Origin: a virus
Strand: one strand, 5' to 3'
DNA length: 64,000 nucleotides
IMG/VR virus record: IMGVR_UViG_3300010401_000006
Location: 1 to 64,000 of that record
Part shown: positions 1 to 64,000 of the stretch, piece by piece
How the letters are laid out: every line of letters begins with the position of its first letter
Position numbering within the stretch: position 1 is the stretch's first letter
Position numbers and translations under genes: made by a program
Notes under the pieces: model-generated
Seen by the model: the letters and a program-made list of their open reading frames with translations, nothing else
Told to the model about the DNA's origin: nothing
The model's database searches: none

Positions 1-870
1 CAAGAGATTGAGGCCATCGGCATCGAGCGCGATCTTGCTGGATTGCCGATTATGTGGGTTCCGCCAGAATGGACCTACCCGAACGCCAGCGCGGACGACA
101 AAGCGAAGTATGCGTCATGCAAAGAGGCTGTCCGCGATACGACCCGCAATGAGCAAGAAGGTTTTGTCTTTCCGCAGATGTATGACGAGAAAGGCAATAA
201 GCGTCTGGACTTCACGCTGCTGAGCACGGGTGGCCGCCGGCAGATCGACACCGACCCCATCGTTCAGCGTTACGACCACCGCATCGCAGCCACGTTCTTG
301 GCCGACTTCCTCATGCTCAGCATGGGCGGCAGCGGAGGATCGCGCGGCTCATTCGCCATGTCGAAGAACAAGACGGATATGTTCTCGACGGCCATCGAGT
401 TCATCCTCGACCTCATCACAGCCGAGTTCAACCGCCATGCCATCCCGGACATCCTCAAGCTCAACAGCATGGAAGGAAAATGCGTGCTCGTGCATGGCGA
501 TATTGCGAAGGGCGATATCTTGGAGTTCGCGCAGGCTGTGCAGGCGCTCACCGGCGTGGGCATGATCACGCCGACACCACAAACCGAGGCAACTGTGCGC
601 GAGGAAGTCGGGCTTAATCCGCTGGTTGGCGATGCGGGGCAAGACCTGCGCACGGGCGGCGCTGCATCCGAGGCGTCCGATGTCGACCCTGCAGCCACGC
701 AATCCGAAGCCTCCGACGCAGGACAGGGCCAAGGTGCGGGCGCAAATGCGGGTGGATCGCCCATGGTCATCCCCACAAAACCCGGCACCGCCAAGCGTCG
801 TGCGATCAATAAGGCTGCGTGGAAAAGCCCGATCCAGAAAGCAACACCCAATAGGAGTGCGAAGTCATGA
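1..870 (+). CDS. Portal protein, C-terminal part (DUF1073/gp6-like), 5' truncated
   Basis: The frame is open from base 1, so the gene starts before the window; 289 residues are visible. The line GIERDLAGLP near the left edge and the following PP-E-W segment are typical of the DUF1073 (gp6-like) portal family, which forms the dodecameric DNA gate at the capsid vertex. The tail of the protein (about residues 215-289) is Ala/Gly/Ser-rich and probably disordered. It sits directly before a minor head protein, the usual order. Relatives of this portal family are often linked to an Acb1 domain; here that domain is a separate gene at 2623. Its stop overlaps the next small ORF by ATGA. Confidence 0.8.
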   Translation, partial: QEIEAIGIERDLAGLPIMWVPPEWTYPNASADDKAKYASCKEAVRDTTRNEQEGFVFPQMYDEKGNKRLDFTLLSTGGRRQIDTDPIVQRYDHRIAATFLADFLMLSMGGSGGSRGSFAMSKNKTDMFSTAIEFILDLITAEFNRHAIPDILKLNSMEGKCVLVHGDIAKGDILEFAQAVQALTGVGMITPTPQTEATVREEVGLNPLVGDAGQDLRTGGAASEASDVDPAATQSEASDAGQGQGAGANAGGSPMVIPTKPGTAKRRAINKAAWKSPIQKATPNRSAKS

Positions 871-1043
871 AACCATGCGATTGCCACCTTCACGACGGAC
901 CAGAATTGTGCTCGCCGACGCGTGGCGGTTTTAACTGCGCTGGCCAGTACCGAATGCCCGAGAGGCCTGAAAACTGCGCCCACAGATTATCCGAGCAAAG
1001 CCCGCAGCCAGACATCGCTTCTAGCGATACGCCGCACCTATGA
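867..1043 (+). CDS. Small Cys-rich hypothetical protein (58 aa)
   Basis: The ATG overlaps the portal stop (ATGA), which indicates translational coupling. The N-terminus reads MKPCDCHLHDGPELC, with further Cys at residues 24 and 37, suggesting a small metal-binding fold. I do not recognise the family. The ATGA arrangement with the next gene supports it being real although it is short. Confidence 0.5.
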   Translation: MKPCDCHLHDGPELCSPTRGGFNCAGQYRMPERPENCAHRLSEQSPQPDIASSDTPHL

Positions 1044-1138
1044 ACCGCCCGCTGATGTGGCTGCTCGCCGCCGAACTCGGAACGTTCATCTACGTCGCAT
1101 CGCTGTTCTTCGCTGCCGTGTGGCGGCATCCGACATAG
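1040..1138 (+). CDS. Single-pass membrane micro-protein (32 aa)
   Basis: It starts in an ATGA overlap with the preceding gene and encodes one hydrophobic helix (about residues 5-27, LMWLLAAELGTFIYVASLFF) with a short basic tail. Nothing points to a specific role. A small membrane peptide inside the head operon is unusual. Confidence 0.4.
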   Translation: MNRPLMWLLAAELGTFIYVASLFFAAVWRHPT

Positions 1139-1206
1139 GAGGCATAACGAACCGCGCGCGGCGGTTCCGTTCCGCGCAATCGAAGAAGAAGCAGGAGAAG
1201 AAGATC

Positions 1207-1446
1207 ATGAGCATGTTGACCATAAAGCACGTCGAGAAGAGCGGGTTCGAGAGCATCCAAATGGCGCATTCCGTTTGGACAGAGGACGATCAGAACGCCG
1301 ATGCGAAGCGACAAATTCTCGTCGCCTCTGGCTGCACCGCGCTTGGTGGCGCCACCGGCGCGGACGGCATTTGCCGCTATGGCAGCGGGACCGTCTACGT
1401 CATGAACGACGCCGGTGCCACGGTCGGGAAATACCACTTCGACTAG
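1207..1446 (+). CDS. Hypothetical head-module protein (79 aa)
   Basis: A strong purine-rich ribosome site (gcaggagaag) lies just before the ATG at 1207, so the open frame further upstream is ignored. The sequence MSMLTIKHVEKSGFES, followed by a Gly-rich region with two Cys and an acidic end, suggests a small beta-rich protein. The family is not recognised. Small proteins between portal and minor head protein in related phages are often structural, but that is only inference. Confidence 0.6.
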   Translation: MSMLTIKHVEKSGFESIQMAHSVWTEDDQNADAKRQILVASGCTALGGATGADGICRYGSGTVYVMNDAGATVGKYHFD

Positions 1447-1495
1447 CTCGCAACGCCGAGCGCGGGCGGCATATCCCGCGCACCTTGGACACACC

Positions 1496-2620
1496 ATGGA
1501 CCCGCACAGCCACGCCCACGACCTCCGCCAGCCCTCCCGCAGGCTTGTCCGCTCATGGAAGACGCCTATCGAGAAGGCCGCGCTGCGTAAGATTGCAGGC
1601 GAAGACCCTGAGACTGCGGCCCTCGACGCGAACACCTACGATTATCTCCTCACCTTGGCCGATAGTTGGGCGCCGGGACTGGCTGCGGCAATTGCGGCCG
1701 CGCTCAAGCGCTGGCGCGACAAGGCGACCATCGGAAACCTGATCTCAGCCGTCGAGACGGGGGATGTGAACGAGGCCATCCGCTTGGTCACGGAACAACT
1801 GGGCGACCCGACCGCGCTGGCCCAAGCCGTCGAACCGCCGCTGCTCACCATCACAGGCGAAGCCGGTGCCGAGGCGATCCCCAACACTATCGTTCCCGCT
1901 GTGACCGAAGCCGGAGGTCGCATAGCCGGCGGCCAGGTCAAGATGCGCTTCGACATGACAAACCCCTTTGCCATTCAGGCCGCGAAGGACAACAGCTATT
2001 CGCTGATCCGGCAGATATCCGACGACACCGTGGCCGGTATCCGGCAAGTCGTGTCCGACGCGATGGCATTCGGCGGCCATCCGACCGAGCAGGCCCGCAA
2101 GATCAGATCGCTGATCGGGCTCACCGAGACGCAGGCCGAAGCCGTTGGCAACTTCCGCGAGATGCTGGAGAACGGCGATGTCGAGGCGTTGAACCGTGCG
2201 CGCCGCGACCGCCGCTTCGACCCGACACTCGAACGCGCGCTTGGCGACAACCCAACTGTCGAACTCACACCCGACCAGATCGACACCATGGTCCAGCGAT
2301 ATGCGGATCGGACACTGGCTGCGCGTGCTGAGACCATCGCGCGGACGGAAACTATGCGCGCCTCGAACTTGGGTGTGCGCCTCGCTTGGCAGCAGGCTGT
2401 CGCCGACGGCTGGCTCGACGCGGGCACAAAGCGCCGCTGGCTCGCCACACCGGATGACCGGGTTTGCCCATTCTGTGTCGCTGCCGAAGTCATGAACCAG
2501 AACGGCGTCGGCCTCGACGAACCTTTCGAGACGCCATTCGGGCCGATGATGGATGCGACACTGCACCCGAATTGCCGGTGCATTTCGGTTATAATCCCAG
2601 CGTCCATGTCGGAGGGTTAG
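1496..2620 (+). CDS. Minor head protein, Mu gpF / SPP1 gp7-like
   Basis: The 374-residue protein ends with the hallmark of the Mu F-like family: a TPDDRVCPFC stretch (residues 318-327) followed about 30 residues later by LHPNCRC (356-362), a Cys/His cluster that probably binds metal. The N-terminal two thirds is helical. Members sit inside the procapsid and help assembly or DNA ejection. The position directly after the portal fits. ATG at 1496 is the first start after the preceding gene that gives a family-like N-terminus. Confidence 0.85.
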   Translation: MDPHSHAHDLRQPSRRLVRSWKTPIEKAALRKIAGEDPETAALDANTYDYLLTLADSWAPGLAAAIAAALKRWRDKATIGNLISAVETGDVNEAIRLVTEQLGDPTALAQAVEPPLLTITGEAGAEAIPNTIVPAVTEAGGRIAGGQVKMRFDMTNPFAIQAAKDNSYSLIRQISDDTVAGIRQVVSDAMAFGGHPTEQARKIRSLIGLTETQAEAVGNFREMLENGDVEALNRARRDRRFDPTLERALGDNPTVELTPDQIDTMVQRYADRTLAARAETIARTETMRASNLGVRLAWQQAVADGWLDAGTKRRWLATPDDRVCPFCVAAEVMNQNGVGLDEPFETPFGPMMDATLHPNCRCISVIIPASMSEG

Positions 2621-2622
2621 TG

Positions 2623-3312
2623 ATGTTCGGATCGTTTTCCGAAGCGCTCGGATCGGGTTGGCAGCGCGCGCTCAACTTCTTCAAAGCCGATGGCAGTCTA
2701 TATGTCCGGCGCAATCTGAAGAACGCAGATCAACTGCACGCATGGGCGAAGGATGCGGGCATCCCGAACCTTGTCCCGCCAGAAGAGATGCACGTCACGC
2801 AGGTCTATTCGCGCGCGCCTGTCATCCTCGCACCGCTCACGAACGAAGTGACCGCGCACGGTGGAGATCGTCACATCGCGCCGCTTGGCGATCAGGGTGC
2901 CGTCGTCATGCACTTCAAGTCCGACGAGTTGCAGCGGCGATGGGACGAGAGCCGTGCCGCCGGCGCATCGTGGGATTACGCAGGTTACAAGCCGCACGTC
3001 TCGCTGAGCTACGATGCAGGCGGCAAGGATGTGAGCACCATCAAAGCGCCAGACTTCCCGTTGCAATTCGGTCCTGAAATCCACGAACCGCTGAACGAGA
3101 ACTGGGCCGAGGACAAAGGCTTTCGGACAGCCAAGGGGTTCCGTGCGGCGCTCGACCGTTTCAATCCGGTGTCGTTCTTCAAAGACCAGCCCAGCGTCGG
3201 TGCTGTCCATGTCGCATCCGCATCAAGCGAGGCAGACGGCAAGAAGCCGAAGCGCAAGCCGAAGATGTTCACGGACGTGATGGCGAAGTTCGATCTGGCT
3301 GCGGAAGAATGA
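2623..3312 (+). CDS. 2H phosphoesterase, candidate anti-CBASS nuclease Acb1
   Basis: The 229-residue protein carries the two catalytic signatures of the 2H superfamily, H-V-T at residues 57-59 (EEMHVTQVYSR) and H-V-S at 125-127 (YKPHVSLSYD), about 68 residues apart as in a single 2H domain. Phage T4 Acb1 is a 2H enzyme that hydrolyses the cyclic oligonucleotides made by CBASS, and Acb1 domains are often linked to DUF1073-type portal proteins, the family at the left edge of this window. That neighbourhood favours Acb1 over a 2'-5' RNA ligase-like enzyme. The C-terminal 40 residues are basic (KKPKRKPK) and may be a tail. It starts 3 bases after the minor head gene and overlaps the next gene by ATGA. 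Confidence 0.62.
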   Translation: MFGSFSEALGSGWQRALNFFKADGSLYVRRNLKNADQLHAWAKDAGIPNLVPPEEMHVTQVYSRAPVILAPLTNEVTAHGGDRHIAPLGDQGAVVMHFKSDELQRRWDESRAAGASWDYAGYKPHVSLSYDAGGKDVSTIKAPDFPLQFGPEIHEPLNENWAEDKGFRTAKGFRAALDRFNPVSFFKDQPSVGAVHVASASSEADGKKPKRKPKMFTDVMAKFDLAAEE

Positions 3313-3554
3313 CCGTCGTCCCGCTTCTCAAATGCACCTGTGGCCAAGCTGGAACGCGCCGCGTGCTGCGCGGAAGCACCATTGAGCGTGAGATCATCGC
3401 TTGTGATGCCTGTTTCGATAAGACCGCTCAGCGCCTCGCGCACTTCCGGCCACTGTTCGACCAAATGATCGAACTCGGCATCAGCCGTGACATCGCAAAC
3501 CGGACCATGACCTTCATGCTTCAACAGATCGACCATCCAGCAAAGGAAACCTGA
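3309..3554 (+). CDS. Small zinc-finger-like hypothetical protein (81 aa)
   Basis: The ATG overlaps the previous stop. Residues 8-36 contain CTCG and CDAC pairs (C9, C11, C32, C35), a likely zinc ribbon, followed by a helical C-terminus (RPLFDQMIELGISRD). It is embedded in the head operon. Function unknown. Confidence 0.6.
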   Translation: MTVVPLLKCTCGQAGTRRVLRGSTIEREIIACDACFDKTAQRLAHFRPLFDQMIELGISRDIANRTMTFMLQQIDHPAKET

Positions 3555-3799
3555 TGATGTGGATTTTGATTTTGTACGTCGGCGTAGCGCTTCAGATGGA
3601 TGCGCAGCCCGTAGGTGGCCCGACAACCGCGCAATTCCCGACGCAGAAGGCGTGCGAGGCGGCGCTGGCGCAGTTCACGGACAGCCTCGGAACGGCGAAG
3701 GGTTTTGATCAGCGCGTCGAGGAGAACCCGGCCATGATGTCGCTCGGTCCCAACTCCCGCATCTGGACCGTCAAAGGCGTGTGTGTGCAGGCGAAATAG
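3554..3799 (+). CDS. Hypothetical protein with N-terminal hydrophobic segment (81 aa)
   Basis: The ATG overlaps the preceding TGA. Residues 1-16 are hydrophobic (MMWILILYVGVALQM), followed by a soluble part with two Cys (ACEAAL and GVCV), which looks like a small exported, disulfide-bonded protein. The family is not recognised. Confidence 0.55.
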   Translation: MMWILILYVGVALQMDAQPVGGPTTAQFPTQKACEAALAQFTDSLGTAKGFDQRVEENPAMMSLGPNSRIWTVKGVCVQAK

Positions 3800-3809
3800 C
3801 CCACCCCTG

Positions 3810-3856
3810 CTTTCCGAACCGGCGGCATCTGCCCCAGTTCGACTTTCCGAACCGGC
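3810..3856 (+). repeat. Two copies of a 14-bp direct repeat (CTTTCCGAACCGGC)
   Basis: The same 14 bases occur at 3810-3823 and 3843-3856, 33 bases apart, in the 121-base gap before the protease gene. A related string (CTTTCCGAACGC) lies upstream of the gene at 35002. Spacing and position suggest binding sites or a promoter element, but no protein partner is evident. Confidence 0.4.
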
Positions 3857-3920
3857 TCCCTCCATTGCCGCGCGCGCCGTTTCGCGCTAATCGTTACGCC
3901 GCTTTTGGTCAGGGGACCGC

Positions 3921-4319
3921 GTGGCGAACCAATTTGAAAAGCGCGTAGAGGTTCTGAAGGTCGATGACGGCCTTGGCGTCGTGCTCGGCTGGGCCATCAT
4001 CTGCAAGGAAGACGGCAAGCCCTACTACGACAGCCAGGACGATCACATCCCCGAAGAGGCGATGTTCAAGGCGGCCGTGGGCTTCATGGAAAACTCCCGC
4101 GCCACCCGTGAGATGCACGCCGGAGAACCGGACAGCACGTGCCTGTTCTGCTTCCCGCTGACCGAGGACGTGGCGAAAGCCTTCGGGCTGGAAACCAAGC
4201 AGACCGGGCTGCTCGTGGGCTACAAGCCTCCGCCGTCCGTGCTGGCAAAGTTCAAGTCTGGCGAATTCACAGGCTTCAGCATCGGCGGTCTGCGCGGTGA
4301 TGACGAGGAGGTCATCTGA
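3921..4319 (+). CDS. Prohead protease, XkdF-like (Peptidase_S78_2)
   Basis: The 132-residue protein matches the XkdF pattern: an early VLGWAIICKEDG strand, then YYDSQDDHIPEE, an SRATREMH segment, and the ending FKSGEFTGFSIGG. XkdF-type proteins are thought to be serine proteases that process the scaffold during capsid maturation. The gene starts with GTG after a short leader and is fused by an ATGA overlap to the scaffold-like gene, as in other XkdF loci. Catalytic residues were not assigned individually. Confidence 0.75.
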   Translation: MANQFEKRVEVLKVDDGLGVVLGWAIICKEDGKPYYDSQDDHIPEEAMFKAAVGFMENSRATREMHAGEPDSTCLFCFPLTEDVAKAFGLETKQTGLLVGYKPPPSVLAKFKSGEFTGFSIGGLRGDDEEVI

Positions 4320-5827
4320 TGGCCAAGCGGATCATGCGCTCGTTCCAGATGGACGAATTCTCTGCGGTCGACCGGCCGGCGCAGAAGGGGGCAAAGGCCG
4401 TCATACTCAAGCGCGTCACCGAAGACGGTCCGGACGACGCCGAATACATGCGCCTGACGAAGCGCGATTTCTCCGCCGAACAGCGCCGCTCCGCCGCCGA
4501 TTCTGGTGCCGCGATGCCTGGCGGACGCTATCCGATCGAGAACCGCTCCGACCTCGAGAACGCCATCCACGCGATCGGTCGCGGCAAGGGCAGCCATGCC
4601 GCAATCCGCGCGCACATCATCCGCCGGGCCAAAGCACTTGGCGCCATCGACGCACTTCCGGACGGCTGGACGGCTGCGAAGGGCGAGTTCATGAGCCGGG
4701 ACGTCGCCGCGCTGCGCGACACATTGCTCGGCACCGTCACGAAGATGGCGGACAAGCCGGAAGCACTCGGCACGATCATCGCCCTTGGCGATGCAGTCGA
4801 AAAAGCCTTTAAAACCGATGCCATTCGCGCGGACATGGAGAAAGCGCAGCCTGACATCGACGTCGCTCTGGGCGCGCTGTTCGTCTCCGCTCGCGACATC
4901 CTGAAGGAAGCGGCACCTGCCGAACAAAACGCCCTCTTGCAAAAATCATATGAAGAGTTCAGTTTCCACATCCAAAGTCTTATGCCGGGGGCTATTGCAA
5001 GTGCTTTGGACCCCACCGCACACAAAAACGGAGACGACGTGATGGCGCTCAAGGATTTTGCGAAGGCCCTGAACCTCGCGGAAACTGCGACCGAGGAAGA
5101 CATCACGAAGGCGCTTGGCGCGGCGCTCGCGAAGGCAGCTTTCGCCGATGCCATCGAGAAGATGAGCGCGAAACACTCCGCATTCATGAACAAGGACGGC
5201 GCCAAGATGCCGACGGGCGGCAAGGCCGCTTTCGCTGCGATGTCCGCCGACGAGCGCGACAAGCACATCGCCGCAAACTCCGCCTCCGACGACGATGCCG
5301 ACGACATGCAGAAGATGATCGCCAAGGGCGATGCCTTCCAGACCTCCGCTGGCGTGGTCATGACCAAGAAGGATTTTGGCACCGACGCGGGCTACCAGTT
5401 CGCCAAGGCCCAGAACACCGAATCCGTCCGTCTCGCCAAGGCCTTGGGCGAACAGGAAGACGTCAACCAGCGCGCTGCGATCACCAAGCGCGCGGAAACC
5501 GAATTCCCGAACGCCGGCAAGCCCGCCGAAGTCGCCGCCATGCTGCAGAAGGTCCGCAAGGCCGATGCAACGCTGGGCGATCAGGTCGAGGCCGTGCTGA
5601 AATCCATGAACACCGCCATCGAGAAGGGCGAGCTGTTCGCGGAGAAGGGTAACGCGCTCCGCGGCGCCGGTTCCGGCTTTGAGGCGATCGACAAGCTGGC
5701 GCATGAGCTGATGGCAAAAGACTCGAAACTTACGGTCGAGAAGGCGCGCAGTATGGCACGCACGCAGAACCCAGAATTCGCCAAGCGTGAAGCCGACGAC
5801 CGCAAGGCAGCCCTGAAAGCGGCCTGA
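4319..5827 (+). CDS. Scaffold-like / XkdF-associated protein (502 aa)
   Basis: The N-terminus (DEFSAVDRPAQKGAKAVILK) is the segment that in many phages follows the XkdF protease. Residues about 65-115 contain the RYPIENRSDLENAI...HIIRRAKALGA motif seen in many phage capsid-associated proteins. The rest is charged and helix-rich, as expected for an internal scaffold that is cleaved and lost before DNA packaging. Its place between protease and capsid genes supports this. Confidence 0.65.
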   Translation: MAKRIMRSFQMDEFSAVDRPAQKGAKAVILKRVTEDGPDDAEYMRLTKRDFSAEQRRSAADSGAAMPGGRYPIENRSDLENAIHAIGRGKGSHAAIRAHIIRRAKALGAIDALPDGWTAAKGEFMSRDVAALRDTLLGTVTKMADKPEALGTIIALGDAVEKAFKTDAIRADMEKAQPDIDVALGALFVSARDILKEAAPAEQNALLQKSYEEFSFHIQSLMPGAIASALDPTAHKNGDDVMALKDFAKALNLAETATEEDITKALGAALAKAAFADAIEKMSAKHSAFMNKDGAKMPTGGKAAFAAMSADERDKHIAANSASDDDADDMQKMIAKGDAFQTSAGVVMTKKDFGTDAGYQFAKAQNTESVRLAKALGEQEDVNQRAAITKRAETEFPNAGKPAEVAAMLQKVRKADATLGDQVEAVLKSMNTAIEKGELFAEKGNALRGAGSGFEAIDKLAHELMAKDSKLTVEKARSMARTQNPEFAKREADDRKAALKAA

Positions 5828-5831
5828 AGAC

Positions 5832-5840
5832 TGTAAGATT
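5832..5840 (-). promoter_or_regulatory. AATCTTACA motif (reverse orientation)
   Basis: On the minus strand this reads AATCTTACA, the same nonamer found in intergenic DNA at 48927, 61715, 61734, 63571 and 63595. It lies in the short gap between the scaffold-like and decoration genes. Its role is unknown. Confidence 0.35.
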
Positions 5841-5848
5841 ACCCGCCC

Positions 5849-5863
5849 CCGACGCGATGTCGG
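5849..5863 (+). promoter_or_regulatory. Leader hairpin before decoration gene
   Basis: CCGAC and GTCGG form a perfect 5-bp stem around the loop GCGAT, 26 bases before the ATG of the decoration gene. Similar short GC stems precede the major capsid and major tail genes. It may be an mRNA processing or stability element. Confidence 0.4.
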
Positions 5864-5889
5864 CGGCAGACCCTTTGACGGAGTGAAAG

Positions 5890-6312
5890 ATGGCTTGGGA
5901 AGCACCAGTCCTCGACCTGCCGGGCCAAGTTGCCGGTTCCACGTTTGCGACGGGCAATGGCTACAACGGCACGGGCCAGTTCCTTTTCGTGAAGCTGAGC
6001 GCCTCGAATACGGTCGTGCCATGCTCGGCGGTGACCGATATCCCGCTCGGCGTCTCGCAGGGCAACCCGGCATCGGGCGATGCGATCCAGGTTCGCGTTC
6101 TCGGCGTGACCAAGGTTTATGTCGGAACCGGCGGACTCACCATCGACCCCGACACCTTCGTCGGCACCGATGCGCAGGGTAAGGCGGTCATGAAGCGGCC
6201 CACCTCGTCCGGCGCGAACTACGGAAACTATGCGCGCGGTATCGCGCTCGAGACTGCGAACGCCGGCGAGCTTGGCACGATCCTGCTTATCGGCCCTTGG
6301 ACCGTTCACTAG
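5890..6312 (+). CDS. Head decoration protein, DUF2190-like
   Basis: A 140-residue beta-rich protein placed immediately before the major capsid gene. It has a run such as DIPLGVSQGNPASGDAI followed by RVLGVTKV and a GxALE-type segment (RGIALETANAGE), the pattern of DUF2190-type capsid stabilising proteins that bind the capsid surface. The start is ATG at 5890 after a ggagtgaaag ribosome site. Confidence 0.7.
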   Translation: MAWEAPVLDLPGQVAGSTFATGNGYNGTGQFLFVKLSASNTVVPCSAVTDIPLGVSQGNPASGDAIQVRVLGVTKVYVGTGGLTIDPDTFVGTDAQGKAVMKRPTSSGANYGNYARGIALETANAGELGTILLIGPWTVH

Positions 6313-6317
6313 TTGCC

Positions 6318-6386
6318 TGACGCAGTGATGCGTCACGACCCTTGATGGTCTGGCCGAGCGGGTAAGGCAACAGCCCGCAGGCCAGA
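6318..6386 (+). promoter_or_regulatory. Two hairpins in the major capsid leader
   Basis: The 133-base gap before the capsid gene contains a perfect 7-bp stem, TGACGCA/TGCGTCA (6318-6324 and 6329-6335), closed by the GNRA-type tetraloop GTGA. A second, longer hairpin follows: TCTGGCC (6349-6355) pairs with GGCCAGA (6380-6386), and GCGGG (6358-6362) with CCCGC (6374-6378). No T-run follows, so these look more like RNA stability or processing elements than terminators. Confidence 0.55.
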
Positions 6387-6445
6387 AATGGAGAAGGAAG
6401 GCCCGTCGAAAGACGCCGCCAAACCCTGAGACGGAGCACTGAGAA

Positions 6446-7405
6446 ATGTCGCAGCCGACACCCCAAGACGTCCACGTAGACTTTGCGTTGACGGACTTCT
6501 CCATCGCCTACATCCAGGACGACACGAACTTCGTCGCGCGCCGGGCCATCAAGTCCAAGCCCGTGCAGCACATGACGAACAAGTATTTCATCTTCAACAA
6601 GAACGACTGGAACCGCGACGACGCGATGAAGCCCCGTGCTCCGGGCGAGCCCGCGCCGCGCTCCGGCTTCACGCTGTCGACCGGCAGCTATGACTGCACG
6701 GCGTGGTGGACCGAAGTCCCGCTGTCCGACATGGTGGTCAAGAACGCCGATCCGAGCCTGCCGCTTGATCAGGCCGCGACCCGCCTCGTGACGCAGCGCT
6801 CGCTGATCCGTCAGGACTCGCTGTTCGCATCGAAGTTCTTCGCCACCGGCATCTGGGGCACGGATGTGGTTGGCGGGACGGACTTCACGAAGTGGTCCGA
6901 CTATGCGTCGGATCCAGAGAAGAACATCGACGATGGCCAGGTCGCCGTCGCGCAGAACACCGGCCGCACGCCGAATACGCTGATCGTGTCGCTTGCCGTT
7001 CACAAGGCCCTGAAGCGCAATCCGGTCATCAAGGACAAGTACAAATACACGTCCTCGGAATCGATCACCGAGGAGATGATCGCGCGCGCGCTGGAGCTCG
7101 ACAACTACATCGTCGGCAAGGCGTCCTATGCGACGAACAACGAAGGCGGTGCCGCGGCATATGCGTTCCTGCTCGGCAAGAATGCGCTGCTGGCTTATCT
7201 CGACCAGGCCCCGACGATCATGGAGCCGTGCGCGGCCGCGATCTTCGACTGGACGGAGCTGACGGCGGTGAATTCGGCCGGCGTCGCGATCGACCAGTAC
7301 TACGACGTAAAGGTCAAGGATGACGTGATCCGCGGCCAGTTCGCCTTCGACATGAAGGTGACCGGTTCGGACCTCGGCTATTTCTACAGCGCAGCCGTCG
7401 CCTGA
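6446..7405 (+). CDS. Major capsid protein
   Basis: A 319-residue protein with the length, position and soluble alpha/beta composition of a tailed-phage major capsid protein. It lies after protease, scaffold-like and decoration genes and has a long structured leader. Motifs such as RRAIKSKPVQ near residue 33, PNTLIVSLAVHKAL near 180 and the C-terminal YYDVKVKDDVIRGQ resemble capsid proteins in the DUF2190-linked family. It should form the HK97-fold icosahedral shell. No separate N-terminal cleavage domain is obvious, consistent with an independent scaffold gene. Confidence 0.82.
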   Translation: MSQPTPQDVHVDFALTDFSIAYIQDDTNFVARRAIKSKPVQHMTNKYFIFNKNDWNRDDAMKPRAPGEPAPRSGFTLSTGSYDCTAWWTEVPLSDMVVKNADPSLPLDQAATRLVTQRSLIRQDSLFASKFFATGIWGTDVVGGTDFTKWSDYASDPEKNIDDGQVAVAQNTGRTPNTLIVSLAVHKALKRNPVIKDKYKYTSSESITEEMIARALELDNYIVGKASYATNNEGGAAAYAFLLGKNALLAYLDQAPTIMEPCAAAIFDWTELTAVNSAGVAIDQYYDVKVKDDVIRGQFAFDMKVTGSDLGYFYSAAVA

Positions 7406-7426
7406 TAGGCGGCTGAAGGAGTTCGC

Positions 7427-7762
7427 ATGGTTTCCGCAGGCCTCAGCGCCACCGTTAAGGGCCGTTTCGAGTTCAACGGCAAGCTCCGTCATTCTGGCGA
7501 GGTGATCTCTGCCGCGGAGCTGGGCGAGGTGCGCGAGAAGAATGGGCCCGGCTCGATCGAGGCGCTGAAGAGCCAGAACCTGATCGAGATGTCCGAGGGC
7601 GGCCAGGCGTTCGACACGCGGTCCCATGCCGCACACGCAGCGCGCATCGACGCACAACATGATCGCATCACCAAGCTTGAAGCGCTGGTCAAGGATCAGG
7701 GCGAAATGCTCGAGCTTCTGAGCGCCGACATCGCCAAGCTGAAGAGCGGGAGCAAGAAATGA
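7427..7762 (+). CDS. Hypothetical structural protein with C-terminal coiled coil (111 aa)
   Basis: It follows the capsid gene with an AGGAG site. The N-terminal half has an SH3-like beta pattern (TVKGRFEFNGKLRHSGE). Residues 75-108 form a heptad-like helix (HDRITKLEALVKDQGEMLEL) that should oligomerise. Neighbours make a virion role likely, for example a head fibre base, but the family is not recognised. Confidence 0.6.
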   Translation: MVSAGLSATVKGRFEFNGKLRHSGEVISAAELGEVREKNGPGSIEALKSQNLIEMSEGGQAFDTRSHAAHAARIDAQHDRITKLEALVKDQGEMLELLSADIAKLKSGSKK

Positions 7763-8043
7763 CCGCCGAAACAAGGTTCTCACCCGGCGCCACCCGCCAG
7801 CCTCCGGTTCAGCCGTCGACGCGCGGCACGCCCGGCGCTTTCAACGGCGCGGTTTGTCTGCATGCGGCCTCGCAGGTTTGGAAGCTGATGGCACCGGGAA
7901 CGCCCGTGAATGGCGCGTCCGGAACGGGAGCAACGTGGGCTGGCCCCGGCTCTGAATACACCGACCAGACCGCAGGCAAGCTTTACATCAACACCGGAAC
8001 CGCCGCGTCTCCGACTTGGACCGTCGTCGGGTCACAGACTTAG
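7759..8043 (+). CDS. Hypothetical virion protein (94 aa)
   Basis: ATG overlaps the previous stop by ATGA. The C-terminal half (GKLYINTGTAASPTWTVV) matches a short beta domain common in phage decoration and fibre proteins. The N-terminal 30 residues are Pro/Thr-rich and probably flexible. Confidence 0.6.
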   Translation: MTAETRFSPGATRQPPVQPSTRGTPGAFNGAVCLHAASQVWKLMAPGTPVNGASGTGATWAGPGSEYTDQTAGKLYINTGTAASPTWTVVGSQT

Positions 8044-8124
8044 CGCACGAGGCGCAACATATCGCGCAAGGCGGCGTCGAGCGCGGGAAGCGTATCGGCG
8101 CCGTTGCTTTTTAGGAGGCTTGGC
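8044..8124 (+). other. Short intergenic spacer with T-run and strong ribosome site
   Basis: The gap holds a GC-rich segment with GGCGCC followed by TTTTT (about 8108-8112) and then AGGAGG, placed well for ATG 8125. A weak terminator or attenuator before the appendage genes is possible but the stem is not convincing. Confidence 0.3.
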
Positions 8125-8727
8125 ATGAGCAGCTTGAAGGACTGGGTAAGAATTCTGGTCGGGGTGCTGATCCTGACCGTCCTGCCGGCCGAAAAGCTGC
8201 TCGCGCAGTCGGCGACGCTGCCGAAGATCATCCCGGTCACGAACTGCAATACCGTGACCTATACGACAGGCGTCCCATCGCCGATCTATTTCAACTCGTC
8301 GACCGGCGCGCAGTGCAACGGCGGCGGATCTGGTGGTGGCGGGTCATCCAGCAACATCACACAGTGGAACAGCAACACCGTCGACACCGGGGCCGGGAAC
8401 AGCAGCGCCGGCACGCTGCGCGTCGTTCCGGCCACGAACTCGCCGGCGCAGTCCACAAAGCTGGCATCGGCTGTGGCCCTTGGCTACCAGCAGATCACAT
8501 CGCTTTCGAGCGCGACTGCTCTGACGGTTCCTGGCGGCGCGACGACGGCGGTCATCACGTGCGAGACGCAAGCTGTAAGATTTCGCGATGACGGCACCAA
8601 CCCGACGGCATCGGTCGGCTATCCGCTCGCGGTCGGCCAAAGCATGACCTACGTCGGCACGCTTTCGGCCCTGAAGTTCATCGAGCAGACCGCTTCGGCC
8701 AAGCTCGACATCCTCTATTACCAGTAG
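8125..8727 (+). CDS. Signal-peptide-bearing virion-like protein (200 aa)
   Basis: Residues 1-28 look like a Sec signal peptide: a Lys/Arg N-region, the hydrophobic core ILVGVLILTVLPA and the cleavage-like LLAQS. The C-terminal domain (LTVPGGATTAVI..., VRFRDDGTNPTAS, a KFIEQ segment, LDILYYQ) is a beta domain widely seen in phage virion proteins, normally without a signal. A Gly/Ser linker lies around residues 63-75. ATG 8125 was chosen because AGGAGG precedes it; a TTG seven codons upstream is less likely. It could be a virion fibre or an exported protein; the combination is unusual. Confidence 0.65.
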   Translation: MSSLKDWVRILVGVLILTVLPAEKLLAQSATLPKIIPVTNCNTVTYTTGVPSPIYFNSSTGAQCNGGGSGGGGSSSNITQWNSNTVDTGAGNSSAGTLRVVPATNSPAQSTKLASAVALGYQQITSLSSATALTVPGGATTAVITCETQAVRFRDDGTNPTASVGYPLAVGQSMTYVGTLSALKFIEQTASAKLDILYYQ

Positions 8728-8736
8728 GAGTTCCGC

Positions 8737-9495
8737 ATGCTTCGCTGGCTCGCACTTTTTCTCCTGATCCCAACGCTGGCGCTTGCGCAGGCGAGCGTGA
8801 ACATCAACCCGGCGCCTGTGAATATGCCGGCAGCAAATTCCCTGCTTCTCTCCAACGGCCCTGGCACGCAGCCATCAGGTCTTGCCCCTTCGGGCACGAA
8901 TTGCGCGGTCAGCAGCGGCGGCGCATGGACAACCGGGTCATGCGGCGGCGGCGGAAGCTCGGGGGCACTCCCAGCGGCTGGCTGTGGCTCTGGCCAGTGG
9001 TACACCGGCTTCGTAGCGGGAACTAAAACCACGATGCAGCTTGCTGCCAATCGTGCGTATTACATCCCGTTCGTGCCCATGTGCACCGGCACCCTTACGA
9101 GCCTCGGCGTCAACGTCCAAGGGGTCGATGGCAACGGATGCAGATTTGCAGCCTTCTCTTGGGACGCCACAAATTCTGTTCCCCTCACCAAAATCGCCGA
9201 AAGTCCTTCTTCGGTGTCGGTATCTGGAACGGGGTTCGTAAGTTCAACTGGGCTCTCAATTCCCGTTACCATCGGCACTATGTACGCGTTGATGGTTAAC
9301 TGCGGTGGCACCCCAACATTGGTTGCCGTTCCCGTGTCCAATAGCTTGCTCGACGCTATTCTCGGAAACGTCGCACCCGGCTCCAACGGCGATCAGAACT
9401 ATGGCGCCATCACCTATGGTGCTTACCCAACCACATTCCCGGCGATCACGCACAACAACGGCAATCTCAACCAGCCGCTCGTCTGGATTAAGTAG
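8737..9495 (+). CDS. Signal-peptide-bearing appendage protein (252 aa)
   Basis: Residues 1-18 (MLRWLALFLLIPTLALAQA) form a textbook Sec signal peptide with an A-x-A site. A Gly/Ser linker near 65-75 separates a short N-terminal segment from a beta-rich C-terminal domain with several Cys, consistent with an oxidising compartment. It follows another signal-bearing gene with a similar layout. Function unknown; binding to host surface or matrix is a guess. Confidence 0.65.
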   Translation: MLRWLALFLLIPTLALAQASVNINPAPVNMPAANSLLLSNGPGTQPSGLAPSGTNCAVSSGGAWTTGSCGGGGSSGALPAAGCGSGQWYTGFVAGTKTTMQLAANRAYYIPFVPMCTGTLTSLGVNVQGVDGNGCRFAAFSWDATNSVPLTKIAESPSSVSVSGTGFVSSTGLSIPVTIGTMYALMVNCGGTPTLVAVPVSNSLLDAILGNVAPGSNGDQNYGAITYGAYPTTFPAITHNNGNLNQPLVWIK

Positions 9496-9498
9496 CCC

Positions 9499-12400
9499 AT
9501 GATGCGCTTCCTCGCATCCCTGCTGCTCTCACTCCTCGTCGCGCAGGCCTCTTATGCAGGCCTCATCATCCGCGGCGGGTCCGTTCCCATCCCAACGGCA
9601 CCCACAGGCATCCTGCTTGGCGGCAACGCCCCTCCGGGCAGCGCCACGATTGTGGACAACGCTACGGCCGGCACCGGCGTAGGCACGCTGTCTGCGGTCG
9701 GGGGCACCGCGCCCTACACCTACGTCGACACCGACAATACGAAGTTCCAGATCAGCGGCGCGGCGCTTCAGCGATCGTCAACTGGCACGCTCACATCCGG
9801 CGTTGGCGAGAACGTCGATATCCAGGTCACGGACGCCAACAATCTTACCTACACGACCTCGGCGCCATTCATCATCTCGGTAACGGCCCATACCGGCACG
9901 CTGCTTACGACTCTCACGCTCACCAACCCGACGGGCTCGACCCAGTCCACCAACTTCGTCACGCAGATCTTCGGCCACGCCTTCAAGAAGGGCGACATCG
10001 CGAATGGCTGCACGACAGGAGCGCCGCAGTTCCAGTTGGCTGTGGGAGGGACAACGATCCCATTCTCAGAGAGTGTTCATCCGGCCTGCTGGTCCGATGG
10101 TTCTCTCAAGCATGCGGCTTTCATGTTCCGCGTGCCGACGGCGATTTCCGCGAACAGCTCCGTCACCGTCAACGTCTATAATGGCGGCACCGTCCCGAGC
10201 AATTCATCGCGCGCGCTGTCGGACTTCGCCGCTGGCGGTCTCGATCTCAACGAGCAAGTTGTTGGCCTCGACAATCTCTCCGGCACGTGGACGGCAGACC
10301 TGAACCAAGGCATTTCTGCGAATGGTGCCGACTACAAATACATGGATGGCGATGCCGGCGCAGTCTGGCGCGTGCGCGCGGCCTATCGCCAATCGAGTGC
10401 AGATCACGGGCAGCTTGAGGATTGGTGGTATGTCCAGGCCCTTCAGAACAACTCTGGCGGCCTCTATGGCATCCGCTATCTCGCGGGAACGACGCAGCCC
10501 TATTACAACGTCGCCTCGCCCTCGCCCGTCTATCGCGCCTTCACGAGCGTCGGCATCTATAACGGCGCATCGCTTGTCCGCGATCTCTGGGGCACGCATG
10601 GCAATAGCCAGTCTTTCGTGTGGGACCCGACCATTCAGGCGTATTGCGGCAACAAAGCGTGCGGGTTCACGGCGACGGCTAATGGCTTGGAATCTGGATT
10701 CCTGCTCCGCCTTTTCACGACGGGAACGCTTCCGTCCAATCTCTCGACCGGCACAACTTACTTCGCGGGGCACAACGGACCTGACGCGAATCACTTCGCC
10801 ATAGGGACTGATTCCAACAGCGTCTCTCAGGGCATTGGCTACATCGTCCCGACCAACAACGGGAGCGGGACACATACCGTTCAGGCCTATCCATATGTGA
10901 CGCAGTTCGGGACGATGTATTCGGCCGAGAGCAACGGCCAATATAGCTACATCCAGGGCGCAGGAACCGTAGCCGCCGACACTTCGGTCCGCGTCATAGT
11001 TAGCAACACCTATCTGCGCTCCACGCACCTAATCCTGTCCTACGCGTTCGGCACCTACTCGCCGGCCAGCAATTCGTCCTGCTCTTATTTCATCATGACC
11101 GCGTGCTTCATCACGCGCTATTTCGAGCAGACTGGCGAGCGTGACGATATCGGCCCCACGTCAGCCTATGCGACGCGATACCTGTTCACCGGCGCGGCGG
11201 TGGACGAGCAGGTGGTGCGCAATATCGCGCTCATTGGGGCGAACCTCCCTGTCAAGTTCCGCGATGCGACCACGAAGTCAGTTCCGAACCTGACGAATTC
11301 CTCTCGCTCCGGGATGCCGTCATCGACCGCGACCACAATGCGTTGGTACGGCAATCCAGTCGCTACCGCTGGGTTCACCGCGCCGAGCAATTCCGCTGTC
11401 TGGGTTGCAGGTTTCTCGACGCCTGATAGTTCGCACCTGCCCGACTTCACCGGCACCGCTTATCTGATGTTTGCCGAGCCGCAGATGATGGATCAGGTTG
11501 CGGATTTCGGAAGCCTCGCCGTCCTGTTCCGCTCTCAAGGCATCGGCGTCGCATCTGTTGGTGCCGTCACGACGATTGGCGGCGCGGGTGGTGCAAGCCG
11601 AAACTTCACTATCAGCGGCACGACCTACTATGGCGCGACCCTCAACTACGGGAACACGCTGCGCACCGATGCATGGAGCATTCGCGATGTCAGCGCCGCC
11701 GCAGGCCTTCTCCCAAACACCAACCCAGAGAACGCCGCATACTGGCAATACTTCAACGACCTTCTTCAGGCGACCTTCGACGCCGAAGCTGCTTATTTTC
11801 CGCTATTGCCGACATACCCCGTCACCAACGGGCTCTGGAACGAGACGGACAGCGCGGCAGGCGGCACGAACGATGAATGGACCACGTCCTACATGCGCCA
11901 CGCGCTCGGGCTGGCCTATGGCCGCACGGAGAAGGCTGGCGCGCTTGCGTTCCTGAACCTTGAGCTGGGCTGGCCGACGCACATCCACAACGTTTGGGGC
12001 ACGGCTTACATCCCTCACTACGAGTCGATGATCCGGCAGGCCAATAACAGCCACAGCGCGCCGTTCATGACCAGCGATGCGCTTGGAGCGTTCTACGACG
12101 ACGCGACTTTGTCTTGGAACAGCGGGACAGGGCTTTTCACGATCAGCAACCTCCCGCCTGGGACGACGTGGTCGAACGGCGACCTGATCATCTTCAACGA
12201 GCAGGATCAGACCGTTCCGGGAAATTTCTCCGGCGAGACCCCGTATTATGTGAAGAACCTGTCCGGGCTCACGTTCAATCTTGCGACATCTCCGGGCGGC
12301 ACGGTTGTCACTCCCAGCACGACCAGCTCAAACGGCCATACCTACCTCTACAGCTCAAGCCTCGTTGCGCCGAACAACATCACATCGAACACGACCGGTT

Positions 12401-12567
12401 CCGGATATCTGGCGAGCATTACCTCGTCGTTTCTGTTCGCGAAGTCGCTGAATGCGACCGTCGATGCCACAACGCAAGCCGATCTCGTGGCCGACCTGGC
12501 TGCCCAATCCGGCTATGTCGCCGCGTTCAACACCACCCCGACCTATGCTACACAGGCGACACCTTGA
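9499..12567 (+). CDS. Large exported protein with polysaccharide-lyase-like region (1022 aa)
   Basis: Residues 1-21 are a signal peptide (MMRFLASLLLSLLVAQASYA). Residues about 30-130 resemble a cadherin/Ig-like fold (GTAPYTYV...FQISG). The segment from about 135 (LTLTNPTGSTQSTNFV, then HPACWSDGSLKHAAFMF) has the layout of the N-terminal barrel of PcRGLX/YetA-type rhamnogalacturonan lyases, where a W-x-DGS-h-k-h-A motif is characteristic. The rest is long, aromatic and Asn-rich, compatible with a glycan-active enzyme or adhesin. Family assignment is by eye and tentative. It sits among three other signal-peptide genes. Confidence 0.55.
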   Translation: MMRFLASLLLSLLVAQASYAGLIIRGGSVPIPTAPTGILLGGNAPPGSATIVDNATAGTGVGTLSAVGGTAPYTYVDTDNTKFQISGAALQRSSTGTLTSGVGENVDIQVTDANNLTYTTSAPFIISVTAHTGTLLTTLTLTNPTGSTQSTNFVTQIFGHAFKKGDIANGCTTGAPQFQLAVGGTTIPFSESVHPACWSDGSLKHAAFMFRVPTAISANSSVTVNVYNGGTVPSNSSRALSDFAAGGLDLNEQVVGLDNLSGTWTADLNQGISANGADYKYMDGDAGAVWRVRAAYRQSSADHGQLEDWWYVQALQNNSGGLYGIRYLAGTTQPYYNVASPSPVYRAFTSVGIYNGASLVRDLWGTHGNSQSFVWDPTIQAYCGNKACGFTATANGLESGFLLRLFTTGTLPSNLSTGTTYFAGHNGPDANHFAIGTDSNSVSQGIGYIVPTNNGSGTHTVQAYPYVTQFGTMYSAESNGQYSYIQGAGTVAADTSVRVIVSNTYLRSTHLILSYAFGTYSPASNSSCSYFIMTACFITRYFEQTGERDDIGPTSAYATRYLFTGAAVDEQVVRNIALIGANLPVKFRDATTKSVPNLTNSSRSGMPSSTATTMRWYGNPVATAGFTAPSNSAVWVAGFSTPDSSHLPDFTGTAYLMFAEPQMMDQVADFGSLAVLFRSQGIGVASVGAVTTIGGAGGASRNFTISGTTYYGATLNYGNTLRTDAWSIRDVSAAAGLLPNTNPENAAYWQYFNDLLQATFDAEAAYFPLLPTYPVTNGLWNETDSAAGGTNDEWTTSYMRHALGLAYGRTEKAGALAFLNLELGWPTHIHNVWGTAYIPHYESMIRQANNSHSAPFMTSDALGAFYDDATLSWNSGTGLFTISNLPPGTTWSNGDLIIFNEQDQTVPGNFSGETPYYVKNLSGLTFNLATSPGGTVVTPSTTSSNGHTYLYSSSLVAPNNITSNTTGSGYLASITSSFLFAKSLNATVDATTQADLVADLAAQSGYVAAFNTTPTYATQATP

Positions 12568-12579
12568 GAGGGTTCCGGG

Positions 12580-12978
12580 ATGTCCGTCTTCACCTATGGC
12601 TCTGTCGAACTGGAATCGAGCGACGAGACGGAAGACGAGTTCTCGATCGTGACCGTCTTGCTCGCGCCGTCCTCCCGCACCATCCTGTCCAGCGATAGCA
12701 ACAAATCCGTCAGCGCCGGCGATAATCTCGGCACGATATATCTCGATGCCACCGCGGCCGATTGCCGGGTGACATTCCTGCCCACGCTCGCCCAGGCAGG
12801 GAAGAAATTCGAGGTCACATTCATCCGCAAGGACACCACCGCAAACAACGGCTCCGTGAGCATCGACGGCACATCCGGCGGGGATATCGTTCAGCTTTCC
12901 CAGCAGGGCGTCGCCTATTCGATCGAGGCGACTGGTGCTGCCCTCAGGGTCATCTCCTCATGGATCACGCCACAATGA
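12580..12978 (+). CDS. Fibre-tip-like domain protein (132 aa)
   Basis: The whole protein matches the small beta domain that often ends tail fibres: a GTIYLDATAADCRVTF strand, then GKKFEVTFIRKDTT, a SVSIDG segment and a final LRVISSW. The last 90 residues of the 1040-residue protein encoded next show the same plan, so the two may pack together. There is no signal peptide. Its ATGA overlap with the next gene suggests coupled production. Confidence 0.6.
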   Translation: MSVFTYGSVELESSDETEDEFSIVTVLLAPSSRTILSSDSNKSVSAGDNLGTIYLDATAADCRVTFLPTLAQAGKKFEVTFIRKDTTANNGSVSIDGTSGGDIVQLSQQGVAYSIEATGAALRVISSWITPQ

Positions 12979-15900
12979 ACCTGCACCCACTCACGCGCTG
13001 CCTGGCACTGATCGCCTTGCTCACGCTCGGCCTGAGCGATGTGTCGTTTGCCGTCCCGACGCAGGGCCAACTCACGATGATCGGCCCGACCAGCACGACG
13101 CTGGTGCCTCAGACCGCGAACTGGGGCAGCACGCCGATGCTGATCACCTGCGGATACAACAACTGCGGCGATCAGGGCGGCACCACGATCCAGATGATTT
13201 CTGGCACCTGCGTGGTCGACAACATCACGTGCTTTAAGGACGGCTCATCGACGCCACACTATTTTTCCGCTGTCGGGCTATCGGACCAGTTCGGCCTGCT
13301 CAATGTTCTAAAGGCTGGCTGCAAGCCTGACGTGGTCAACGGGCTCGGAACGGCGGCGACGAACTGCTTCAATCAGGCTCAGACCGCGGCCGCCTTGGCT
13401 GGCCTCGCCGGTATCAATATCTGCGGCAATTCGACGGGCTCGAGCTTTCTCCTCGATCAGAACTTCACGTCCACCGGATACATCGGCTGCCCGACGAACC
13501 ACCAGAACCGCTCTGCCAACGGGACGGGCACGGTTGGCCTTCCGAACTCTGCGGACTGGACGCATTTCCCGAACACGCTTTGGCTGGCATCCGGGAAGAC
13601 GTTCTTCTGCGGCGTCAGCGCGGGCTCAAATTGCAAGGGCGAAGGCTTCTCGCTGATCCGTGCCGGCATCAATGGCGCCGGAACCGGTGCAGCACCAGCA
13701 TCACTCCGCGACACCATCAACATGGTGGCCGCGGAATCCGGGACGTGCCTGCAGATCAATTCAGACAATCCGGACCTGCGCTCGCTGAACGTCTATGGCT
13801 GCGCGACTGGTATCACGACGTCAACATCGAACCGCGCGCGCGACGGCCTGCTTCGCGACATCAACATCGATGCGACGCAGAACCATCTCTATTGGAAATC
13901 CCAGCGCGGCGGCGGCAATATCGTTTTGGACAACGTCAACGCTGGCTGCAATCTTACTTGCCTCTCCGCGTTCAGCCTGTTCAGCACGGGCCTGAGCAAT
14001 GTGCAGGACGGTGCCAGCTTTGGTTTTGCCGGGCATCTCGTTCTTACGCTCACCGCGGCCTGCACGGATACGCCGAACAATTGCCCCATCACGGGCGACT
14101 TGCTCTATGTGACGGGGGCGCACAGCGCGGAATCGTCCGGTGGTCAGCCCTTCACCGCGCAGATCATCGACACCTCGCATATCCTGCTCCCACACGCGAG
14201 TTCTGCGTTTCTGACGGGACAGAATTTCACTGCGGCCACGACGAACCTATCCGGCGGTGCAGCCGTCGGAAATGCAACGCTCGGATGGGATACGATCCAG
14301 ATCAGCGGCATCACGCCGACATGCCCGCTCATCGACAACGTGTGGTGCCAGGTCCAGCCGAACCAGCAGATCACGGACCTCACCAACGCTAACTGCATCA
14401 ATAACGGTTCTGCCGCCTATGTAGGCTTCGTGGATTACTGGTCCGGCTGGGTCACGATGAAGACGAGCCCGACCGGCGCGATCATCCCGGCGCAGATCAC
14501 GTGCACGGGCGGCATTCAGGGTCACACAATCCAGTTCCTCGATAACGCCTTCGCGTTCAGCTTCACGTCTGCGACCATCGCAGCGGCGGGCCTGAACTAT
14601 CAATCCGGCGATCTCATCACTATCCCAGGCGGCACGTGCTCGGTGCAGCCTGTCGCATTGGTCTATCAGGTCAACAAGACGACCGGTGCAGCAACGAAGG
14701 TTGTCCCCGATACCGCTGGCGTGTGCTCCGTCTTCCCGCCATCGCCAACCGGCGTGCTATCCGGTGGCTCCGGCACAGGCCTCAATCTCAACATCTTCTT
14801 CTCCGGTGCCGTGCAGATGGACACGGGCTCGCGCGGCAATTGTTTCCATGTCGGCAATACGATCACGCTTACGGCAACGCATCTTTTCGCCATCCAGTGC
14901 ACGGGCATCAGCATGTGGTTCGATGATGGATCGGCCGGAAGCCTCGTTTCCAACATGCAGATTTACACGAACCAGGCGCTGCAGAATGCCTTTACCGAGG
15001 GCGTCGAGTTCACGGGCACGGCGCACGAGAACGTCATCGACGGCTGCTCGATCCATGCCTTCGGCGGCAACATCGTCAATCGCACGACCGCGCCGTCCAA
15101 CCTCGGCAGCAATACCGTCAAGAACTGCGCGGTCGGCGGCAACAACAAGAACTCAGGCGCCAACCAGATCCTCGCACGCATCGACTCGCCCACGCTCGGG
15201 CAGTCCGCGCAGGCAACGCTCAAGCTGGACATCGACACAAACATCCCCGGCGCCGTTCTTGTCAGCTCTGACGTAGAAACGCCGACCGGCGTGAAGATGG
15301 GGACAAGCAACCTCCCCAACAGCAACGTGTTCGTTCAGAACCCGGCCGATTCGCTCGCCGTCGATCTTGGGGAGGCGACACCCAGCCTCGCCCGCTACAC
15401 GCACGGCACGCCAATCGCGACGAGTCCTCTCACAGGAGTCATCAACCCGACGTCGACGACCTACGCCGTCCCGGATTGCGCGCCGCCGAACCAGAACCTG
15501 ATCGGTACCGGTGCCGCCGGCTCCGTGATGCACGTCTACTTCCCGTCCTCGCCGTGCATGAACCAGACGATTCACACCCTCGTCGACAAGACGTTCGGCG
15601 TCGTGCTTGAGCTTGGCTCAAATAAGCTGAGTTCGATCAGCGGCGATCTCACCGGGACGGTCACGCTCAATGGTGTCGCGCAGGCGAGCAGCTACATCGA
15701 TTTCGTTTACAACGGGGTCCGCTGGATTGGCCGCGGCGACTTCGCGTTCCTCGTCGCCAACGGCCTGATCCCGGTCCCAAGCGGCGCCCACTCCACCTTC
15801 ACGCACACCACGATCGGCTCCAGCACGACCTTGGACAGCACGGCGCGGATGTGGCTTTGCAACGCCACCGGCGGTCCTATCGTGTTCACGGTGCCGCTAG

Positions 15901-16097
15901 GGTCGACCGTTCCGGGTGCGCTCTGGACCATCAAGAAGATCGATGCGTCGGCTAACACCTGCAGCGTGACCATGTCCGGGTCTGACACCCTCGACGGCGC
16001 GACAGGAAGCCCGTCCAGCGGTATTATCTCGACCCAGTGGGGCAAACTCACGATCTGGAACAACACCAACAATACGGCGAACTGGTACATCCAATAA
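12975..16097 (+). CDS. Exported beta-helix spike or depolymerase-like protein (1040 aa)
   Basis: The ATG at 12975 overlaps the previous stop and gives a clear signal peptide (LALIALLTLGLSDVSFAVP). ATG 12960 is an alternative. The body is Asn/Thr/Gly-rich with repeating short strands (for example GCSIHAFGGNIVN and NTVKNCAVGG near residue 700), typical of a right-handed beta-helix used for binding or cutting polysaccharides. The C-terminal 90 residues repeat the fibre-tip domain of the preceding gene (WTIKKIDASANTCSVTMSG). About 25 Cys are present, fitting an exported protein. It could be a head-attached spike or a secreted depolymerase. Confidence 0.6.
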   Translation: MNLHPLTRCLALIALLTLGLSDVSFAVPTQGQLTMIGPTSTTLVPQTANWGSTPMLITCGYNNCGDQGGTTIQMISGTCVVDNITCFKDGSSTPHYFSAVGLSDQFGLLNVLKAGCKPDVVNGLGTAATNCFNQAQTAAALAGLAGINICGNSTGSSFLLDQNFTSTGYIGCPTNHQNRSANGTGTVGLPNSADWTHFPNTLWLASGKTFFCGVSAGSNCKGEGFSLIRAGINGAGTGAAPASLRDTINMVAAESGTCLQINSDNPDLRSLNVYGCATGITTSTSNRARDGLLRDINIDATQNHLYWKSQRGGGNIVLDNVNAGCNLTCLSAFSLFSTGLSNVQDGASFGFAGHLVLTLTAACTDTPNNCPITGDLLYVTGAHSAESSGGQPFTAQIIDTSHILLPHASSAFLTGQNFTAATTNLSGGAAVGNATLGWDTIQISGITPTCPLIDNVWCQVQPNQQITDLTNANCINNGSAAYVGFVDYWSGWVTMKTSPTGAIIPAQITCTGGIQGHTIQFLDNAFAFSFTSATIAAAGLNYQSGDLITIPGGTCSVQPVALVYQVNKTTGAATKVVPDTAGVCSVFPPSPTGVLSGGSGTGLNLNIFFSGAVQMDTGSRGNCFHVGNTITLTATHLFAIQCTGISMWFDDGSAGSLVSNMQIYTNQALQNAFTEGVEFTGTAHENVIDGCSIHAFGGNIVNRTTAPSNLGSNTVKNCAVGGNNKNSGANQILARIDSPTLGQSAQATLKLDIDTNIPGAVLVSSDVETPTGVKMGTSNLPNSNVFVQNPADSLAVDLGEATPSLARYTHGTPIATSPLTGVINPTSTTYAVPDCAPPNQNLIGTGAAGSVMHVYFPSSPCMNQTIHTLVDKTFGVVLELGSNKLSSISGDLTGTVTLNGVAQASSYIDFVYNGVRWIGRGDFAFLVANGLIPVPSGAHSTFTHTTIGSSTTLDSTARMWLCNATGGPIVFTVPLGSTVPGALWTIKKIDASANTCSVTMSGSDTLDGATGSPSSGIISTQWGKLTIWNNTNNTANWYIQ

Positions 16098-16891
16098 TGG
16101 CGATCCAGGACCAAGACTTTAAGACCTATCAAGGCGACCGGTTCGACGTGAACTCGACGGTCATCGACGCCGAAGGTGTCCAGATGGACATCTCCGGCGT
16201 GCAGGAAATTCAATGGACGCTTGCGATATCCGCTGAGGATACGCCCGTCGTCACGAAACTTATGAGTACAGGTGGAATTACGCTTCCGAACGCCGGAACG
16301 GACGGCAAATACAGCATCCACCTTCTGACGGCCGACACGGCAGCGCTGACGGCAAACTATCTGCACATCGCGAAGATCAAGGACGCCAACGACTTCTGGT
16401 CGACCGTGATGCAGGGCCGCGCCACATTCGCGCCTTCACCGGTCTGGACCTACACCGGCGATCCGCGCTCCTCGAACAAGGATGCCGTCCGCTTCTGGAT
16501 GGGCGACACCGACAGCACCGATAAGCAGGTCATGGATGGCGAGATCAATTACGGACTGACGATCTATCCGGATGTGAAACTGTGCGCCGCGAAACTCCTG
16601 CGCGCGCTCGCCAGCCGGTACACGCGCCGGGCCGACAAGGCCGTCGGCGATCTGCGCATCAGCTACAGCCAAGTCTCCAAGCAATATCTCTTGCAGGCCG
16701 ACGCGCTGGAATCGCAGGCCAATGTCTCAGGCGCGAATATCTACGCCGGCGGTGTCTCGCTGAGCGATATTCTCCGCGTCGAGCAGGACACCGACCGCCC
16801 GACGCCTCCATTCTGGGCAGGCCAGTTCGACAATCCATCCGGCCCAAACAATACGACGCAAGACCCATGGACTTCGCGCGGTAACGATTGA
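16097..16891 (+). CDS. Head-tail connector fused to BppU-like N-terminal domain (264 aa)
   Basis: Residues 1-115 have the immunoglobulin-like BppU/appendage pattern (YQGDRFDVNSTVIDAEG...MDISGVQEIQWTL). Residues 120-215 are typical of gp6/Ad1 head-tail adaptors: DAVRFWMGDTDSTDKQ, a helix LCAAKLLRALASRYTRRAD and VGDLRISYSQ. Adaptors sit below the portal and start the tail connection. The start overlaps the previous stop (TAATG). The fusion is unusual because these domains are normally separate. Confidence 0.65.
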   Translation: MAIQDQDFKTYQGDRFDVNSTVIDAEGVQMDISGVQEIQWTLAISAEDTPVVTKLMSTGGITLPNAGTDGKYSIHLLTADTAALTANYLHIAKIKDANDFWSTVMQGRATFAPSPVWTYTGDPRSSNKDAVRFWMGDTDSTDKQVMDGEINYGLTIYPDVKLCAAKLLRALASRYTRRADKAVGDLRISYSQVSKQYLLQADALESQANVSGANIYAGGVSLSDILRVEQDTDRPTPPFWAGQFDNPSGPNNTTQDPWTSRGND

Positions 16892-17217
16892 TGGCGATTT
16901 TTGCAGACGACTTCCGGGACATGATGCGGCAGACCGTGAAGGTCGAGCCGTTCCTCGTTCGCGATCAGTACAATGCCCCGACTTACGGAGCCGCGAAGTT
17001 CTACATCGCGCGCGTGAACGACACGCGGAAGAACATCATTGGGCCGGACGGGCAACTGATCGCAATCTGCGGGATCGCATGGCTGGACACCGCTGACCCG
17101 CTTTCGGTCGACGATCGCGTAACCCTTCCCGACGGCACTCGAGCCAAGCTTGTCGAAGTCAACGCAGCACCGGATGAAACCGGCGGGACTGCCATAACGA
17201 GATTTATGTTCCAGTGA
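16891..17217 (+). CDS. Head-closure (stopper) protein candidate (108 aa)
   Basis: Small beta-barrel-like protein with FADDFRDMMRQTVKV at the start and VDDRVTLPDGTRAKLVEV near residue 80, the layout of SPP1 gp16/HK97 gp7-type stoppers. It follows the adaptor and precedes the tail-completion gene, the canonical order. ATG 16891 overlaps the previous stop. Confidence 0.6.
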   Translation: MAIFADDFRDMMRQTVKVEPFLVRDQYNAPTYGAAKFYIARVNDTRKNIIGPDGQLIAICGIAWLDTADPLSVDDRVTLPDGTRAKLVEVNAAPDETGGTAITRFMFQ

Positions 17218-17696
17218 GCAGCGGCGGCCGAACCTATCGCACGGATGACAATCTTACGGTCCTAGAAGGCTTGATGCGGCATGGGGACAGGGCGACTCGC
17301 TCGCTTGGAAGGCAACTCTACCGCGAGGCGACAGATATAATTGCAAAGTCTCAGCCGCTTGTCCCCGTTGCGACTGGCGCTCTCCGATCTTCGCCATACG
17401 TGAAACCGCCTGAAATCGATGGCGATTACGTCACCGTCGAGTTCGGCTACGGCGGCCCAGCCGCGAAGATCAATCCCAAGACCGGAGAATCGACCGACGC
17501 CTATGCGCTGTTCGTCCACGAGAACCTGCAGGCCCATCACAAGGTCGGGCAGGCGCTCTATCTGGGCCAGCCGTTCATAGAAGCCGAAGACGGCATGGGC
17601 GCGCGCATCGCAGCGGGCATGGCCAGCGATTTGCAGGGCTCCAGCGCCAGCGTTAGCGTCGAGACCCAGACCGACGAAGGGCCGTCCCAGCAATGA
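17214..17696 (+). CDS. Tail completion protein, HK97 gp10-like
   Basis: The GTG start overlaps the previous stop. The segment DIIAKSQPLVPVATGALRSS (about residues 41-60), followed by YALFVHENLQAHHKVGQALY, is the hallmark of the HK97 gp10 family: an invariant P-V-x-T-G-x-L-R turn and a later Y-x-x-x-V-H/E. These proteins help join the tail to the head. 160 residues is a normal length. Confidence 0.8.
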   Translation: MSSGGRTYRTDDNLTVLEGLMRHGDRATRSLGRQLYREATDIIAKSQPLVPVATGALRSSPYVKPPEIDGDYVTVEFGYGGPAAKINPKTGESTDAYALFVHENLQAHHKVGQALYLGQPFIEAEDGMGARIAAGMASDLQGSSASVSVETQTDEGPSQQ

Positions 17697-18109
17697 GCTT
17701 TCCCGTCCTGCTCGATGACGTGGCTGCGGCGATCGTGACCGCAGCAATCGGCACGGCCACGGCGGGAGATGATTGGTTCGTGATGAAGGCCTACATGGCC
17801 GATCAGCCTGACCGCGCCATCTGCGTTTATCCGCGGCCAGGCGCGGCACCGGACCCGTCATGGTCTATCGACAGCCCACAGTTTCAGGTCGCGGTGCGAG
17901 GTGGCGAGGCAGACATCAATCTCGTCCTGTCGAAGCTCCAGAACTGCATCGATCTTCTGCACTCTGGCGAGGTCTATCTGAGCGCAACCCCAAACACCTA
18001 TGTCTACTGCTACGCTCTACATTCGGGCTTTATCCCGCTGGGGCCAGATGAAAAGGCACGCTACAGGGCAGCGGTGAATTTCAGGACGGAGAGGAATACG
18101 GGACTATGA
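17693..18109 (+). CDS. Tail terminator protein candidate (138 aa)
   Basis: The position between the gp10-like gene and later tail genes, the size, and the pattern (SPQFQVAVRG, then NLVLSKLQNCIDLL, and a C-terminal YRAAVNFRTERN) match tail-terminator/minor capsid proteins that form the ring ending tail-tube growth. ATG overlaps the preceding stop by ATGA. Confidence 0.65.
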   Translation: MSFPVLLDDVAAAIVTAAIGTATAGDDWFVMKAYMADQPDRAICVYPRPGAAPDPSWSIDSPQFQVAVRGGEADINLVLSKLQNCIDLLHSGEVYLSATPNTYVYCYALHSGFIPLGPDEKARYRAAVNFRTERNTGL

Positions 18110-18327
18110 CGATGCACAAAACGACGTTTGAGTACCTGAAGCCGACTGACGAACAGATCGAGAAAATGGCCAGGCTGAGAGCGGCCGCAAAAGCCTACAA
18201 CGACGCTCTCGACACCGAATTGCCGGATGGACCGGACAAAACTTTCGTGATCCGCGCGCACCGCTCCAACGCGATGTGGGCAAACGTCGCCGTCACCCGG
18301 CACCCAGACGGCACGCCGCGCTGGTGA
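18106..18327 (+). CDS. Acb2/Tad1-like cyclic-nucleotide sponge candidate (73 aa)
   Basis: The 73-residue protein has a helical hairpin (QIEKMARLRAAAKAYNDAL, residues 17-35) followed by LPDGPDKTFVIRAHRS and the signature AMWANVAVTR (56-65). This is the pattern I know from small phage proteins of the Acb2/Tad1 hairpin family, whose members bind and hide the cyclic nucleotides used by CBASS and Thoeris. The conserved M-W-A-N before the second-helix end is the strongest cue. It begins in an ATGA overlap after the tail terminator and ends in a GTGA overlap with the sugar cassette, so it is expressed with structural genes. Family assignment is by eye. Confidence 0.6.
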   Translation: MTMHKTTFEYLKPTDEQIEKMARLRAAAKAYNDALDTELPDGPDKTFVIRAHRSNAMWANVAVTRHPDGTPRW

Positions 18328-19001
18328 AACACGGTATCCCGCCGATCTTCCGAGATCAGACCGTCGCCATAGTTGCAGGCGGGCCCAGCCTCAAAGGCTT
18401 CCAATTCGACCAACTTGCCGGTACCCCGTCCATCGCCATCAACCGCGCGCACGAGTTCATGCCGCGCGCGACGATGCTTTACTGGGGTGACGCGATCTTC
18501 TGGCGCAAGAACCTGTTCAATCTGCTCGCACACCAGGCGACATGGAAAGTCACGCTCAACCTCAACTATGCGGGCGGAGAAATCATGCCTCCGGTCGTGC
18601 AATACACCGTGAGCGGGCGCGAGGGTTACGATCCCAAGCCCGGCCGCATCCGCCACGGCAATAACTCGGCCTATGCCGCGATGCACCTGGCCGTCCAATT
18701 GGGCGCGCGCCGCCTCGTCCTATTCGGTGTCGACATGCACTACGGGCCAAACGGTGAGTCGCACTTCCACAGCGGCTACGACAGTTCGACACAGACCGAG
18801 GAAACGCTCCGCCGCATGATGCTCCCGCACTTCGCCTCGCTCGTAGAGCCGTTCGAGCAAATGGGGGTTGAGGTTTTCAACGCATCCCCCGATAGTGCGC
18901 TTCGTCTGTGGCCACGTGTCGCACTCTCCGAAGGGGTCGCCATCTGCACGAAGTTCTTACCGACCACGCCAAGCAAAGGGCATTCGAGCGCTACGGCGTA
19001 A
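18324..19001 (+). CDS. MptE/DUF115-like protein (glycan or nucleotide transfer)
   Basis: GTG at 18324 overlaps the previous stop. The N-terminus has VAIVAGGPSLKGFQFDQL then PSIAINRAHEFMPRA and WGDAIFW, the Rossmann-like pattern of DUF115/MptE-like proteins (a nucleotide loop G-G-G-P-S-L followed by I-x-x-N). The later RLVLFGVDMHYG strand fits too. DUF115 proteins include flagellin sialic/pseudaminic-type glycosyltransferases. It opens a cassette of sugar and methyl transferases, so glycan decoration of the virion is the likely context. Confidence 0.65.
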   Translation: MKHGIPPIFRDQTVAIVAGGPSLKGFQFDQLAGTPSIAINRAHEFMPRATMLYWGDAIFWRKNLFNLLAHQATWKVTLNLNYAGGEIMPPVVQYTVSGREGYDPKPGRIRHGNNSAYAAMHLAVQLGARRLVLFGVDMHYGPNGESHFHSGYDSSTQTEETLRRMMLPHFASLVEPFEQMGVEVFNASPDSALRLWPRVALSEGVAICTKFLPTTPSKGHSSATA

Positions 19002-19282
19002 GCCTTACCGACGCGGATGCCGGGCCAATCCTTTCCGCATGTCGCAAGGGCGGTGCGATGCCCATGGCAACGCAGGACTGGAAAGGCGTGAGCCGCAAGT
19101 TCTGGCTGATGTCGTATCGCGGCACGCGCTTCGCTTTCCTCACCAACGTGGACGTGACCGCCGTCATCACGTTCCTGCCGGCTGACCATTTCAAGTCCGG
19201 ATCGCGCCGGAAGCGCACCCGCTGGCACGCGAAGACCCGCCGGGCGCCGCCGGAAGATCTCATCCAAAGGAAATTGCGATGA
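18908..19282 (+). CDS. DUF4258/RelE-like small protein, start uncertain
   Basis: The recognisable part begins LTDHAKQRAFERYGVSL, with an ending FLTNVDVTAVITFLP, a layout seen in DUF4258 RelE/ParE-like proteins (H-A-x-x-R-x-x-E-R). It ends in a basic tail (SGSRRKRTRWHAKTRR). The only standard start codon upstream of this segment is GTG 18908, which makes a 94-base overlap with the preceding gene in another frame. A CTG at 18944 is the next option. Function is unknown; toxin-like or RNA-binding is speculation. Confidence 0.55.
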   Translation: MATCRTLRRGRHLHEVLTDHAKQRAFERYGVSLTDADAGPILSACRKGGAMPMATQDWKGVSRKFWLMSYRGTRFAFLTNVDVTAVITFLPADHFKSGSRRKRTRWHAKTRRAPPEDLIQRKLR

Positions 19283-20055
19283 AACGCGTCTATCTGGCCG
19301 TCCCGCCGGTCGAGACCGAATATCCCTATGCCGCGATCCGTGAGGGCGTGCGCCGTTTGGGCTGGCAGGTCATGCCGATGGTTGGCGATATCGAGGACGC
19401 CGATCTGCTCATCACGTGGTCGCCGTGGAACGGGTCGCGCCGCCAAGCCTTGCAGCGGTCATTTGTCGCAGCCGGAAAGCCTGTGATCGTCATGGAGAAC
19501 GGCTGGCTGTCCCCGCTCGGGGGGCGAACCTTCTATCAAGTCGCGCTGGACGGCTGGAACGGCACAGGGACGTTCCCTGCGGGCGGCCCGGAGCGCTGGG
19601 AAGGCTGGCGCGTCATGCCGTGGGCTTGGAAGCAGGACGGCTCCTACGCCCTCGTGATCGCCCAGCGGGGCGGTCCCGACGACCCGCGCACGGCGGCGCG
19701 GGACTGGCACAAGACCCTGCACCTCCCGCTGCCGGTCCTCCGGCGCGACCGGGATTGCCCGGAGCCCTTGCACGTCCAGCTCAAGAACGCCGCCGAATGC
19801 CACGTCTGGACCTCCAACGCGGCGTCGTGGGCCATCCTGCTTGGCGTCCCGGTCATCCAGCACGGGCCAAATCTCATGGTCAGCGCGCTTGCCTCGCGGC
19901 CTGGGGAGCCTTTGGTGCGGCCAGAGCGCGGGCCTGAGATGGAGCGGCTGGCATGGTCGCAATTTACGGCGGCCGAGCTCCACAGCGGCGAGCCGTTCGC
20001 CCGGCTGGCTGCGCACTATACTGCCACTATGGTGGCCGGAGCGTCCGCCCCGTGA
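19279..20055 (+). CDS. Capsule-synthesis-like glycosyltransferase, paralog 1 (258 aa)
   Basis: Starts with an ATGA overlap. Two Rossmann-like halves are visible: a nucleotide/acceptor half (MKRVYLAVPPVETEYPYAAI) and a C-terminal half with CHVWTSNAASWAILLGVPVI. In the capsule-biosynthesis (KpsC/KpsS-like) family this strand contacts the sugar nucleotide, with a conserved T-x-x-S-x-x-x-x-x-x-L-x-G-x-P-V. Two paralogs follow at 20052 and 21391. Substrate unknown. Confidence 0.55.
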   Translation: MKRVYLAVPPVETEYPYAAIREGVRRLGWQVMPMVGDIEDADLLITWSPWNGSRRQALQRSFVAAGKPVIVMENGWLSPLGGRTFYQVALDGWNGTGTFPAGGPERWEGWRVMPWAWKQDGSYALVIAQRGGPDDPRTAARDWHKTLHLPLPVLRRDRDCPEPLHVQLKNAAECHVWTSNAASWAILLGVPVIQHGPNLMVSALASRPGEPLVRPERGPEMERLAWSQFTAAELHSGEPFARLAAHYTATMVAGASAP

Positions 20056-20864
20056 AAGTCGCCTGCCACTTCGATCCCGATAACCGCCGCTCCACCCGGA
20101 TCGCCAAGGCCATGATGACGGGCATCAACGCCTGCGGTGACGAGGCGCACGCCGTGGCCGGCTGGATCAACCAGACATGGGCGGACGTCGGGCTGGCCTA
20201 CGGCTGGGCGCATCCCGATGTCATGACGGCCTACCGGCGCTATGTGCACGTGGATCTCGGCTGGTGGGACCGCAAGCCAGAGGGTGCCGTTCTGGACGGC
20301 TATCACAAGGTCTGCGTGAACCGGCGCATGCCGCCGCCCCTCGGGGGCATGGGATACCCATCCGACCGGTTCGACCGCTTCGGCCTCAAAATTGCCCCGT
20401 GGCGGCAGGGCGGCGGCCCGATCATCCTCGCTGGCATGTCCGCGAAGTCGGCCCACACGCGCGGGCTGGGGCCGCAGGAATGGGAAATGAGCGCTGTCCT
20501 CCGGCTGCGCGCCGTGACGAACCGGCCTGTGATTTATAGACCCAAGCCATCGTGGGTGGACGCCAAGCCGATCCCCGGCACGCTGTTCTCCAAAGGCGAG
20601 GCCATCGAAGCCGTCCTCGCCGGGGCATGGGCGCTCGTCACCCTGCACTCAAACGCCGCAATTGATGCGCTGCTGGCAGGCGTCCCCATCCACGTCGACG
20701 AAGGCCCGGCGGCGCTGTTCTCGACCAAGCTTGAGCAAATCGAATCTCCGCGCACGCCAGATGGCCGCGAGCAATTGATGGCCGATATCGCGTGGCACCA
20801 GTTCAGCGTGCCGGAGATGGAAACCGGCGTGTGCTGGAAGCATGTTAGGGAGCAAATCCAATGA
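20052..20864 (+). CDS. Capsule-synthesis-like glycosyltransferase, paralog 2 (270 aa)
   Basis: GTG start overlaps the previous stop. The C-terminal half carries IYRPKPSWVDAKPIPGT, then VTLHSNAAIDALLAGVPI, matching the RPKPSW...GT and S-x-A-x-x-D-x-x-L-A-G-V-P lines of the paralog at 21391. This R-x-H/K-P then T-x-x-S layout is that of KpsS-like glycan transferases. It precedes an inserted HNH endonuclease gene. Confidence 0.58.
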   Translation: MKVACHFDPDNRRSTRIAKAMMTGINACGDEAHAVAGWINQTWADVGLAYGWAHPDVMTAYRRYVHVDLGWWDRKPEGAVLDGYHKVCVNRRMPPPLGGMGYPSDRFDRFGLKIAPWRQGGGPIILAGMSAKSAHTRGLGPQEWEMSAVLRLRAVTNRPVIYRPKPSWVDAKPIPGTLFSKGEAIEAVLAGAWALVTLHSNAAIDALLAGVPIHVDEGPAALFSTKLEQIESPRTPDGREQLMADIAWHQFSVPEMETGVCWKHVREQIQ

Positions 20865-21394
20865 ACGAAATTTGGAAGCCTGTCGTCGGGTGGGAAGGCC
20901 TTTACGAAGTCAGCAATCAGGGGCGCGTGCGAAGTCTGGATCGAACCGCCACCTACAACGACGGCATCACCCGAAGCTTTAAGGGGAGAGTTCTTAGCCC
21001 CGGATGTGTCCAAGGATATCTGCAAGCCCACTTGGGTCTTGGGGATCGAAAAGAACAGCGCAAAGTCCATCAACTCGTCCTTGAGGCTTTCGTTGGCCCG
21101 TGCCCGGACGGATGTGAGACGCGCCACCTCGACGGAGAGCGAAGCAATAATCGCCTCACTAACCTCTGTTGGGGAACGAAGATTGAGAACATGGCGGACA
21201 AGCGAGCCCACGGCCGCCAAGGCATCGGCGAGACGCACGGGCGCGCGAAGATCACCGCTGATGACGTGAGAGAAATCCGCGCTACGTATGCGCGTGGCGG
21301 CATCATTCAAAAGCAACTCGCGAGAAAATACGGGATCGCCCAATCGAAGATAAGCGCCATTGTTCGGCGCGAACTGTGGAGGCATGTCGCATGA
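20861..21394 (+). CDS. HNH homing endonuclease with NUMOD4 and C-terminal HTH
   Basis: Residues 1-25 are a NUMOD4 module (EIWKPVVGWEGLYEVSNQGR). The HNH core follows: KVHQLVLEAFVGPCPDG, then a TRHLDGERSNNRLTNLCWGT segment. The last 50 residues form a helix-turn-helix (KITADDVREIRATYARGG...KISAI) that reads target DNA. It sits between two paralogous glycosyltransferase genes and keeps ATGA overlaps on both sides, as expected for a free-standing homing endonuclease that has inserted without breaking coupling. Confidence 0.85.
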   Translation: MNEIWKPVVGWEGLYEVSNQGRVRSLDRTATYNDGITRSFKGRVLSPGCVQGYLQAHLGLGDRKEQRKVHQLVLEAFVGPCPDGCETRHLDGERSNNRLTNLCWGTKIENMADKRAHGRQGIGETHGRAKITADDVREIRATYARGGIIQKQLARKYGIAQSKISAIVRRELWRHVA

Positions 21395-22269
21395 AGGGCG
21401 TCTTTCTGTTCGCTGAAAAAGGTTATGAGTTGGCCCTCGGTCCGTCACTCATGCGCGGGGCGGCAGCCTGTGGCGATGAGATCGTGATGAAGCCTCTCGG
21501 CGAGTATCAGGGGCCAGAGTTCGATTTCGGCATAATTTGTGGGGTTGTAAAACGCGAGGTGCTTTGGGACCACATCGCAAAGGGCCACCCGATTCTCTCA
21601 CTTGACAAGGGCTACATCCGCACCCGCGAAATGTGGAACGACGCATCGATACCATCGTATTGGCGCCTGTGCTGGAACGCCGTGCATCCGACGCGATATC
21701 TCATGGCGGTGAAGCGCGACCCAGAGCGTGCCGAGCGCATGGGCTGGAAGGTCGGCTGGACCGGCGTGGCTCGCGACCGCAATCAGGGAAAGACCATCGT
21801 CATCCTCGGGTCATCGGAGAAATTCCACCACACCTGCCACTTGCCGCATCCGACCGAATGGGCCGCAACGCTGGTGCGCGAGATCAGGCAATACAGCGAG
21901 CGCGAGATCGTGCTGAGGCCGAAGCCATCATGGGCCAACGCTGTTCCGGTCGAAGGCACGACATTCGACCACGGCTCAAAGTCAGCGGTGGCAGACACCC
22001 TCAAGAACGCGCACGTCGCCATCACCTACGGCTCAATCGCGTGCGTCGATTCCGTGCTCGCCGGCGTCCCCGTCATCTGCCTTGGCGATGCCGTGGCGCG
22101 ACCGATATCATCCACGATGATCCACGATGTTGAGAACCCGCGTTGGGCCTCAGTCGATGATCGCAACCAGTGGCTTGCCAACCTCGCCTATTGCCACTGG
22201 CGTCCATCCGAAATTCATGCTGGCCTCGCGTGGGCCACGACAAAGGAGATGCTTCGTTATGCTAAGTGA
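21391..22269 (+). CDS. Capsule-synthesis-like glycosyltransferase, paralog 3 (292 aa)
   Basis: ATG overlaps the HNH stop. It resembles the product encoded at 20052: VLRPKPSWANAVPVEGT then ITYGSIACVDSVLAGVPVI and a C-terminal helix RNQWLANLAYCHWRPSEI. The N-terminal half (VFLFAEKGYELALGPSL) is the acceptor domain. Probably transfers a sugar to a virion or host glycan; the donor cannot be read from sequence. Confidence 0.6.
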   Translation: MKGVFLFAEKGYELALGPSLMRGAAACGDEIVMKPLGEYQGPEFDFGIICGVVKREVLWDHIAKGHPILSLDKGYIRTREMWNDASIPSYWRLCWNAVHPTRYLMAVKRDPERAERMGWKVGWTGVARDRNQGKTIVILGSSEKFHHTCHLPHPTEWAATLVREIRQYSEREIVLRPKPSWANAVPVEGTTFDHGSKSAVADTLKNAHVAITYGSIACVDSVLAGVPVICLGDAVARPISSTMIHDVENPRWASVDDRNQWLANLAYCHWRPSEIHAGLAWATTKEMLRYAK

Positions 22270-22828
22270 GCGCGGGAAGTACTACGTTAATCAGTGCGCC
22301 ATCCATCATTCCCGAAAAAAGACGTTCAGCGGCTACGGGATTTTGAAGCATCTCAAGGCCGTCTACGCGCTTTCGCAGAAGGTTGGCGCAACAAGCCTGC
22401 TCGACTATGGCTGCGGAAAAGGGATGGCGTACAAGGCCGATGGCAAATTCCCCGGCTCAGCCGCGGCGATGGGGTTCGATGTCCCGCCGGGCAGCAATCT
22501 GGAAGACCTGCTGGGTTACAAGGTCTTCAAATATGACCCCGCTGTTCCTGAGTTCGCGACCGAACCAAACGGCTATTTCGACCTCGTAGTTTGTTCCGAC
22601 GTCCTCGAACACATCCCCGAGGAAGACATCGACTGGGTGCTCGAACAACTGGTCTGGCGCGCACGCAAGGCGCTGTTCGTGACCGTCGGCATCTATCCGG
22701 CAAAGAAGACGTTGCCAAACGGAGAGAACGCACACGTCACCGTGAAGCCGGAAGAATGGTGGCGGGAGAAGATCGAGAAGGCGAGCGCGGCGCGGCCGGA
22801 ACTGATTGTGGAAGTGCTGGTCGGATGA
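22259..22828 (+). CDS. SAM-dependent methyltransferase, class I (189 aa)
   Basis: Motif I is LLDYGCGKG at residues 47-55 and the post-motif region has FDLVVCSDVLEHI (107-119), typical of Methyltransf_11-type enzymes acting on small molecules or sugars. The start overlaps the preceding gene by 11 bases. Its place in the glycosyltransferase cassette suggests O-methylation of a glycan. Confidence 0.75.
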   Translation: MLSERGKYYVNQCAIHHSRKKTFSGYGILKHLKAVYALSQKVGATSLLDYGCGKGMAYKADGKFPGSAAAMGFDVPPGSNLEDLLGYKVFKYDPAVPEFATEPNGYFDLVVCSDVLEHIPEEDIDWVLEQLVWRARKALFVTVGIYPAKKTLPNGENAHVTVKPEEWWREKIEKASAARPELIVEVLVG

Positions 22829-23604
22829 TCCGAGTCGTCACGACATTCTCTCAGACCGGATGGCTGGAATACGCGCAGCGGTTTGTCGAGACTTTCAACA
22901 CGTTTTGGCCGCGCGAGATCGAACTGATCCTCTACGTGGATTGGGCGCTTCCTCTGGCTCAGCGGCCTGTCTTTGGCCGGTCAGTCACCATCCGAAATCT
23001 CAGCGACATCCCAGGCCACGACGATTTCATCCGCGAACTGAGCCCGCATCCGCTGCTTAACGGTCGCGTTCCTCGTGAGTGCTGGAAGTCGAAAGACATC
23101 GCGGACGGCTACAGCTACCGCACCGACGTCATCAAGTTCTGCCACAAGGTGTTCTGCGTGTGGCACGCCGCGCATGTCGATCCGACCGGAACGCTTCTGT
23201 GGATCGACGCCGATGTGCATACGGTGCGGCCGGTTCCGGTGTCGCTGATAAACGACATCATGGCCAGTTGCGACGTTTCCTATCTTGGGCGTGACCGCGC
23301 TACGAGTGAATGCGGTTTCCTCGGCTTCAATCTTCCGGCTGCGCGCCCGCTCATCGACACGTGGCACGAGTACTATGTCGAGAACAAATTCGCGGCCGAG
23401 CGCGAATGGCACGACAGCTATCTGTTCGACTGCGCGCGCGAGCGGGTGCAGGGCCTGTATAAGAATATCGCGCTGCCCGGAGCACGCGGGCATGTGTGGG
23501 TCAGTTCGCCACTCGGCCCCTTCACCGATCATCGCAAAGGCGAACGGAAGTCACTCCCCTCCTCCCCTGAATGGAAAGCTGCCTACGGAGACGTGTCTAA
23601 ATGA
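22825..23604 (+). CDS. GT-A type glycosyltransferase (259 aa)
   Basis: N-terminus MIRVVTTFSQTGWLEYAQRF is the first beta strand and helix of a GT-A fold. A D-A-D metal motif occurs at residues 128-130 (TLLWIDADVHTVRP). Residues 95-110 (GYSYRTDVIKFCHKVF) resemble the donor-side helix of GT8-like enzymes. It is coupled by an ATGA overlap on both sides. Probably uses a nucleotide sugar with Mn/Mg. Confidence 0.7.
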   Translation: MIRVVTTFSQTGWLEYAQRFVETFNTFWPREIELILYVDWALPLAQRPVFGRSVTIRNLSDIPGHDDFIRELSPHPLLNGRVPRECWKSKDIADGYSYRTDVIKFCHKVFCVWHAAHVDPTGTLLWIDADVHTVRPVPVSLINDIMASCDVSYLGRDRATSECGFLGFNLPAARPLIDTWHEYYVENKFAAEREWHDSYLFDCARERVQGLYKNIALPGARGHVWVSSPLGPFTDHRKGERKSLPSSPEWKAAYGDVSK

Positions 23605-24260
23605 AGAAGGTCGGAAATTACTGGGTTCCTGATCGGGAGACAATCCAACTCGACGCACTGGCCCGTGGCGTTTGGCAGGGCGATCATCTTGACGCTGCAC
23701 TGATGCACGTCCGGCAGTTTCGGACGGCAGTGGACGGCGGCGCCCACATCGGATCGTGGACAATCGAGATGCTCAAACGGTTCAAGCGTGTCTTCGCCTT
23801 TGAGCCGTCGCCAGAAACTTACTTGTGCCTGAACAAAAACTTGCCCGAGTCGGCACTGCATACGGCGATCCCGCTGCGCGTCGCTCTAGGTGAGCGGCCC
23901 GGATGGGCGACGATGGCAGAGGACGGCAAATACTCAAACGGCGGTAACACCGGCGGGCGCTATCTGAGCGGTCAGCCAGACGATATGCACGGCGATGTGC
24001 AGGTCCAAGTGCTCGACGACTTCGCCATTGAAGACCTCGACTTTCTGAAGCTCGACGTCGAGGGCTACGAACTCTACGCCCTGCGCGGTGCCGAACAGAC
24101 CATCCGCCGATGCCACCCCGTCGTGATGATCGAGGTCAAGCACCGCATTGCCGCCCGGCAGGGGCTGCGCGCGGAGGAGGCAGGCGAATTCCTCGCCACC
24201 CTCGGCTATGTTCCGATCGACAAGATCGGCAGCGATGAGGTTTGGAGTTTCCCGACGTGA
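23601..24260 (+). CDS. FkbM-family methyltransferase (219 aa)
   Basis: The FkbM pattern is clear: VDGGAHIGS (44-52), FAFEPSPET (66-73) and the signature FLKLDVEGYELYALRGA (148-164). FkbM enzymes O-methylate sugars and other small molecules using SAM. Coupled to glycosyltransferase genes on both sides, so methylation of the same glycan is the simplest reading. Confidence 0.85.
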   Translation: MKKVGNYWVPDRETIQLDALARGVWQGDHLDAALMHVRQFRTAVDGGAHIGSWTIEMLKRFKRVFAFEPSPETYLCLNKNLPESALHTAIPLRVALGERPGWATMAEDGKYSNGGNTGGRYLSGQPDDMHGDVQVQVLDDFAIEDLDFLKLDVEGYELYALRGAEQTIRRCHPVVMIEVKHRIAARQGLRAEEAGEFLATLGYVPIDKIGSDEVWSFPT

Positions 24261-24982
24261 GAAAGCAAGTCCGCTGGTACATCGGCCATGATTCGCGCGA
24301 GGGCATCGGCACACGCGTTACCGAGGCTTCCATGCGGTACTGGGGCTCAAAGACCGGCCCGCTGAACATCAAGCGCCTCACTGACCCGGAACTGCGCCAT
24401 GCCGGGCTATACCAGCGCCGATACGAGATGAAGGGCGCGCAGAAGATCGACAAGGGCGACGGCCGACCGTTCTCAACCGCCTTTGCCTTCACGCGGTTTC
24501 TGGTCCCAGCGCTCGAGCAATATGAGGGCTGGGCCGGGTTCTCCGACTGCGACTTCCTGTTCCAGCACGACGTTCACGACCTTCTCGACCTTGCCGACGA
24601 CCGCTATGCCGTCATGGTCGTGAAGCGGGATCCGATGCCAGCGGCCAGCGACACGAAGATGGACGGCCAGAGCCAGCTTGTTTACCCGCGCAAGAACTGG
24701 TCGAGCCTTATCCTGTGGAATTGCGCGCACGCCGCGAACCGGTTCCTCACCCCGCATGTCGTCAACACGTCTCCAGGCCAGATGCTCCACCAGTTCTATT
24801 GGCTGGACGACGAAGCCATCGGCGCGCTGCCGGCGGAGTGGAACTGGCTGTCAGGAATTGACCCGCTTCCGGATGAGGGCTGCCCCAAGGCGGTTCATTT
24901 CACTTTAGGGCTTCCGTCGTTCGAGGGCTACGAAGACAGCCCCTACGCAGACCATTGGCGCGAGTTTGCGGATAAGTTATAA
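24257..24982 (+). CDS. GT-A type glycosyltransferase, GT8-like (241 aa)
   Basis: GTG start overlaps the previous stop. The first strand contains WYIGHDSREG. A D-C-D motif at residues 97-99 (GWAGFSDCDFLFQHDV) is the metal site. A TSPGQMLHQFYWLDDE segment and VHFTLGLPSFEGY near the C-terminus resemble the family ending H-F-T-x-G. It closes the cassette; a 56-base gap with a hairpin follows. Confidence 0.7.
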   Translation: MRKQVRWYIGHDSREGIGTRVTEASMRYWGSKTGPLNIKRLTDPELRHAGLYQRRYEMKGAQKIDKGDGRPFSTAFAFTRFLVPALEQYEGWAGFSDCDFLFQHDVHDLLDLADDRYAVMVVKRDPMPAASDTKMDGQSQLVYPRKNWSSLILWNCAHAANRFLTPHVVNTSPGQMLHQFYWLDDEAIGALPAEWNWLSGIDPLPDEGCPKAVHFTLGLPSFEGYEDSPYADHWREFADKL

Positions 24983-24998
24983 GCGGAACCTGATTTTC

Positions 24999-25026
24999 GC
25001 GCCGTGAGGCGCCTGAGCCCGTCGAA
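24999..25026 (+). promoter_or_regulatory. GNRA-loop hairpin and GCCCGTCGAA element before major tail gene
   Basis: GCGCC (24999-25003) and GGCGC (25008-25012) pair around the tetraloop GTGA, the same loop as in the major capsid leader. The 10-mer GCCCGTCGAA (25017-25026) follows and is also present in the capsid leader at 6401-6410. The two most abundant virion proteins therefore share a leader design, perhaps for mRNA stability or processing. Confidence 0.5.
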
Positions 25027-25038
25027 GGAGCGAATGCC

Positions 25039-25485
25039 ATGGCCGTTAACACGTCATCCGTTACCGCCCAAGCGGGCCGCAATCTCCTCCTCAAGATCAG
25101 CGACGGCACGAGCCCGACGACCTATGTGACCGTTGCCGGTCTGCGCGCGACAGACATCACCATGAACGGCGCGACCGTCGACATCACGAACAAATCGTCG
25201 AACGCGTGGCGCGAATTGCTGCCGAACGCTGGTGTCCGGTCGGTCGACATCACGGCATCCGGTGTCTGGGATTCCTCGGCGCAGAACAACAATCTGCGCA
25301 CCCTGATGCTGACGGTCTTGGCCGGCGGCACATTCTTCGAGGGTGAGATCGTCTCCGGCAGCGGCGACAAGTTCACTGGCACGTGGTCGGCCATGTCGTT
25401 CAAACGTGGCGGCAACCACAACGCCGAAGAAACCTTCGACCTCACGCTGCAGTCTCACGGCCCTGTGGTCTACAGCAACCCGTGA
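25039..25485 (+). CDS. Major tail (tube) protein
   Basis: 148 residues with the TP901-1/lambda-V-like tube pattern: LLLKISDGTSPTTYVTVAGL, ITNKSSNAWRELLPNAGV, then SVDITASGVWDSS and a final ETFDLTLQSHGPV. These proteins stack as hexamers to make the tail tube. The gene has a structured leader and precedes the chaperone and tape measure genes. Confidence 0.88.
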   Translation: MAVNTSSVTAQAGRNLLLKISDGTSPTTYVTVAGLRATDITMNGATVDITNKSSNAWRELLPNAGVRSVDITASGVWDSSAQNNNLRTLMLTVLAGGTFFEGEIVSGSGDKFTGTWSAMSFKRGGNHNAEETFDLTLQSHGPVVYSNP

Positions 25486-25919
25486 CAAAAGCGACCGCAG
25501 TGCCGGAAACAGCCCGGCAGGAAATCGAAATTACGCTCGGGGGCAAGACGTTCCTATGCCGTCCGGATTTCGAGACCCTCGCCAATATCGAATTGCAGAT
25601 GGGCGAGCCGTGCCGCGGGATGGGCATGAAGGCCCTAGCCGCGATGATGCCGGCCGGGCAGCGCGGCGGCTTCTCCGAAATCTCCATGACCGAGCTTGCT
25701 GCGGCGCTTTACTGGATGCTCAAGGGCAAGAAAGGATCTCCGGCCAGCGTGCAGGCCGTCGGCGAGATCCTGATGGACGAGGGCTGCGCGCCATTCCTGA
25801 TGCCTGTGGGACAGTTCCTCACGCGCGCGCACCGCGGCAATGCCGAGCACATGAAGGAGGCCGCGCAGGAGAACGCCGAGACGGACCCTCCTCAGGAGAC
25901 GGCCAAGCCAGCCGACTAA
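25482..25919 (+). CDS. Tail assembly chaperone 1, GTA gp10-like
   Basis: GTG overlaps the tube stop. Residues 15-70 (ITLGGKTFLCRPDFETLANIE...) resemble the gene transfer agent gp10/GTA_TIM family that acts before the TAC protein in alphaproteobacterial siphophages. It probably coats the tape measure during assembly together with the next protein. Confidence 0.7.
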   Translation: MTKATAVPETARQEIEITLGGKTFLCRPDFETLANIELQMGEPCRGMGMKALAAMMPAGQRGGFSEISMTELAAALYWMLKGKKGSPASVQAVGEILMDEGCAPFLMPVGQFLTRAHRGNAEHMKEAAQENAETDPPQETAKPAD

Positions 25920-25936
25920 CAGACACCGAAGCCTGG

Positions 25937-26173
25937 ATGCAGATCGCGTTCGGCTATCTCGGCTGGACCCCGGAGACGTTCTGGTCCTCCACCATTCTTG
26001 AGCTTTCCAACGCCTATGTTGGGCACTGCAAGCGCCATGGGCTAGGCCGGTGGGGCGAAAGTCATCTTGACGTTCCGGCCCTGCGGGCTGAAATGGAGCG
26101 CATCAAGGAACTGTATCCTGACGGAAAGATAAGCAAGCGCGACAAGAGGGAGCTTCGCCGTGGCGGCCGGTGA
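25937..26173 (+). CDS. Tail assembly chaperone 2, rcc01693/TAC_1-like (78 aa)
   Basis: The text MQIAFGYLGWTPETFWSSTI has the conserved G-x-x-P-x-x-F-W of TAC_1 proteins (rcc01693 type), and the C-terminus is basic. It begins 17 bases after the first chaperone. The frame is open upstream, so a minus-one frameshift product with the first chaperone is conceivable, but no good slippery heptamer is seen. It overlaps the tape measure start by 14 bases. Confidence 0.7.
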   Translation: MQIAFGYLGWTPETFWSSTILELSNAYVGHCKRHGLGRWGESHLDVPALRAEMERIKELYPDGKISKRDKRELRRGGR

Positions 26174-29144
26174 TCAGGTCATTCAAAGGCTGATCTACGA
26201 AATCGACGCCGATCTGTCGCCCTACAAGGCGAAGATGGCGGAGGTCCAGAAGGTCGCGAACGATGCCGGCGCGGCCACGACCGCCAGCGCCAACCAGGCC
26301 GAGAAGGCGTTCAAGTCCGCAGCCTCAGGCGGCGCGACCGAACTCAGCAACAAGATCGCTGACATCCAGAAAGCGGCCGGTGCCACCGGAACGACCGCTG
26401 CCGAAGGCGCCAATAAGGCTGGGCAAGCCTTCAGGTCCGCCGCTTCGGGTGCCACGGAGATGCACCGCGGCATCGAAGTCAGCCGGCGCGAGTTGATCTA
26501 TTTCGGCCGCGAACTTGCGACGGGCGATTTCCAGCGCCTCCCGGCCACCTTCACGCTCCTCGCCAGCCATATGCTCGAACTGAGCAGCGGGACAATCCTA
26601 TGGGGCGTCGGGCTCGCCGCTATCCCCTTCGCGCTGGCGGCATCCGCGATCGCTGCAGAGAATGCAATTTCCCGCGTGCGCCGCGCCCTTATGACGAGCG
26701 GCTATGCCTCCGGGCTCACATCCGATCAGGTTTCCGCGATCGCTGCATCCGATATCCCCGGCGTCTCCACGCGCGGCGGCCTAGACATCGCCCAGACGCT
26801 GATCGCGCGTGGCAACGTCTCGGGTGCTCAACTGCCCGGCGCTATTCAAGCCACCAGCGGGTATGCGCAGGCGACTGGGCTGTCGCAGGACAAGGCTGCG
26901 GAAGCATTCGAGAAGATACTCGCCGATCCCGCCAAGGGCGCGCAGGAACTGAACGACCAATTCAAGCTGCTCGATTACGCGACGCGCGACCAGATCAGGC
27001 AGTTGCAGGAATCCGGCGACACTGCCAAAGCCCAGCAGATCATCATCGACAATGTGAACAAACGCTTCGGCAAGCTGGACGAGGCGAGCTGGTCGCTGGC
27101 GAAGGCGTTCGGCGGCATCGGGACTGCGCTCTCAAACTTCTGGTTCAAGACCGGTGCGGCGTTTGCAGCGCCCGATAAAGCCACGCAGATGGCGGCGCTT
27201 CAGAGCGAACTTTCCGAAGCGCGCAAGGGCATCGGCGCGTCCGTCAGCACGCCTTACGGCTCCGTTCTCGCTCCGGCGCGGTCAGTCACGCAAATCCTGA
27301 CCGACATCCAAAATCTCCGCACGGAGATGGCTAAGGACAAGGCGCAGTCCGATAAGGGTGGCGCCGCGGCTCAGACCGACAAACTGCTTTCCGGCGCCAT
27401 GGCGGTTGCCAAGGGCTACGACGCGCAGGATGAAAAAGCGGAGAAGCTGAAGAACCAGTTGAAGGCGCTCGATGCGGCGCTTGGCGACACCACGATCGCG
27501 CACGGCAAGTATGCGGGCAAGATCAAGGACGCCGAGGCGGCCGTAAAGCTTGCCATCGCCAACCAACTGACACCGGCGCAATTGGCCGCGCAGAACGCCG
27601 AAGACCAGCGCAAGATCGCTGCGACACCGCCAGCCCAGCGCCCGCGCGTCGAGGCCGAGATCGCGGCGCAGCGCGAGCGCCAGCGCAACCTTGCCAATCC
27701 AGAAACCGCGCTTCAGGCGCAGTCCATCTACGATTCGCAGATGGCCGTCGCCGGCATAGCCAAGATGTCGGAAGCGCAGGACCGCTTGGCCGAGCGCCAA
27801 GCCAAGGCGCTAGAGGCGATGAAGGCCGAGTCCGATGCTGAGATCGCGCTTGCGAAGGCCTATGACCTCGGTTCCGCTGCTGTTGCCAAACAGAAGGCAG
27901 TCGGGGAGGCACATACCGCTTTCATCAAGAAGGAAATCAGCGACGAGAAATCTTACGCTGCCGCACTTCAGGAACGCGCCTTCGCCACCGAAGCCGTGGC
28001 CGTCGCACAGAAGATCGCGAACGATAATGAACAGATCGCAGGCCTGCGCGCTGTTGCGGCCGCGAATGGCGATCCTCTTGCCATCGCGCGCGCCGAAGTC
28101 GAGACCGCCGCACTCCTCGCCACGCAGAAGGAGCGCGACAACGCCATCACGGCGGATCAGATCGCACTGGCCGACAAGAGCCTCGCTCAAATCCGCGAAG
28201 AACTCACGCTGAAGCAGCGCCTGCAGGCTGAGAACAAGGCGGCGAGTGAGATCACGGCAGCCGGCCGCCAACTCGGCTACACCGGCGACCTGCTCGCGGG
28301 CATGCGCGGAGGCGCGACCGACGAAGAAATCCAGCACATCAAGAACCTGAACGAGGTCACGGAAGAACTCATAAAGGACGGTCTCGATCCGACTTCGATC
28401 AAGTTCATGGCGATGCGCGACATCATGGTCTCGCTCAAGGACTCCACCGATGAGGAAGTCCTTGCGATGGAGAAACTGAAGCAGGCCGCGCATGACATGG
28501 CGGATGCGATCACTGGCCCTCTGGAACAGTTACTGACCAGCGGCGGCTCGATCCGCAAGATGCTCGAAAGCATGTTCAAGGATCTTGGCGCCGCCACGAT
28601 CAAGAATTTCATCATCGAGCCGTTGAACAAGAAGCTTGAGAGCATGATCGCGGGATGGCTCGGTGGGTCGGTTGGAAAGCCCGGAACGTCTCCGATGAAC
28701 CCGCTGTTCGTGACTATCGTCCCCGGCGTCGGCAACATCCTGAACGGACAAAATCCCGGAGGCGGTGGCAGCAGCATTTTCTCAGGCATCGGCTCGTTCT
28801 TCGCGAGTATCTTCGGCGGTGGTCGCGCTGGTGGCGGCGATATCGACGCGAGCAAGTTCTATCTTGTCGGGGAGCATGGGCCCGAGCTGTTCGCGCCTGG
28901 CGTGTCAGGCGCCGTCATGGCGAATCCCGGCACGGTCGCGTCGCTCAGCGGTGGCGGTGGAAACCTGAACATCACGCATCAGATGTCCATCGTGGTGAGC
29001 GGCGTCGGCGACAAAGACCTTCTTGAGAAAATCCAGACCGCGACAAGCGCGCAGATCGCAAATGCAAACGCCGAACAGGACAAGCACTGGAAGCGGATGC
29101 AACGCCCCGCTCTTATCGGCGCGCAGCGAAGGGCGCTTTCCTGA
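26160..29144 (+). CDS. Tape measure protein (994 aa)
   Basis: The longest tail gene; GTG 26160 follows the chaperones. It opens with a segment shared with many tape measures (LIYEIDADLSPYKAKMAEVQ), contains Ala-rich helices with a duplicated NKIADIQKAAG/NKAGQAFRSAASG stretch (about 60-95), a hydrophobic part near 140-165, long coiled coils, and a C-terminal region (MLESMFKDLGAATIKNFIIE) like lambda gpH. At about 1.5 angstrom per residue it predicts a tail near 150 nm. The HYDGPELFAPG-type motif (GEHGPELFAPG, about residue 902) is typical. Confidence 0.9.
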   Translation: MAAGDQVIQRLIYEIDADLSPYKAKMAEVQKVANDAGAATTASANQAEKAFKSAASGGATELSNKIADIQKAAGATGTTAAEGANKAGQAFRSAASGATEMHRGIEVSRRELIYFGRELATGDFQRLPATFTLLASHMLELSSGTILWGVGLAAIPFALAASAIAAENAISRVRRALMTSGYASGLTSDQVSAIAASDIPGVSTRGGLDIAQTLIARGNVSGAQLPGAIQATSGYAQATGLSQDKAAEAFEKILADPAKGAQELNDQFKLLDYATRDQIRQLQESGDTAKAQQIIIDNVNKRFGKLDEASWSLAKAFGGIGTALSNFWFKTGAAFAAPDKATQMAALQSELSEARKGIGASVSTPYGSVLAPARSVTQILTDIQNLRTEMAKDKAQSDKGGAAAQTDKLLSGAMAVAKGYDAQDEKAEKLKNQLKALDAALGDTTIAHGKYAGKIKDAEAAVKLAIANQLTPAQLAAQNAEDQRKIAATPPAQRPRVEAEIAAQRERQRNLANPETALQAQSIYDSQMAVAGIAKMSEAQDRLAERQAKALEAMKAESDAEIALAKAYDLGSAAVAKQKAVGEAHTAFIKKEISDEKSYAAALQERAFATEAVAVAQKIANDNEQIAGLRAVAAANGDPLAIARAEVETAALLATQKERDNAITADQIALADKSLAQIREELTLKQRLQAENKAASEITAAGRQLGYTGDLLAGMRGGATDEEIQHIKNLNEVTEELIKDGLDPTSIKFMAMRDIMVSLKDSTDEEVLAMEKLKQAAHDMADAITGPLEQLLTSGGSIRKMLESMFKDLGAATIKNFIIEPLNKKLESMIAGWLGGSVGKPGTSPMNPLFVTIVPGVGNILNGQNPGGGGSSIFSGIGSFFASIFGGGRAGGGDIDASKFYLVGEHGPELFAPGVSGAVMANPGTVASLSGGGGNLNITHQMSIVVSGVGDKDLLEKIQTATSAQIANANAEQDKHWKRMQRPALIGAQRRALS

Positions 29145-29869
29145 TGGCAACCCCGGATATCTATTGGCCGCGTGATGTGCTGTCCCCGAGGCAGGTCACG
29201 CCGGAGCTTGTGCCCGCGACGATTTCCGGTGGCCGCACCATCACGTCGGTGGAGAAGATCATCAAGGTCGACGCGGGCTATTGGCAGATCACGCTGGATC
29301 AAATCCCCTACGCGAGCAAAGAGCACAAGCGGGCGTGGCGGGCTGTGGCGGGCATCCTGCAGGGGAGGTTCGGAACAATCGCGGTTCCGGTCTACGATAC
29401 CGATGGCGCACCCTGGCCGCTGGATGGCAACGGCAATCCGATCACGGACTATCCGGACGAGCCGCACAGCGACGGAACACTGTTCAGCGACGGCACCGGA
29501 TATGACCAGCCCGTCATTGTTGCGGAGATTTACGCCAATGCCGGACTTGGCGCGGTCTATGTCACGATCCTTTTCACGTTCGGGGATGCCGATGGTCCGC
29601 AGCCGGGCCAGTTCTTCAGCGTCGCAAACCGGCTCTATCGCATCATTGGCGTGACTGCGTCGGCAGCCTCACCGACGCAGGTCTTCACCTGCAAGATCAC
29701 GCCGCCGCTGCGCGAACCGATCTTCCTTGGCGACACCGCCGAGTTCGATGATCCGCGCTGCATCTGCTGCATGGCGACGGATACCGAAATGATGAGCGCG
29801 GCCGATGCCTACAACGGCACGTCGACAGGCAAGGTGACGTTCGTCGAGAAGATCAATGTGGATGAATGA
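29144..29869 (+). CDS. Minor tail protein at the lambda gpM/L position (241 aa)
   Basis: ATGA overlap with the tape measure. The protein is beta-rich (KVDAGYWQITLDQIPY) and has a DDPRCICCMATDTE cluster near residue 205 with three cysteines. Lambda gpL at the equivalent position is a Cys-cluster protein of similar size, so it may play the gpL or gpM role at the tail tip. The family is not certain. Confidence 0.6.
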   Translation: MATPDIYWPRDVLSPRQVTPELVPATISGGRTITSVEKIIKVDAGYWQITLDQIPYASKEHKRAWRAVAGILQGRFGTIAVPVYDTDGAPWPLDGNGNPITDYPDEPHSDGTLFSDGTGYDQPVIVAEIYANAGLGAVYVTILFTFGDADGPQPGQFFSVANRLYRIIGVTASAASPTQVFTCKITPPLREPIFLGDTAEFDDPRCICCMATDTEMMSAADAYNGTSTGKVTFVEKINVDE

Positions 29870-29872
29870 GCT

Positions 29873-30430
29873 ATGAGCTATCAGGGTTCACGGCTAAACC
29901 ACGCCTTCTTTGCGAAGCTCGATTTCCTGTCTGGTCCCGCCTATGTCTGGCAAGGCTTTCGCAAGATCGAAGTGGCAGGACAGGTCTGGCTGCCCGTTGG
30001 TCCGAAAGCGACGGTTGAGCAAATCGACGATCCGGTCGGGGACAACGTTCCGGGAATTTCCTTCAAGGTCTCCGGCGTCGACACGTCTACTCTAGCCGCA
30101 GCACTGGGCGAAGCCGACGAAATTCAGAACCGGCTTGCCACGGTCTATGACCAGTTCTTCGACAAGGACCTGCAACCGACCGGTTCTCTCAAGGTCTTCG
30201 CCGTCGCGCGCATGGATTCGATCAAGGTGTCGCGGCAGCAAAACTCAGACGGCTCTTATGATCAGGTCATCACTGTGAGCGCAGAGAACTTCCTGACAAA
30301 TGGGCCTTATCCGTCCTACGGCCGCTATTCGTCTGAAGATCAATGGGCGCGGCTCGGCAACAATGCTGATCTTTATTTCCAGTTCATGATGATCAACCAG
30401 AACCGGAGGCAGCGGTGGCCGACGTACTGA
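29873..30430 (+). CDS. Minor tail / tail-tip protein (185 aa)
   Basis: Opens MSYQGSRLNHAFFAKLDF and contains VARMDSIKVSRQ and a C-terminal YGRYSSEDQWARLGNNADL, the phrase seen at the end of several siphovirus tip domains (Y-S-x-x-D-Q-x-A-R). It lies between the tape measure and the DUF6950 protein. Likely part of the tip ring. Overlaps the following GTG gene by 16 bases. Confidence 0.6.
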   Translation: MSYQGSRLNHAFFAKLDFLSGPAYVWQGFRKIEVAGQVWLPVGPKATVEQIDDPVGDNVPGISFKVSGVDTSTLAAALGEADEIQNRLATVYDQFFDKDLQPTGSLKVFAVARMDSIKVSRQQNSDGSYDQVITVSAENFLTNGPYPSYGRYSSEDQWARLGNNADLYFQFMMINQNRRQRWPTY

Positions 30431-30843
30431 CGCCCGTGCAGCGCGCGCTGCTGCAAGAATTCCTGCTCTCCAAAGTGCGGCAGACTTTTCAATGGGGCAC
30501 GTCGGATTGCGGCCTGCTCATCGCGGACTGGGCGATCATGCTCGGCTATCCCGATCCGGCCGCAGCCGTGCGCGGAACCTACAGCGATGCCGAAGGGGCT
30601 TACGCTGCGATCGCGCCACTCTCGTTCCAAGAGTTTGTGGCCCAGTGCTGCGCGGCATGTTCCTTCTCGCCCACTGATACGCCGCAGGATGGTGACATCG
30701 GCATCATCGACCTTCCCATGGCGGGACCGACTGCCGGCATCATGACGAACGGCTCGTGGGCCTTCAAAACGGCAATAGGCGTGACGTGGCTGAAAACCAC
30801 CCAGGGCGCGCAAATTGCCGCATGGAGGGTCTTCGGTGCCTGA
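30415..30843 (+). CDS. DUF6950 / NlpC-like tail-tip protein (142 aa)
   Basis: The pattern FQWGTSDCGLLIADWAIML (residues 26-44) has the W-G-x-x-D-C of DUF6950, a family related to NlpC/P60 cysteine hydrolases with C32 as the presumed nucleophile. A DGDIGIIDL strand and a GIMTNGSWAF segment follow. Its place equals lambda gpK, so it may trim peptidoglycan during DNA entry or act only in assembly. Start is GTG. Confidence 0.7.
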   Translation: MADVLTPVQRALLQEFLLSKVRQTFQWGTSDCGLLIADWAIMLGYPDPAAAVRGTYSDAEGAYAAIAPLSFQEFVAQCCAACSFSPTDTPQDGDIGIIDLPMAGPTAGIMTNGSWAFKTAIGVTWLKTTQGAQIAAWRVFGA

Positions 30844-32953
30844 AGCCCTCGCCGCGATCGTTGCCGCCGTTGAGGCGGTGGCCGAGTTTCTGGGGCCGGA
30901 ACTGACGGCGCTTGCAGAGGCCGCGGTCGTCTCTGCGGTTGAGCTTGGCATCTCTGCGCTTCTGGCGCCAGGCGCGCCGAAAGGCATCGACGGCGCCCTC
31001 TCCCTTCTCCAGCCGTTGCCGTTCCGCCGCCGTGTCTACGGCCAGTGCAAGATGGGCGGCTATTTTGTGTTCTGGACATCCATAAATGGCAGCCTGTTTC
31101 AGCTTCTCGCCGTTGCCGCACACGAGATCGACAGCTTCATCGAATACTGGGTGACCGACAACGAGGTGGAGGTTAACCCCTCGACGCATTTCGTTACGCG
31201 CATCATTGGTCCCGCCGGCGCCGCCGCATCGCGCCCGCTTCAGTATAGCCCTGATGGCAATCCGGTCGTGCAGATATATTCCAACACCGGCGCGGCTGGG
31301 AAAGTCGCCTATGACCGTCTCGTCACGCGATTCCCCGGCATATGGACCACGGACTGCATCGGCGTCGGAATTGCCGACATGCTGCTCGTTCAGGAAGGGG
31401 TGAAGCAGGGCAGCTTCGGCTATGTCTATCCGGGTGGCCAGCAGACCATGCGCGCGGTCATCCAGGGCGCAAAAATCTACGACTGCATCGCCTCGCCAGC
31501 GCAAGACCCGAACAATTACGCGACGTGGTCCTACAACTTCAACGCCGTGAACGTCATCCTGGACTACCTCACGCACCAAGACGGATGGCGCATGTCGAAG
31601 GATACATTCCTCACAGGCATGGGTGGCGTCGTCACGCTGGCAAATGCTGCGATATGCGAAGAAAGCGTTCCGCTGCGAAGCGGCGGGTCGGAGCAGCGCT
31701 ATCGCTTATGGGGATGGTACAGCTTCGACGAGGAGCCGCGGCAGGTTCTGAACCGCATGTTCGCGTCGTGCGGCGGTTGGCTCCAGCTATTCCCCGACGG
31801 GACAATCGGCATTTATGTTGGCGCTTGGGTTGAGCCCACCTTCACCATCACCGACGACATGATTATTGGCTTCGATGCGCAGCACTTCGTCGGCGAGTTC
31901 GATGCGGTGAATGAGATCAGGGCATCGTTCAACGATCCGCAGAACGATTATCAGCAGACCGAATCGACGCCGTGGCAGAACACGGCGGATATCGAACTGC
32001 GCGGCTACATCAAGTCGTCGACCTTGGATGCGCGGTTCTCGCCTTCGTACACGCAGTGCCGCCGCGTGCAGAAGATTTCTGCGCACGAAACAATGCCGGA
32101 ATACAGCCTGACGCTGATCTGCGATCAGTCCGCGCTCGATGGCCGCTCCGAACGCTTTCTCAATCTCGACATGAGCAAGAGCCTTGGGATCGTGGGCACG
32201 TTTCGCGTGACGCAGTTCGTGACCAATCTCGTGACCGGAACCTGTACGGTCGGCCTCGCCTCCTTCGGCTCAGATGCCTACGCTTGGGATCCGTCCAGCG
32301 AAGAGGGCGATCCGCCACCAATCCCGCCTGACACGTCCTCAAGCGCGTCGCTTCAGCAGCCGCAAAATCTCGTGGTGAACGTCCAGACGATTACGACCGG
32401 TGCCACTATGGCGCCCATCATGGACATCACCAATGATCCGCCGATCGAACGCACGGACCTGACCGAGACTTTCCAGTATCAGCTCCAAGGCGATACAGGG
32501 TGGACGGTCTTGTCGAAGGACAATCAGGACTGGGAGGCGAAGACCGGGCCGCTACAGGAAGGCACCTACAACGTGCGCGTCGCCTTTGTGGACCCGAACG
32601 GCGTTTTCAGTTCATGGACGGAAGTCGATGGCGTTGTCGTGGCGGTGAGCGTCGCGGCGCCGAGCGCGCCGACCGGGATCACGGCATCCGTTCCGAGCCC
32701 GGCCGTAAGCGTTCTCGTCCAGTTCGATGCGCCGAACGATAAGAATTTCGATCATGCCGGTGTATGGCGCAATTCCGTGAACGTCTTCGGCACGGCCACG
32801 AACGTCTCCGGCCCGATCTATGGCTCGCCCAACCAGGCCCTGTCCTACACCGACACGCCACCATCCAGCGGGACATGGTACTACTGGGCGACAGCCTTTA
32901 GCGTTTCTGGTAATCAGTCGTCACCCGATGGCCCGGCCTCGGTGACACTCTAG
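30836..32953 (+). CDS. Tail tip / central fibre protein, lambda J-like (705 aa)
   Basis: Starts with a GTG overlapping the previous stop by 8 bases. The N-terminus is hydrophobic and Ala-rich (residues 1-50), followed by a hub-like region. FRRRVYGQCKMGGYFVFW near residue 62 and DQSALDGRSERFLNLDMS near 430 are seen in siphovirus hub proteins. The C-terminal 90 residues form a fibronectin type III-like domain (SAPTGITASVPSPAVSVLVQ ... WYYWATAFS). It likely contacts the host receptor and the cell wall. Confidence 0.75.
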   Translation: MPEALAAIVAAVEAVAEFLGPELTALAEAAVVSAVELGISALLAPGAPKGIDGALSLLQPLPFRRRVYGQCKMGGYFVFWTSINGSLFQLLAVAAHEIDSFIEYWVTDNEVEVNPSTHFVTRIIGPAGAAASRPLQYSPDGNPVVQIYSNTGAAGKVAYDRLVTRFPGIWTTDCIGVGIADMLLVQEGVKQGSFGYVYPGGQQTMRAVIQGAKIYDCIASPAQDPNNYATWSYNFNAVNVILDYLTHQDGWRMSKDTFLTGMGGVVTLANAAICEESVPLRSGGSEQRYRLWGWYSFDEEPRQVLNRMFASCGGWLQLFPDGTIGIYVGAWVEPTFTITDDMIIGFDAQHFVGEFDAVNEIRASFNDPQNDYQQTESTPWQNTADIELRGYIKSSTLDARFSPSYTQCRRVQKISAHETMPEYSLTLICDQSALDGRSERFLNLDMSKSLGIVGTFRVTQFVTNLVTGTCTVGLASFGSDAYAWDPSSEEGDPPPIPPDTSSSASLQQPQNLVVNVQTITTGATMAPIMDITNDPPIERTDLTETFQYQLQGDTGWTVLSKDNQDWEAKTGPLQEGTYNVRVAFVDPNGVFSSWTEVDGVVVAVSVAAPSAPTGITASVPSPAVSVLVQFDAPNDKNFDHAGVWRNSVNVFGTATNVSGPIYGSPNQALSYTDTPPSSGTWYYWATAFSVSGNQSSPDGPASVTL

Positions 32954-32965
32954 GAGGGGATCGAC

Positions 32966-34552
32966 GTGGGAGCCGTTGCAAACGCATTCAACATTGCTTG
33001 GCGCGATTATAACACGGACGGCGTTCCGGCATCGGGCCCCTTCAAGCCTATTAAGTCCGTGCTCCGCGGGCTCGGCCCTATAATCGAAGCCTATGGCTCT
33101 CGTTGGACCATCGCGAACACCGCTGCCGATGGCGTGACAGACGACACGCTCGTCATCCAGCAGACGATCGACGCGAACAAGGGCGGCATGATCCTTATCC
33201 CCGCGAACTCGACCTTCGCTGGCGTCCTGCTCAGCGGATCGAGTTACAACGACACGACCATCGTGTGCCAGGGCGAAGTCAATCTTCTGCCGAACGGCTC
33301 CGTCACGAAATACGGCATCTTTCTTCAGGCCTGCGCGAATGTGACCGTTTATCTCGACATGAACGGAAACCGCACGTCGATGGTGCAGGACGAGCATATC
33401 CAGTGCGTCGCGATCGCCGGCTGCACAAATTGCGCTGTCGTCGGCAAGGTTCGAGAAATCCGCGGCGACGGCGTCTATATCTCGCGGAATGGGGCGACGC
33501 AGAACCTCGATATTACGGTCGATATTCGCGGCTACAATTCGTCCTCAGACGGCCGCAACCTCGTCAGCGTTATTTCGTGCCAAGGCCTGAAAATCAGGGC
33601 TTGGTCATGGGACATCGGCGGCAACGTCAACTCTGTGAATGAGCCCGGCGGCGTCGATCTTGAGACAAATGCCACGGGCGATTCGATCCACGACTTCGAT
33701 GTCGAGGTCTTCGCCTATAGCAGCGCGCACGCGACCAACCTGCTTGGTGTTCTTGGCCTTGAAGTGACCGGCGGCCAGCGCGATTACAACATCTATAACG
33801 GCCGCGTGAAGGCGACGCTGCGCTCCTATGCGAGCGCGCCGAACATGGGCAATTTCGCGCGCTGCCGCGGCGTGACATGGGACCTCGACATCGCGGGTTA
33901 TGGCTCTCCGGCCGACGGCATGGAGATGGATTCCTGCGACAATTGCTCCGGCCACCTCAAGGCGCGCAACACCATTCACGCCCTGATTGTCGGCTTCGCG
34001 GACATCATCAACACCTGCAACATCGATCTGGACGTCATCGGCTGCGGCGGTTCGAGCCAGCAATCGGTTTGGCTGAACAGCCATGCGGGCTGCCACTTCA
34101 CCGGGATCATTGGCGAGGCAATGGCGAGTTCCGGACCAGCCGTCTATTTCAGCAACAACGGCGCCGGCGGCGTGCAGGACAACACCTACGAGATTGTCAT
34201 CACGTCCGCGAACAACAACCTGCCGTCCGCGTATCAGCAGCAGGGCGGCCACGCGATCACATTCACGCGATGCGCTGTGCGGGGCGGCTCGCTGAGCAGT
34301 TTCATTGCCTCCGCCGGGCTGGCGAACGCCTTCAACGGTACATTCACCGGGCTGAACAGGATAGGCGTCCACGGCCTGAACCAGCTTGCATCCATCCCGA
34401 CGCTGGGGTCATGGACCCAGGGCGATTACGTCGCCAACACGGCCCCGGTCCTTGCTACGGGCAAGGTGACGACGGGCTGGTCTCGCCTCACGACTGGCAC
34501 CGGGAACGTCCTGAACACGGACTGGGCACCGCAGGTGGTTCCGAACTCATAA
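32966..34552 (+). CDS. Tailspike, right-handed beta-helix (528 aa)
   Basis: GTG start after an AGGAGG site. The N-terminus (about 1-50) is a short attachment part. From about residue 50 it shows the pectate-lyase-like opening (ANTAADGVTDDTLVIQQTID) followed by repeated coils of a right-handed beta-helix with asparagine ladders. Such spikes bind and often cut capsule or lipopolysaccharide. It follows the tip protein, so it is probably the host-range determinant. Catalytic acids cannot be assigned. Confidence 0.75.
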   Translation: MGAVANAFNIAWRDYNTDGVPASGPFKPIKSVLRGLGPIIEAYGSRWTIANTAADGVTDDTLVIQQTIDANKGGMILIPANSTFAGVLLSGSSYNDTTIVCQGEVNLLPNGSVTKYGIFLQACANVTVYLDMNGNRTSMVQDEHIQCVAIAGCTNCAVVGKVREIRGDGVYISRNGATQNLDITVDIRGYNSSSDGRNLVSVISCQGLKIRAWSWDIGGNVNSVNEPGGVDLETNATGDSIHDFDVEVFAYSSAHATNLLGVLGLEVTGGQRDYNIYNGRVKATLRSYASAPNMGNFARCRGVTWDLDIAGYGSPADGMEMDSCDNCSGHLKARNTIHALIVGFADIINTCNIDLDVIGCGGSSQQSVWLNSHAGCHFTGIIGEAMASSGPAVYFSNNGAGGVQDNTYEIVITSANNNLPSAYQQQGGHAITFTRCAVRGGSLSSFIASAGLANAFNGTFTGLNRIGVHGLNQLASIPTLGSWTQGDYVANTAPVLATGKVTTGWSRLTTGTGNVLNTDWAPQVVPNS

Positions 34553-34577
34553 CCGTGGTAAAGGGAACTCCGCTTTA

Positions 34578-34591
34578 GCAAAGGGGTTTGC
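34578..34591 (+). promoter_or_regulatory. Hairpin presenting the ribosome site of the next gene
   Basis: GCAAA (34578-34582) pairs with TTTGC (34587-34591) around the loop GGGG, two bases before the GTG start at 34593. The loop is the core of the Shine-Dalgarno site. Exposure or burial of this loop could tune translation. Confidence 0.35.
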
Positions 34592-34592
34592 C

Positions 34593-34928
34593 GTGGCGTC
34601 CAATCCGCAAGTCGTCGTGCCTGTTAAGTCCGCGTGGAGCAGCAGAATCAACTGGATCGCTGCCATTACCGGGGCAGGCTCTCTGATCACGGCGTTCCTG
34701 CCGTTCATCCCGCAGGAGTATCAAGGCAAAGCGGTCGCCGCAGTCGCGCTGCTCGGTGCCGTCGGAGTGTGGTATCAGCGCACGTTCCAGACCACGAGCG
34801 TGACGCCGTCATCGGTTCCGACGCCGACGCCGAACTTCACCACCGTCGTGACCGCCGCGCGCAACGCCGGGCTCTCGGAAGAGAAAATAACCGACCTCCT
34901 AAACTCTGCTTCGCGCGTTAACCCGTAA
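34593..34928 (+). CDS. Holin-like membrane protein candidate (111 aa)
   Basis: GTG start. It has a basic N-terminus, then a first hydrophobic helix (INWIAAITGAGSLITAFLPFI, about 19-39) and a second (AVAAVALLGAVGVWYQ, about 47-62), and a soluble C-terminus. Two helices close to the N-terminus after the tailspike fit a class II-type holin or a similar small membrane protein. There is no endolysin next to it to confirm. Confidence 0.45.
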   Translation: MASNPQVVVPVKSAWSSRINWIAAITGAGSLITAFLPFIPQEYQGKAVAAVALLGAVGVWYQRTFQTTSVTPSSVPTPTPNFTTVVTAARNAGLSEEKITDLLNSASRVNP

Positions 34929-35001
34929 GCCACGGAACTTTCCGAACGCTGGCGCACCTCTCGGCGTTTATCGTGTACGAAGGCAAACCAAGGATGCGTG
35001 C

Positions 35002-35310
35002 ATGGCTTATCACTCAACCGTTGCTAGCGTCGGAAATTCTGGTAATTTCCTTGCGCGCTACCTCAGAGGCCTAGCGGGGGATTTTGTTCGGATGGCCCAG
35101 CACATCGAGAACAACGGTGTCAGCAGGGTTGTAACCGCTGTGGCAGTGGTCGTGATCGCAGCCATCATCCTTGGGGTTGGAAGTGCGAGCATCGTCGCAA
35201 CCTATACGACCGGCCGCCTTGACGAACGCGTGACGGCCGGTTTCTGCCATGTCAATCAGCGGCTGGATGAGATACAACACCCGAACCTTCCAGCGAGGAA
35301 CTGTGACTAG
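35002..35310 (+). CDS. Single-pass membrane protein (102 aa)
   Basis: A hydrophobic helix runs over about residues 43-68 (VVTAVAVVVIAAIILGVGSA), preceded by a cytoplasmic-looking amphipathic part and followed by a short tail with two Cys. It could be a spanin or holin partner. A 73-base gap before it carries a CTTTCCGAACGC string similar to the repeat at 3810. Confidence 0.5.
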   Translation: MAYHSTVASVGNSGNFLARYLRGLAGDFVRMAQHIENNGVSRVVTAVAVVVIAAIILGVGSASIVATYTTGRLDERVTAGFCHVNQRLDEIQHPNLPARNCD

Positions 35311-35312
35311 CA

Positions 35313-35666
35313 ATGGATGGCGGGGGCCAGACAAACTCGAATGACGAAAGCGTGACGGCTGAGGCTGGCTCGCATCTGGTCAACCTGCGCCTCGAACTCC
35401 CAAAAGAATCTCCATGGAAGCAGCCTGCGGTTTATGTCGCGGCATTGGCATTGATCGTCTCGCTCGGCGGCGAGTGGCGGCGTTGGGTTGCGCTCGATGC
35501 TTCTAACCAGAAGCAGCACGACTATTACGAAGAGATCAACGTCTGGGAAACCGACGCCTTCAACCGCTCGAAAGATGTCGATGCCACGCTGAAATCTCGC
35601 TTAGGCTGGGACACCGACAAGATGTTCGGAAAGCTTAAACCGCCGCCAGTCCCAAAGGAGAACTAG
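35313..35666 (+). CDS. Single-pass membrane protein (117 aa)
   Basis: One helix near residues 39-54 (AVYVAALALIVSLGGEWRR), with a negatively charged N-terminus and a C-terminal soluble part with many aromatic residues. Probably an inner-membrane protein of the lysis region. The family is not recognised. Confidence 0.5.
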   Translation: MDGGGQTNSNDESVTAEAGSHLVNLRLELPKESPWKQPAVYVAALALIVSLGGEWRRWVALDASNQKQHDYYEEINVWETDAFNRSKDVDATLKSRLGWDTDKMFGKLKPPPVPKEN

Positions 35667-35667
35667 C

Positions 35668-35862
35668 ATGTCAAATCTGAGCGATGATGATGTCGCCGCT
35701 ACCCGCATCCACCACGCAGACGGAAGTTCTTCCGGTGCTACACCTGTGACTGCGCCGGCGACTACGTGGATGATCCTCATCAACTCGACCTCGATCGTCA
35801 TACCGGATTCCGGTGCCAGCGCCCTGCGCGACCAGCTCAGGACGCTCTGTTCGCCTCCTTGA
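35668..35862 (+). CDS. Hypothetical protein (64 aa)
   Basis: Starts two bases after the previous stop. The middle segment ATTWMILINSTSIVIPDSGA is moderately hydrophobic. Nothing else is recognisable. Confidence 0.5.
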   Translation: MSNLSDDDVAATRIHHADGSSSGATPVTAPATTWMILINSTSIVIPDSGASALRDQLRTLCSPP

Positions 35863-35868
35863 TATGCC

Positions 35869-36303
35869 GTGGCCGAAGTTGCTCCAAACGGAAGCGCCGC
35901 GCTTCAGCGATGGCTCACGATAGGGGCCATCGCGCTTGGGCTTATTGCGCCGATTGTTGGTGGCGGGTGGTGGCTGAGCAATCTGAACGGTCGCGTCAGC
36001 ACGCTTGAAAACCAGCAGCCAAGAGATTCCAGCCTGACGCAAACTAAGTTGGACGAGTTGATGCGCCGCATGGGCGCTGTGAACGCTGCTATCCAGACAT
36101 TGGAGATCGCGCAAGCTGATGATTGCCAGCAGTTTGCCAAGATCGAAACTCAGTTCGGCATCACCGAGACCGTGATAAACAAGGACAACATCGACAACCA
36201 GAGACACAAGGATGCCGTGAACGCAAAGATATTTGGCATTACTCCGTCCGGGATATATTACGAGATCAAGATCCCGCACGAAATTCAGAACTGTGGACAC
36301 TGA
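35869..36303 (+). CDS. Membrane-anchored coiled-coil protein (144 aa)
   Basis: GTG start with a TM helix at about residues 16-37 (LTIGAIALGLIAPIVGGGWW), then a periplasmic-facing heptad region (LNGRVSTLENQQ ... LDELMRRMGAVNAAIQTL). This is the shape of an inner-membrane spanin (i-spanin, Rz-like). The lipoprotein encoded at 36601 could be its outer-membrane partner. This is inference from topology and order. Confidence 0.5.
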   Translation: MAEVAPNGSAALQRWLTIGAIALGLIAPIVGGGWWLSNLNGRVSTLENQQPRDSSLTQTKLDELMRRMGAVNAAIQTLEIAQADDCQQFAKIETQFGITETVINKDNIDNQRHKDAVNAKIFGITPSGIYYEIKIPHEIQNCGH

Positions 36304-36306
36304 GTT

Positions 36307-36468
36307 ATGACCGACGATCCGAAAACCAAAGCCCTGATCCGCGCGCGTGACTGGTTCACACGGGCGCTTGTGAAAGGCCCTGACTTCCCGGAACCGGACT
36401 GGAACGAGGCGGGTGACCTGCTCGTGGACATTCTCGCGGCGCTCCCGGAATGCGAAGCCGGGACGTGA
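36307..36468 (+). CDS. Hypothetical protein (53 aa)
   Basis: Small acidic, helix-rich protein (MTDDPKTKALIRARDWF ... LLVDILAALPE). It overlaps the next micro-ORF (GTGA). No family known. Confidence 0.5.
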   Translation: MTDDPKTKALIRARDWFTRALVKGPDFPEPDWNEAGDLLVDILAALPECEAGT

Positions 36469-36557
36469 CGGCCTTAGTTCACGATCTGCGCGTTCTGGTG
36501 ACGGTCGCGGCCATCGTGGCGCTCTGGCATCTGGATCGGTGGCTTGCCAAGGCCTGA
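36465..36557 (+). CDS. Membrane micro-protein (30 aa)
   Basis: GTG overlaps the previous stop. Encodes one short hydrophobic helix (LVTVAAIVALWHL). A coupled micro-protein in the lysis region; low confidence because of its size. Confidence 0.35.
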   Translation: MTALVHDLRVLVTVAAIVALWHLDRWLAKA

Positions 36558-36600
36558 AATCGGGCGCACCTTCCCGCTCGCCTCAAAAGGGAAATCCTCC

Positions 36601-36972
36601 ATGAAACGCTTTGTTACCGCTCTGGCCGTGAGCCTCGCGCTCGCGCTGCCAATGGGCGGGTGCGGGACGTTGGGCTTAGGCTCGACCGCCCAGACCTCCC
36701 AAGACCTCCTAAATGGTGCCAAGAAGGCGTCCACGGCGGCGCACCAGTTCCACGGCACGGTGGCTGACCTGCTGACCACGGCGGCCCAGACGGGCGTCCT
36801 GCATGGCTCAGCGGCCGCCACGGCGAAGGAATACCTCGACCAGTCCGAGGGCTACCTGACCAAGGCGGACGGCTACATCGCCCAGGCCGACGCCGCAAAC
36901 GCGATGCTTCAGGTCATCGCCGGGAACAACACGACCGCACAGGCCGCCACGGCCATTGCGGCGAACAAGTAG
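36601..36972 (+). CDS. Lipoprotein (possible outer-membrane spanin, 123 aa)
   Basis: A signal with lipobox LPMGGC (Cys at residue 21) marks a type II lipoprotein. The mature part is Ala-rich and helical with repeated AAATAKEYLDQSEGYLTKAD segments. Rz1-type outer-membrane spanins are lipoproteins of this kind, though usually shorter and Pro-rich. Together with the coiled-coil membrane protein at 35869 it could form a two-component spanin. ATG 36601 is chosen because it starts the signal peptide. Confidence 0.6.
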   Translation: MKRFVTALAVSLALALPMGGCGTLGLGSTAQTSQDLLNGAKKASTAAHQFHGTVADLLTTAAQTGVLHGSAAATAKEYLDQSEGYLTKADGYIAQADAANAMLQVIAGNNTTAQAATAIAANK

Positions 36973-36981
36973 GAGGGTTCT

Positions 36982-37188
36982 ATGGGAACAGTGCAGATCA
37001 TACTCGCGGCCATTGCCGCCTTCCCGCAGGCCCTCGCTGAGGTCCAGAGCCTCTACGCAGCCGTGAAGGCCGATCTCAGCCCCGAGGACCAAGCCACCAT
37101 CGATCAGGCGTTCGCTGACGCCAAGACCTCGGACGCGGCCAAAACGGCCACGGCAGACGCCGCCCTCGACGCCGCATCCAAGGTTTAA
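36982..37188 (+). CDS. Hypothetical Ala-rich protein (68 aa)
   Basis: An AGGAGG site precedes ATG 36982. N-terminal hydrophobic helix (MGTVQIILAAIAAFPQALAE), then an Ala/Asp-rich tail. May be a membrane-linked accessory of the preceding lipoprotein. Confidence 0.55.
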   Translation: MGTVQIILAAIAAFPQALAEVQSLYAAVKADLSPEDQATIDQAFADAKTSDAAKTATADAALDAASKV

Positions 37189-37268
37189 CCCCGGCATTGC
37201 CTTTGCGAAGTTCGTCCGCGTCGCAGGGCAATTCCCATTCCGCGGACTTTATTCGGAGCTAGAACCCG

Positions 37269-37427
37269 ATGACAAAGGAAGACGCCCAGAAGCACGCTGC
37301 CACGCTGGCGCAGAGAGCGGCAGAATCTCATTCATGCGACGACGCCCTGAAATTCTCTCAGGCTGCGTGCAACGTTGCGAACGCCTATAGCGCGCTGGTG
37401 CACGCCGAACCGGCACCTATGCCTTAA
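37269..37427 (+). CDS. Hypothetical protein (52 aa)
   Basis: Short helical protein (MTKEDAQKHAATLAQRAAES ... ALVHAEP) with two Cys. The 80 bases before it hold no other gene. Unrecognised. Confidence 0.45.
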   Translation: MTKEDAQKHAATLAQRAAESHSCDDALKFSQAACNVANAYSALVHAEPAPMP

Positions 37428-37474
37428 CCGGGCACGCCGGGGCGGTTCACGTCCTGTCGGCTGTCCCAGCGTCT

Positions 37475-37510
37475 GAAAGGCCGTCGAGCGCCCAGACTTG
37501 GCGGCCTTTC
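37475..37510 (+). terminator. 9-bp GC stem, candidate terminator or attenuator
   Basis: GAAAGGCCG (37475-37483) pairs perfectly with CGGCCTTTC (37502-37510) over an 18-base loop, in the 105-base gap before the gene at 37533. Only three T follow inside the arm, so termination would be weak. Confidence 0.4.
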
Positions 37511-37532
37511 GCTTGTCAGGTAGCTTTCTCAA

Positions 37533-38063
37533 ATGGAAATGCGCTGGTGCCTATCGAACCGATTTGATCCTGCAGCGCGCGTTCTCGCTGACCGCCATTA
37601 CAATCGCCAGAAAATCGGCACACCGCAGTTTGCCCCGACAGGATCATGCGTCGTCTTCCTCACGGAGTGCGCACGGGCGTTCTGGATTACGTCCGCGCCC
37701 TTCGCGGAGTGGACGAAGCACGCATGGGCGGGTGCGTGGATTTGCTCGGCCTTCCGCTCGGAAGGGGCTGGGAAGGCGTCCGAACTCATCACGCAGGCCG
37801 TAGCGGCGTCTCTGGCGCACTACGGTTCGCCGCCCGCGCTCGGCATGGTGACCTTCGTCAACCGCGCCATGGTCAAGCCGACCATCGTTCGCGGGGAGAA
37901 AGTCTGGGGCTGGACCTATCGCAAGGCGGGATTTGTGGACGCCGGAGAGACGAAGGGCGGCTTGCTGGCGCTCCAACTCTGGCCTTCCGACATGCCAGCG
38001 CCGATGGCCGCGCATCCGCGCACAATGCACGGCACGCCGCTGTTTGACGCCATCAGGAACTAA
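37533..38063 (+). CDS. Conserved phage protein, GNAT-like fold suspected (176 aa)
   Basis: I recognise the layout from many phages (LADRHYNRQKIGTPQFAPTG ... ASELITQAVAASLAHYG ... GMVTFVNRAMVKP ... YRKAGFVDAGETKGGLLAL). It resembles an N-acyltransferase core, with the helix SEGAGKASELIT after a strand. The substrate is unknown. Because it lies near lysis genes it could be tried as a lysis factor, but there is no peptidoglycan hydrolase motif. Confidence 0.6.
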   Translation: MEMRWCLSNRFDPAARVLADRHYNRQKIGTPQFAPTGSCVVFLTECARAFWITSAPFAEWTKHAWAGAWICSAFRSEGAGKASELITQAVAASLAHYGSPPALGMVTFVNRAMVKPTIVRGEKVWGWTYRKAGFVDAGETKGGLLALQLWPSDMPAPMAAHPRTMHGTPLFDAIRN

Positions 38064-38115
38064 GCCTCAGTCCCAGCGTTTATCTGACGGGCCGTCACGC
38101 CCAAGGATACCCGCC

Positions 38116-38259
38116 ATGGTCACGCTGATCTTACTCGTCGCAGCCTTCGTGCTGTTTGTTCTTTCGGCTATCGGCGTTCCGAACCCGCCGCGGTTCAATC
38201 TCATGTCAGCCGGCCTCGCGTGCTGGGTGCTGTCCGTGCTGCTGACCGGGCGCATATAG
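38116..38259 (+). CDS. Small two-helix membrane protein (47 aa)
   Basis: Two hydrophobic segments (MVTLILLVAAFVLFVLSAIG and LACWVLSVLLT) with a short loop. Could be a holin-type protein or a small export-related peptide. Start 38116 gives a complete TM protein; the open frame upstream is a shadow of the previous gene. Confidence 0.5.
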   Translation: MVTLILLVAAFVLFVLSAIGVPNPPRFNLMSAGLACWVLSVLLTGRI

Positions 38260-38329
38260 TCTCCGAACGTTCATTTGCCGCCCATGGAGCGCAGCGGTAT
38301 AAGCCGATTTCAACGCCAAAGGATGAGCC

Positions 38330-38782
38330 ATGACCGCGCGTGAGATGCTCCGCGAAATCCTGCGCGCCATCCGGCGTATCGAAGAACTCTTGCGCCGCCG
38401 TCTGCCCGCACGGGGTGCGCATGTCTCAATCGCTGTCGGGCCGGAGACTATAGAAATGGCAAGCTTCAACATCCAACCCGGCCAGACCAAGACCCTGACC
38501 GCTGTTTTCTCGGACGCAAGTGGCGTTTCGCACCCGCTCGCCCAGCTTCCGACATGCGTCGATCCCGCTGGCACTATGACGAACATCACGCCGGTTGGAT
38601 CCCCGACCGTCAACGATCCTCAGTTCCAATGGACGTTCACGTGCGATGCGAGCGTTGCGGCTGGAACGACTGGCCAGCTCAATCTCGAGGGCATCAATCC
38701 TGACGGCGTCAAGGACGACGGCGATATCACCTATACGGTGACCACTGCCGACGATACGCAGGTCACGATCTCGGTCGAATAA
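38330..38782 (+). CDS. Ig-like beta-sandwich protein with helical N-terminus (150 aa)
   Basis: Residues 1-28 are a basic helix (REILRAIRRIEELLRRR). Residues 45-150 form a beta-sandwich (NIQPGQTKTLTAVFSDASGV ... TYTVTTADDTQVTISVE), as in Ig-like domains attached to virion or surface proteins. It is the last rightward gene before the bidirectional terminator. Confidence 0.6.
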   Translation: MTAREMLREILRAIRRIEELLRRRLPARGAHVSIAVGPETIEMASFNIQPGQTKTLTAVFSDASGVSHPLAQLPTCVDPAGTMTNITPVGSPTVNDPQFQWTFTCDASVAAGTTGQLNLEGINPDGVKDDGDITYTVTTADDTQVTISVE

Positions 38783-38806
38783 CCATCATCGACAGGGGAA
38801 TGAACT

Positions 38807-38831
38807 AGGGCCGTGGCTATGCTGCGGCCCT
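38807..38831. terminator. Bidirectional terminator between converging operons
   Basis: AGGGCCG (38807-38813) and CGGCCCT (38825-38831) are a perfect 7-bp inverted repeat over an 11-base loop. It lies in the 55-base gap where the rightward late genes (ending 38782) and the leftward genes (ending 38838) converge. T-rich sequence (TCTGCTTTA) follows on the plus strand. Confidence 0.6.
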
Positions 38832-38837
38832 TCTGCT

Positions 38838-39002
38838 TTATGGAAGCCTGAACACTCTCCATATCACGATCATCGCGAGCATGAACGGCAAGAACGCTGC
38901 CGCCGCGATGCGGACATCAGCCGGATCCTTCAGAAGGAGTTGAAACGCGCCGAGAAGTAAGATTTCGAATCCTGCGATCAGAGTAAAAACCTTGTCAGTC
39001 AT
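38838..39002 (-). CDS. Two-helix membrane protein (54 aa)
   Basis: The ATG at 39002 gives MTDKVFTLIAGFEILLLGAF and a second helix AAAFLPFMLAMIVIW. A longer open frame exists upstream but lies over the next gene. Last gene of the leftward cluster. Confidence 0.55.
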   Translation of the reverse strand: MTDKVFTLIAGFEILLLGAFQLLLKDPADVRIAAAAFLPFMLAMIVIWRVFRLP

Positions 39003-39004
39003 CC

Positions 39005-39184
39005 TCACCCCTGCTTCCGCAAAGCCACGACGTTCTCGGGGCGGGCCAACCTGTCCACCGCGATGCGAGCGAAACACTCGAAACAGTGTGATAGGTCGCA
39101 GCCACACGGTTTACGTGCTCTGGTGTGATGAAGAAACGCACTCATCTTCTCGATGCGGTCCTTGAGTTCTGGATCGTTGGTCAT
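39005..39184 (-). CDS. Small Cys-containing hypothetical protein (59 aa)
   Basis: Starts by ATGA overlap with the gene at 39181. It contains CGCDLSHCFEC (residues 27-37), four Cys that could bind zinc, and a basic C-terminus. Confidence 0.5.
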   Translation of the reverse strand: MTNDPELKDRIEKMSAFLHHTRARKPCGCDLSHCFECFARIAVDRLARPENVVALRKQG

Positions 39185-39399
39185 GGCTCGTCCTTTGCCA
39201 GTTCCAGGGCCTCTTCCATCGCCGTGAAGTCCGGCGCATCGTCTTCGGCGTCGGAGATCATTTCCACGACGATGTCGCGATTGCTCTGTGTCGCCATGCG
39301 CGCCTTCACGCCGCGAAGTTCAGCCATGTAAGTCTCGTGGACCTTGCGGAGGTCGGAGATTGCTGAGCGTTCGTCGCGGATTGCATCAGATGACAGCAT
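39181..39399 (-). CDS. Coiled-coil hypothetical protein (72 aa)
   Basis: Helical throughout (AIRDERSAISDLRKVHETYM ... DFTAMEEALELAK), with an acidic C-terminal half. Unrecognised; operon member. Confidence 0.5.
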   Translation of the reverse strand: MLSSDAIRDERSAISDLRKVHETYMAELRGVKARMATQSNRDIVVEMISDAEDDAPDFTAMEEALELAKDEP

Positions 39400-39408
39400 A
39401 AATACCCC

Positions 39409-39642
39409 CTATTTTGGCTGCTTTTGATGAAGAAGTTCCTGAACGTCCACGTCATCAGGAACGCCGCATGTTTTGCGGAGTTCGTCGATCTCTTGGATTA
39501 TCGCAGCAGGTAATTTGTCGGGCCGCTTCTTGTGCAGAACGTTCACCTCTTCCCAACGTGTGCGCTGGAGCGTGGCAACATCCTTCCCGAATGTGAAGCA
39601 ATTCACCGATAGCGCGACACTGAAAACGACCTCAGAAATCAT
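39409..39642 (-). CDS. Hypothetical protein (77 aa)
   Basis: The start at 39642 was chosen over the ATG at 39654 because GGAGAG lies 5-6 bases before it. Hydrophobic start (MISEVVFSVALSVNCFTFG), then a charged helical region. Unrecognised. Confidence 0.5.
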   Translation of the reverse strand: MISEVVFSVALSVNCFTFGKDVATLQRTRWEEVNVLHKKRPDKLPAAIIQEIDELRKTCGVPDDVDVQELLHQKQPK

Positions 39643-39664
39643 ACTGCTCTCCATCAGATAAATG

Positions 39665-39895
39665 TTAAGGGTTCACTCCATGATTGCCGCAGAAATCTTC
39701 CTGCGTCTCGACCTTGCACCTCTCCACCGCAGCGGAAAGGCGGGCGGGTTCGGTAGCGGGACGGCGCTTGTCGGAGATGTAGCTGTCGATGACAGTCTGA
39801 ATCTCCGCCGCGAGATCGCGCACGTTCGCCGTGGTAAGAAGGTCGTCCTCGTCGTGGAGTGCGGATGCGGCGAGGTCTGCTGCCGTGACGATCAT
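39665..39895 (-). CDS. Hypothetical protein, paralog of the gene at 53836 (76 aa)
   Basis: The N-terminus IVTAADLAASALHDEDDLLT followed by TANVRDLAAEIQTVIDSY aligns with the protein at 53836 (VSPRDLAASWLHERGFSGTA). The two share DLAAS-x-L-H and a TAN-x-x-x-L-x-x-E-x-Q line. They seem to be duplicated genes now on opposite strands. Confidence 0.6.
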   Translation of the reverse strand: MIVTAADLAASALHDEDDLLTTANVRDLAAEIQTVIDSYISDKRRPATEPARLSAAVERCKVETQEDFCGNHGVNP

Positions 39896-40170
39896 TTGGA
39901 TAGCCTCCGTGCGTAAGCGGCGGTGACGTATTCGATGCGCTTCTCTGGTCCGCAATGTTTGGTGCGATCAAAGGCGGCACGGAAAGAATACCGACCCGCC
40001 GCTGAAAGATGTTCCGTATATCCTGCGCCGTCTGGACGCCAGAACGCATGATGCTCGGCGGACCAGATAAAAACCATCTGCGCGTTCCACCAATTGCGCT
40101 GTTTCCAGTTCTCATAACCGCGCCGATTGATGCCGTTGAGCGTCACCCGATCACCACTCTCGATGCTCAT
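39892..40170 (-). CDS. Hypothetical protein (92 aa)
   Basis: Short beta-like start (SIESGDRVTLNGINRRGYE) and a Trp-rich middle (NWKQRNWWNAQMVFIW). Coupled to the next gene by an ATGA overlap. Function unknown. Confidence 0.5.
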   Translation of the reverse strand: MSIESGDRVTLNGINRRGYENWKQRNWWNAQMVFIWSAEHHAFWRPDGAGYTEHLSAAGRYSFRAAFDRTKHCGPEKRIEYVTAAYARRLSK

Positions 40171-40466
40171 TCGCCCGCCATCCCGCTCAGGGTGTTGATG
40201 CCTTTGCCTTCGTCGGAGAGAGTGACGGCAGCGATAGGCGCCGGCTGATAGATGCCAGCCTCGAAAGCGTCGAGTTCTGCCATCGCCTGCCGCAAGTCCT
40301 CGCGGGCGAAGTCGAGCACCTGCCGAAGGTTTGGCCGCGAGTGACGGAAGGTCGCCTTGTCGATGGCTTTATGCAGCCACTGCGTCGCGCCAAGCGCGTG
40401 CGTCATCGCCGGATGCAGATGATCGCTGACGAGATCGGAAAGGGCGGTGCGGTCTATCGTGGTCAT
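40167..40466 (-). CDS. Hypothetical helical protein (99 aa)
   Basis: Helical region with Asp/Glu (RQVLDFAREDLRQAMAELDAFE) of the size used in small early phage proteins. ATGA overlap with neighbours. Confidence 0.5.
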   Translation of the reverse strand: MTTIDRTALSDLVSDHLHPAMTHALGATQWLHKAIDKATFRHSRPNLRQVLDFAREDLRQAMAELDAFEAGIYQPAPIAAVTLSDEGKGINTLSGMAGE

Positions 40467-40771
40467 GGCTTGCCCGCCAATCCGCAGAATCCTACTGCGT
40501 CGAGAATCAGCTTGCCGTAGCTTCCTGACGGTCCTTCGCGGCGAACAATGCGACCTGTCTTGACGGCGCGCTCCGCCATGAAAGCGGGCGCACCGCTATG
40601 GTCCTCGCGAGTTTCGCGCGGATGCAGTTCTCGCCACGCCATGCAACTAGAGCCGATGCAATCGAAGTTGCCCTCCGGTCTATTGACCGCCGGGTTTTGT
40701 GAGCCGTCCGGCTGAAAGTTCTGCGCGCGCACGAACGGGCACCACTTCTTCTTCGCTTCATCTTCAGTCAC
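40463..40771 (-). CDS. Cys/His-rich hypothetical protein (102 aa)
   Basis: Cys at 11 (WCPFVRAQ), at 38, 43 (FDCIGSSCMAW) and near the C-terminus (FCGLAG). WCPFVR and C-I-x-S-x-C-x-A-W appear in many phage proteins that probably bind zinc. Early gene, no clear function. Confidence 0.55.
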   Translation of the reverse strand: MTEDEAKKKWCPFVRAQNFQPDGSQNPAVNRPEGNFDCIGSSCMAWRELHPRETREDHSGAPAFMAERAVKTGRIVRREGPSGSYGKLILDAVGFCGLAGKP

Positions 40772-40899
40772 GGTGTTCCTCCAAGAAAATATCGAACATG
40801 CTCACAGGTGAGATAGCCCGCACCCATCATCGAGAACGCGAAGGCAAGCGCCAGAGGAACGGCGATCAGCCAGAAGGCGGCGGAGCGGGGGCGGGTCAT
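40768..40899 (-). CDS. Single-pass membrane protein (43 aa)
   Basis: ATG at 40899 overlaps the stop of the next upstream gene. One helix (AAFWLIAVPLALAFAFSMMG) with a short tail. Confidence 0.5.
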   Translation of the reverse strand: MTRPRSAAFWLIAVPLALAFAFSMMGAGYLTCEHVRYFLGGTP

Positions 40900-41114
40900 T
40901 TGCGCACCTTGCGCTTCTTTCGGACGACGGGAATTCGAGGCATCAGATCGTCCCAATTTGTTGAACCTTGCGCATAGTCATAATCATCAAGAGGAACGTT
41001 TGCCTTCGTGGCGCAACCGTAGTCTTCGCAGAAGGCTCGCACGCACGGTTCCTGCGTAAGCGGGCAAATGAACGGCGGATCGTCATCGCCATAATCGAGC
41101 CCGGCGCCGCTCAT
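40896..41114 (-). CDS. Cys-containing acidic protein (72 aa)
   Basis: C17, C24, C29, C34 (FICPLTQEPCVRAFCEDYGC) suggest a zinc site. The tail is basic (RKKRKVRK). Overlaps by ATGA with its neighbours. Confidence 0.55.
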   Translation of the reverse strand: MSGAGLDYGDDDPPFICPLTQEPCVRAFCEDYGCATKANVPLDDYDYAQGSTNWDDLMPRIPVVRKKRKVRK

Positions 41115-41239
41115 TGGATCGGATGGCTCAGAAAGATGAACCCGAACAACACGACGCCGAACACGATCATCGCGCCTGCGAGCACCAGCGGTGCAATCCA
41201 TGCGGGCGCAGGGCGGGGGCTGCGGTGGTAGTTGGACAT
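41111..41239 (-). CDS. Membrane micro-protein (42 aa)
   Basis: Overlaps the next gene by ATGA. A single hydrophobic helix (LVLAGAMIVFGVVLFGFIFL) follows a Pro/Arg-rich N-terminus. Confidence 0.45.
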   Translation of the reverse strand: MSNYHRSPRPAPAWIAPLVLAGAMIVFGVVLFGFIFLSHPIQ

Positions 41240-41446
41240 TTATGCTCCCTGTTTTTGATCAAGCATTGGGCCGCCAATCCTCACGCAATAATCGCGCAAG
41301 GCTTTCGTCAAAGCCCTGAGATAGATTTCGGATGGCTCTTTGCCGCTGAGAAGCGGTGGCGTTGATCCGATGTAAAGCGCATGCTCCAAATCCGCAGCGA
41401 TCATGTAAAACGGATTGCCAGAATTCGCGCGGTCTTCGGTTGCCAT
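41240..41446 (-). CDS. First gene of leftward cluster, hypothetical (68 aa)
   Basis: Preceded on its strand by GGAGAG eight bases or so before the start. N-terminus ATEDRANSGNPFYMIAADLE, then a helix (EIYLRALTKALRDYCV). It begins at the divergent promoter region. Confidence 0.55.
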   Translation of the reverse strand: MATEDRANSGNPFYMIAADLEHALYIGSTPPLLSGKEPSEIYLRALTKALRDYCVRIGGPMLDQKQGA

Positions 41447-41538
41447 GTGCTCTCCAATTCAGCGTCCCGCCGGATCGCACCCTCGGGGGGCTGGGGATGT
41501 TGTGGGCGCGACCCAGCGGAACGAGAGGACGGTAAGGC

Positions 41539-41567
41539 TTGACAGAAGCGAATGTCAACGGGTATTC
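41539..41567 (+). promoter_or_regulatory. Rightward early promoter overlapping a perfect inverted-repeat operator
   Basis: The -35 TTGACA (41539-41544) and -10 TATTCA (41562-41567) are spaced by 17 bases. The -35 is the left arm of a perfect 6-bp inverted repeat, TTGACA-N8-TGTCAA (41539-41544 and 41553-41558). Because the repeat covers the -35 and spacer, a dimeric repressor could block the promoter. It lies in the 140-base gap between leftward and rightward genes. A reverse-strand promoter using the second arm as -35 is possible but its -10 is poor. Confidence 0.6.
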
Positions 41568-41586
41568 ATGTGCCTCACCGGAATAA

Positions 41587-41805
41587 ATGAGAAAAATCTG
41601 CATGGCGTGGCAACCGAAGGCGACAAAATGGGACTGGCGCAAATTCCTCACGGATGAGGAGCTGGCCTTTATGGAAAAGGCCGACAAAGCGGAAAGCCGA
41701 ATCGCTGATGCCCGCGCCGAATTCGAGCGAAAATATGGACGTGAGCGCAGCCTGATTGCCAACCGGGCGATCCAGCGCGCGCGGTATGCAGCGAGGACCA
41801 CATGA
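41587..41805 (+). CDS. First rightward early gene, hypothetical (72 aa)
   Basis: Follows the promoter by about 13 bases. ATG 41587 (MRKICMAW) or 41602 can start it. It has a charged helical body (DEELAFMEKADKAESRIADA) and a basic C-terminus. No known family. Confidence 0.55.
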   Translation: MRKICMAWQPKATKWDWRKFLTDEELAFMEKADKAESRIADARAEFERKYGRERSLIANRAIQRARYAARTT

Positions 41806-42029
41806 TCAACGGCTTCCACCTATTCCGCCCGTCCTATGCAGCGCGCGGGGCACTCGTGGCGATCATGGAACAGACCCGCAAGGGCGGCGAGGCTGCGTAT
41901 CTTGATGCAGTATGGCTCATGCGGGAGCCCGTCACGCCGCGGTCGAACCCGAAACAGAAATGGCCAATCATTGTGGCTTCCGATCTCGTCGCGGATGCCC
42001 CGCAGCGGCTGCGGAGTGCGGCACGATGA
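41802..42029 (+). CDS. Hypothetical protein (75 aa)
   Basis: ATGA overlap with the previous stop. A helix-like N-terminus (ALVAIMEQTRKGGEAAYLDA) is followed by a short beta end (WPIIVASDLVAD). Unrecognised. Confidence 0.5.
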   Translation: MINGFHLFRPSYAARGALVAIMEQTRKGGEAAYLDAVWLMREPVTPRSNPKQKWPIIVASDLVADAPQRLRSAAR

Positions 42030-42562
42030 ACTCACAAGACCTTAGGCAGTTTTGCAGCACGGACGAGAACCGCTTCAACATCCAAGCGCCGTTCACGCGC
42101 GGGCCGTTCACCTACGCCACGAACGGCCATATTTTGGTCCGAGTGCCGCGCCTCGATGATGTTCCGCAGATTGAGGGAGCTCCTCACGCGGAAGTCATCT
42201 TCGACAAGGCGGCTCCGCAGGAAGTCGGGCCTACGCCCGTTCTGAGCCTGCCGCCATACGAAACCGAAGAGTGCGATTCCATCCACGATTGCCCGAACTG
42301 CAATTGCTCTTGCGAAGAGTGCGGCGACACACGCGAGATCGAAGTGAAGACGTCCTGCACGGTCAACGGCGCGCTTTTTGATGCGAAAAACATGCGCCAA
42401 TTGGCTCAGTTGCCCGGCTTCAAGTTCGCGATAGAGCCGCCGCCGAAGCAGGGCACGCGTTTCGAGTTCGACGGCGGCGAAGGCTATCTGATGCCGCTGG
42501 TGCGCCAGTATGCGAAGCACGTCGCGGCTGACGGCACGGTCACGGTCAGAGACGAAGACTGA
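42026..42562 (+). CDS. Conserved phage early protein, Cys-cluster (178 aa)
   Basis: The N-terminal 45 residues (FTRGPFTYATNGHILVRVPR) resemble a sliding-clamp-like or phage DNA-associated beta segment. A CPNCNCSCEECGD cluster (residues 91-103) probably binds zinc. It then has a beta C-terminus. I do not know the function. Confidence 0.55.
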   Translation: MNSQDLRQFCSTDENRFNIQAPFTRGPFTYATNGHILVRVPRLDDVPQIEGAPHAEVIFDKAAPQEVGPTPVLSLPPYETEECDSIHDCPNCNCSCEECGDTREIEVKTSCTVNGALFDAKNMRQLAQLPGFKFAIEPPPKQGTRFEFDGGEGYLMPLVRQYAKHVAADGTVTVRDED

Positions 42563-42657
42563 TGCCCCGCAACTATCCCCACCCGATCATTCTCGTCGTC
42601 GCCGTGTCCGCGCTGATCTATGCGGGCGTCTATTATCTGATCTTCCACATCGCGTAG
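42562..42657 (+). CDS. Membrane micro-protein (31 aa)
   Basis: ATG overlaps the previous stop. One hydrophobic helix (IILVVAVSALIYAGVYYLIF) and almost nothing else. Confidence 0.45.
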   Translation: MPRNYPHPIILVVAVSALIYAGVYYLIFHIA

Positions 42658-42667
42658 GAGCGCCACA

Positions 42668-43042
42668 ATGGCCCGAAACTTTCACATAGGCACTATCCTG
42701 TCGATAACGCACGGCACGCTGATGGCGCCGTCCTCGCCGCCGATGGACGATATCTACAACATCCTGAACTACATGACCGGCGACAATCTCTACACGCACC
42801 AACTTCCTCGGGTGTCCAGCGAATGCGAGCCCGCGCTGCTCAAACAGCACCCTAAGCTCGCGGAGTGGGTCAATGACGTGACCCCGGAGAACTTCCGCGC
42901 GCGCCTTGCCGATGCTGTCGCACAGTTTGGCGAAACGCTGCCCGTCGAACCGCTTGCGGCAGGCGAGCACGAAGTCATCGACCCGATGTCAGAGTTGGTC
43001 GAGAAAGTTCACCCAAGCCGGATTATCCCGGTAGTCATTTAA
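42668..43042 (+). CDS. Widespread phage protein (124 aa)
   Basis: The pattern FHIGTILSITHGTLM then NYMTGDNLYTHQLPR is shared by many phage early proteins. It suggests a small enzyme-like fold but I have no functional assignment. An AGGAG site precedes it. Confidence 0.55.
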   Translation: MARNFHIGTILSITHGTLMAPSSPPMDDIYNILNYMTGDNLYTHQLPRVSSECEPALLKQHPKLAEWVNDVTPENFRARLADAVAQFGETLPVEPLAAGEHEVIDPMSELVEKVHPSRIIPVVI

Positions 43043-43051
43043 GGAGAACCC

Positions 43052-43642
43052 ATGGCACCGAAGAAGACAAAGAAATCCGCCGCACCCAAGAAGGCAAAGC
43101 GCTCACGCGGCAGGCGCAAGGCGAAAGAGACAAAGGCCGAGACGGTCGAGGTGTCCAACGGCGTTCAGCTTTTGCTCGGGATCGGCAACGGCCCACAAGA
43201 CGAAGAACTGGTGCGCGATTTCGAGTTGCTGATGAACCTCATGGCGAAGTCCGCCACTGCGGCCGGTCGCGTGTCCGAGCAGAAATCGAAGATGAAGGAC
43301 AAGGGCATCGACGTGAAGGCCGTCATGAACACGATGCGGCTCGAACGGCTGGCGCCGGAAGACTTGGCTCGCGAACTCCAGCAGCAACAGCGCCTGATGA
43401 AGGCGCGCGGCCTGCCGATCCAAGTCGAATTGTTCGAGGCGAAGTACGACTCGCCGGAAGCGCAAGCAAAGGTGTTCGGCTTCAAGGACGGCAAGGACGG
43501 ACGCTCGCAAGACGCCTCCCGCTGGCCCGAAGGAACGCCGGCGCATCAAGCCTACGTCGATGCGTGGGTCGAAGGGCAGAAGCAAATGCCGCTGCTCCAA
43601 GGCGCCGGCGAAGGCCACTACAAAGGCGCAGGCGACGAATAA
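43052..43642 (+). CDS. GapR-like / RMF-like fusion protein (196 aa)
   Basis: The first 30 residues are Lys/Arg-rich. Residues 60-125 (MKDKGIDVKAVMNTMRLERL) resemble the GapR/DUF2312 helical pattern (K-x-x-G-x-D-x-K-A). Residues 145-180 (GKDGRSQDASRWPEGTPAHQ ... WVEGQK) match the ribosome modulation factor style G-x-x-G and W-x-x-G. A nucleoid or ribosome partner is possible. Both matches are by eye and moderate. Confidence 0.5.
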   Translation: MAPKKTKKSAAPKKAKRSRGRRKAKETKAETVEVSNGVQLLLGIGNGPQDEELVRDFELLMNLMAKSATAAGRVSEQKSKMKDKGIDVKAVMNTMRLERLAPEDLARELQQQQRLMKARGLPIQVELFEAKYDSPEAQAKVFGFKDGKDGRSQDASRWPEGTPAHQAYVDAWVEGQKQMPLLQGAGEGHYKGAGDE

Positions 43643-44109
43643 TGCGCTGTCTCGGGCTCGACTTGAGCCTGCACGCCGGGTGGGCGTTTGGCGATAAAGG
43701 CCAGACGCCCATGGCGGGCACATGGACGCTTCCTGGATTCGATGACGCCAACCTCGACCGCACCATGTCCAGCATCGAATCATCCGTCCGCGCGATCGTG
43801 AGGGCGGAGGGTATCGAGCGGGTTGCGATCGAGGCCCCGCTGATGCTCAAAGGCAAGCTGGCCCACGGCACGCGAAGTCTGATGATGCTGTCTGGGGCGG
43901 CGGGTGCAGGGGCATGGTCGGGCGGCGCGCGGTGGATCAAGCGTCCGGCACCGAATACCTGGCGCAAGGCTGTCCTCGGGCAGGGATTTCCGGACAAACC
44001 GAAAGAAGCCGCGCTTGCCTACTGCGCCATGATGGGATGGAAAATAACCGAGCACGATGCGGCTGAGGCAGCGCTCTTGTTCCACTGGGCTTCAACACAA
44101 CTGAGGTAG
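43642..44109 (+). CDS. ruvC: RuvC-like Holliday junction resolvase (155 aa)
   Basis: RNase H-fold resolvase with the acidic set D7 (GLDLS), E64 (AIEAP) and D139 near E142 (EHDAAEA). The line KRPAPNTWRKAVLGQGFP is the DNA-binding part. It resolves branched replication intermediates before packaging. Start overlaps the previous stop (TAATG). Confidence 0.8.
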   Translation: MRCLGLDLSLHAGWAFGDKGQTPMAGTWTLPGFDDANLDRTMSSIESSVRAIVRAEGIERVAIEAPLMLKGKLAHGTRSLMMLSGAAGAGAWSGGARWIKRPAPNTWRKAVLGQGFPDKPKEAALAYCAMMGWKITEHDAAEAALLFHWASTQLR

Positions 44110-44114
44110 GGGAA

Positions 44115-44543
44115 ATGGCGGAGTGGACGGACGAGCGTGTCGAAGCTCTGAAAAGTCTTTGGACAGAGGGGCAATCCGCATCGCAGATCGCGCGCAGGCT
44201 CGGAGGTGTCACGAGAAGCGGCATATGCGGCAAGGTTCATCGCCTAGGTCTATCGACACCCAAGGAAAAGAACCATGGCGGCCCGCGATACAGAGCGCCG
44301 AAAGCACCACCGATTGCTATCCCGCCCGAACTTCTTGCTCCTATCGTGCCATCGGAACCGTTGCTCATAGACGGCGCGCATGTGACGATTCTGACGGTCA
44401 ACGACCGCATGTGCCGTTTTCCATACGGCGACCCGACGGCGCCGGATTTCTTCTTCTGCGGACAAAAGGTGAAGCCTGGGTCACCCTACTGCGATTTTCA
44501 TCACGCGAAGGCGAGGGTTCCGGTCAAGGTAAACGGCCACTGA
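44115..44543 (+). CDS. gcrA: GcrA-like cell-cycle regulator
   Basis: 142 residues and full length. The N-terminal domain (WTDERVEALKSLWTEGQSAS) and GKVHRLGLS match the GcrA DNA-binding domain. The C-terminal domain has the CRFPYGDPTAPDFFFCGQK region followed by PYCDFHH, the Cys/His motif that binds sigma-70. In alphaproteobacteria GcrA activates promoters near GANTC sites methylated by CcrM. A phage copy may redirect host transcription. It lies one small gene before a DNA methyltransferase-like gene. Confidence 0.9.
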   Translation: MAEWTDERVEALKSLWTEGQSASQIARRLGGVTRSGICGKVHRLGLSTPKEKNHGGPRYRAPKAPPIAIPPELLAPIVPSEPLLIDGAHVTILTVNDRMCRFPYGDPTAPDFFFCGQKVKPGSPYCDFHHAKARVPVKVNGH

Positions 44544-44749
44544 TGCGCCCCAACCCCGACCAGCCCATGCTCTTCGCCCCGCCGCGCGGCAACGCGCCTA
44601 AGTCTGCGGAGGCTGATTCGATCTACGAGGCCGTGCTCAAACTCCGCCGCGCCGGACACACTGTCCTCCGCAAAGGCCGCTGGATGCACTCGGTCGATGG
44701 CGTAAGCTTGGATAGAGCGAGGCTGGTTGAGATGGCCGATTCTCTATGA
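44543..44749 (+). CDS. Hypothetical protein (68 aa)
   Basis: ATG overlaps the GcrA stop. The C-terminal half (VLKLRRAGHTVLRKGRWMHS) is basic and helical, which may bind nucleic acid. It lies between GcrA and the methyltransferase. Confidence 0.5.
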   Translation: MRPNPDQPMLFAPPRGNAPKSAEADSIYEAVLKLRRAGHTVLRKGRWMHSVDGVSLDRARLVEMADSL

Positions 44750-45420
44750 CGGCTTCGGCGCGCGGTCTCTTTCGGGCGACGGGCAAGAAATCCAAGCCAG
44801 TGGCTACGCGGCTGCTGGACGGCTCCTACGCAAAGACCGATTCGCTCGAACGCGAGCGGGATGATTTCTACCCGACGCCGCCAGAGCCGACGCGGGCTTT
44901 CCTTCATGCTGAAATCGAGCGCCTGCGGGATTTCGTCACGATCTGGGAGCCTGCCTGCGGTGACGGTGCCATGGGGCGCGAGATCGAGGCAGTTGGGATC
45001 GATGTGTTCTATTCGGATCTCGTCGACCGCGGGTGCCGCGCACTGATCCAGGATTTCTACGAGTTCAAAAAGTTCTGCCGTCCCTCGCGAGCTATTGTGA
45101 CGAATCCGCCGTTCGATCAAGTCGGATGGGGCAACGGCAAAGCGAAGTGGCTCTATCACGCCTTGGACGAACTCGCCGTCGATTATATGGCGCTGCTGCT
45201 GAACTGGACGTTTCCCGGCGCTGGCGGGCTTGCGCCGTTCTGGGCAAAGTATCCGCCTGCCCGCGTCTATCTCATGCGCTGGAAAATCGATTTCACGGGC
45301 CAGGGCGCACCGCCGATGCTCAACGGCTGGTTCGTCTGGGACAAGCAGCACACCGGAGAAACGGTCCTGCGGATGCTCGACAGGAAGGACGCGCGGCAAG
45401 CGGAGATGTTCGCACCATGA
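44746..45420 (+). CDS. DNA N6-adenine methyltransferase-like protein (224 aa)
   Basis: Motif I WEPACGDGAMG (67-77) and motif IV TNPPFD (119-124) show a SAM-dependent amino-methyltransferase with NPPF catalysis. DFYPTPPEPTRAFL at 40-53 is typical of phage adenine methyltransferases. It could methylate phage DNA against restriction or match GcrA-dependent sites. The target cannot be read. Confidence 0.75.
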   Translation: MTASARGLFRATGKKSKPVATRLLDGSYAKTDSLERERDDFYPTPPEPTRAFLHAEIERLRDFVTIWEPACGDGAMGREIEAVGIDVFYSDLVDRGCRALIQDFYEFKKFCRPSRAIVTNPPFDQVGWGNGKAKWLYHALDELAVDYMALLLNWTFPGAGGLAPFWAKYPPARVYLMRWKIDFTGQGAPPMLNGWFVWDKQHTGETVLRMLDRKDARQAEMFAP

Positions 45421-46871
45421 CCTCCCAACTCCCATTCTCCATCGAATGCGAACAGGCGATTCTTGGGAGCCTCATCTTCGACAACCGCAAGATTGACGCC
45501 GCAGCGGCTGATCTCGAGCGAGACGACTTCTACGACCCGATGCACCGGCGGATATTCGCCGCAATCATCGCCATGCACGGGGACGGCACGGTTACGCCCC
45601 TGCGGCTCTGGGCGACGATGCAGGGCGATCCTGGGCTGTCCGAGGTCGGGGGCCATGCCTACATCGTCGGGCTTGCGCAGTCGGCGCCGGCGATTGTCGA
45701 CATTGCCGGGCTGACCAAGACCCTGCGCGAATTCGCGCTCCGGCGGGCGCTTGTGGACATCGCGGACGAACTTTCCGAGCGGGCGTGTGCATCGCCTCCC
45801 GCGCCCGCACAGGGCCTTGCAGACGCCGCTACCGAGGCGCTGCTAAGCCTTGGCACCGCCGCGCGCGCCGCGCCCCTGAGCCCGTTTGAGGCCGCTATGG
45901 CGAGCCTGAGGGATTGCGAGGACATGGCGGCGGGGAAACCTGTGCCGCTGGTCCGGACGGGCCTGGCGCAGCTCGACGAGGAACTGGGGGGCCTTCGGGG
46001 CGGCGATCTCGTGGTCGTGGCCGCGCGCAGCGGCCAAGGAAAGAGCGCCTTCATGGGCTGCGTGTCCCTCAATACCGCCCGCGCTCACGTGCCCACGATT
46101 GTTTTCTCGCTCGAGATGACGGCCCGGCAATGGGTCGAACGCATGGTCTGCGACATCGACTTCGGCGGGGTGTACGGCGGCCCCGAGAAGCCGCTTTGGT
46201 ATTCCCGTGTGCGAAATGGTCGCATGAACGCGGACGAATTCTCCCGCTTCGGAACAGCGGCGCAGGAACTGCACGGCCTGCCGCTCGAGATACACGACGA
46301 CGATTACCTGACAATCCAGCAGATCACGGCCCGCGCCCGCGCCTTCAAGGCGAAGCACGGCGGCCAGATGGGGCTTGTGGTGCTGGATTACTTGCAAATA
46401 ACGAACCCGGGGGAAGGCTCAGACCGCAACCGCGAGCAGGCCGTGGCCTCGATCGCGCGCGGGGCGAAGTCGCTGGCGAAGCGGCTCGGCTGGGCGGTCG
46501 TGGCCGGTTCCCAAATGAATGAGGGCAGCGAGCAGCGGACCAAGGAAGAGCGCAAGCCCCAGGCCGGTGACGTGCGCGAATCGAAGGCCATCATGAACGA
46601 GGCCGATTTGATCCTGTCGCCCTACCGGCTGGCCTATTACGTCGAGAATAGGAAGCCGCTGGGCGAAGCGGCCGGAGACGCGGCCTGGGCCTCGTGGAAG
46701 GCCGAAATGGACGCCTGCCGGCACCGGATGGACCTACTGTGCCTGAAGAACCGACACGGGCGGCGGTTTGAGATCGAGCTCTACTGCGACATGGGGGCAA
46801 GTGCGATCCGGGACAGCGCGCCAGTGCGGACGGCTGCGGATGCGGCCGCGCGCGAATTGGCGCTCTCTTGA
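45417..46871 (+). CDS. dnaB: Replicative DNA helicase, DnaB-like (484 aa)
   Basis: The N-terminal domain (SIECEQAILGSLIFDNRKID) is DnaB-type. The Walker A is ARSGQGKS at 203-210, Walker B is LVVLDYLQI at 321-329, and a DnaB-like H4 segment (SLEMTARQWVERM, 231-243) follows. The helicase would load at a phage origin and recruit host primase and polymerase, since no phage polymerase is seen. ATGA overlap with the methyltransferase. Confidence 0.88.
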   Translation: MTSQLPFSIECEQAILGSLIFDNRKIDAAAADLERDDFYDPMHRRIFAAIIAMHGDGTVTPLRLWATMQGDPGLSEVGGHAYIVGLAQSAPAIVDIAGLTKTLREFALRRALVDIADELSERACASPPAPAQGLADAATEALLSLGTAARAAPLSPFEAAMASLRDCEDMAAGKPVPLVRTGLAQLDEELGGLRGGDLVVVAARSGQGKSAFMGCVSLNTARAHVPTIVFSLEMTARQWVERMVCDIDFGGVYGGPEKPLWYSRVRNGRMNADEFSRFGTAAQELHGLPLEIHDDDYLTIQQITARARAFKAKHGGQMGLVVLDYLQITNPGEGSDRNREQAVASIARGAKSLAKRLGWAVVAGSQMNEGSEQRTKEERKPQAGDVRESKAIMNEADLILSPYRLAYYVENRKPLGEAAGDAAWASWKAEMDACRHRMDLLCLKNRHGRRFEIELYCDMGASAIRDSAPVRTAADAAARELALS

Positions 46872-46907
46872 CACGCGGATCACTCTTCGGGAAATGTGCG
46901 CGTGTCA
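46869..46907 (+). promoter_or_regulatory. 9-bp inverted repeat at the helicase 3' end
   Basis: TGACACGCG (46869-46877) and CGCGTGTCA (46899-46907) are perfect inverted arms. The left arm begins in the helicase stop codon. No T-run follows, so it may be an operator or a Rho-type attenuator instead of an intrinsic terminator. Confidence 0.35.
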
Positions 46908-46952
46908 CGCGACGGTGTGACGGCGTAAGGGACTTGGCCGAGTTCGATGCAA

Positions 46953-46993
46953 CTGCTCGTTCTCGGCTCGGCCGGTTCTTTAAGAACGAGCAG
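46953..46993 (+). promoter_or_regulatory. 11-bp hairpin next to a ribosome site
   Basis: CTGCTCGTTCT (46953-46963) and AGAACGAGCAG (46983-46993) pair perfectly. The right arm ends next to the AGGGG ribosome-site sequence of the gene starting at 47001, so it may control translation of that gene. Confidence 0.5.
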
Positions 46994-47000
46994 GGGCACC

Positions 47001-47321
47001 ATGTCGCTTTCAGACGATGACGCCGATTTTTATCCCGACTATGACGGGTACAACGACGAGTGCGAGCACGTCGAATACGAGGTTGATTTTGATGGTCGCG
47101 CGCATTGTGATCGCTGCAGCCATTCTTGGTGGCTGAGCGCCCAAGAATTACAGCATCACCTTGAGCGTGAGGCAGAATTTTCCGGCCAATACGATGCAAT
47201 GCTCGCGCGAGAAGACAATTTCTGGCTGCAGCTATGGGACAGGATTAAGGGCCGTTGGTGGGCGTTCCGCCATCTGCGCCAGCGCCACATCATCACCACT
47301 GACGACGGGATACCATTCTGA
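47001..47321 (+). CDS. Acidic hypothetical protein with a Cys/His segment (106 aa)
   Basis: ATG 47001 was chosen because the ribosome site follows the hairpin. MSLSDDDADFYPDYDGYNDE is very acidic, and CEHVEYEVDFDGRAHCDRCS (28-47) is likely a zinc site. Possibly a DNA mimic or a replication accessory. Confidence 0.55.
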   Translation: MSLSDDDADFYPDYDGYNDECEHVEYEVDFDGRAHCDRCSHSWWLSAQELQHHLEREAEFSGQYDAMLAREDNFWLQLWDRIKGRWWAFRHLRQRHIITTDDGIPF

Positions 47322-47866
47322 TGGTGTCCCAAGCTTTCACCGCCTGCCCATCCCGCCCGGCCTCGCGCCGATTGAGCGGAACGACAGGCCTGAAAGCACA
47401 TCGGCCGCCCATCTTTGGAGAGACAAGCGGCCGAGTTGTGTGCGTTGCGAACGGTGTTCTTGGGAGCCCTGGAAGGCATCCCGCCTATACCGCATCTTGC
47501 GGTGCCGTTCAACCGCGGACGCAATCCGATGTGTCCCCAACGGGCCGGCCCGTCCCTTCACAGGCCAAAAAACGCTGGCTCTGCCCACCACGGCACCCAG
47601 CGGCCCATACGGAGCGCCCGCGAGGGTGTTTTGATGGTCTGGTGACGGCAGGAAATCCCGAAGTCCGTAGCCGCGTAGGGATTTCCGAGAGGGCAGCCAT
47701 AACAATGCTTTCGGGCGGACACCCTTAAGGACAGGGGTGGGTTTTGTTGCCCGCTGGCCGGGTGACAGGACCAAGAACGAGTACGCGAGGGGTCAGACCC
47801 TTTGGGCATCGGCGCCCACCGCCATACTCCGGCGGGCGGAAAGTGGTGAGCTATGGAGGAAGACTT
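47322..47866 (+). other. 545-base stretch without a convincing gene
   Basis: Several frames are open (for example 47321-47728), but none shows a family motif and all look equally coding-like. The stretch is unusually dense in inverted repeats: GGAAATCCC/GGGATTTCC (47651-47659 and 47678-47686) and smaller GC stems near 47729-47748 and 47810-47837. It ends with a strong GGAGG for the gene at 47867. It could hold a structured RNA, a decayed gene, or a replication origin. Confidence 0.4.
47651..47686 (+). repeat. 9-bp inverted repeat within the gene-poor stretch
   Basis: GGAAATCCC at 47651-47659 pairs perfectly with GGGATTTCC at 47678-47686 over an 18-base loop, inside the segment without a recognised gene. 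Confidence 0.45.
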
Positions 47867-48193
47867 GTGAGGGTCACGGCAGCAACAGCAAAGGGGTTAG
47901 GCCCCGGAAGCCATCCCCGCCAAAAACCAGAAACTGGTACGAAAAGCCGCGCTCTGTACGACGCTTTCGTGGAAGCTCCTGGCATCCCGATCTTGGTTAG
48001 GCCGATCCGTGATTCGCTCGGCGTTAATGCATCAAGCTTCGGACATATGATGCGGGCGCTCGTCGACTTCTACGAACTGGACCTTCGGCGCATCCGCAAC
48101 GGATTGTGGGTTCTTGCGGGTCGTTGGGATGGTCCGAAATACACAGATTTCATTGCGCCAATCGTCAAGCATGGGAAGCGAGCGCGGACATGA
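47867..48193 (+). CDS. Hypothetical protein (108 aa)
   Basis: GTG 47867 has GGAGG 7 bases upstream, the best ribosome site in the area. The C-terminal part SRALYDAFVEAPGIPI and GHMMRALVDFYELDLRRIRNG looks like a small helical protein, possibly DNA-binding. Overlaps the next gene by ATGA. Confidence 0.6.
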   Translation: MRVTAATAKGLGPGSHPRQKPETGTKSRALYDAFVEAPGIPILVRPIRDSLGVNASSFGHMMRALVDFYELDLRRIRNGLWVLAGRWDGPKYTDFIAPIVKHGKRART

Positions 48194-48768
48194 CAGACGA
48201 AGAATTCCTACAAAACATCACTGGCCTCGAAGAGATGGGCGACATTCAAGCCCGCAACACAGTCATAAAAAATAACGGAGGCATGAAGCGGCTGATCGCC
48301 TTGGCAGCGAAAGCCGTTCTGAAAGAGAAGCGGATTGCGAAAAAGCGCGAGCCCGCATTCATCCCCGATAACTTTCCAGATCCAGCCGCGAAAGAACGCG
48401 CCGTCGCATGGTGGAGCGGACAACGGCGTCCCGATCTCGTCGCCGCGGTCGAACAGCAGGCCGAAGAATTCCGCCACCGCAATCTCGACGAACAAACATC
48501 ATCTTGGGGCGGAAAATGGAAGACGTGGTACATGAACGCCGTCCACTTCACGAAGCCGCCGCGATTTGCTGATGTCGTCGAGTTCGTCGCGCCAAGTACA
48601 TGGCTTGCCCGCCTGAAGGTCTATCATGGCCTCACCGACGCGCCGGCGCGCACATGGAATCCACAATGGGGCCCGGAGCCAGGATCACCCGGATCGCGCG
48701 TCCCACCAGAAGTCACACGCCAACTCGCAAACCTGAAAGGAAACGGCCATGCCCAAACCTCTCCATGA
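48190..48768 (+). CDS. Hypothetical protein, possible replication accessory (192 aa)
   Basis: ATG overlaps the previous stop. It contains an ending (RVPPEVTRQLANLKGNGHAQ) and a WYMNAVHFTKPP segment (around residue 114). Residues 86-115 (VEQQAEEFRHRNLDEQTSSW) are helical. Its place after a helicase and before small early genes suggests a DnaC/loader-like role, but there is no ATPase motif. Confidence 0.45.
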   Translation: MTDEEFLQNITGLEEMGDIQARNTVIKNNGGMKRLIALAAKAVLKEKRIAKKREPAFIPDNFPDPAAKERAVAWWSGQRRPDLVAAVEQQAEEFRHRNLDEQTSSWGGKWKTWYMNAVHFTKPPRFADVVEFVAPSTWLARLKVYHGLTDAPARTWNPQWGPEPGSPGSRVPPEVTRQLANLKGNGHAQTSP

Positions 48769-48910
48769 CGCCCTGAACAAGCTTGCGGCGCGAATCGGCC
48801 GGCGCAGCGTGGAGGAGGTGATGGCCGGAAATGGGCGCCAGCGGTTGCGCCAGGGCCAGGAAAGGCCAAATCAGGCCGGCGCCGGCCTGCCCTACTGGCT
48901 GAAAAACTGA
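48749..48910 (+). CDS. Small hypothetical protein (53 aa)
   Basis: ATG 48749 is preceded by GAAAGGA and overlaps the end of the previous gene by 20 bases. Basic, with SVEEVMAGNGRQRLRQGQER and a Trp near the end. Unrecognised. Confidence 0.5.
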   Translation: MPKPLHDALNKLAARIGRRSVEEVMAGNGRQRLRQGQERPNQAGAGLPYWLKN

Positions 48911-48926
48911 CTGTCGCACCCCTTGC

Positions 48927-48935
48927 AATCTTACA
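48927..48935 (+). promoter_or_regulatory. AATCTTACA motif in the gap before 49008
   Basis: The nonamer lies in a 97-base gap and is part of a 14-base string, TTGCAATCTTACAC, found again at 61712-61725. A small hairpin (GCGGC-TTT-GCCGC, 48963-48975) follows before the next gene. It may be an operator or promoter element. Confidence 0.45.
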
Positions 48936-49007
48936 CCCCGAAGCGCATATTCTGATCACACAGCGGCTTTGCCGCGCTCAAAACGCCCCGAGGGGCAGGA
49001 GAAAAAA

Positions 49008-49346
49008 ATGTCCAAGACCGCCACAAAAGAAGAGAGGGCCCACTTTGACGAGTTGGCCCAAGAAGAAGCCCGCTACGAATTGTGGCTGATGGGCGACGGC
49101 CCGGATAAGGCAACGAAGGCAAACAAAGACCTCGCCTATGCCTATCTTGCCAAACACATGAACGGCTGGCGCACTCTGTCGCACGACATGGTTCGAGATG
49201 GTGACATTCACGTTCTCGAAGCGGTTGTTCGGCTCGGCGATCAGGTTCGTCTCATTCGCTGGACACACTTCAACAAGGGCTTCATGACCAACCACAACTC
49301 GCTCGGGTGGGTTATCTTCGACCCGACGAAATTGGAGCGCATTTAA
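49008..49346 (+). CDS. Hypothetical protein (112 aa)
   Basis: Start 49008 has AGGAG before it. Mixed alpha/beta with a basic beginning (SKTATKEERAHFDELAQEEA) and a beta C-terminus ending in VIFDPTKLERI. No known family. It follows a regulatory gap, so it may head an operon. Confidence 0.5.
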   Translation: MSKTATKEERAHFDELAQEEARYELWLMGDGPDKATKANKDLAYAYLAKHMNGWRTLSHDMVRDGDIHVLEAVVRLGDQVRLIRWTHFNKGFMTNHNSLGWVIFDPTKLERI

Positions 49347-49574
49347 ATGCTCAATCCATCCCAACTCCGCAGCCTCCGCACCGATCATCTCGATTGGTCA
49401 GCAGGCGTCATGTGCGACGAGTTGGGATGGACTGGCAAGAACGCCACGTCGCACCTCATCGACATGGAGACAGGGCGGAAAGAGATCAATATGGCGACGG
49501 CAAAACACGCGCTGCGCATAGCTCGCGAGCAAGGCTTCGAGTTGCGCGACGGAAACTGGCAGAGGACAGGATAA
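49347..49574 (+). CDS. Helix-turn-helix protein, XRE-like (75 aa)
   Basis: The pattern LRTDHLDWSAGVMCDELGW, then METGRKEINMATAKHALRIA resembles an XRE/Cro-like DNA-binding domain (first helices of 4 or 5, with E-x-G-x-x-x-I-x before the third helix). It might be the regulator that reads the operator at 41539. Starts directly after the previous stop. Confidence 0.6.
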   Translation: MLNPSQLRSLRTDHLDWSAGVMCDELGWTGKNATSHLIDMETGRKEINMATAKHALRIAREQGFELRDGNWQRTG

Positions 49575-49756
49575 TGAACGACAGCAATCTTAATCTCAGG
49601 CAGGCCGCAGCGCAGAAGGTCGAAGAAATGATGCGCAATATGTTGATGAGCTACGCGCCGGCAGAGAATATGAGGGTCTGTGATGTTCTTTTCATCGCGC
49701 GTCATGCGAGTGCCGTTTCTTTCGACGCCTTCGACCCGAAAAATGTGTCGCCATGA
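49574..49756 (+). CDS. Hypothetical protein (60 aa)
   Basis: ATG overlaps the previous stop. Helical (NLRQAAAQKVEEMMRNMLMS), then a short beta end. Unrecognised. Confidence 0.5.
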   Translation: MNDSNLNLRQAAAQKVEEMMRNMLMSYAPAENMRVCDVLFIARHASAVSFDAFDPKNVSP

Positions 49757-49971
49757 GCAGCGCGCCCTTCACGGATGGGGTGGGCGGGACAAAGCCCGGT
49801 GCGCGCGAGCGTTTTTCGAAGGTTGTCTGCCTGAACATAGACCAGCTTGGCGACGCGGCCCGGCGTTCGAACGGCGATCAGCAATGTGTCGATCAGTACC
49901 TCGATATGTTCTGGATGTTTTCCGAGCGCGGTGCTGGCCGTAGCGGTCTTGAGCCTCGGGTGCGGCCATGA
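49753..49971 (+). CDS. Hypothetical protein (72 aa)
   Basis: ATGA overlap. Begins with MSSAPFTDGVGG, the TDGVGG part encoded by a 19-base repeat also found at 50149. The remainder has LNIDQLGDAARRSNGDQQCV. Unrecognised. Confidence 0.5.
   Translation: MSSAPFTDGVGGTKPGARERFSKVVCLNIDQLGDAARRSNGDQQCVDQYLDMFWMFSERGAGRSGLEPRVRP
49770..49788 (+). repeat. 19-bp direct repeat, copy 1
   Basis: CACGGATGGGGTGGGCGGG at 49770-49788 is identical to 50149-50167. Both encode TDGVGG near the N-terminus of neighbouring small proteins, so the genes may have exchanged or duplicated their starts. Confidence 0.55.
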
Positions 49972-50132
49972 GCGAGCGGACCGTATCGAAGCCTAAGCTT
50001 ACCGCCGCGATGCGAACGCAGCTTAGGCGCGCAAAGACTGCAGCACAGACAAAATATGGTTTTGGCGGATCGCTCAAGAAGAAGCAGCTGAAGCCGATCA
50101 CGCTACGCAATTTCGAGAAGTCCGCCACATGA
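49968..50132 (+). CDS. Basic small protein (54 aa)
   Basis: ATG overlaps the previous stop. Lys/Arg-rich (PKLTAAMRTQLRRAKTAAQ; GSLKKKQLKPITLRN), probably nucleic-acid-binding. Confidence 0.5.
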   Translation: MSERTVSKPKLTAAMRTQLRRAKTAAQTKYGFGGSLKKKQLKPITLRNFEKSAT

Positions 50133-50449
50133 CCAAGCAACTGAGCCGCACGGATGGGGTGGGCGGGGGCGTGGGGCATACGCCGGGGCCTTGGCGCGCA
50201 GTTGTGCGAAGCAACCAGAAAGGCATTCGAAATGTAGCCGTCGATCTTCCGCCGCGCGGTGCATGGTTCCCGAGCGCGACAGCAGCGTTCACCAAAGAGG
50301 ATGTTGCCAACGCCCGCCTGATCGCCGCCGCTCCTGACCTTCTCGCTGCTTGCAAGACTGCGCTCCGCCACCTCTGCGATACGGACGCTTGCCACGAAGG
50401 CAAGCTCGTCCGCGCCGCCATCGCCAAAGCGGAAGGCCGCACGCCATGA
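50129..50449 (+). CDS. HTPGPW-type conserved phage protein (106 aa)
   Basis: VGHTPGPWRAVVRS and ANARLIAAAPDLLAACKTAL are hallmarks of a widespread phage early family of unknown function. It carries copy 2 of the 19-base repeat in its start. Confidence 0.7.
   Translation: MTKQLSRTDGVGGGVGHTPGPWRAVVRSNQKGIRNVAVDLPPRGAWFPSATAAFTKEDVANARLIAAAPDLLAACKTALRHLCDTDACHEGKLVRAAIAKAEGRTP
50149..50167 (+). repeat. 19-bp direct repeat, copy 2
   Basis: Identical to 49770-49788, in the second gene of the pair. Confidence 0.55.
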
Positions 50450-50655
50450 GTCGCAACGCTGCCTTGAAATTGCATTCTGCGCGCGGCTCGGAATTGCACG
50501 AGATTTTATCGGCCATCGAAGCGCTCGAACAGCGCTGCCATCGCGCCGGTATGATCGTGACGGCGCGCGGCCTGAACAACGCCAAGAATGCAGCGGGCTG
50601 GGAAGCGGCGGGCAACCTCGTCCGCGCAGGCAAAGCAACTCGCGGGGAGCGCTGA
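50446..50655 (+). CDS. Hypothetical protein (69 aa)
   Basis: ATG overlaps the previous stop. Helical (ELHEILSAIEALEQRCHRAG) then a basic C-terminus. Unrecognised. Confidence 0.5.
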   Translation: MSRNAALKLHSARGSELHEILSAIEALEQRCHRAGMIVTARGLNNAKNAAGWEAAGNLVRAGKATRGER

Positions 50656-50658
50656 GCC

Positions 50659-51078
50659 ATGACCCTTCCTTCCTTGATAGCGCGGCTGGAGGAGATAGAG
50701 GGGCGGGCTAATGCGGCGACGCCGGGACCGTGGAAGTTCAATGACAACGGCGTGGTGACGGCCGATGCGGTCGGCAAGATCGTCTGCTGCTTCGTCATGG
50801 ACTTTGCGCGCATTCCCGACGGCGAAGATTGGCAATTTCTCGAACACGCCCGCACCGACATTCCTTTCCTGACCACCGCCCTACGCGATGCACTGGGGCG
50901 GGAGAAGGCGTTGCGCGAGGTGTTGGAAGCGATAAAGCGGTTCGGCGAGCTCGCCAACGTTTCGACAGAGCAAGGACACGTAGCACCGAGCGGCAAGAAG
51001 CCGGGATCGAAAGATGTGTGGCAATTCCCGCGACACATGCTTGTCGAAATCGACGCCGCTCTGGAGTCCCGGCCATGA
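50659..51078 (+). CDS. Ea22-like early protein (139 aa)
   Basis: It starts with SLIARLEEIEGRANAATPGP, the module also found at other early genes, and continues with a TDIPFLTTALRDALGREKAL helix typical of the lambda ea22-like phage family. The function of the family is unknown. Confidence 0.6.
   Translation: MTLPSLIARLEEIEGRANAATPGPWKFNDNGVVTADAVGKIVCCFVMDFARIPDGEDWQFLEHARTDIPFLTTALRDALGREKALREVLEAIKRFGELANVSTEQGHVAPSGKKPGSKDVWQFPRHMLVEIDAALESRP
50674..50688 (+). repeat. LIARL-module repeat, copy in gene 50659
   Basis: TTGATAGCGCGGCTG at 50674-50688 recurs at 51746-51760. Related copies are at 51266-51280 and 52273-52288. They encode the shared LIARL / LITRL opening. Confidence 0.5.
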
Positions 51079-51248
51079 GTGACACACCGAAGCCGAAATC
51101 ACGCGAGCGGTTCTGCTGGGTTTGCGGTGACAGCATGGGCCCGATCGAAGATCGCTATTTCGACCGCCTCGATACCTGCGGCAAGCGCGACTGCGAACGT
51201 GAAGCGCGAGACGTAGCGCAGAATCAAAACCCGGAATGGAGCGTGTAG
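51075..51248 (+). CDS. Zinc-finger-like small protein (57 aa)
   Basis: ATG overlaps the previous stop. C-W-V-C (residues 14-17) and C-x4-C (35-40, CGKRDC) suggest a zinc ribbon. A small early protein. Confidence 0.6.
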   Translation: MSDTPKPKSRERFCWVCGDSMGPIEDRYFDRLDTCGKRDCEREARDVAQNQNPEWSV

Positions 51249-51250
51249 CC

Positions 51251-51520
51251 ATGACAAACCATTCCGCATTGATAGCGCGGTCGGGTTGGCGTCAGACGCA
51301 AAGCGGCGTTTGGCTTCGCTCTGACGGCGTTGAGGTCAACGCCTATGGCGGCGGCAGAAAGCGCCCGTGGCAGGCTATTCGTGGCACTACTGAGTTTCTC
51401 CGCAAGCCTCTCTACGCCGGTTCTGACGTGCTCGGCGGCGTTCGGACCTTTGCGACGGCAGATGCGGCCATAGCAGCAGTCGATGAAGCATGGCCGCTGA
51501 GAACGCTGGCGGTGACGTGA
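51251..51520 (+). CDS. LIAR-module hypothetical protein (89 aa)
   Basis: Start 51251 (MTNHSALIARSGWRQT) has GGAG nearby. It shares the DNA string GCATTGATAGCGCGG with the gene at 51728. The C-terminus has an ATADAAIAAVDEAWPL helix. Unknown role. Confidence 0.5.
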   Translation: MTNHSALIARSGWRQTQSGVWLRSDGVEVNAYGGGRKRPWQAIRGTTEFLRKPLYAGSDVLGGVRTFATADAAIAAVDEAWPLRTLAVT

Positions 51521-51521
51521 C

Positions 51522-51728
51522 ATGGCAGGTTTTGCAATCCGCGTTACACGCAAGGGCTGGCGCAAACCGCGCTACGTGACCAATGCGAATGCGATTAGTA
51601 CCGATCCCTGCCTCATGTGGCGCATTGCGGAGCGCTATGTCGCCGATGCGGTTGCCGCACGGAAGCGCGAAAAGTTCGCCGGTACAAAACAGGCTGACAT
51701 GGTTTTCGACGTTGTAGAGGTGCGCTAA
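51522..51728 (+). CDS. Hypothetical basic protein (68 aa)
   Basis: Starts two bases after the previous stop. Beta start (AGFAIRVTRKGWRKPRYVTN) and a helical middle. Unrecognised. Confidence 0.5.
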   Translation: MAGFAIRVTRKGWRKPRYVTNANAISTDPCLMWRIAERYVADAVAARKREKFAGTKQADMVFDVVEVR

Positions 51729-52057
51729 TGCACGAGTATGACGCATTGATAGCGCGGCTGCGTGAGGCTCGGGATCGCGGCGTATTCGATAGCAAGACTG
51801 CGTTCGAGGATTTCGTTCGCGAGGAACGCCGCCTGTTCATTGGAGACGACGCGAATAGCATGACCGAACAAGATTACGTCTGCGAACTCGCGGAAGACGG
51901 ATGGCCGGACTACGAAAAGTGGTTGGACATCTGGTGCCGTCTGAATGGCGGCGGCGAGTTGACACCGCGCGAACGCGAACAGGCCGTCGCTTATTACGGC
52001 ACCGAAGACGGCGACGACGTACCAGAACAATACCTTCTCGCCGAGGAATCCCCATGA
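51728..52057 (+). CDS. LIARL-module acidic protein (109 aa)
   Basis: ATG overlaps the previous stop. Opens with YDALIARLREARDRGVF and the rest is strongly acidic (ELAEDGWPDYEKWLD). Shares a 16-base string with 52273-52288. Unrecognised. Confidence 0.55.
   Translation: MHEYDALIARLREARDRGVFDSKTAFEDFVREERRLFIGDDANSMTEQDYVCELAEDGWPDYEKWLDIWCRLNGGGELTPREREQAVAYYGTEDGDDVPEQYLLAEESP
51746..51768 (+). repeat. LIARL-module repeat, copy in gene 51728
   Basis: This stretch contains TTGATAGCGCGGCTG (51746-51760, as at 50674) and CGCGGCTGCGTGAGGC (51753-51768, as at 52273-52288). It links three early genes. Confidence 0.5.
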
Positions 52058-52251
52058 GACCGGATTATTGCCCAGACGATCTTGACGACAGCGTGGAAGC
52101 TCCTTGCCCAGCCTGCGGAGCAACTCCGAGCGGAAATGATCCGGTGCGTGGCGTCTGCCAAGCGCGATTCAACGGGCCAAAACCGAGGCCGCTTGTAGAG
52201 CTTGTTCTTTGCGACAAGGCAACCGGCGAAATCGTAGCGAGGACATCATGA
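52054..52251 (+). CDS. Zinc-ribbon-like small protein (65 aa)
   Basis: ATG overlaps the previous stop. C-x2-C (residues 18-21, APCPACG) plus GVCQARFNG suggest zinc binding. Early cluster member. Confidence 0.55.
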   Translation: MRPDYCPDDLDDSVEAPCPACGATPSGNDPVRGVCQARFNGPKPRPLVELVLCDKATGEIVARTS

Positions 52252-52724
52252 CCGACACTGCGGAATTAATTACGCGGCTGCGTGAGGCGACGGGGGCGGA
52301 TGCACTCGCAGATGTTGCGGTCGAACGCCAGCGTCAGATTGAGCAAGAAGGCTGGAGTGCCGAGCATGACGACGAGCACGGCAACGATGAGTTGGCGTGT
52401 GCTGCTGCCTGTTACGCCATCGCCAGCAAGTTTCCCGGGTATGCCGAGAAGATGTGGCCTTGGGACGAAGAATGGTGGAAGCCAACAGATGACCGCCGCA
52501 ACCTTGTAAAGGCCGCAGCCCTCCTCATCGCAGAAATCGAACGTCTCGACCGCATTGATGCCACTGAGGTGCGCATATCCAACGAGAAGAATGCCCCATT
52601 CGAGGGCGGCACCGAGAAATTCGACCAACAAATTCAGCCAATCGTTTCAATAGCAATCAGCCTAAAACGCGTAGCGGACGCCCTTGAAGCACGCGCAATT
52701 CTCGCGGAAGGGGATAAGCCGTGA
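52248..52724 (+). CDS. Conserved phage protein with LITRLREA module (158 aa)
   Basis: The start TAELITRLREATGADALADV shows the shared module. The core VAVERQRQIEQEGWSAEHDD followed by DELACAAACYAI and LVKAAALLIAEIERLDR is a common phage family, possibly related to MazG-type nucleotide hydrolases in fold, but that is not certain. Confidence 0.65.
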   Translation: MTDTAELITRLREATGADALADVAVERQRQIEQEGWSAEHDDEHGNDELACAAACYAIASKFPGYAEKMWPWDEEWWKPTDDRRNLVKAAALLIAEIERLDRIDATEVRISNEKNAPFEGGTEKFDQQIQPIVSIAISLKRVADALEARAILAEGDKP

Positions 52725-52978
52725 CCGCGCGCCCGAACCGTTTCACCATCGACATTCACAGTCCGATAAGTGCTGAGGCTGACTCGACGGATCGCTCTAG
52801 CTGGGTGTCGCTGAAATCGGCCGGCGGCTGCGAGCTAACGATATTCACGAAATCTGCCGAACACGCCGCCCGCATTGCCAGCGCCATCAACGGAGAGCCT
52901 ACGCCGCTACCCGCCGACCTTCTCACCCATACACCGAGTGACGCCGAGCGGCGCGCTGGGACGGAGGCGGTGTCGTGA
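52721..52978 (+). CDS. Hypothetical protein (85 aa)
   Basis: GTG overlaps the previous stop. Beta start (NRFTIDIHSPISA) and an acidic end. Unrecognised. Confidence 0.5.
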   Translation: MTARPNRFTIDIHSPISAEADSTDRSSWVSLKSAGGCELTIFTKSAEHAARIASAINGEPTPLPADLLTHTPSDAERRAGTEAVS

Positions 52979-53196
52979 GCGAGAACACTTGGCGGCACAA
53001 GGCATTTGTTTTCGCTGTCGGGTTCGCCGTGACTGCGGTGGTGCTTGCCGTTTTGTTTAGCGTCATTGGCGCCCTGCTTTGGGCGGTATTCGAATACCTT
53101 CCGCTTCCCTGGGCCTGCGCTGCGATCTTCATCGGCCTTTGCCTGCTGATCACTGCGCGGTTCGTGCGCGAAACCGATTGGGCTCGCAAACCATGA
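52975..53196 (+). CDS. Two-helix membrane protein (73 aa)
   Basis: Residues 9-36 (KAFVFAVGFAVTAVVLAVLF) and 46-62 (CAAIFIGLCLLITA) are hydrophobic. Small membrane protein in the early region; possible immunity or exclusion protein. Confidence 0.55.
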   Translation: MSENTWRHKAFVFAVGFAVTAVVLAVLFSVIGALLWAVFEYLPLPWACAAIFIGLCLLITARFVRETDWARKP

Positions 53197-53528
53197 CCGG
53201 CGCCCGCACATTTGAATCGGCACTATCAATTTCTCGCGCCGCTGCGAACGGCGATGCCGCTATAGGCAAGCGGTACATGAGCGAGCTTCTGCACGATGTC
53301 CTCGCGCAAGACGGCGGATTCATGGGGCTGAGCGATGCCGGGTTCGATGCGCGGTGTGTCGAATATGCTCAGTTCGTAGACCGCGATATCGCGATGAAAG
53401 CGCAATGGGCGCGAACGATTAAGTGGCCACGCTCCGAAGAGGATGAAGCCGATCTCGCTTCATGGCGCGCGGCCGGTGAGCGGAACAGGGCTTGGCGGGA
53501 ACGGGAACAGTTGGAGGCAGCGGAATAA
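53193..53528 (+). CDS. Hypothetical protein (111 aa)
   Basis: ATG overlaps the previous stop. Helical (LSISRAAANGDAAIGKRYM; RAAGERNRAWREREQLEAAE). Unrecognised. Confidence 0.5.
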   Translation: MTGARTFESALSISRAAANGDAAIGKRYMSELLHDVLAQDGGFMGLSDAGFDARCVEYAQFVDRDIAMKAQWARTIKWPRSEEDEADLASWRAAGERNRAWREREQLEAAE

Positions 53529-53530
53529 TC

Positions 53531-53839
53531 ATGGCAACGAACATCATAAAGCCAAAGGTCGGCGAGTTCATCGTCTTCGCTGAGACGTGGCGCGGGAAAG
53601 TGGCCGAAGTGACGAAAGTCACAGAGCATACGCTGACATACAAGGAAGAGGACTATGACCGCGAAACACGCATGAACCTGACCGGCGCGGTGTTCTCGGG
53701 TCCGAAGCACGTTGCTGAACTTCTCGCGCAGCAGCTCAAATCCTCGCGAGCGCAATACCAAGAAGAACACAATGCCTCGGCCCTCCGCCGAAATGAGCGC
53801 GATGCGAAATTTATCGCCGCCGCCGGAGCCCAGTCATGA
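53531..53839 (+). CDS. Hypothetical protein (102 aa)
   Basis: Beta start (MATNIIKPKVGEFIVFAETW) and a helical charged C-terminus (HVAELLAQQLKSSRAQYQEE). Unrecognised. Confidence 0.5.
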   Translation: MATNIIKPKVGEFIVFAETWRGKVAEVTKVTEHTLTYKEEDYDRETRMNLTGAVFSGPKHVAELLAQQLKSSRAQYQEEHNASALRRNERDAKFIAAAGAQS

Positions 53840-54039
53840 CGACCGTCTCGCCCCGCGACCTCGCAGCGTCTTGGCTTCATGAACGCGGATTCTCCGGCAC
53901 CGCGAACATGATGCAACTTACCTGCGAATTGCAGGCGACGCTGGATGGATTCGTTCCGGCAATCGAACTCCCAGATACCGGCATCTCGCTCCTGAACGGG
54001 ATGGGGATGGGCGACGACAAATCGACGGAGGCTTCGTGA
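53836..54039 (+). CDS. Hypothetical protein, paralog of the gene at 39665 (67 aa)
   Basis: VSPRDLAASWLHERGFSGTA resembles VTAADLAASALHDEDDLLTT of the leftward gene, and both continue TAN-x-x-x-L-x-x-E-x-Q. A likely duplicate. Confidence 0.6.
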   Translation: MTTVSPRDLAASWLHERGFSGTANMMQLTCELQATLDGFVPAIELPDTGISLLNGMGMGDDKSTEAS

Positions 54040-54305
54040 TGGGAACCGCTCTCTGGCGCGCAATTCCGCCACTCAATCGGCCAGCATCACACTTGGCATA
54101 CACGGTCGCCGCGATCTGCGGCGCCGCCTTCGCAGCCTACGAGGACATGGCGTGGTGCGCGATGTTCTTCGGTTTGCTCGGCGGATGGTTCGCTTGTGAC
54201 GGCGGCTTCCATTTTTTCCTGTCCGTTCCGATCAGAGAACGCGCGGTCGTGAGCGCCATCAACGACGCCGAACTCTGCGACGGCCTCAGCGAGGAGGATT
54301 GCTGA
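54039..54305 (+). CDS. Membrane protein (88 aa)
   Basis: Overlaps the previous stop (TGATG). A hydrophobic region (residues about 20-60, AYTVAAICGAAFAAYEDMAW and MFFGLLGGWFAC) suggests two short helices. The C-terminus is acidic. Confidence 0.5.
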   Translation: MGTALWRAIPPLNRPASHLAYTVAAICGAAFAAYEDMAWCAMFFGLLGGWFACDGGFHFFLSVPIRERAVVSAINDAELCDGLSEEDC

Positions 54306-54823
54306 TGCAGCGACTTATTTCGAGGCAAGAGGCTGACGATTGCCTGCGCCAGCACGTCAAAGAGCTATTCTGGTACGAGCCGGAAACAGGATTGCTCTAT
54401 CGGATCATAAACGGCGAAGCGGGCAAGACGCCGGCTGGCAGTTTTTTCCGGAGCGGTCATCGCCGCATCGTTTATCGCCGCCACATCTTCTCAGCTCATC
54501 GCGTCGTATGGCTCTACCACACTGGGGATTGGCCCGCTGGAATGCTGGACCACATAAACTGCGATCCTGCGGACAATCGGATTGAAAACCTGCGCTTGGC
54601 CACGCGATCGCAGAACGGACTCAACACGCCGCTGAATAGGAATAGGAACACCAGTGGTTACAAAGGCGTCACCTGGAACAAGCGTCAGGGGAAATGGCAG
54701 GCGACGATAAAGTTTGACCGCAAGAGCATGTATCTCGGCGTCTTCAACAGCCCTGAAGAGGCTCATGCCGCCTACGTGAAAGCGGCCACGGAGCACTGCG
54801 GCGAATTCGCGAGGGCCGCATGA
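54305..54823 (+). CDS. HNH homing endonuclease with AP2 domain (172 aa)
   Basis: The HNH core is VVWLYHTGDWPAGMLDHINC then NRIENLRLATRSQN, the pattern of AP2-linked HNH enzymes. The AP2 domain follows (SGYKGVTWNKRQGKWQATIK ... YLGVFNSPEEAHAAY). Homing endonucleases of this type insert between genes. Start 54305 overlaps the previous stop. Confidence 0.85.
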   Translation: MQRLISRQEADDCLRQHVKELFWYEPETGLLYRIINGEAGKTPAGSFFRSGHRRIVYRRHIFSAHRVVWLYHTGDWPAGMLDHINCDPADNRIENLRLATRSQNGLNTPLNRNRNTSGYKGVTWNKRQGKWQATIKFDRKSMYLGVFNSPEEAHAAYVKAATEHCGEFARAA

Positions 54824-55017
54824 CCACGCGCGCCCTCTACATCCCCCGATCCACAGCCGGACAGCGGATTCGTCGTGCGACCGTCGCAAGCTATCGCACC
54901 CTACGCGCTGTTGTCGCTCGCACGCTCCACGAAATGGACTTCGGAGATTGGGCCTTCACCCTTGCAGCGCTGTTCGCGTGTGGCGGGGCTTGCTGGCACT
55001 GGGCGGTGACGGCATGA
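54820..55017 (+). CDS. Small protein with hydrophobic C-terminus (65 aa)
   Basis: ATGA overlap with the HNH gene. Arg-rich N-terminal half (TAGQRIRRATVASYRTLRAV) and a hydrophobic segment near the end (AFTLAALFACGGACWHW). Unrecognised. Confidence 0.5.
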   Translation: MTTRALYIPRSTAGQRIRRATVASYRTLRAVVARTLHEMDFGDWAFTLAALFACGGACWHWAVTA

Positions 55018-55973
55018 GCAAGATCGACCGGCCAGGCATCTACGATATCAGCATGGCGTCTTATCACGGCGATTGCTGTGTCGGGCCGTCGATATCGTCG
55101 AGCGGATTGCGCAAGATATTTCTCAAGAGCCCGAAGCACTATTGGAAGTCCAGCTACCTCAATCCGAACCGGAAGCCGGACAAAGAGACCGAGGCGTTCA
55201 TCCTGGGCCGGGCCGCGCACCATTTGCTTTTGGGCGAGGAAGATTTCTCGACGCTTTTCATCATGCGCCCGGACGAAGCGCCGGACGGCACTGGCCGCGC
55301 ATGGAATGGCAACAACATCAGTTGCAAGGCATGGCTCAAAGCTCAGGAAAAGGCTGGCCGCACGGTTCTGACGCCGACACAGGTCGAAGCAATCCGCGGC
55401 ATGGCGCGCGCTTTGGCCGATGATCCGATGGTGCAGGCAGGAATCCTGAACGGCGATATCGAGAAGTCGATTATCTGGAAGGACAAGACGACGGGGATCT
55501 GGCTCAAGGCCCGGCCGGACGCGATCCCGAACGACAGCGGCGACTTCTGCGACCTCAAGACGACGGCCGCGATTGGTTACGACCTTGACCGAGACGTGTC
55601 GAAATATCGCTACGACATGCAGGGCGCATTAACCGGCATGGGCGTCCGCGAAGTGCTCGGCCGCGACATGGAAAGTTTCTCGTTCTGCTTCGTGGAGAAC
55701 GATGACCCGCACAGCGTCGATACGCTGACACTGATTAACGAGGACATCGGCCTTGCGGAGAAGGACATCCGCGTCGCGCTCGACACCTTCGCATGGTGCC
55801 TTGAAACCGGCATCTGGTTTGGCGCAGGCGGCACGCAGCGCGACGCGCGGCCAGTCCACATAACCGAATGGGCAAAGAAGGACGCCGAGTTCCGGCGCGA
55901 CTTCCTCAAACGTGAAATCGAACGCCCGCTGATGGATGGGCCATCGGAAGCGGACTATCTGGCGACGGGATGA
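55014..55973 (+). CDS. PD-(D/E)XK exonuclease, RecE/exodeoxyribonuclease VIII-like (319 aa)
   Basis: The core has GRAAHHLLL (65-73, His of motif I), RPDAI (167-171), DLKTT (180-184, the D-x-K catalytic pair) and SKYRYDMQGAL (196-206), the layout of phage RecE-like nucleases. It would chew one strand at double-strand ends so that RecT can anneal. The RecT gene lies two genes downstream. Starts by ATGA overlap. Confidence 0.8.
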   Translation: MSKIDRPGIYDISMASYHGDCCVGPSISSSGLRKIFLKSPKHYWKSSYLNPNRKPDKETEAFILGRAAHHLLLGEEDFSTLFIMRPDEAPDGTGRAWNGNNISCKAWLKAQEKAGRTVLTPTQVEAIRGMARALADDPMVQAGILNGDIEKSIIWKDKTTGIWLKARPDAIPNDSGDFCDLKTTAAIGYDLDRDVSKYRYDMQGALTGMGVREVLGRDMESFSFCFVENDDPHSVDTLTLINEDIGLAEKDIRVALDTFAWCLETGIWFGAGGTQRDARPVHITEWAKKDAEFRRDFLKREIERPLMDGPSEADYLATG

Positions 55974-55976
55974 AAG

Positions 55977-56261
55977 ATGAAACCAATCTGCACAACCTGC
56001 CAGCAGTTCTACAAGCCCGCACAGAATGGCTACATCTTCGTTGAAGGAATGCCGACCGAGAATGGCGCGGCCCGTGGAACGCTAGAGCCTGAAAAGTGGA
56101 AGCCGTACAAACTTTGGAGCGGCGACCTCTGGGAATGTCGCGGTTGTGGGCACACGATCATTGTTGGCGTCGGCCAGCAGCCAATAGCTGAGCATTTTCA
56201 GGCTGATTTTGCTGAGCAACTCACAACCTACCGCGCAACCCTACAAATCAACGATTGCTGA
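55977..56261 (+). CDS. Small Cys-motif protein between exonuclease and RecT (94 aa)
   Basis: C-x2-C (residues 5-8, CTTC) and WECRGCGHTIIVGVG suggest a zinc ribbon. Its place between a nuclease and an annealing protein suggests an accessory of recombination, but this is not established. Confidence 0.6.
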   Translation: MKPICTTCQQFYKPAQNGYIFVEGMPTENGAARGTLEPEKWKPYKLWSGDLWECRGCGHTIIVGVGQQPIAEHFQADFAEQLTTYRATLQINDC

Positions 56262-56270
56262 GGATCAACA

Positions 56271-57314
56271 ATGGATATCGACAAGATCGAAGGAAAGATT
56301 GACCGCGTTGCGGCTGGTGCAACCGAAGTCTCGATGGGCTTCGGCGGCGTCCAGTTCAAGACGATGATGGAGCTGATGGAATTCGCAAAGCTCATGGCAG
56401 TGAGCGGCGCGGCGGTGCCGGTTCATCTGCGCGGCAATCCTGGGGCGTGTCTCGCAATCTGCACGAAGGCGCTGCGGTTCGGCTTTGATCCGTTCGCGCT
56501 CGCAGAACATTCCTACTCGATGGTCAAGTCGACCAAGGTCGATGGCAAATGGGAAAACGTCGAGACAATTGCCTACGACTCGGCCGTCATCCACGCGATC
56601 ATCGAAGCCCATGCTCCGATCAAGGGTCGGCTGCGTCCCGTCTATGTCGGAGAAGGCGACGCCCGCACCTGTACCGTCTCCGGCATCCCGGTCGGCGAGA
56701 CCGAGCCGCTTATCCACGAGAGTCCGACCATCGGGAAGCTCAAGGAAGCACGCGGCAAGAACGATGATGGCAAGATCAAAGGCTCCCCGCTCTGGCTGAC
56801 GAAGCCGGATCAACAGCTCTGGTACGACACCGTCCGCGACTGGTGCCGCAAGTACTATCCCGAAATCCTGATGGGCTGGTACGACAAGGACGAGTTCGAG
56901 GAGTACGCGAAGGCGGCGTCCGCGAAGGACATTACGCCAGCGACCAACCTCAAGGACCGGCTCACTGGAAATAAGGGCAAAGGCTTCCACGCTGATAACG
57001 CCGCCCAGCTTCCGGCACCGTCAGAGACGCCCATGCAGCCGATCACCGTTTCAGAGGGCGAGCCAATCCCAGTCGGTGAACCGGTTTCTGCTGAACCACA
57101 GAAGACCGGAAAGCGACGCAAGGCTACCGATGCGCCGGCGCCCATGTCCGAACCGCTGACGCGAGGCTTCGACGTTCTCAGGCGCACAGCGATCGCGGAC
57201 GTTCCAGACCTGCGCGCAACGATCCTGGACGAGCTGACCGACGACGGCGAACGCAAGAGTTGGGAAGCCGCCTGCGAACTCGCCGTCCAGCCACAACAGC
57301 ACGCAGCGGAGTAG
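56271..57314 (+). CDS. recT: RecT-family single-strand annealing protein (347 aa)
   Basis: The RecT-type core is visible: RGNPGACLAICTKALRFGFD with PFALAEHSYSM, then GWYDKDEFEEY. It also has a long acidic C-terminal tail (Pro-rich, residues about 225-300), typical of linker regions that bind SSB or other proteins. It would pair complementary single strands in phage recombination and replication, using ends from the exonuclease at 55014. Confidence 0.82.
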   Translation: MDIDKIEGKIDRVAAGATEVSMGFGGVQFKTMMELMEFAKLMAVSGAAVPVHLRGNPGACLAICTKALRFGFDPFALAEHSYSMVKSTKVDGKWENVETIAYDSAVIHAIIEAHAPIKGRLRPVYVGEGDARTCTVSGIPVGETEPLIHESPTIGKLKEARGKNDDGKIKGSPLWLTKPDQQLWYDTVRDWCRKYYPEILMGWYDKDEFEEYAKAASAKDITPATNLKDRLTGNKGKGFHADNAAQLPAPSETPMQPITVSEGEPIPVGEPVSAEPQKTGKRRKATDAPAPMSEPLTRGFDVLRRTAIADVPDLRATILDELTDDGERKSWEAACELAVQPQQHAAE

Positions 57315-57360
57315 CCCATGCCCGCCGACAAGCCCATCCGAGACACAGCGGAAGAGATTT

Positions 57361-58431
57361 ATGGCGATGGGTAAAACATCGATTCAGTGGACCGAAATGA
57401 CGTGGAATCCGGTTCGCGGGTGCACGCGTAAATCTCCCGGATGCGTGAACTGCTATGCCGAAGTGATGGCCGCGCGGTTCTCTCAGCCCGGGATGTGGGG
57501 CCATGGCTTTGCGACGATGAAGGGTGGCGATCATCGCTGGACCGGTAAGGTCGAACTGATCGAAGACATGCTGAAGGTGCCACTCGGCTGGAAGAAGCCT
57601 CGGCGGATTTTCGTCAACTCTACGAGTGATCTATTCCACGAGGATTTGCCAGACGAGGCGATAGACCGCGTATTCGCGGTAATGGCGCTCTGCCCGCAGC
57701 ATACGTTTCAGATTTTGACCAAACGGCCGGAGAGGATGCGGGAGCATTTTGAGAATGAAGAGCGCGCGATGCTGATATCTGTTGCGCTTGGCAAAATGCT
57801 CGACGGCGATTGGGTTTGGAACGACGGCAAACCTTGGCGTCACCAGATCGAGCAAGCAATCAGCTTTTTTATGGGCGAGGATGTTGACAGCGAAGGGTGC
57901 ATTCGGCGCTTTCAAGACGAGCCATTACCACTCCCCAATGTTTGGCTCGGCACAAGCATCGAAGACCAAGAGCGCGCGGACGAGCGCAAGCCTCTCCTAC
58001 AGAATACCCCTGCCGCTGTTCGCTTCCTGTCGGTCGAACCGCTTATCGAAGAGGTCGAGCTTGGCGATCTCTCCGGCATCCATCAGGTGATTGTCGGCGG
58101 CGAAAGCGGACCGGGCGCGCGTCCGTTCTATGCAGCCTGGGCAAGGAAGATCGTTCGACGGTGCCGCAAGCAAGGCGTCGCCTGTTTTGTGAAGCAGATG
58201 GGGTCAAACGTCCGCGACCGTAACGACGCGGGCTTTGAAGGCTGCGACGATACCGAGTGGCCGCTGACTGACGAGTTCGCGCAGCTTGAACACAATCCAG
58301 ACGGATGCCTAGACGAAGCGCAAGGCGCACCGGTCCGCATCCGCCTCAAAGACAAGAAGGGCGGCGACATGGACGAGTGGCCGGCCGATTTGCGCGTCCG
58401 GCAATTTCCCTTCCCGAAGGCCGCCGCATGA
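57361..58431 (+). CDS. DUF5131 (phage Gp37/Gp68-like) protein (356 aa)
   Basis: The start WTEMTWNPVRGCTRKSPGC then NCYAE is the family signature, with Cys at 20, 27 and 30 that may hold an iron-sulfur cluster. IFVNSTSDLFHE and a QILTKRP strand follow, with GESGPGARPFY and the end CFVKQMG typical. An insert of about 60 residues (around 125-190) is larger than usual. The biochemical role of the family is unknown. Confidence 0.75.
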   Translation: MAMGKTSIQWTEMTWNPVRGCTRKSPGCVNCYAEVMAARFSQPGMWGHGFATMKGGDHRWTGKVELIEDMLKVPLGWKKPRRIFVNSTSDLFHEDLPDEAIDRVFAVMALCPQHTFQILTKRPERMREHFENEERAMLISVALGKMLDGDWVWNDGKPWRHQIEQAISFFMGEDVDSEGCIRRFQDEPLPLPNVWLGTSIEDQERADERKPLLQNTPAAVRFLSVEPLIEEVELGDLSGIHQVIVGGESGPGARPFYAAWARKIVRRCRKQGVACFVKQMGSNVRDRNDAGFEGCDDTEWPLTDEFAQLEHNPDGCLDEAQGAPVRIRLKDKKGGDMDEWPADLRVRQFPFPKAAA

Positions 58432-59042
58432 CCCACGCCGTCGACATGATCGACAGCCCCTATGGGCGGACATGCTCAATTGCCGGGTGCGGCAAGAGAC
58501 ACGATTGCCATGGCCTCTGCTCGTCCCACGCCAAGCGCTTAGCCAGGTATGGCGACCCGCTCAAAAGCGGACCGCCTCCACGTTCAAAGTGCAGAGATTT
58601 CATAGAGAGCGTCGTTCTTCCGTATACCGGGCAGGAGTGCCTGCGCTGGCCCTTCGGAAATAACAGCAAGGGCTACGGCGTTTATCATGTCGATGGCCGG
58701 GCGATTGGCGTGCACGTTTATGTATGCGAAAGGGCGCACGGCCCAAAGCCATCCCCTCGGCATCATGCAGCACACACATGCGGCAAGGGCCATCTGCTGT
58801 GCTGCGCTCCAAACCATGTGCGCTGGGCGTCTCCAAAGGAAAACGCTGCAGACAAGCTCGTTCACGGCACCGTCACCATCGGTGTAAAGAACCCGAGTTC
58901 AAAACTTACCCCAAAACAGGTTCGGCAGATTCGGAAGCTACTTGGGGCCATTCCGCAGCATAAAATCGCAAAGCAATTTGATGTTTGCCAGATGGCAATA
59001 AGCCATATCGCAACTGGACGGTCGTGGGGATGGCTGTCATGA
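58428..59042 (+). CDS. HNH endonuclease with C-terminal HTH (204 aa)
   Basis: Cys-rich N-terminus (CSIAGCGKRHDCHGLCSSH) followed by an HNH-like core (HHAAHTCGKGHLLCCAPNHV) and a C-terminal HTH (KLTPKQVRQIRKLLGAIPQH) that resembles the C-terminus of the HNH protein at 20861. Coupled by ATGA overlaps. A homing endonuclease is most likely. Confidence 0.75.
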   Translation: MTHAVDMIDSPYGRTCSIAGCGKRHDCHGLCSSHAKRLARYGDPLKSGPPPRSKCRDFIESVVLPYTGQECLRWPFGNNSKGYGVYHVDGRAIGVHVYVCERAHGPKPSPRHHAAHTCGKGHLLCCAPNHVRWASPKENAADKLVHGTVTIGVKNPSSKLTPKQVRQIRKLLGAIPQHKIAKQFDVCQMAISHIATGRSWGWLS

Positions 59043-59425
59043 GCCGTAGCGTCCCTGAATGGGTTGGAAAGACTGACGATACAAAAGTGCCTCCTCGGGT
59101 CAGGCTGCGCGTCTTCGACCGAGAGGGAGGCCGTTGCCATCTTTGTACGCGCCTGATCCGGGCCGGAGAGAGATGGACGCTAGAACACCGAATTGCGCTG
59201 ATTAACGGCGGCAGAAACGCCGAATCCAACCTCTGCTGCACCTGCTGCAACTGCCTCCCCGAAAAGAACGCAGCCGACATCGCAGAGAAAACCGACGTCT
59301 CACACAAGCGCGCCAAGCACATCGGAACGCATAGGGCGAAGAGGCCACTACGCTCCCGCAACACATTCCGGCCAGCGCCGTCAAACGCGCGGGATATCAA
59401 TGCAGATTTGGAGGAAGCGACATGA
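59039..59425 (+). CDS. HNH nuclease (128 aa)
   Basis: Single HNH domain: CHLCTRLI (33-40), LEHRIALINGGRNAESNLCC (48-67) and a second C-x-x-C. The C-terminal 45 residues are Arg-rich and likely bind DNA. It might be a homing endonuclease or a packaging-linked nuclease. Start at 59039 overlaps the previous stop. Confidence 0.8.
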   Translation: MSRSVPEWVGKTDDTKVPPRVRLRVFDREGGRCHLCTRLIRAGERWTLEHRIALINGGRNAESNLCCTCCNCLPEKNAADIAEKTDVSHKRAKHIGTHRAKRPLRSRNTFRPAPSNARDINADLEEAT

Positions 59426-59697
59426 AACTCGACGCAAAATTCTTCGGCGTGATCGTCAAGGCCAAGGACGGCAGCATCCTCCCAGAGGATGAATACGTCG
59501 TGTTCCTCACGAAGGACACGGCATTCGCGGACACGCTTCCAGCCTATCGCAATCGGTGCATCGAACTCGGCTGCGATCAGGAGCAGATCGATGCCGTAAA
59601 CCGCATGATTACACGCGTTTCCGAATGGCGCGCTGCAAATCCGCACCGGCTCAAGAATCCAGACGCCAAGGGCGAGAAATTGCTGGACACGCCATGA
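59422..59697 (+). CDS. Conserved hypothetical protein (91 aa)
   Basis: ATG overlaps the previous stop. Beta start (DAKFFGVIVKAKDGSILPED) and a helical centre. Similar proteins are found in many phages near recombination genes; no function known. Confidence 0.5.
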   Translation: MKLDAKFFGVIVKAKDGSILPEDEYVVFLTKDTAFADTLPAYRNRCIELGCDQEQIDAVNRMITRVSEWRAANPHRLKNPDAKGEKLLDTP

Positions 59698-60458
59698 CCC
59701 ACGAACTCACCCAGCGCGCCATAGAGGCTTGTAATGCCAGGGGCGATGCGAGTGTGGAAGATAGAATGGAGGCGGTGCTGGGCCTTGCGTTCGAGATGGC
59801 GGCATCGTGTGCGGAGGAATTTGGCTGGGTGCTTCCGATGTACGAGAATGCGGAGGTCAACGAAGCCACAGATGACGCTGCTGAATCCGTTCAGAAACAA
59901 ATCGCACAAGCTATCCGCGCCCTGTCCGCCACACCCTCCCCCGCAACCGGCGAGCGGCCTGCGAAGTATCTGTGCGAACTGCATCAGGTCTATTTCGATA
60001 ACTTCTGCGGCGCTTGTTACAACGAAGCTGCTGCTGACATAGCAACCGGCAAGCGGGCAGAAGAGAGCCCAGATGCGCCGAAGCACGCGACGAACGTTGA
60101 CGGCGTTATTGTTCATGGCGACAAGCCGCTGACGGAAGAAGGCCGGGAAGCGATCCGTGCGTTGATCGCAGCGGCCACAAAAAAGCTCGCGCCCGATCAA
60201 GAGCAATACCTACACGATATCCGAACGTCGCTCGAAGGCTACGACCCGAATGCCATCATCGGAGGCCCGCGCACCCCAACCGGCGAGCGGGACGCGGTGC
60301 TGGAGGAGGCGGCGGACATCGCTGAGAGCAAGGCGGTCTACAAAGCGTGGGCGCGGGAGCATCCGAATGCGATCCACACCACACCTGAAGAGATGCAGCG
60401 GCGCATTGGCCAAGCTATCCGAGCCCTCAAGCAATCCCGCCCCGCAGAGAGGAAGTAG
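59694..60458 (+). CDS. Helical hypothetical protein with a repeated QAIRAL segment (254 aa)
   Basis: Contains KQIAQAIRALSATP (near 70-83) and RIGQAIRALKQS (near 240), each preceded by a GDA/EEA-type stretch, so a partial internal duplication. A Cys cluster sits around residues 94-110 (CELHQVYFDNFCGACY). Unknown function. Confidence 0.55.
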   Translation: MTHELTQRAIEACNARGDASVEDRMEAVLGLAFEMAASCAEEFGWVLPMYENAEVNEATDDAAESVQKQIAQAIRALSATPSPATGERPAKYLCELHQVYFDNFCGACYNEAAADIATGKRAEESPDAPKHATNVDGVIVHGDKPLTEEGREAIRALIAAATKKLAPDQEQYLHDIRTSLEGYDPNAIIGGPRTPTGERDAVLEEAADIAESKAVYKAWAREHPNAIHTTPEEMQRRIGQAIRALKQSRPAERK

Positions 60459-60462
60459 AGAG

Positions 60463-60630
60463 ATGGAACACAAGGGCCACAATGAAGTCCGCGAAGATGG
60501 CGTCGTTCATGTCTGTTCGTGCGGCTGGGTTTCAAGGCCATGCTTCTCACCGATGACTGCGTCGTGTGAAGGCATGGACCATCGCGAAAGCGTCGGTGAA
60601 CGCGAGCGCCACATCGGGAGGACGGGATGA
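60463..60630 (+). CDS. Cys/His micro-protein (55 aa)
   Basis: AGAGAG precedes the ATG. C18, C20, C27 and C35 (HVCSCGWVSRPC) plus His residues suggest zinc. Early cluster. Confidence 0.5.
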   Translation: MEHKGHNEVREDGVVHVCSCGWVSRPCFSPMTASCEGMDHRESVGERERHIGRTG

Positions 60631-61265
60631 GCGAGGAAGTATCCGACGCCGAGGTCGAACGCATCCGGGCTTGGCACAAAGACCGCGTGGCTTACATGGA
60701 AGAGAACGAGGGCCGGTTTCACACGCACGAAGCCGAAGCGCATTTCTCGAACGGCAAGCTGCTATCAGCCATTGACCGCCTACGCGCCCGCATCAAAGAC
60801 CTTGAGTCCGCGCAGGAGGCGAGAGTGCCAGAAGGATGGGTGCTCGTTCCGAAAGAGACGACAGAGGCGATGCGGCAGGTTGCGATGTCTGCAGTATTAG
60901 AGGCGCTCAAGCCTGCTTTCAGAGAATATCGATGGCTGGCTTTCAAGAATGAATGGATCGAGCATGAATTTTGGAGAGTGACCAGCCCAACAGCAGATCA
61001 TCGCGAACGCTCGGAATTGCGAGTTAACATTCGAGTTGTTGTGCAGGCGGCGCTCGAAGCCATGCTCGCCGCAGCCCCACCCGCACCATCCGCCCCGACG
61101 GATCAGGGAGCGATCAAGCGAGCAATTGAAAGCGCCATCCATTTTGCCGAAGGTGTTAGTGGTGGCGAAGATCAGGATGGCAACACAATATTTCCTGACG
61201 ATCTTCTGACCGAACTTTACGCCGCCCTCACCGAAGTCTGCCGTATCGGTGGAGAGCGCAAATGA
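60627..61265 (+). CDS. Ea22-like helical early protein (212 aa)
   Basis: ATG overlaps the previous stop. It contains helices (LLSAIDRLRARIKDLESAQE), PEGWVLVPKETTEAM (a line common in phage ead/Ea22-like proteins) and VVQAALEAMLAAAP. Function unknown. Confidence 0.6.
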   Translation: MSEEVSDAEVERIRAWHKDRVAYMEENEGRFHTHEAEAHFSNGKLLSAIDRLRARIKDLESAQEARVPEGWVLVPKETTEAMRQVAMSAVLEALKPAFREYRWLAFKNEWIEHEFWRVTSPTADHRERSELRVNIRVVVQAALEAMLAAAPPAPSAPTDQGAIKRAIESAIHFAEGVSGGEDQDGNTIFPDDLLTELYAALTEVCRIGGERK

Positions 61266-61669
61266 CCGGCCTTCTCCCACCCGAGCGACTGGCCGCGCTG
61301 CTTATCGAATTGCGCGAGCGTGCTGACGCTGCGAAGCATTCACCGTGGACGTTCTCGCCGCAGGAAGGCGAGGCTAAGCATTGCGATCAAGCCCAGATAT
61401 GGGACGAAAACGGTCACTCGCTTGCTGTTCTAGAACCAACACTGATCCCGCAACTGGCAACCGATACCGCCGCGCATATCGCCGGACTGCATCCCGAAAT
61501 CATCATCGCCCTCCTCGACCACATCAGCGCCCTTACACGGGAGATCGAGTCTGAGCGCGAGGCTCGGTTCAAGACCGATGCTGCGTTGCGCATGAAGGAT
61601 GACGCGGTCGGAACGCTGATCGCACGGCTTCAGAGGCTTGGCGACAATTGCGAGGATTTGATCCCGTGA
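61262..61669 (+). CDS. Ea22-like early protein (135 aa)
   Basis: ATG overlaps the previous stop. It starts LLPPERLAALLIELRERADA, has a SPWTFS segment like the TPGPW proteins, and AHIAGLHPEIIIALLDHISA, typical of ea22-like proteins. Unknown function. Confidence 0.6.
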   Translation: MTGLLPPERLAALLIELRERADAAKHSPWTFSPQEGEAKHCDQAQIWDENGHSLAVLEPTLIPQLATDTAAHIAGLHPEIIIALLDHISALTREIESEREARFKTDAALRMKDDAVGTLIARLQRLGDNCEDLIP

Positions 61670-61714
61670 CCGCCCCCAACACCTTCCCGGAGGTGCCGGC
61701 GGGATGATGGTTGC

Positions 61715-61742
61715 AATCTTACACTTGACGTGAAATCTTACA
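61715..61742 (+). promoter_or_regulatory. Two AATCTTACA motifs before gene 61747
   Basis: Copies at 61715-61723 and 61734-61742, 19 bases apart in a 77-base gap. The first sits in the 14-base string TTGCAATCTTACAC shared with 48924-48937. They could be repressor or activator sites for the small Cys-rich gene block that follows. Confidence 0.5.
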
Positions 61743-61746
61743 GCCC

Positions 61747-62091
61747 ATGCCAAAGCCTCCGACATGCTTCCGCTGTTCAACCTCGCACTGGTCGACGCAG
61801 CCGTGTCCTGGGGCGAAGGCTGTGAAGAATTTGCCCGAACGGGCATCCCAGATGGGGGTAGAGCCGAAAGATGCAGCGAGGATCGGCCGTGAGCCCGCTG
61901 CGCCGAGTAGGAGTACCGGTTCAGTCCGCCCCCCGCGGTCTACCCAAGCGAACGGCACGAGCAAAACCAAATCCGACGAGACAGCCTCCCCCGTTTTCGA
62001 TCCCAACTGCCCATGTTGCGTGCGCCGGCGGGATCAGAACCGTGCAGCAATCAAGAACTTCAGGAAGAAGAAAAGAGCGGGTGCGAAGTGA
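61747..62091 (+). CDS. Cys-rich hypothetical protein (114 aa)
   Basis: Start 61747 directly follows two regulatory motifs. Residues 7-20 (CFRCSTSHWSTQPCPG) and 88-91 (CPCC) form two metal-like sites; the linker is Ser/Pro-rich. The C-terminus is basic (KNFRKKKRAG). Unknown. Confidence 0.55.
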   Translation: MPKPPTCFRCSTSHWSTQPCPGAKAVKNLPERASQMGVEPKDAARIGREPAAPSRSTGSVRPPRSTQANGTSKTKSDETASPVFDPNCPCCVRRRDQNRAAIKNFRKKKRAGAK

Positions 62092-62261
62092 CGATATTCT
62101 GCCCGAAATGCGGTAACTCTGATCCGCAAAAAATCCGGCCTGCGACAGAATTCATTGGGTTAGATTTCTTAGGCCGACCCGAGAAATGCGTCATCGAAAA
62201 TAAGCACCATTGTGACCAATGCGGCAACGAATGGCATGCCGAACTTATGGTGAGAAAATGA
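62088..62261 (+). CDS. Zinc-ribbon protein (57 aa)
   Basis: GTG overlaps the previous stop. C5, C8 (FCPKCGNSDP) and C42, C45 (HHCDQCGNEW) form a classical four-Cys ribbon. Likely a nucleic-acid-linked protein. Confidence 0.65.
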   Translation: MTIFCPKCGNSDPQKIRPATEFIGLDFLGRPEKCVIENKHHCDQCGNEWHAELMVRK

Positions 62262-62584
62262 GCGTGAGGTGCCTGTATTGCGGTGAGAGGGCCGGGTATG
62301 GCCGCGAGATCGCGCACAAAAGCGATTGCGTTCGGCCGCCGCCTCTGACAAATGACGAGAGGCTGAATAATTTCTTTGACGCACTGTCTCGATGCGACCG
62401 CTGCGACAAGAAGGTGGAAAAATCTTGGAACTACTGCGCATCGTGCGGCCATCACCTTGTTGATGATGAGCCCCTATTTGGCGCTCCATTGGTAGCCATC
62501 GACCAGCAGCCGACGTGCCAATGTCGAAAGCCCCTTGGCAACGTGAAAAGCCACTGTGGATACTGCGGAGGCGTGATCACGTGA
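62258..62584 (+). CDS. Multi-zinc-ribbon protein (108 aa)
   Basis: ATG overlaps the previous stop. Cys pairs at 5/8 (CLYCGERAGYGREIAHKSDC), 46/49 (RCDRCDK), 60/63 (YCASCGHH) and 99/102 (HCGYCGG) show several possible ribbons. Unknown function. Confidence 0.6.
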   Translation: MSVRCLYCGERAGYGREIAHKSDCVRPPPLTNDERLNNFFDALSRCDRCDKKVEKSWNYCASCGHHLVDDEPLFGAPLVAIDQQPTCQCRKPLGNVKSHCGYCGGVIT

Positions 62585-62943
62585 CCACCCACACAGACTG
62601 CGAAATCCCTGGATGCGGCAAAGAGGCTGTAATCCTTCCCGTGCTGATCGTGCCGACGCATCCGATGTCGCGGAACCGCGGCTATGCCGGTGTCCGCTGT
62701 GCGCTTGGTGTCGTGGTCTGCCGCCACCACTACGAAAATCTCACGCTGCACGAGTTCCTGAGCAAGCCGGAAATCCGCGCATCTATCGAGAACGACTTCC
62801 GCGAGAATGCCGCCATGCCCCACTTCGAGCGCGCCCGCTTCACATTCGTGTGGCACAAGCAGGCCGAGTTCCAAGACCTCATGCAGAGGCGTGAGCGTGC
62901 GAGACAGGGCGGACAGGCCGTGCCTGGAGTGGGGATAAACTGA
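62581..62943 (+). CDS. Cys-His hypothetical protein (120 aa)
   Basis: GTG overlaps the previous stop. TDCEIPGCGKEAV (5-17) and VVCRHHYENLT (46-56) suggest a metal site; the body is helical. Unrecognised. Confidence 0.55.
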   Translation: MTTHTDCEIPGCGKEAVILPVLIVPTHPMSRNRGYAGVRCALGVVVCRHHYENLTLHEFLSKPEIRASIENDFRENAAMPHFERARFTFVWHKQAEFQDLMQRRERARQGGQAVPGVGIN

Positions 62944-62959
62944 TGAAAGGACTTTACGA

Positions 62960-63214
62960 ATGAAGCCGGGCGATATTGTTTTTCAAGAAGACACCGTTTT
63001 TGGCCGCCACTCCTTCTACGAAATTGAAGGCGTATACTTGGGTGCGGAGGGTCAAGAAAGCGTGGTGACGCTAAAGTCTCTATCGCGTCGTGACCCAGAT
63101 TACTGGAGCGGACCCAAGGTTATGGCAGTTCCCGAAGTGCTCATTCGCGGCAAGGTGTTCGCGAGAGAGATCGAGCCACCCCCGCCCTCACAGCCAGCCG
63201 AAGCGAAGCGCTAG
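62960..63214 (+). CDS. Hypothetical protein (84 aa)
   Basis: Start 62960 has AAAGGA upstream. A small beta-barrel-like N-terminus (MKPGDIVFQEDTVFGRHSFY) and a Pro-rich end. Unrecognised. Confidence 0.5.
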   Translation: MKPGDIVFQEDTVFGRHSFYEIEGVYLGAEGQESVVTLKSLSRRDPDYWSGPKVMAVPEVLIRGKVFAREIEPPPPSQPAEAKR

Positions 63215-63222
63215 GTCAGAGA

Positions 63223-63369
63223 ATGACGCACGAACGCTGCAACAACTCCCCCTGCCGCAGCAAAGCCGAACTCAAGGCAACTGTCGCTGGAAACCCATTC
63301 GTCCTGTGCAAGGCGTGCTCTAAGCTGGCGAGGTTCGCGGCGGTGAAGTTTGAGGCGATAAAGCCATGA
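63223..63369 (+). CDS. Cys micro-protein (48 aa)
   Basis: ATG 63223 follows by 8 bases. C6, C11 (RCNNSPCRS) and C29, C32 (LCKACSK) form a zinc-ribbon-like pair. It overlaps the ClpX-like gene by ATGA, so the two are co-translated. Confidence 0.55.
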
Positions 63370-63572
63370 AGCGCCGCGGCTTCAACGCAGCGCGCTGGTG
63401 CTCTTTCTGCGGGAAACCAAGGGAAGAGGTCTACATGCTGATCGCTGGCCCCGACATGGTCTTCATCTGTGACGAGTGCATTTCAGAAGCGCAGAACCTC
63501 GTCACGCAGCGCAAAATACAAGATGCGACCACGGCGTCACTGCGGCTTGTGCAGACCGGACAGCCCCTGTAA
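63366..63572 (+). CDS. Stand-alone ClpX-type C4 zinc finger (68 aa)
   Basis: [18 protein letters not shown] (12-29) followed by FICDECI (33-39) is the ClpX N-terminal zinc-binding domain, with Cys at 12, 15, 35 and 38. The ATPase domain is absent. In ClpX this domain dimerises and docks substrates and adaptors such as SspB and CpdR. A free copy could compete for adaptors and so alter ClpXP degradation of host cell-cycle proteins. This is inference from the domain only. Confidence 0.8.
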
Positions 63573-63603
63573 TCTTACACCATGAACCCGCAGAAATCTT
63601 ACA
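63571..63603 (+). promoter_or_regulatory. Two AATCTTACA motifs before the terminase gene
   Basis: Copies at 63571-63579 and 63595-63603, 24 bases apart, and a near copy AATCTTTACA at 63617-63626, all in the gap before the gene at 63638. The first copy begins in the stop region of the ClpX-like gene. This is the densest set of the motif in the window. Confidence 0.5.
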
Positions 63604-63637
63604 TCCGACTGTCGGAAATCTTTACAAGCCTTGACGC

Positions 63638-64000
63638 ATGACACTCGCGACCGAACAGGAATTTGAGGCAGCGCTGCGCGCACACAAGGGCATCAAGTCC
63701 CAAGCAGCGGTGGTCCTCGGCATGACGCGGCAGGCCGTTCAGGACCGCGTCGACCGCAGCCCGTACCTCCAAGCCGTGATCCGCGATATCGAGGAAACCA
63801 CCCTCGACGTGGCCGAGACCAACATCGGCAAGGCGATGGATGCGGGCGACATGACGACCTCCCGCTGGTACGCTGAACTCAAGGGCGGACAGCGTGGCTT
63901 CCGCCGCAAGATTGAAAACACGGTAGACGAGGATCAGCTTGCAGGAATCGTCGCAGCGTTCGGCGGCAACGTCGACAATCTCAAGGCCTTCCGCGCGGCC
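63638..64000 (+). CDS. Probable small terminase subunit, 3' truncated
   Basis: The visible 121 residues start TLATEQEFEAALRAHKGIKS followed by QAAVVLGMTRQAVQDRVDRS, a helix-turn-helix of the kind used by small terminase subunits to bind packaging DNA. Residues 60-100 (AETNIGKAMDAGDMTTSRWY) form the helical middle seen in terS proteins, and ARTH-like KGGQRGFRRK comes next. The gene runs off the window. The large terminase and portal N-terminus should follow. Confidence 0.65.
   Translation, partial: MTLATEQEFEAALRAHKGIKSQAAVVLGMTRQAVQDRVDRSPYLQAVIRDIEETTLDVAETNIGKAMDAGDMTTSRWYAELKGGQRGFRRKIENTVDEDQLAGIVAAFGGNVDNLKAFRAA

Follow-up and report, generated by a model that had tools for sequence, protein, structure and literature searches.

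A predicted 2H phosphodiesterase gene lies among the head genes of a phage represented by IMG/VR record IMGVR_UViG_3300010401_000006, which raises the questions of what such an enzyme does there and where it came from. We analyzed positions 1 to 64,000 of this 67,403-base record, and this whole 64,000-nucleotide stretch is here referred to as the window. Because both record ends share an exact 123-bp direct repeat (window positions 1 to 123 and the last 123 bases), the phage genome is probably complete, at ~67.28 kb, and circularly permuted. The record breaks within the portal gene, whose N-terminal part lies at the far end, and the genes run in the order terminase, portal, MuF, Acb1, two small ORFs, XkdF protease, scaffold-like protein, small protein, and capsid. 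The features of the window that concern us are as follows.

1..870, + strand: Mu-type portal, C-terminal part (PF06074, 108 bits on the protein joined across the record ends)
1415..2620, + strand: minor head protein of MuF type, with an uncertain start codon (PF04233, E=3.6e-9; phrog_3517 head morphogenesis, E=1.7e-61)
2611..2616, + strand: likely ribosome-binding sequence GGAGGG of the Acb1 gene, six bases before the ATG
2623..3312, + strand: stand-alone Acb1-family 2H phosphodiesterase gene, 229 aa, ATG start (PF23474, E=6.4e-39)
2695..3114, + strand: Acb1 domain proper, residues 25-164 (Pfam envelope; AF2 core pLDDT mostly 89-98)
2791..2799, + strand: first catalytic motif, H57-V-T59, equivalent to T4 H44/T46 (alignment with T4 Acb1)
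2995..3003, + strand: second catalytic motif, H125-V-S127, equivalent to T4 H113/T115 (alignment with T4 Acb1)
3115..3309, + strand: C-terminal tail of 65 residues, low confidence (pLDDT 53-74 by blocks), beyond the Acb1 profile
3309..3554, + strand: small ORF, 81 aa, between Acb1 and XkdF, without a family (ORF list, Pfam, PHROG)
3554..3799, + strand: small ORF, 81 aa, between Acb1 and XkdF, without a family (ORF list, profile search)
3921..4319, + strand: XkdF-type prohead protease (PF14550, E=3.8e-6, 27.3 bits against a cut-off of 24)
4319..5827, + strand: putative scaffold-like protein (BLAST matches in L005, L006, and L008; gene order shared with relatives)
6446..7405, + strand: major capsid protein, E type (PF03864, 22.6 bits, slightly below the 22.9 cut-off; homologues in L006, L008, and L012)
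18106..18327, + strand: Acb2/Tad1-hairpin protein of the cyclic-nucleotide sponge family, 73 aa (PF24729, 34.7 bits against a cut-off of 27)

The first-pass annotation had taken the ORF at 2623-3312, with HVT at residues 57 to 59 and HVS at residues 125 to 127, for an Acb1-type anti-CBASS nuclease located two main genes after the portal. The translation reads as described, and the order portal, MuF, Acb1 is correct; the MuF stop codon (TAG) occupies 2618-2620, and the Acb1 ATG lies two bases downstream. The Acb1 profile search that the annotation had proposed gave 133.4 bits for PF23474 against a curated cut-off of 27 and covered profile positions 2 to 144 of 144, a match far beyond chance. 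This ORF was the sole Acb1 match within the 67,403-base record, and the only other profile that it matched in Pfam, CPDase, was sub-threshold (0.13). When the PDB was searched with the sequence, only the Pam3 portal, which has a C-terminal Acb1 domain, and FBB1 Acb1 were matched; a 71-sequence profile again placed these two at the top, followed by a Burkholderia phage Acb1. No NCBIfam model matched the window Acb1, and no PADLOC model matched the anti-CBASS candidate genes of the window.

We next compared the residues of the window protein with those whose catalytic and ligand roles are described for T4 and FBB1 Acb1 by Hobbs et al. (PMC9117128). The HxT/HxT tetrad of T4 (H44/T46/H113/T115) corresponds to H57/T59/H125/S127, all kept, with Ser in place of Thr115 as in 19 of the 147 rows of our Acb1 alignment. 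Four of the five T4 ligand residues are likewise retained (Y12, F107, E141, and W147 as Y27, Y119, E155, and W161), while the fifth, W74, aligns to A86; tryptophan stands there in only two of the 147 rows, both of them T4. An equivalent of H113 is present in 145/147 rows and T/S115 in 146/147, although the loci were retrieved with patterns containing HxT motifs, so that conservation of the retrieval motif is partly built in. Among the 55 genome loci retrieved by the first motif alone, the second His is retained in all but one (L119, where it is Asn). The ~30% identity to T4 Acb1 leaves room for an altered substrate range of the window Acb1.

An AlphaFold2 model of the window Acb1, built from 71 sequences, had a mean pLDDT of 81, with a core mostly at 89-98 and values near or under 60 after about residue 170. 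For the C-terminal tail, docking, packaging, or the remnant of a former fusion are conceivable roles, each of them a guess. The model superposed on FBB1 Acb1 in complex with 3'3'-cGAMP with a Z of 18.8 (rmsd 1.6 Å over 135 residues) and on the Burkholderia phage Acb1 with a Z of 14.7, compared to at most 11.4 for LigT-type 2H enzymes, and Foldseek gave 1.8e-11 for Acb1 versus 6.4e-5 for LigT-type enzymes. The first-pass annotation had named a closer fold match to a 2'-5' RNA ligase-like enzyme as the result that would speak against it; with these Z values, FBB1 Acb1 is the best match, and a LigT/2'-5' RNA ligase identity was rejected on its weaker profile and fold. The protein might still serve RNA repair rather than cut immune signals, by trimming 2',3'-cyclic phosphate or 2'-5' RNA ends in the manner of a LigT/CPDase/Usb1-type enzyme. 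The superfamily fold is shared (LigT Z of ~11), the window Acb1 falls in PHROG 755, a family labelled "RNA ligase," as T4 57B likewise is in GenBank, and Iyer et al. 2017 weighed an RNase role for the 2H domains that phages carry in fusion with MuF or portal proteins (PMC5512222). We nevertheless consider this role very unlikely, given that profile, fold, and residues are clearly nearer Acb1 and that Iyer et al. saw this 2H version never adjoining RNA ligases.

The identity that had been predicted, an Acb1-type anti-CBASS nuclease, is thus supported by the profile match, the key residues, the fold, and the hits among solved structures. Considering these observations together with the position of the gene and its fused relatives, we regard it as highly probable that the window Acb1 is a late CBASS-signal nuclease that cleaves 3'-5' cyclic di- and trinucleotides, keeping cell-killing effectors off. 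The substrates, late timing, and benefit to the phage that we infer are these. Because the gene sits in the head operon, late expression is expected, with Acb1 being made from the head-assembly operon; it would then destroy the 3'-5'-linked cyclic di- and trinucleotides of CBASS, and effectors would stay off until virions are finished. By homology with FBB1 and T4, the signal bases would stack on Y27, Y119, and W161, and E155 would read an adenine. The acid and base would be supplied by H57 and H125 together with T59 and S127, the 2'-OH would attack the 3'-5' bond, and the resulting 2',3'-cyclic phosphate intermediate would then be hydrolysed; metal-independent opening 3' of adenosine should, again by homology, silence CBASS effectors (PMC9117128). 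The nine additional Acb1 homologues that Hobbs et al. assayed all cut 3'3'-cGAMP and cAAA, and T4 Acb1 activity appears ~15 min after infection, at the onset of CBASS killing (PMC9117128). We counted the coupling of the gene to MuF, inside the head cluster, in favor of the nuclease reading, and the replacement of W74 by A86, the Ser for the second Thr, and the ~30% identity to T4 against it.

An Acb2 gene elsewhere in this genome also fits a counter-signalling role of Acb1. That one phage carries both, with the Acb2-like gene at 18106, had been claimed from the sequence and is confirmed at the gene level by a PF24729 match above its cut-off; phage T4 likewise encodes both Acb1 and Acb2 (PMC12657230, PMC11722364). 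Right after Acb2, the ORF at 18276-19001 has a weak MptE-like diphosphokinase match (26 bits, cut-off 34.6).

A nuclease of Acb1 type could also be directed mainly against a nucleotide signal outside CBASS, for instance the 2'3'-c-di-AMP that Panoptes uses or a cyclic trinucleotide of another system. T4 Acb1 degrades 2'3'-c-di-AMP too (PMC12657230), and one of the five ligand residues differs. However, loss of the Panoptes signal sets that defence off rather than blocking it (PMC12657230), and the adenine reader E155 is retained as in CBASS-cleaving Acb1; we hold a main target outside CBASS to be very unlikely.

We then surveyed the contexts of 147 Acb1 ORFs, a set that contains both the window and T4 in duplicate, as well as some loci that are near-copies. 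Portal fusions account for 96 of these ORFs: 73 with DUF1073 portals, 18 with Mu-type portals, 2 with DUF1073 portals that carry a C-terminal ADP-ribosyltransferase, and 3 with PF04860-type portals, MuF being present as well in two of the three. Fusions to prohead-protease-type partners number 18 (10 XkdF, 3 Peptidase_S78, and 5 DUF2213, the last counted as protease or scaffold by position only). Six ORFs are fused to MuF and one to an ADP-ribosyltransferase, 12 are short solo ORFs, some of which are broken portals, and 14 are large or of undetermined type; two giant ORFs bear helicase or methyltransferase domains. The carriers are many phages and prophages, with named hosts mostly among alphaproteobacteria, and the domain lies largely within head proteins. 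In Roseobacter phage DSS3P8, gp129 (L011:2989-3441) is annotated "prohead protease, HK97 family"; since its profile match and length are those of a 150-aa solo Acb1, this label is probably wrong.

Because sister domains are fused to portal, MuF, ADP-ribosyltransferase, and protease, an association with the head can be argued, and the window Acb1 may be tied to the head or packaged in it, as such fusions suggest. This is less certain than the nuclease assignment; the window protein has no fusion partner and carries only its 65-residue low-confidence tail. The dominance of head-protein fusions among the contexts of the domain would also suit a head component that merely has an Acb1 fold, in which enzyme activity is irrelevant and the fusions reflect an assembly role. 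Two relatives have a lost or altered second His: L009:1206-3824, a portal-Acb1-MuF-like fusion whose Acb1 is probably inactive because the stretch bearing the second HxT motif is missing, and L119:5335-8496, a NUDIX-Acb1-XkdF fusion on a Rhodocyclaceae contig in which this His is Asn. Against a purely structural part, to which we give little credence, stand the near-universal second motif (H113 equivalent in 145/147 rows and T/S115 in 146/147, many of them retrieved by the first motif only), the stand-alone state of T4 Acb1, and the movement of the domain among unrelated head proteins.

Where did a solo Acb1 gene in this position come from? The first-pass annotation had supposed that the domain was split off a neighboring DUF1073-type portal. 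The portal of the window is PF06074 Portal_Mu (108 bits), and a Pfam search of the joined protein gave no PF06381/DUF1073 match; the window Acb1 is its own ORF near a Mu-type portal rather than a DUF1073-portal-linked domain, and origin by splitting from a DUF1073 portal was rejected because the portal is Mu-type. The nearest relatives point elsewhere. Their Acb1 domains, 53-64% identical to that of the window, lie N-terminal to an XkdF-type protease in one polypeptide; these Acb1-XkdF fusions are found on the IMG/VR contigs L005 (ORF 3485-4657), L006, and L007/L008 (ORF 4995-5942). In the tree, the window Acb1 clusters with L005, L006, L007, and L016 (support 94/88). A clade with Mu-portal-fused Acb1, as expected from splitting off a Mu-type portal, was rejected (p-AU 0.025), as was a single clade for all XkdF-fused Acb1 (p-AU 0.003), the groupings having been chosen after an initial look at the tree, which somewhat weakens these p values. 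Fusions of Acb1 to proteases therefore appear to have arisen more than once (p=0.003).

Two of these relatives have features of their own. The L016 ORF (4266-6185; ~61% to the window Acb1) is multi-domain, with a C-terminal part that comes after Acb1 and resembles the RelA/SpoT-type toxin Tas1 (E=4e-6) and an N-terminal part that, judged by eye only, is ADP-ribosyltransferase-like. The MuF homologue upstream of the fusion in L005 (500-2401) contains a probable intein (PF14890, 28 bits, below its cut-off).

In the window, the XkdF-type gene (3921-4319) is a separate ORF from Acb1 (2623-3312). H66 and S120 are invariant across 53 XkdF sequences, and a dead protease, suspected from an "ES" motif of L022 that is missing elsewhere, was rejected on this invariance. 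The XkdF model is closest to the T4 gp21 capsid protease (Z of 9.1), with the HCMV protease weakly next, but a Foldseek search with it returned nothing significant, so the fold evidence is moderate; a capsid protease is plausible. In an XkdF-based search, 9 of the 80 loci had a fused Acb1, 39 had other N-terminal extensions of at least 45 aa, several of them ParB-like, and 32 had none. Because these extensions differ among the loci, the XkdF N terminus looks like an attachment place for varied cargo. Where others carry Acb1, the XkdF ORFs of L153, L158, L179, and L222 carry N-terminal ParB-like domains (weak Pfam matches), and these domains may be the reason why databases use the odd label "DNA methyltransferase/prohead protease." The XkdF gene of Erythrobacter phage R6L has no fused Acb1.

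These fusions are of special interest because the Bas13 prohead protease is reported, according to PMC12409349, to interact with a CBASS sensor and trigger it (Richmond-Buccola 2024); a causal link between protease sensing and Acb1 fusion is speculation. One tentative possibility, which we hold to be doubtful, is that phages repeatedly tether Acb1 to capsid parts (protease, portal, and MuF) that either are sensed by CBASS or are carried in the virion, so that the signal would be degraded at the place and time of its synthesis or the enzyme would enter together with the DNA; the window gene would then be a protease-tethered Acb1 set free. If fusion does couple trigger to antidote, or delivers the enzyme alongside the DNA, direct tests of when anti-CBASS action takes place become possible.

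Much of this is already known, namely, Acb1 and its chemistry, its portal and MuF fusions, and the co-occurrence of Acb1 and Acb2 in T4. Among phage proteins, Acb1 has been described as relatively rare and confined to certain groups (PMC11722364). Iyer et al. 2017 (PMC5512222) and a 2022 survey (PMC9503650) predicted that 2H domains in MuF or portal fusions are injected and have a counter-signalling role; as fusion partners, the text of Iyer et al. mentions MuF and portal proteins but not prohead proteases. In the article texts searched, we found no fusion of Acb1 to a prohead protease, nor the recurrence of such fusions. The window gene is a further Acb1-family member in an informative place.

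Compared with T4 gp57B and FBB1 Acb1 (PDB 7t26/7t27, PMC9117128), the window Acb1 shares the 2H fold, the HxT/HxT-type tetrad, the stand-alone state, and the equivalents of Y12, F/Y107, E141, and W147. It differs from T4 Acb1 in its ~30% identity, the replaced W74, the Ser for Thr115, and the 65-aa C-terminal tail, and also in its surroundings, as T4 acb1 adjoins the tail-fibre chaperone gene 57A whereas the window gene sits in a head-gene cluster. As with the Acb2 of T4 (Vs.4 type), the window encodes a member of the sponge family, whose fold is unrelated to that of Acb1. Portal-fused Acb1 (PF06381/DUF1073 and PF06074; e.g., the Pam3 portal, 8hds) has the same Pfam domain and catalytic residues but forms the C-terminal part of the portal, and a grouping of the window Acb1 with the Mu-portal versions is rejected (p-AU 0.025, as above). 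The 2H domains of polyvalent phage proteins (Iyer et al. 2017, PMC5512222) are tied to head proteins, with a predicted action against nucleotide-based immunity; the window version is solo. The Acb1-XkdF fusion loci have the same order of portal, MuF, Acb1/XkdF, scaffold, and capsid; where they have one polypeptide, the window has two genes separated by ~0.6 kb, a gap that holds two small ORFs.
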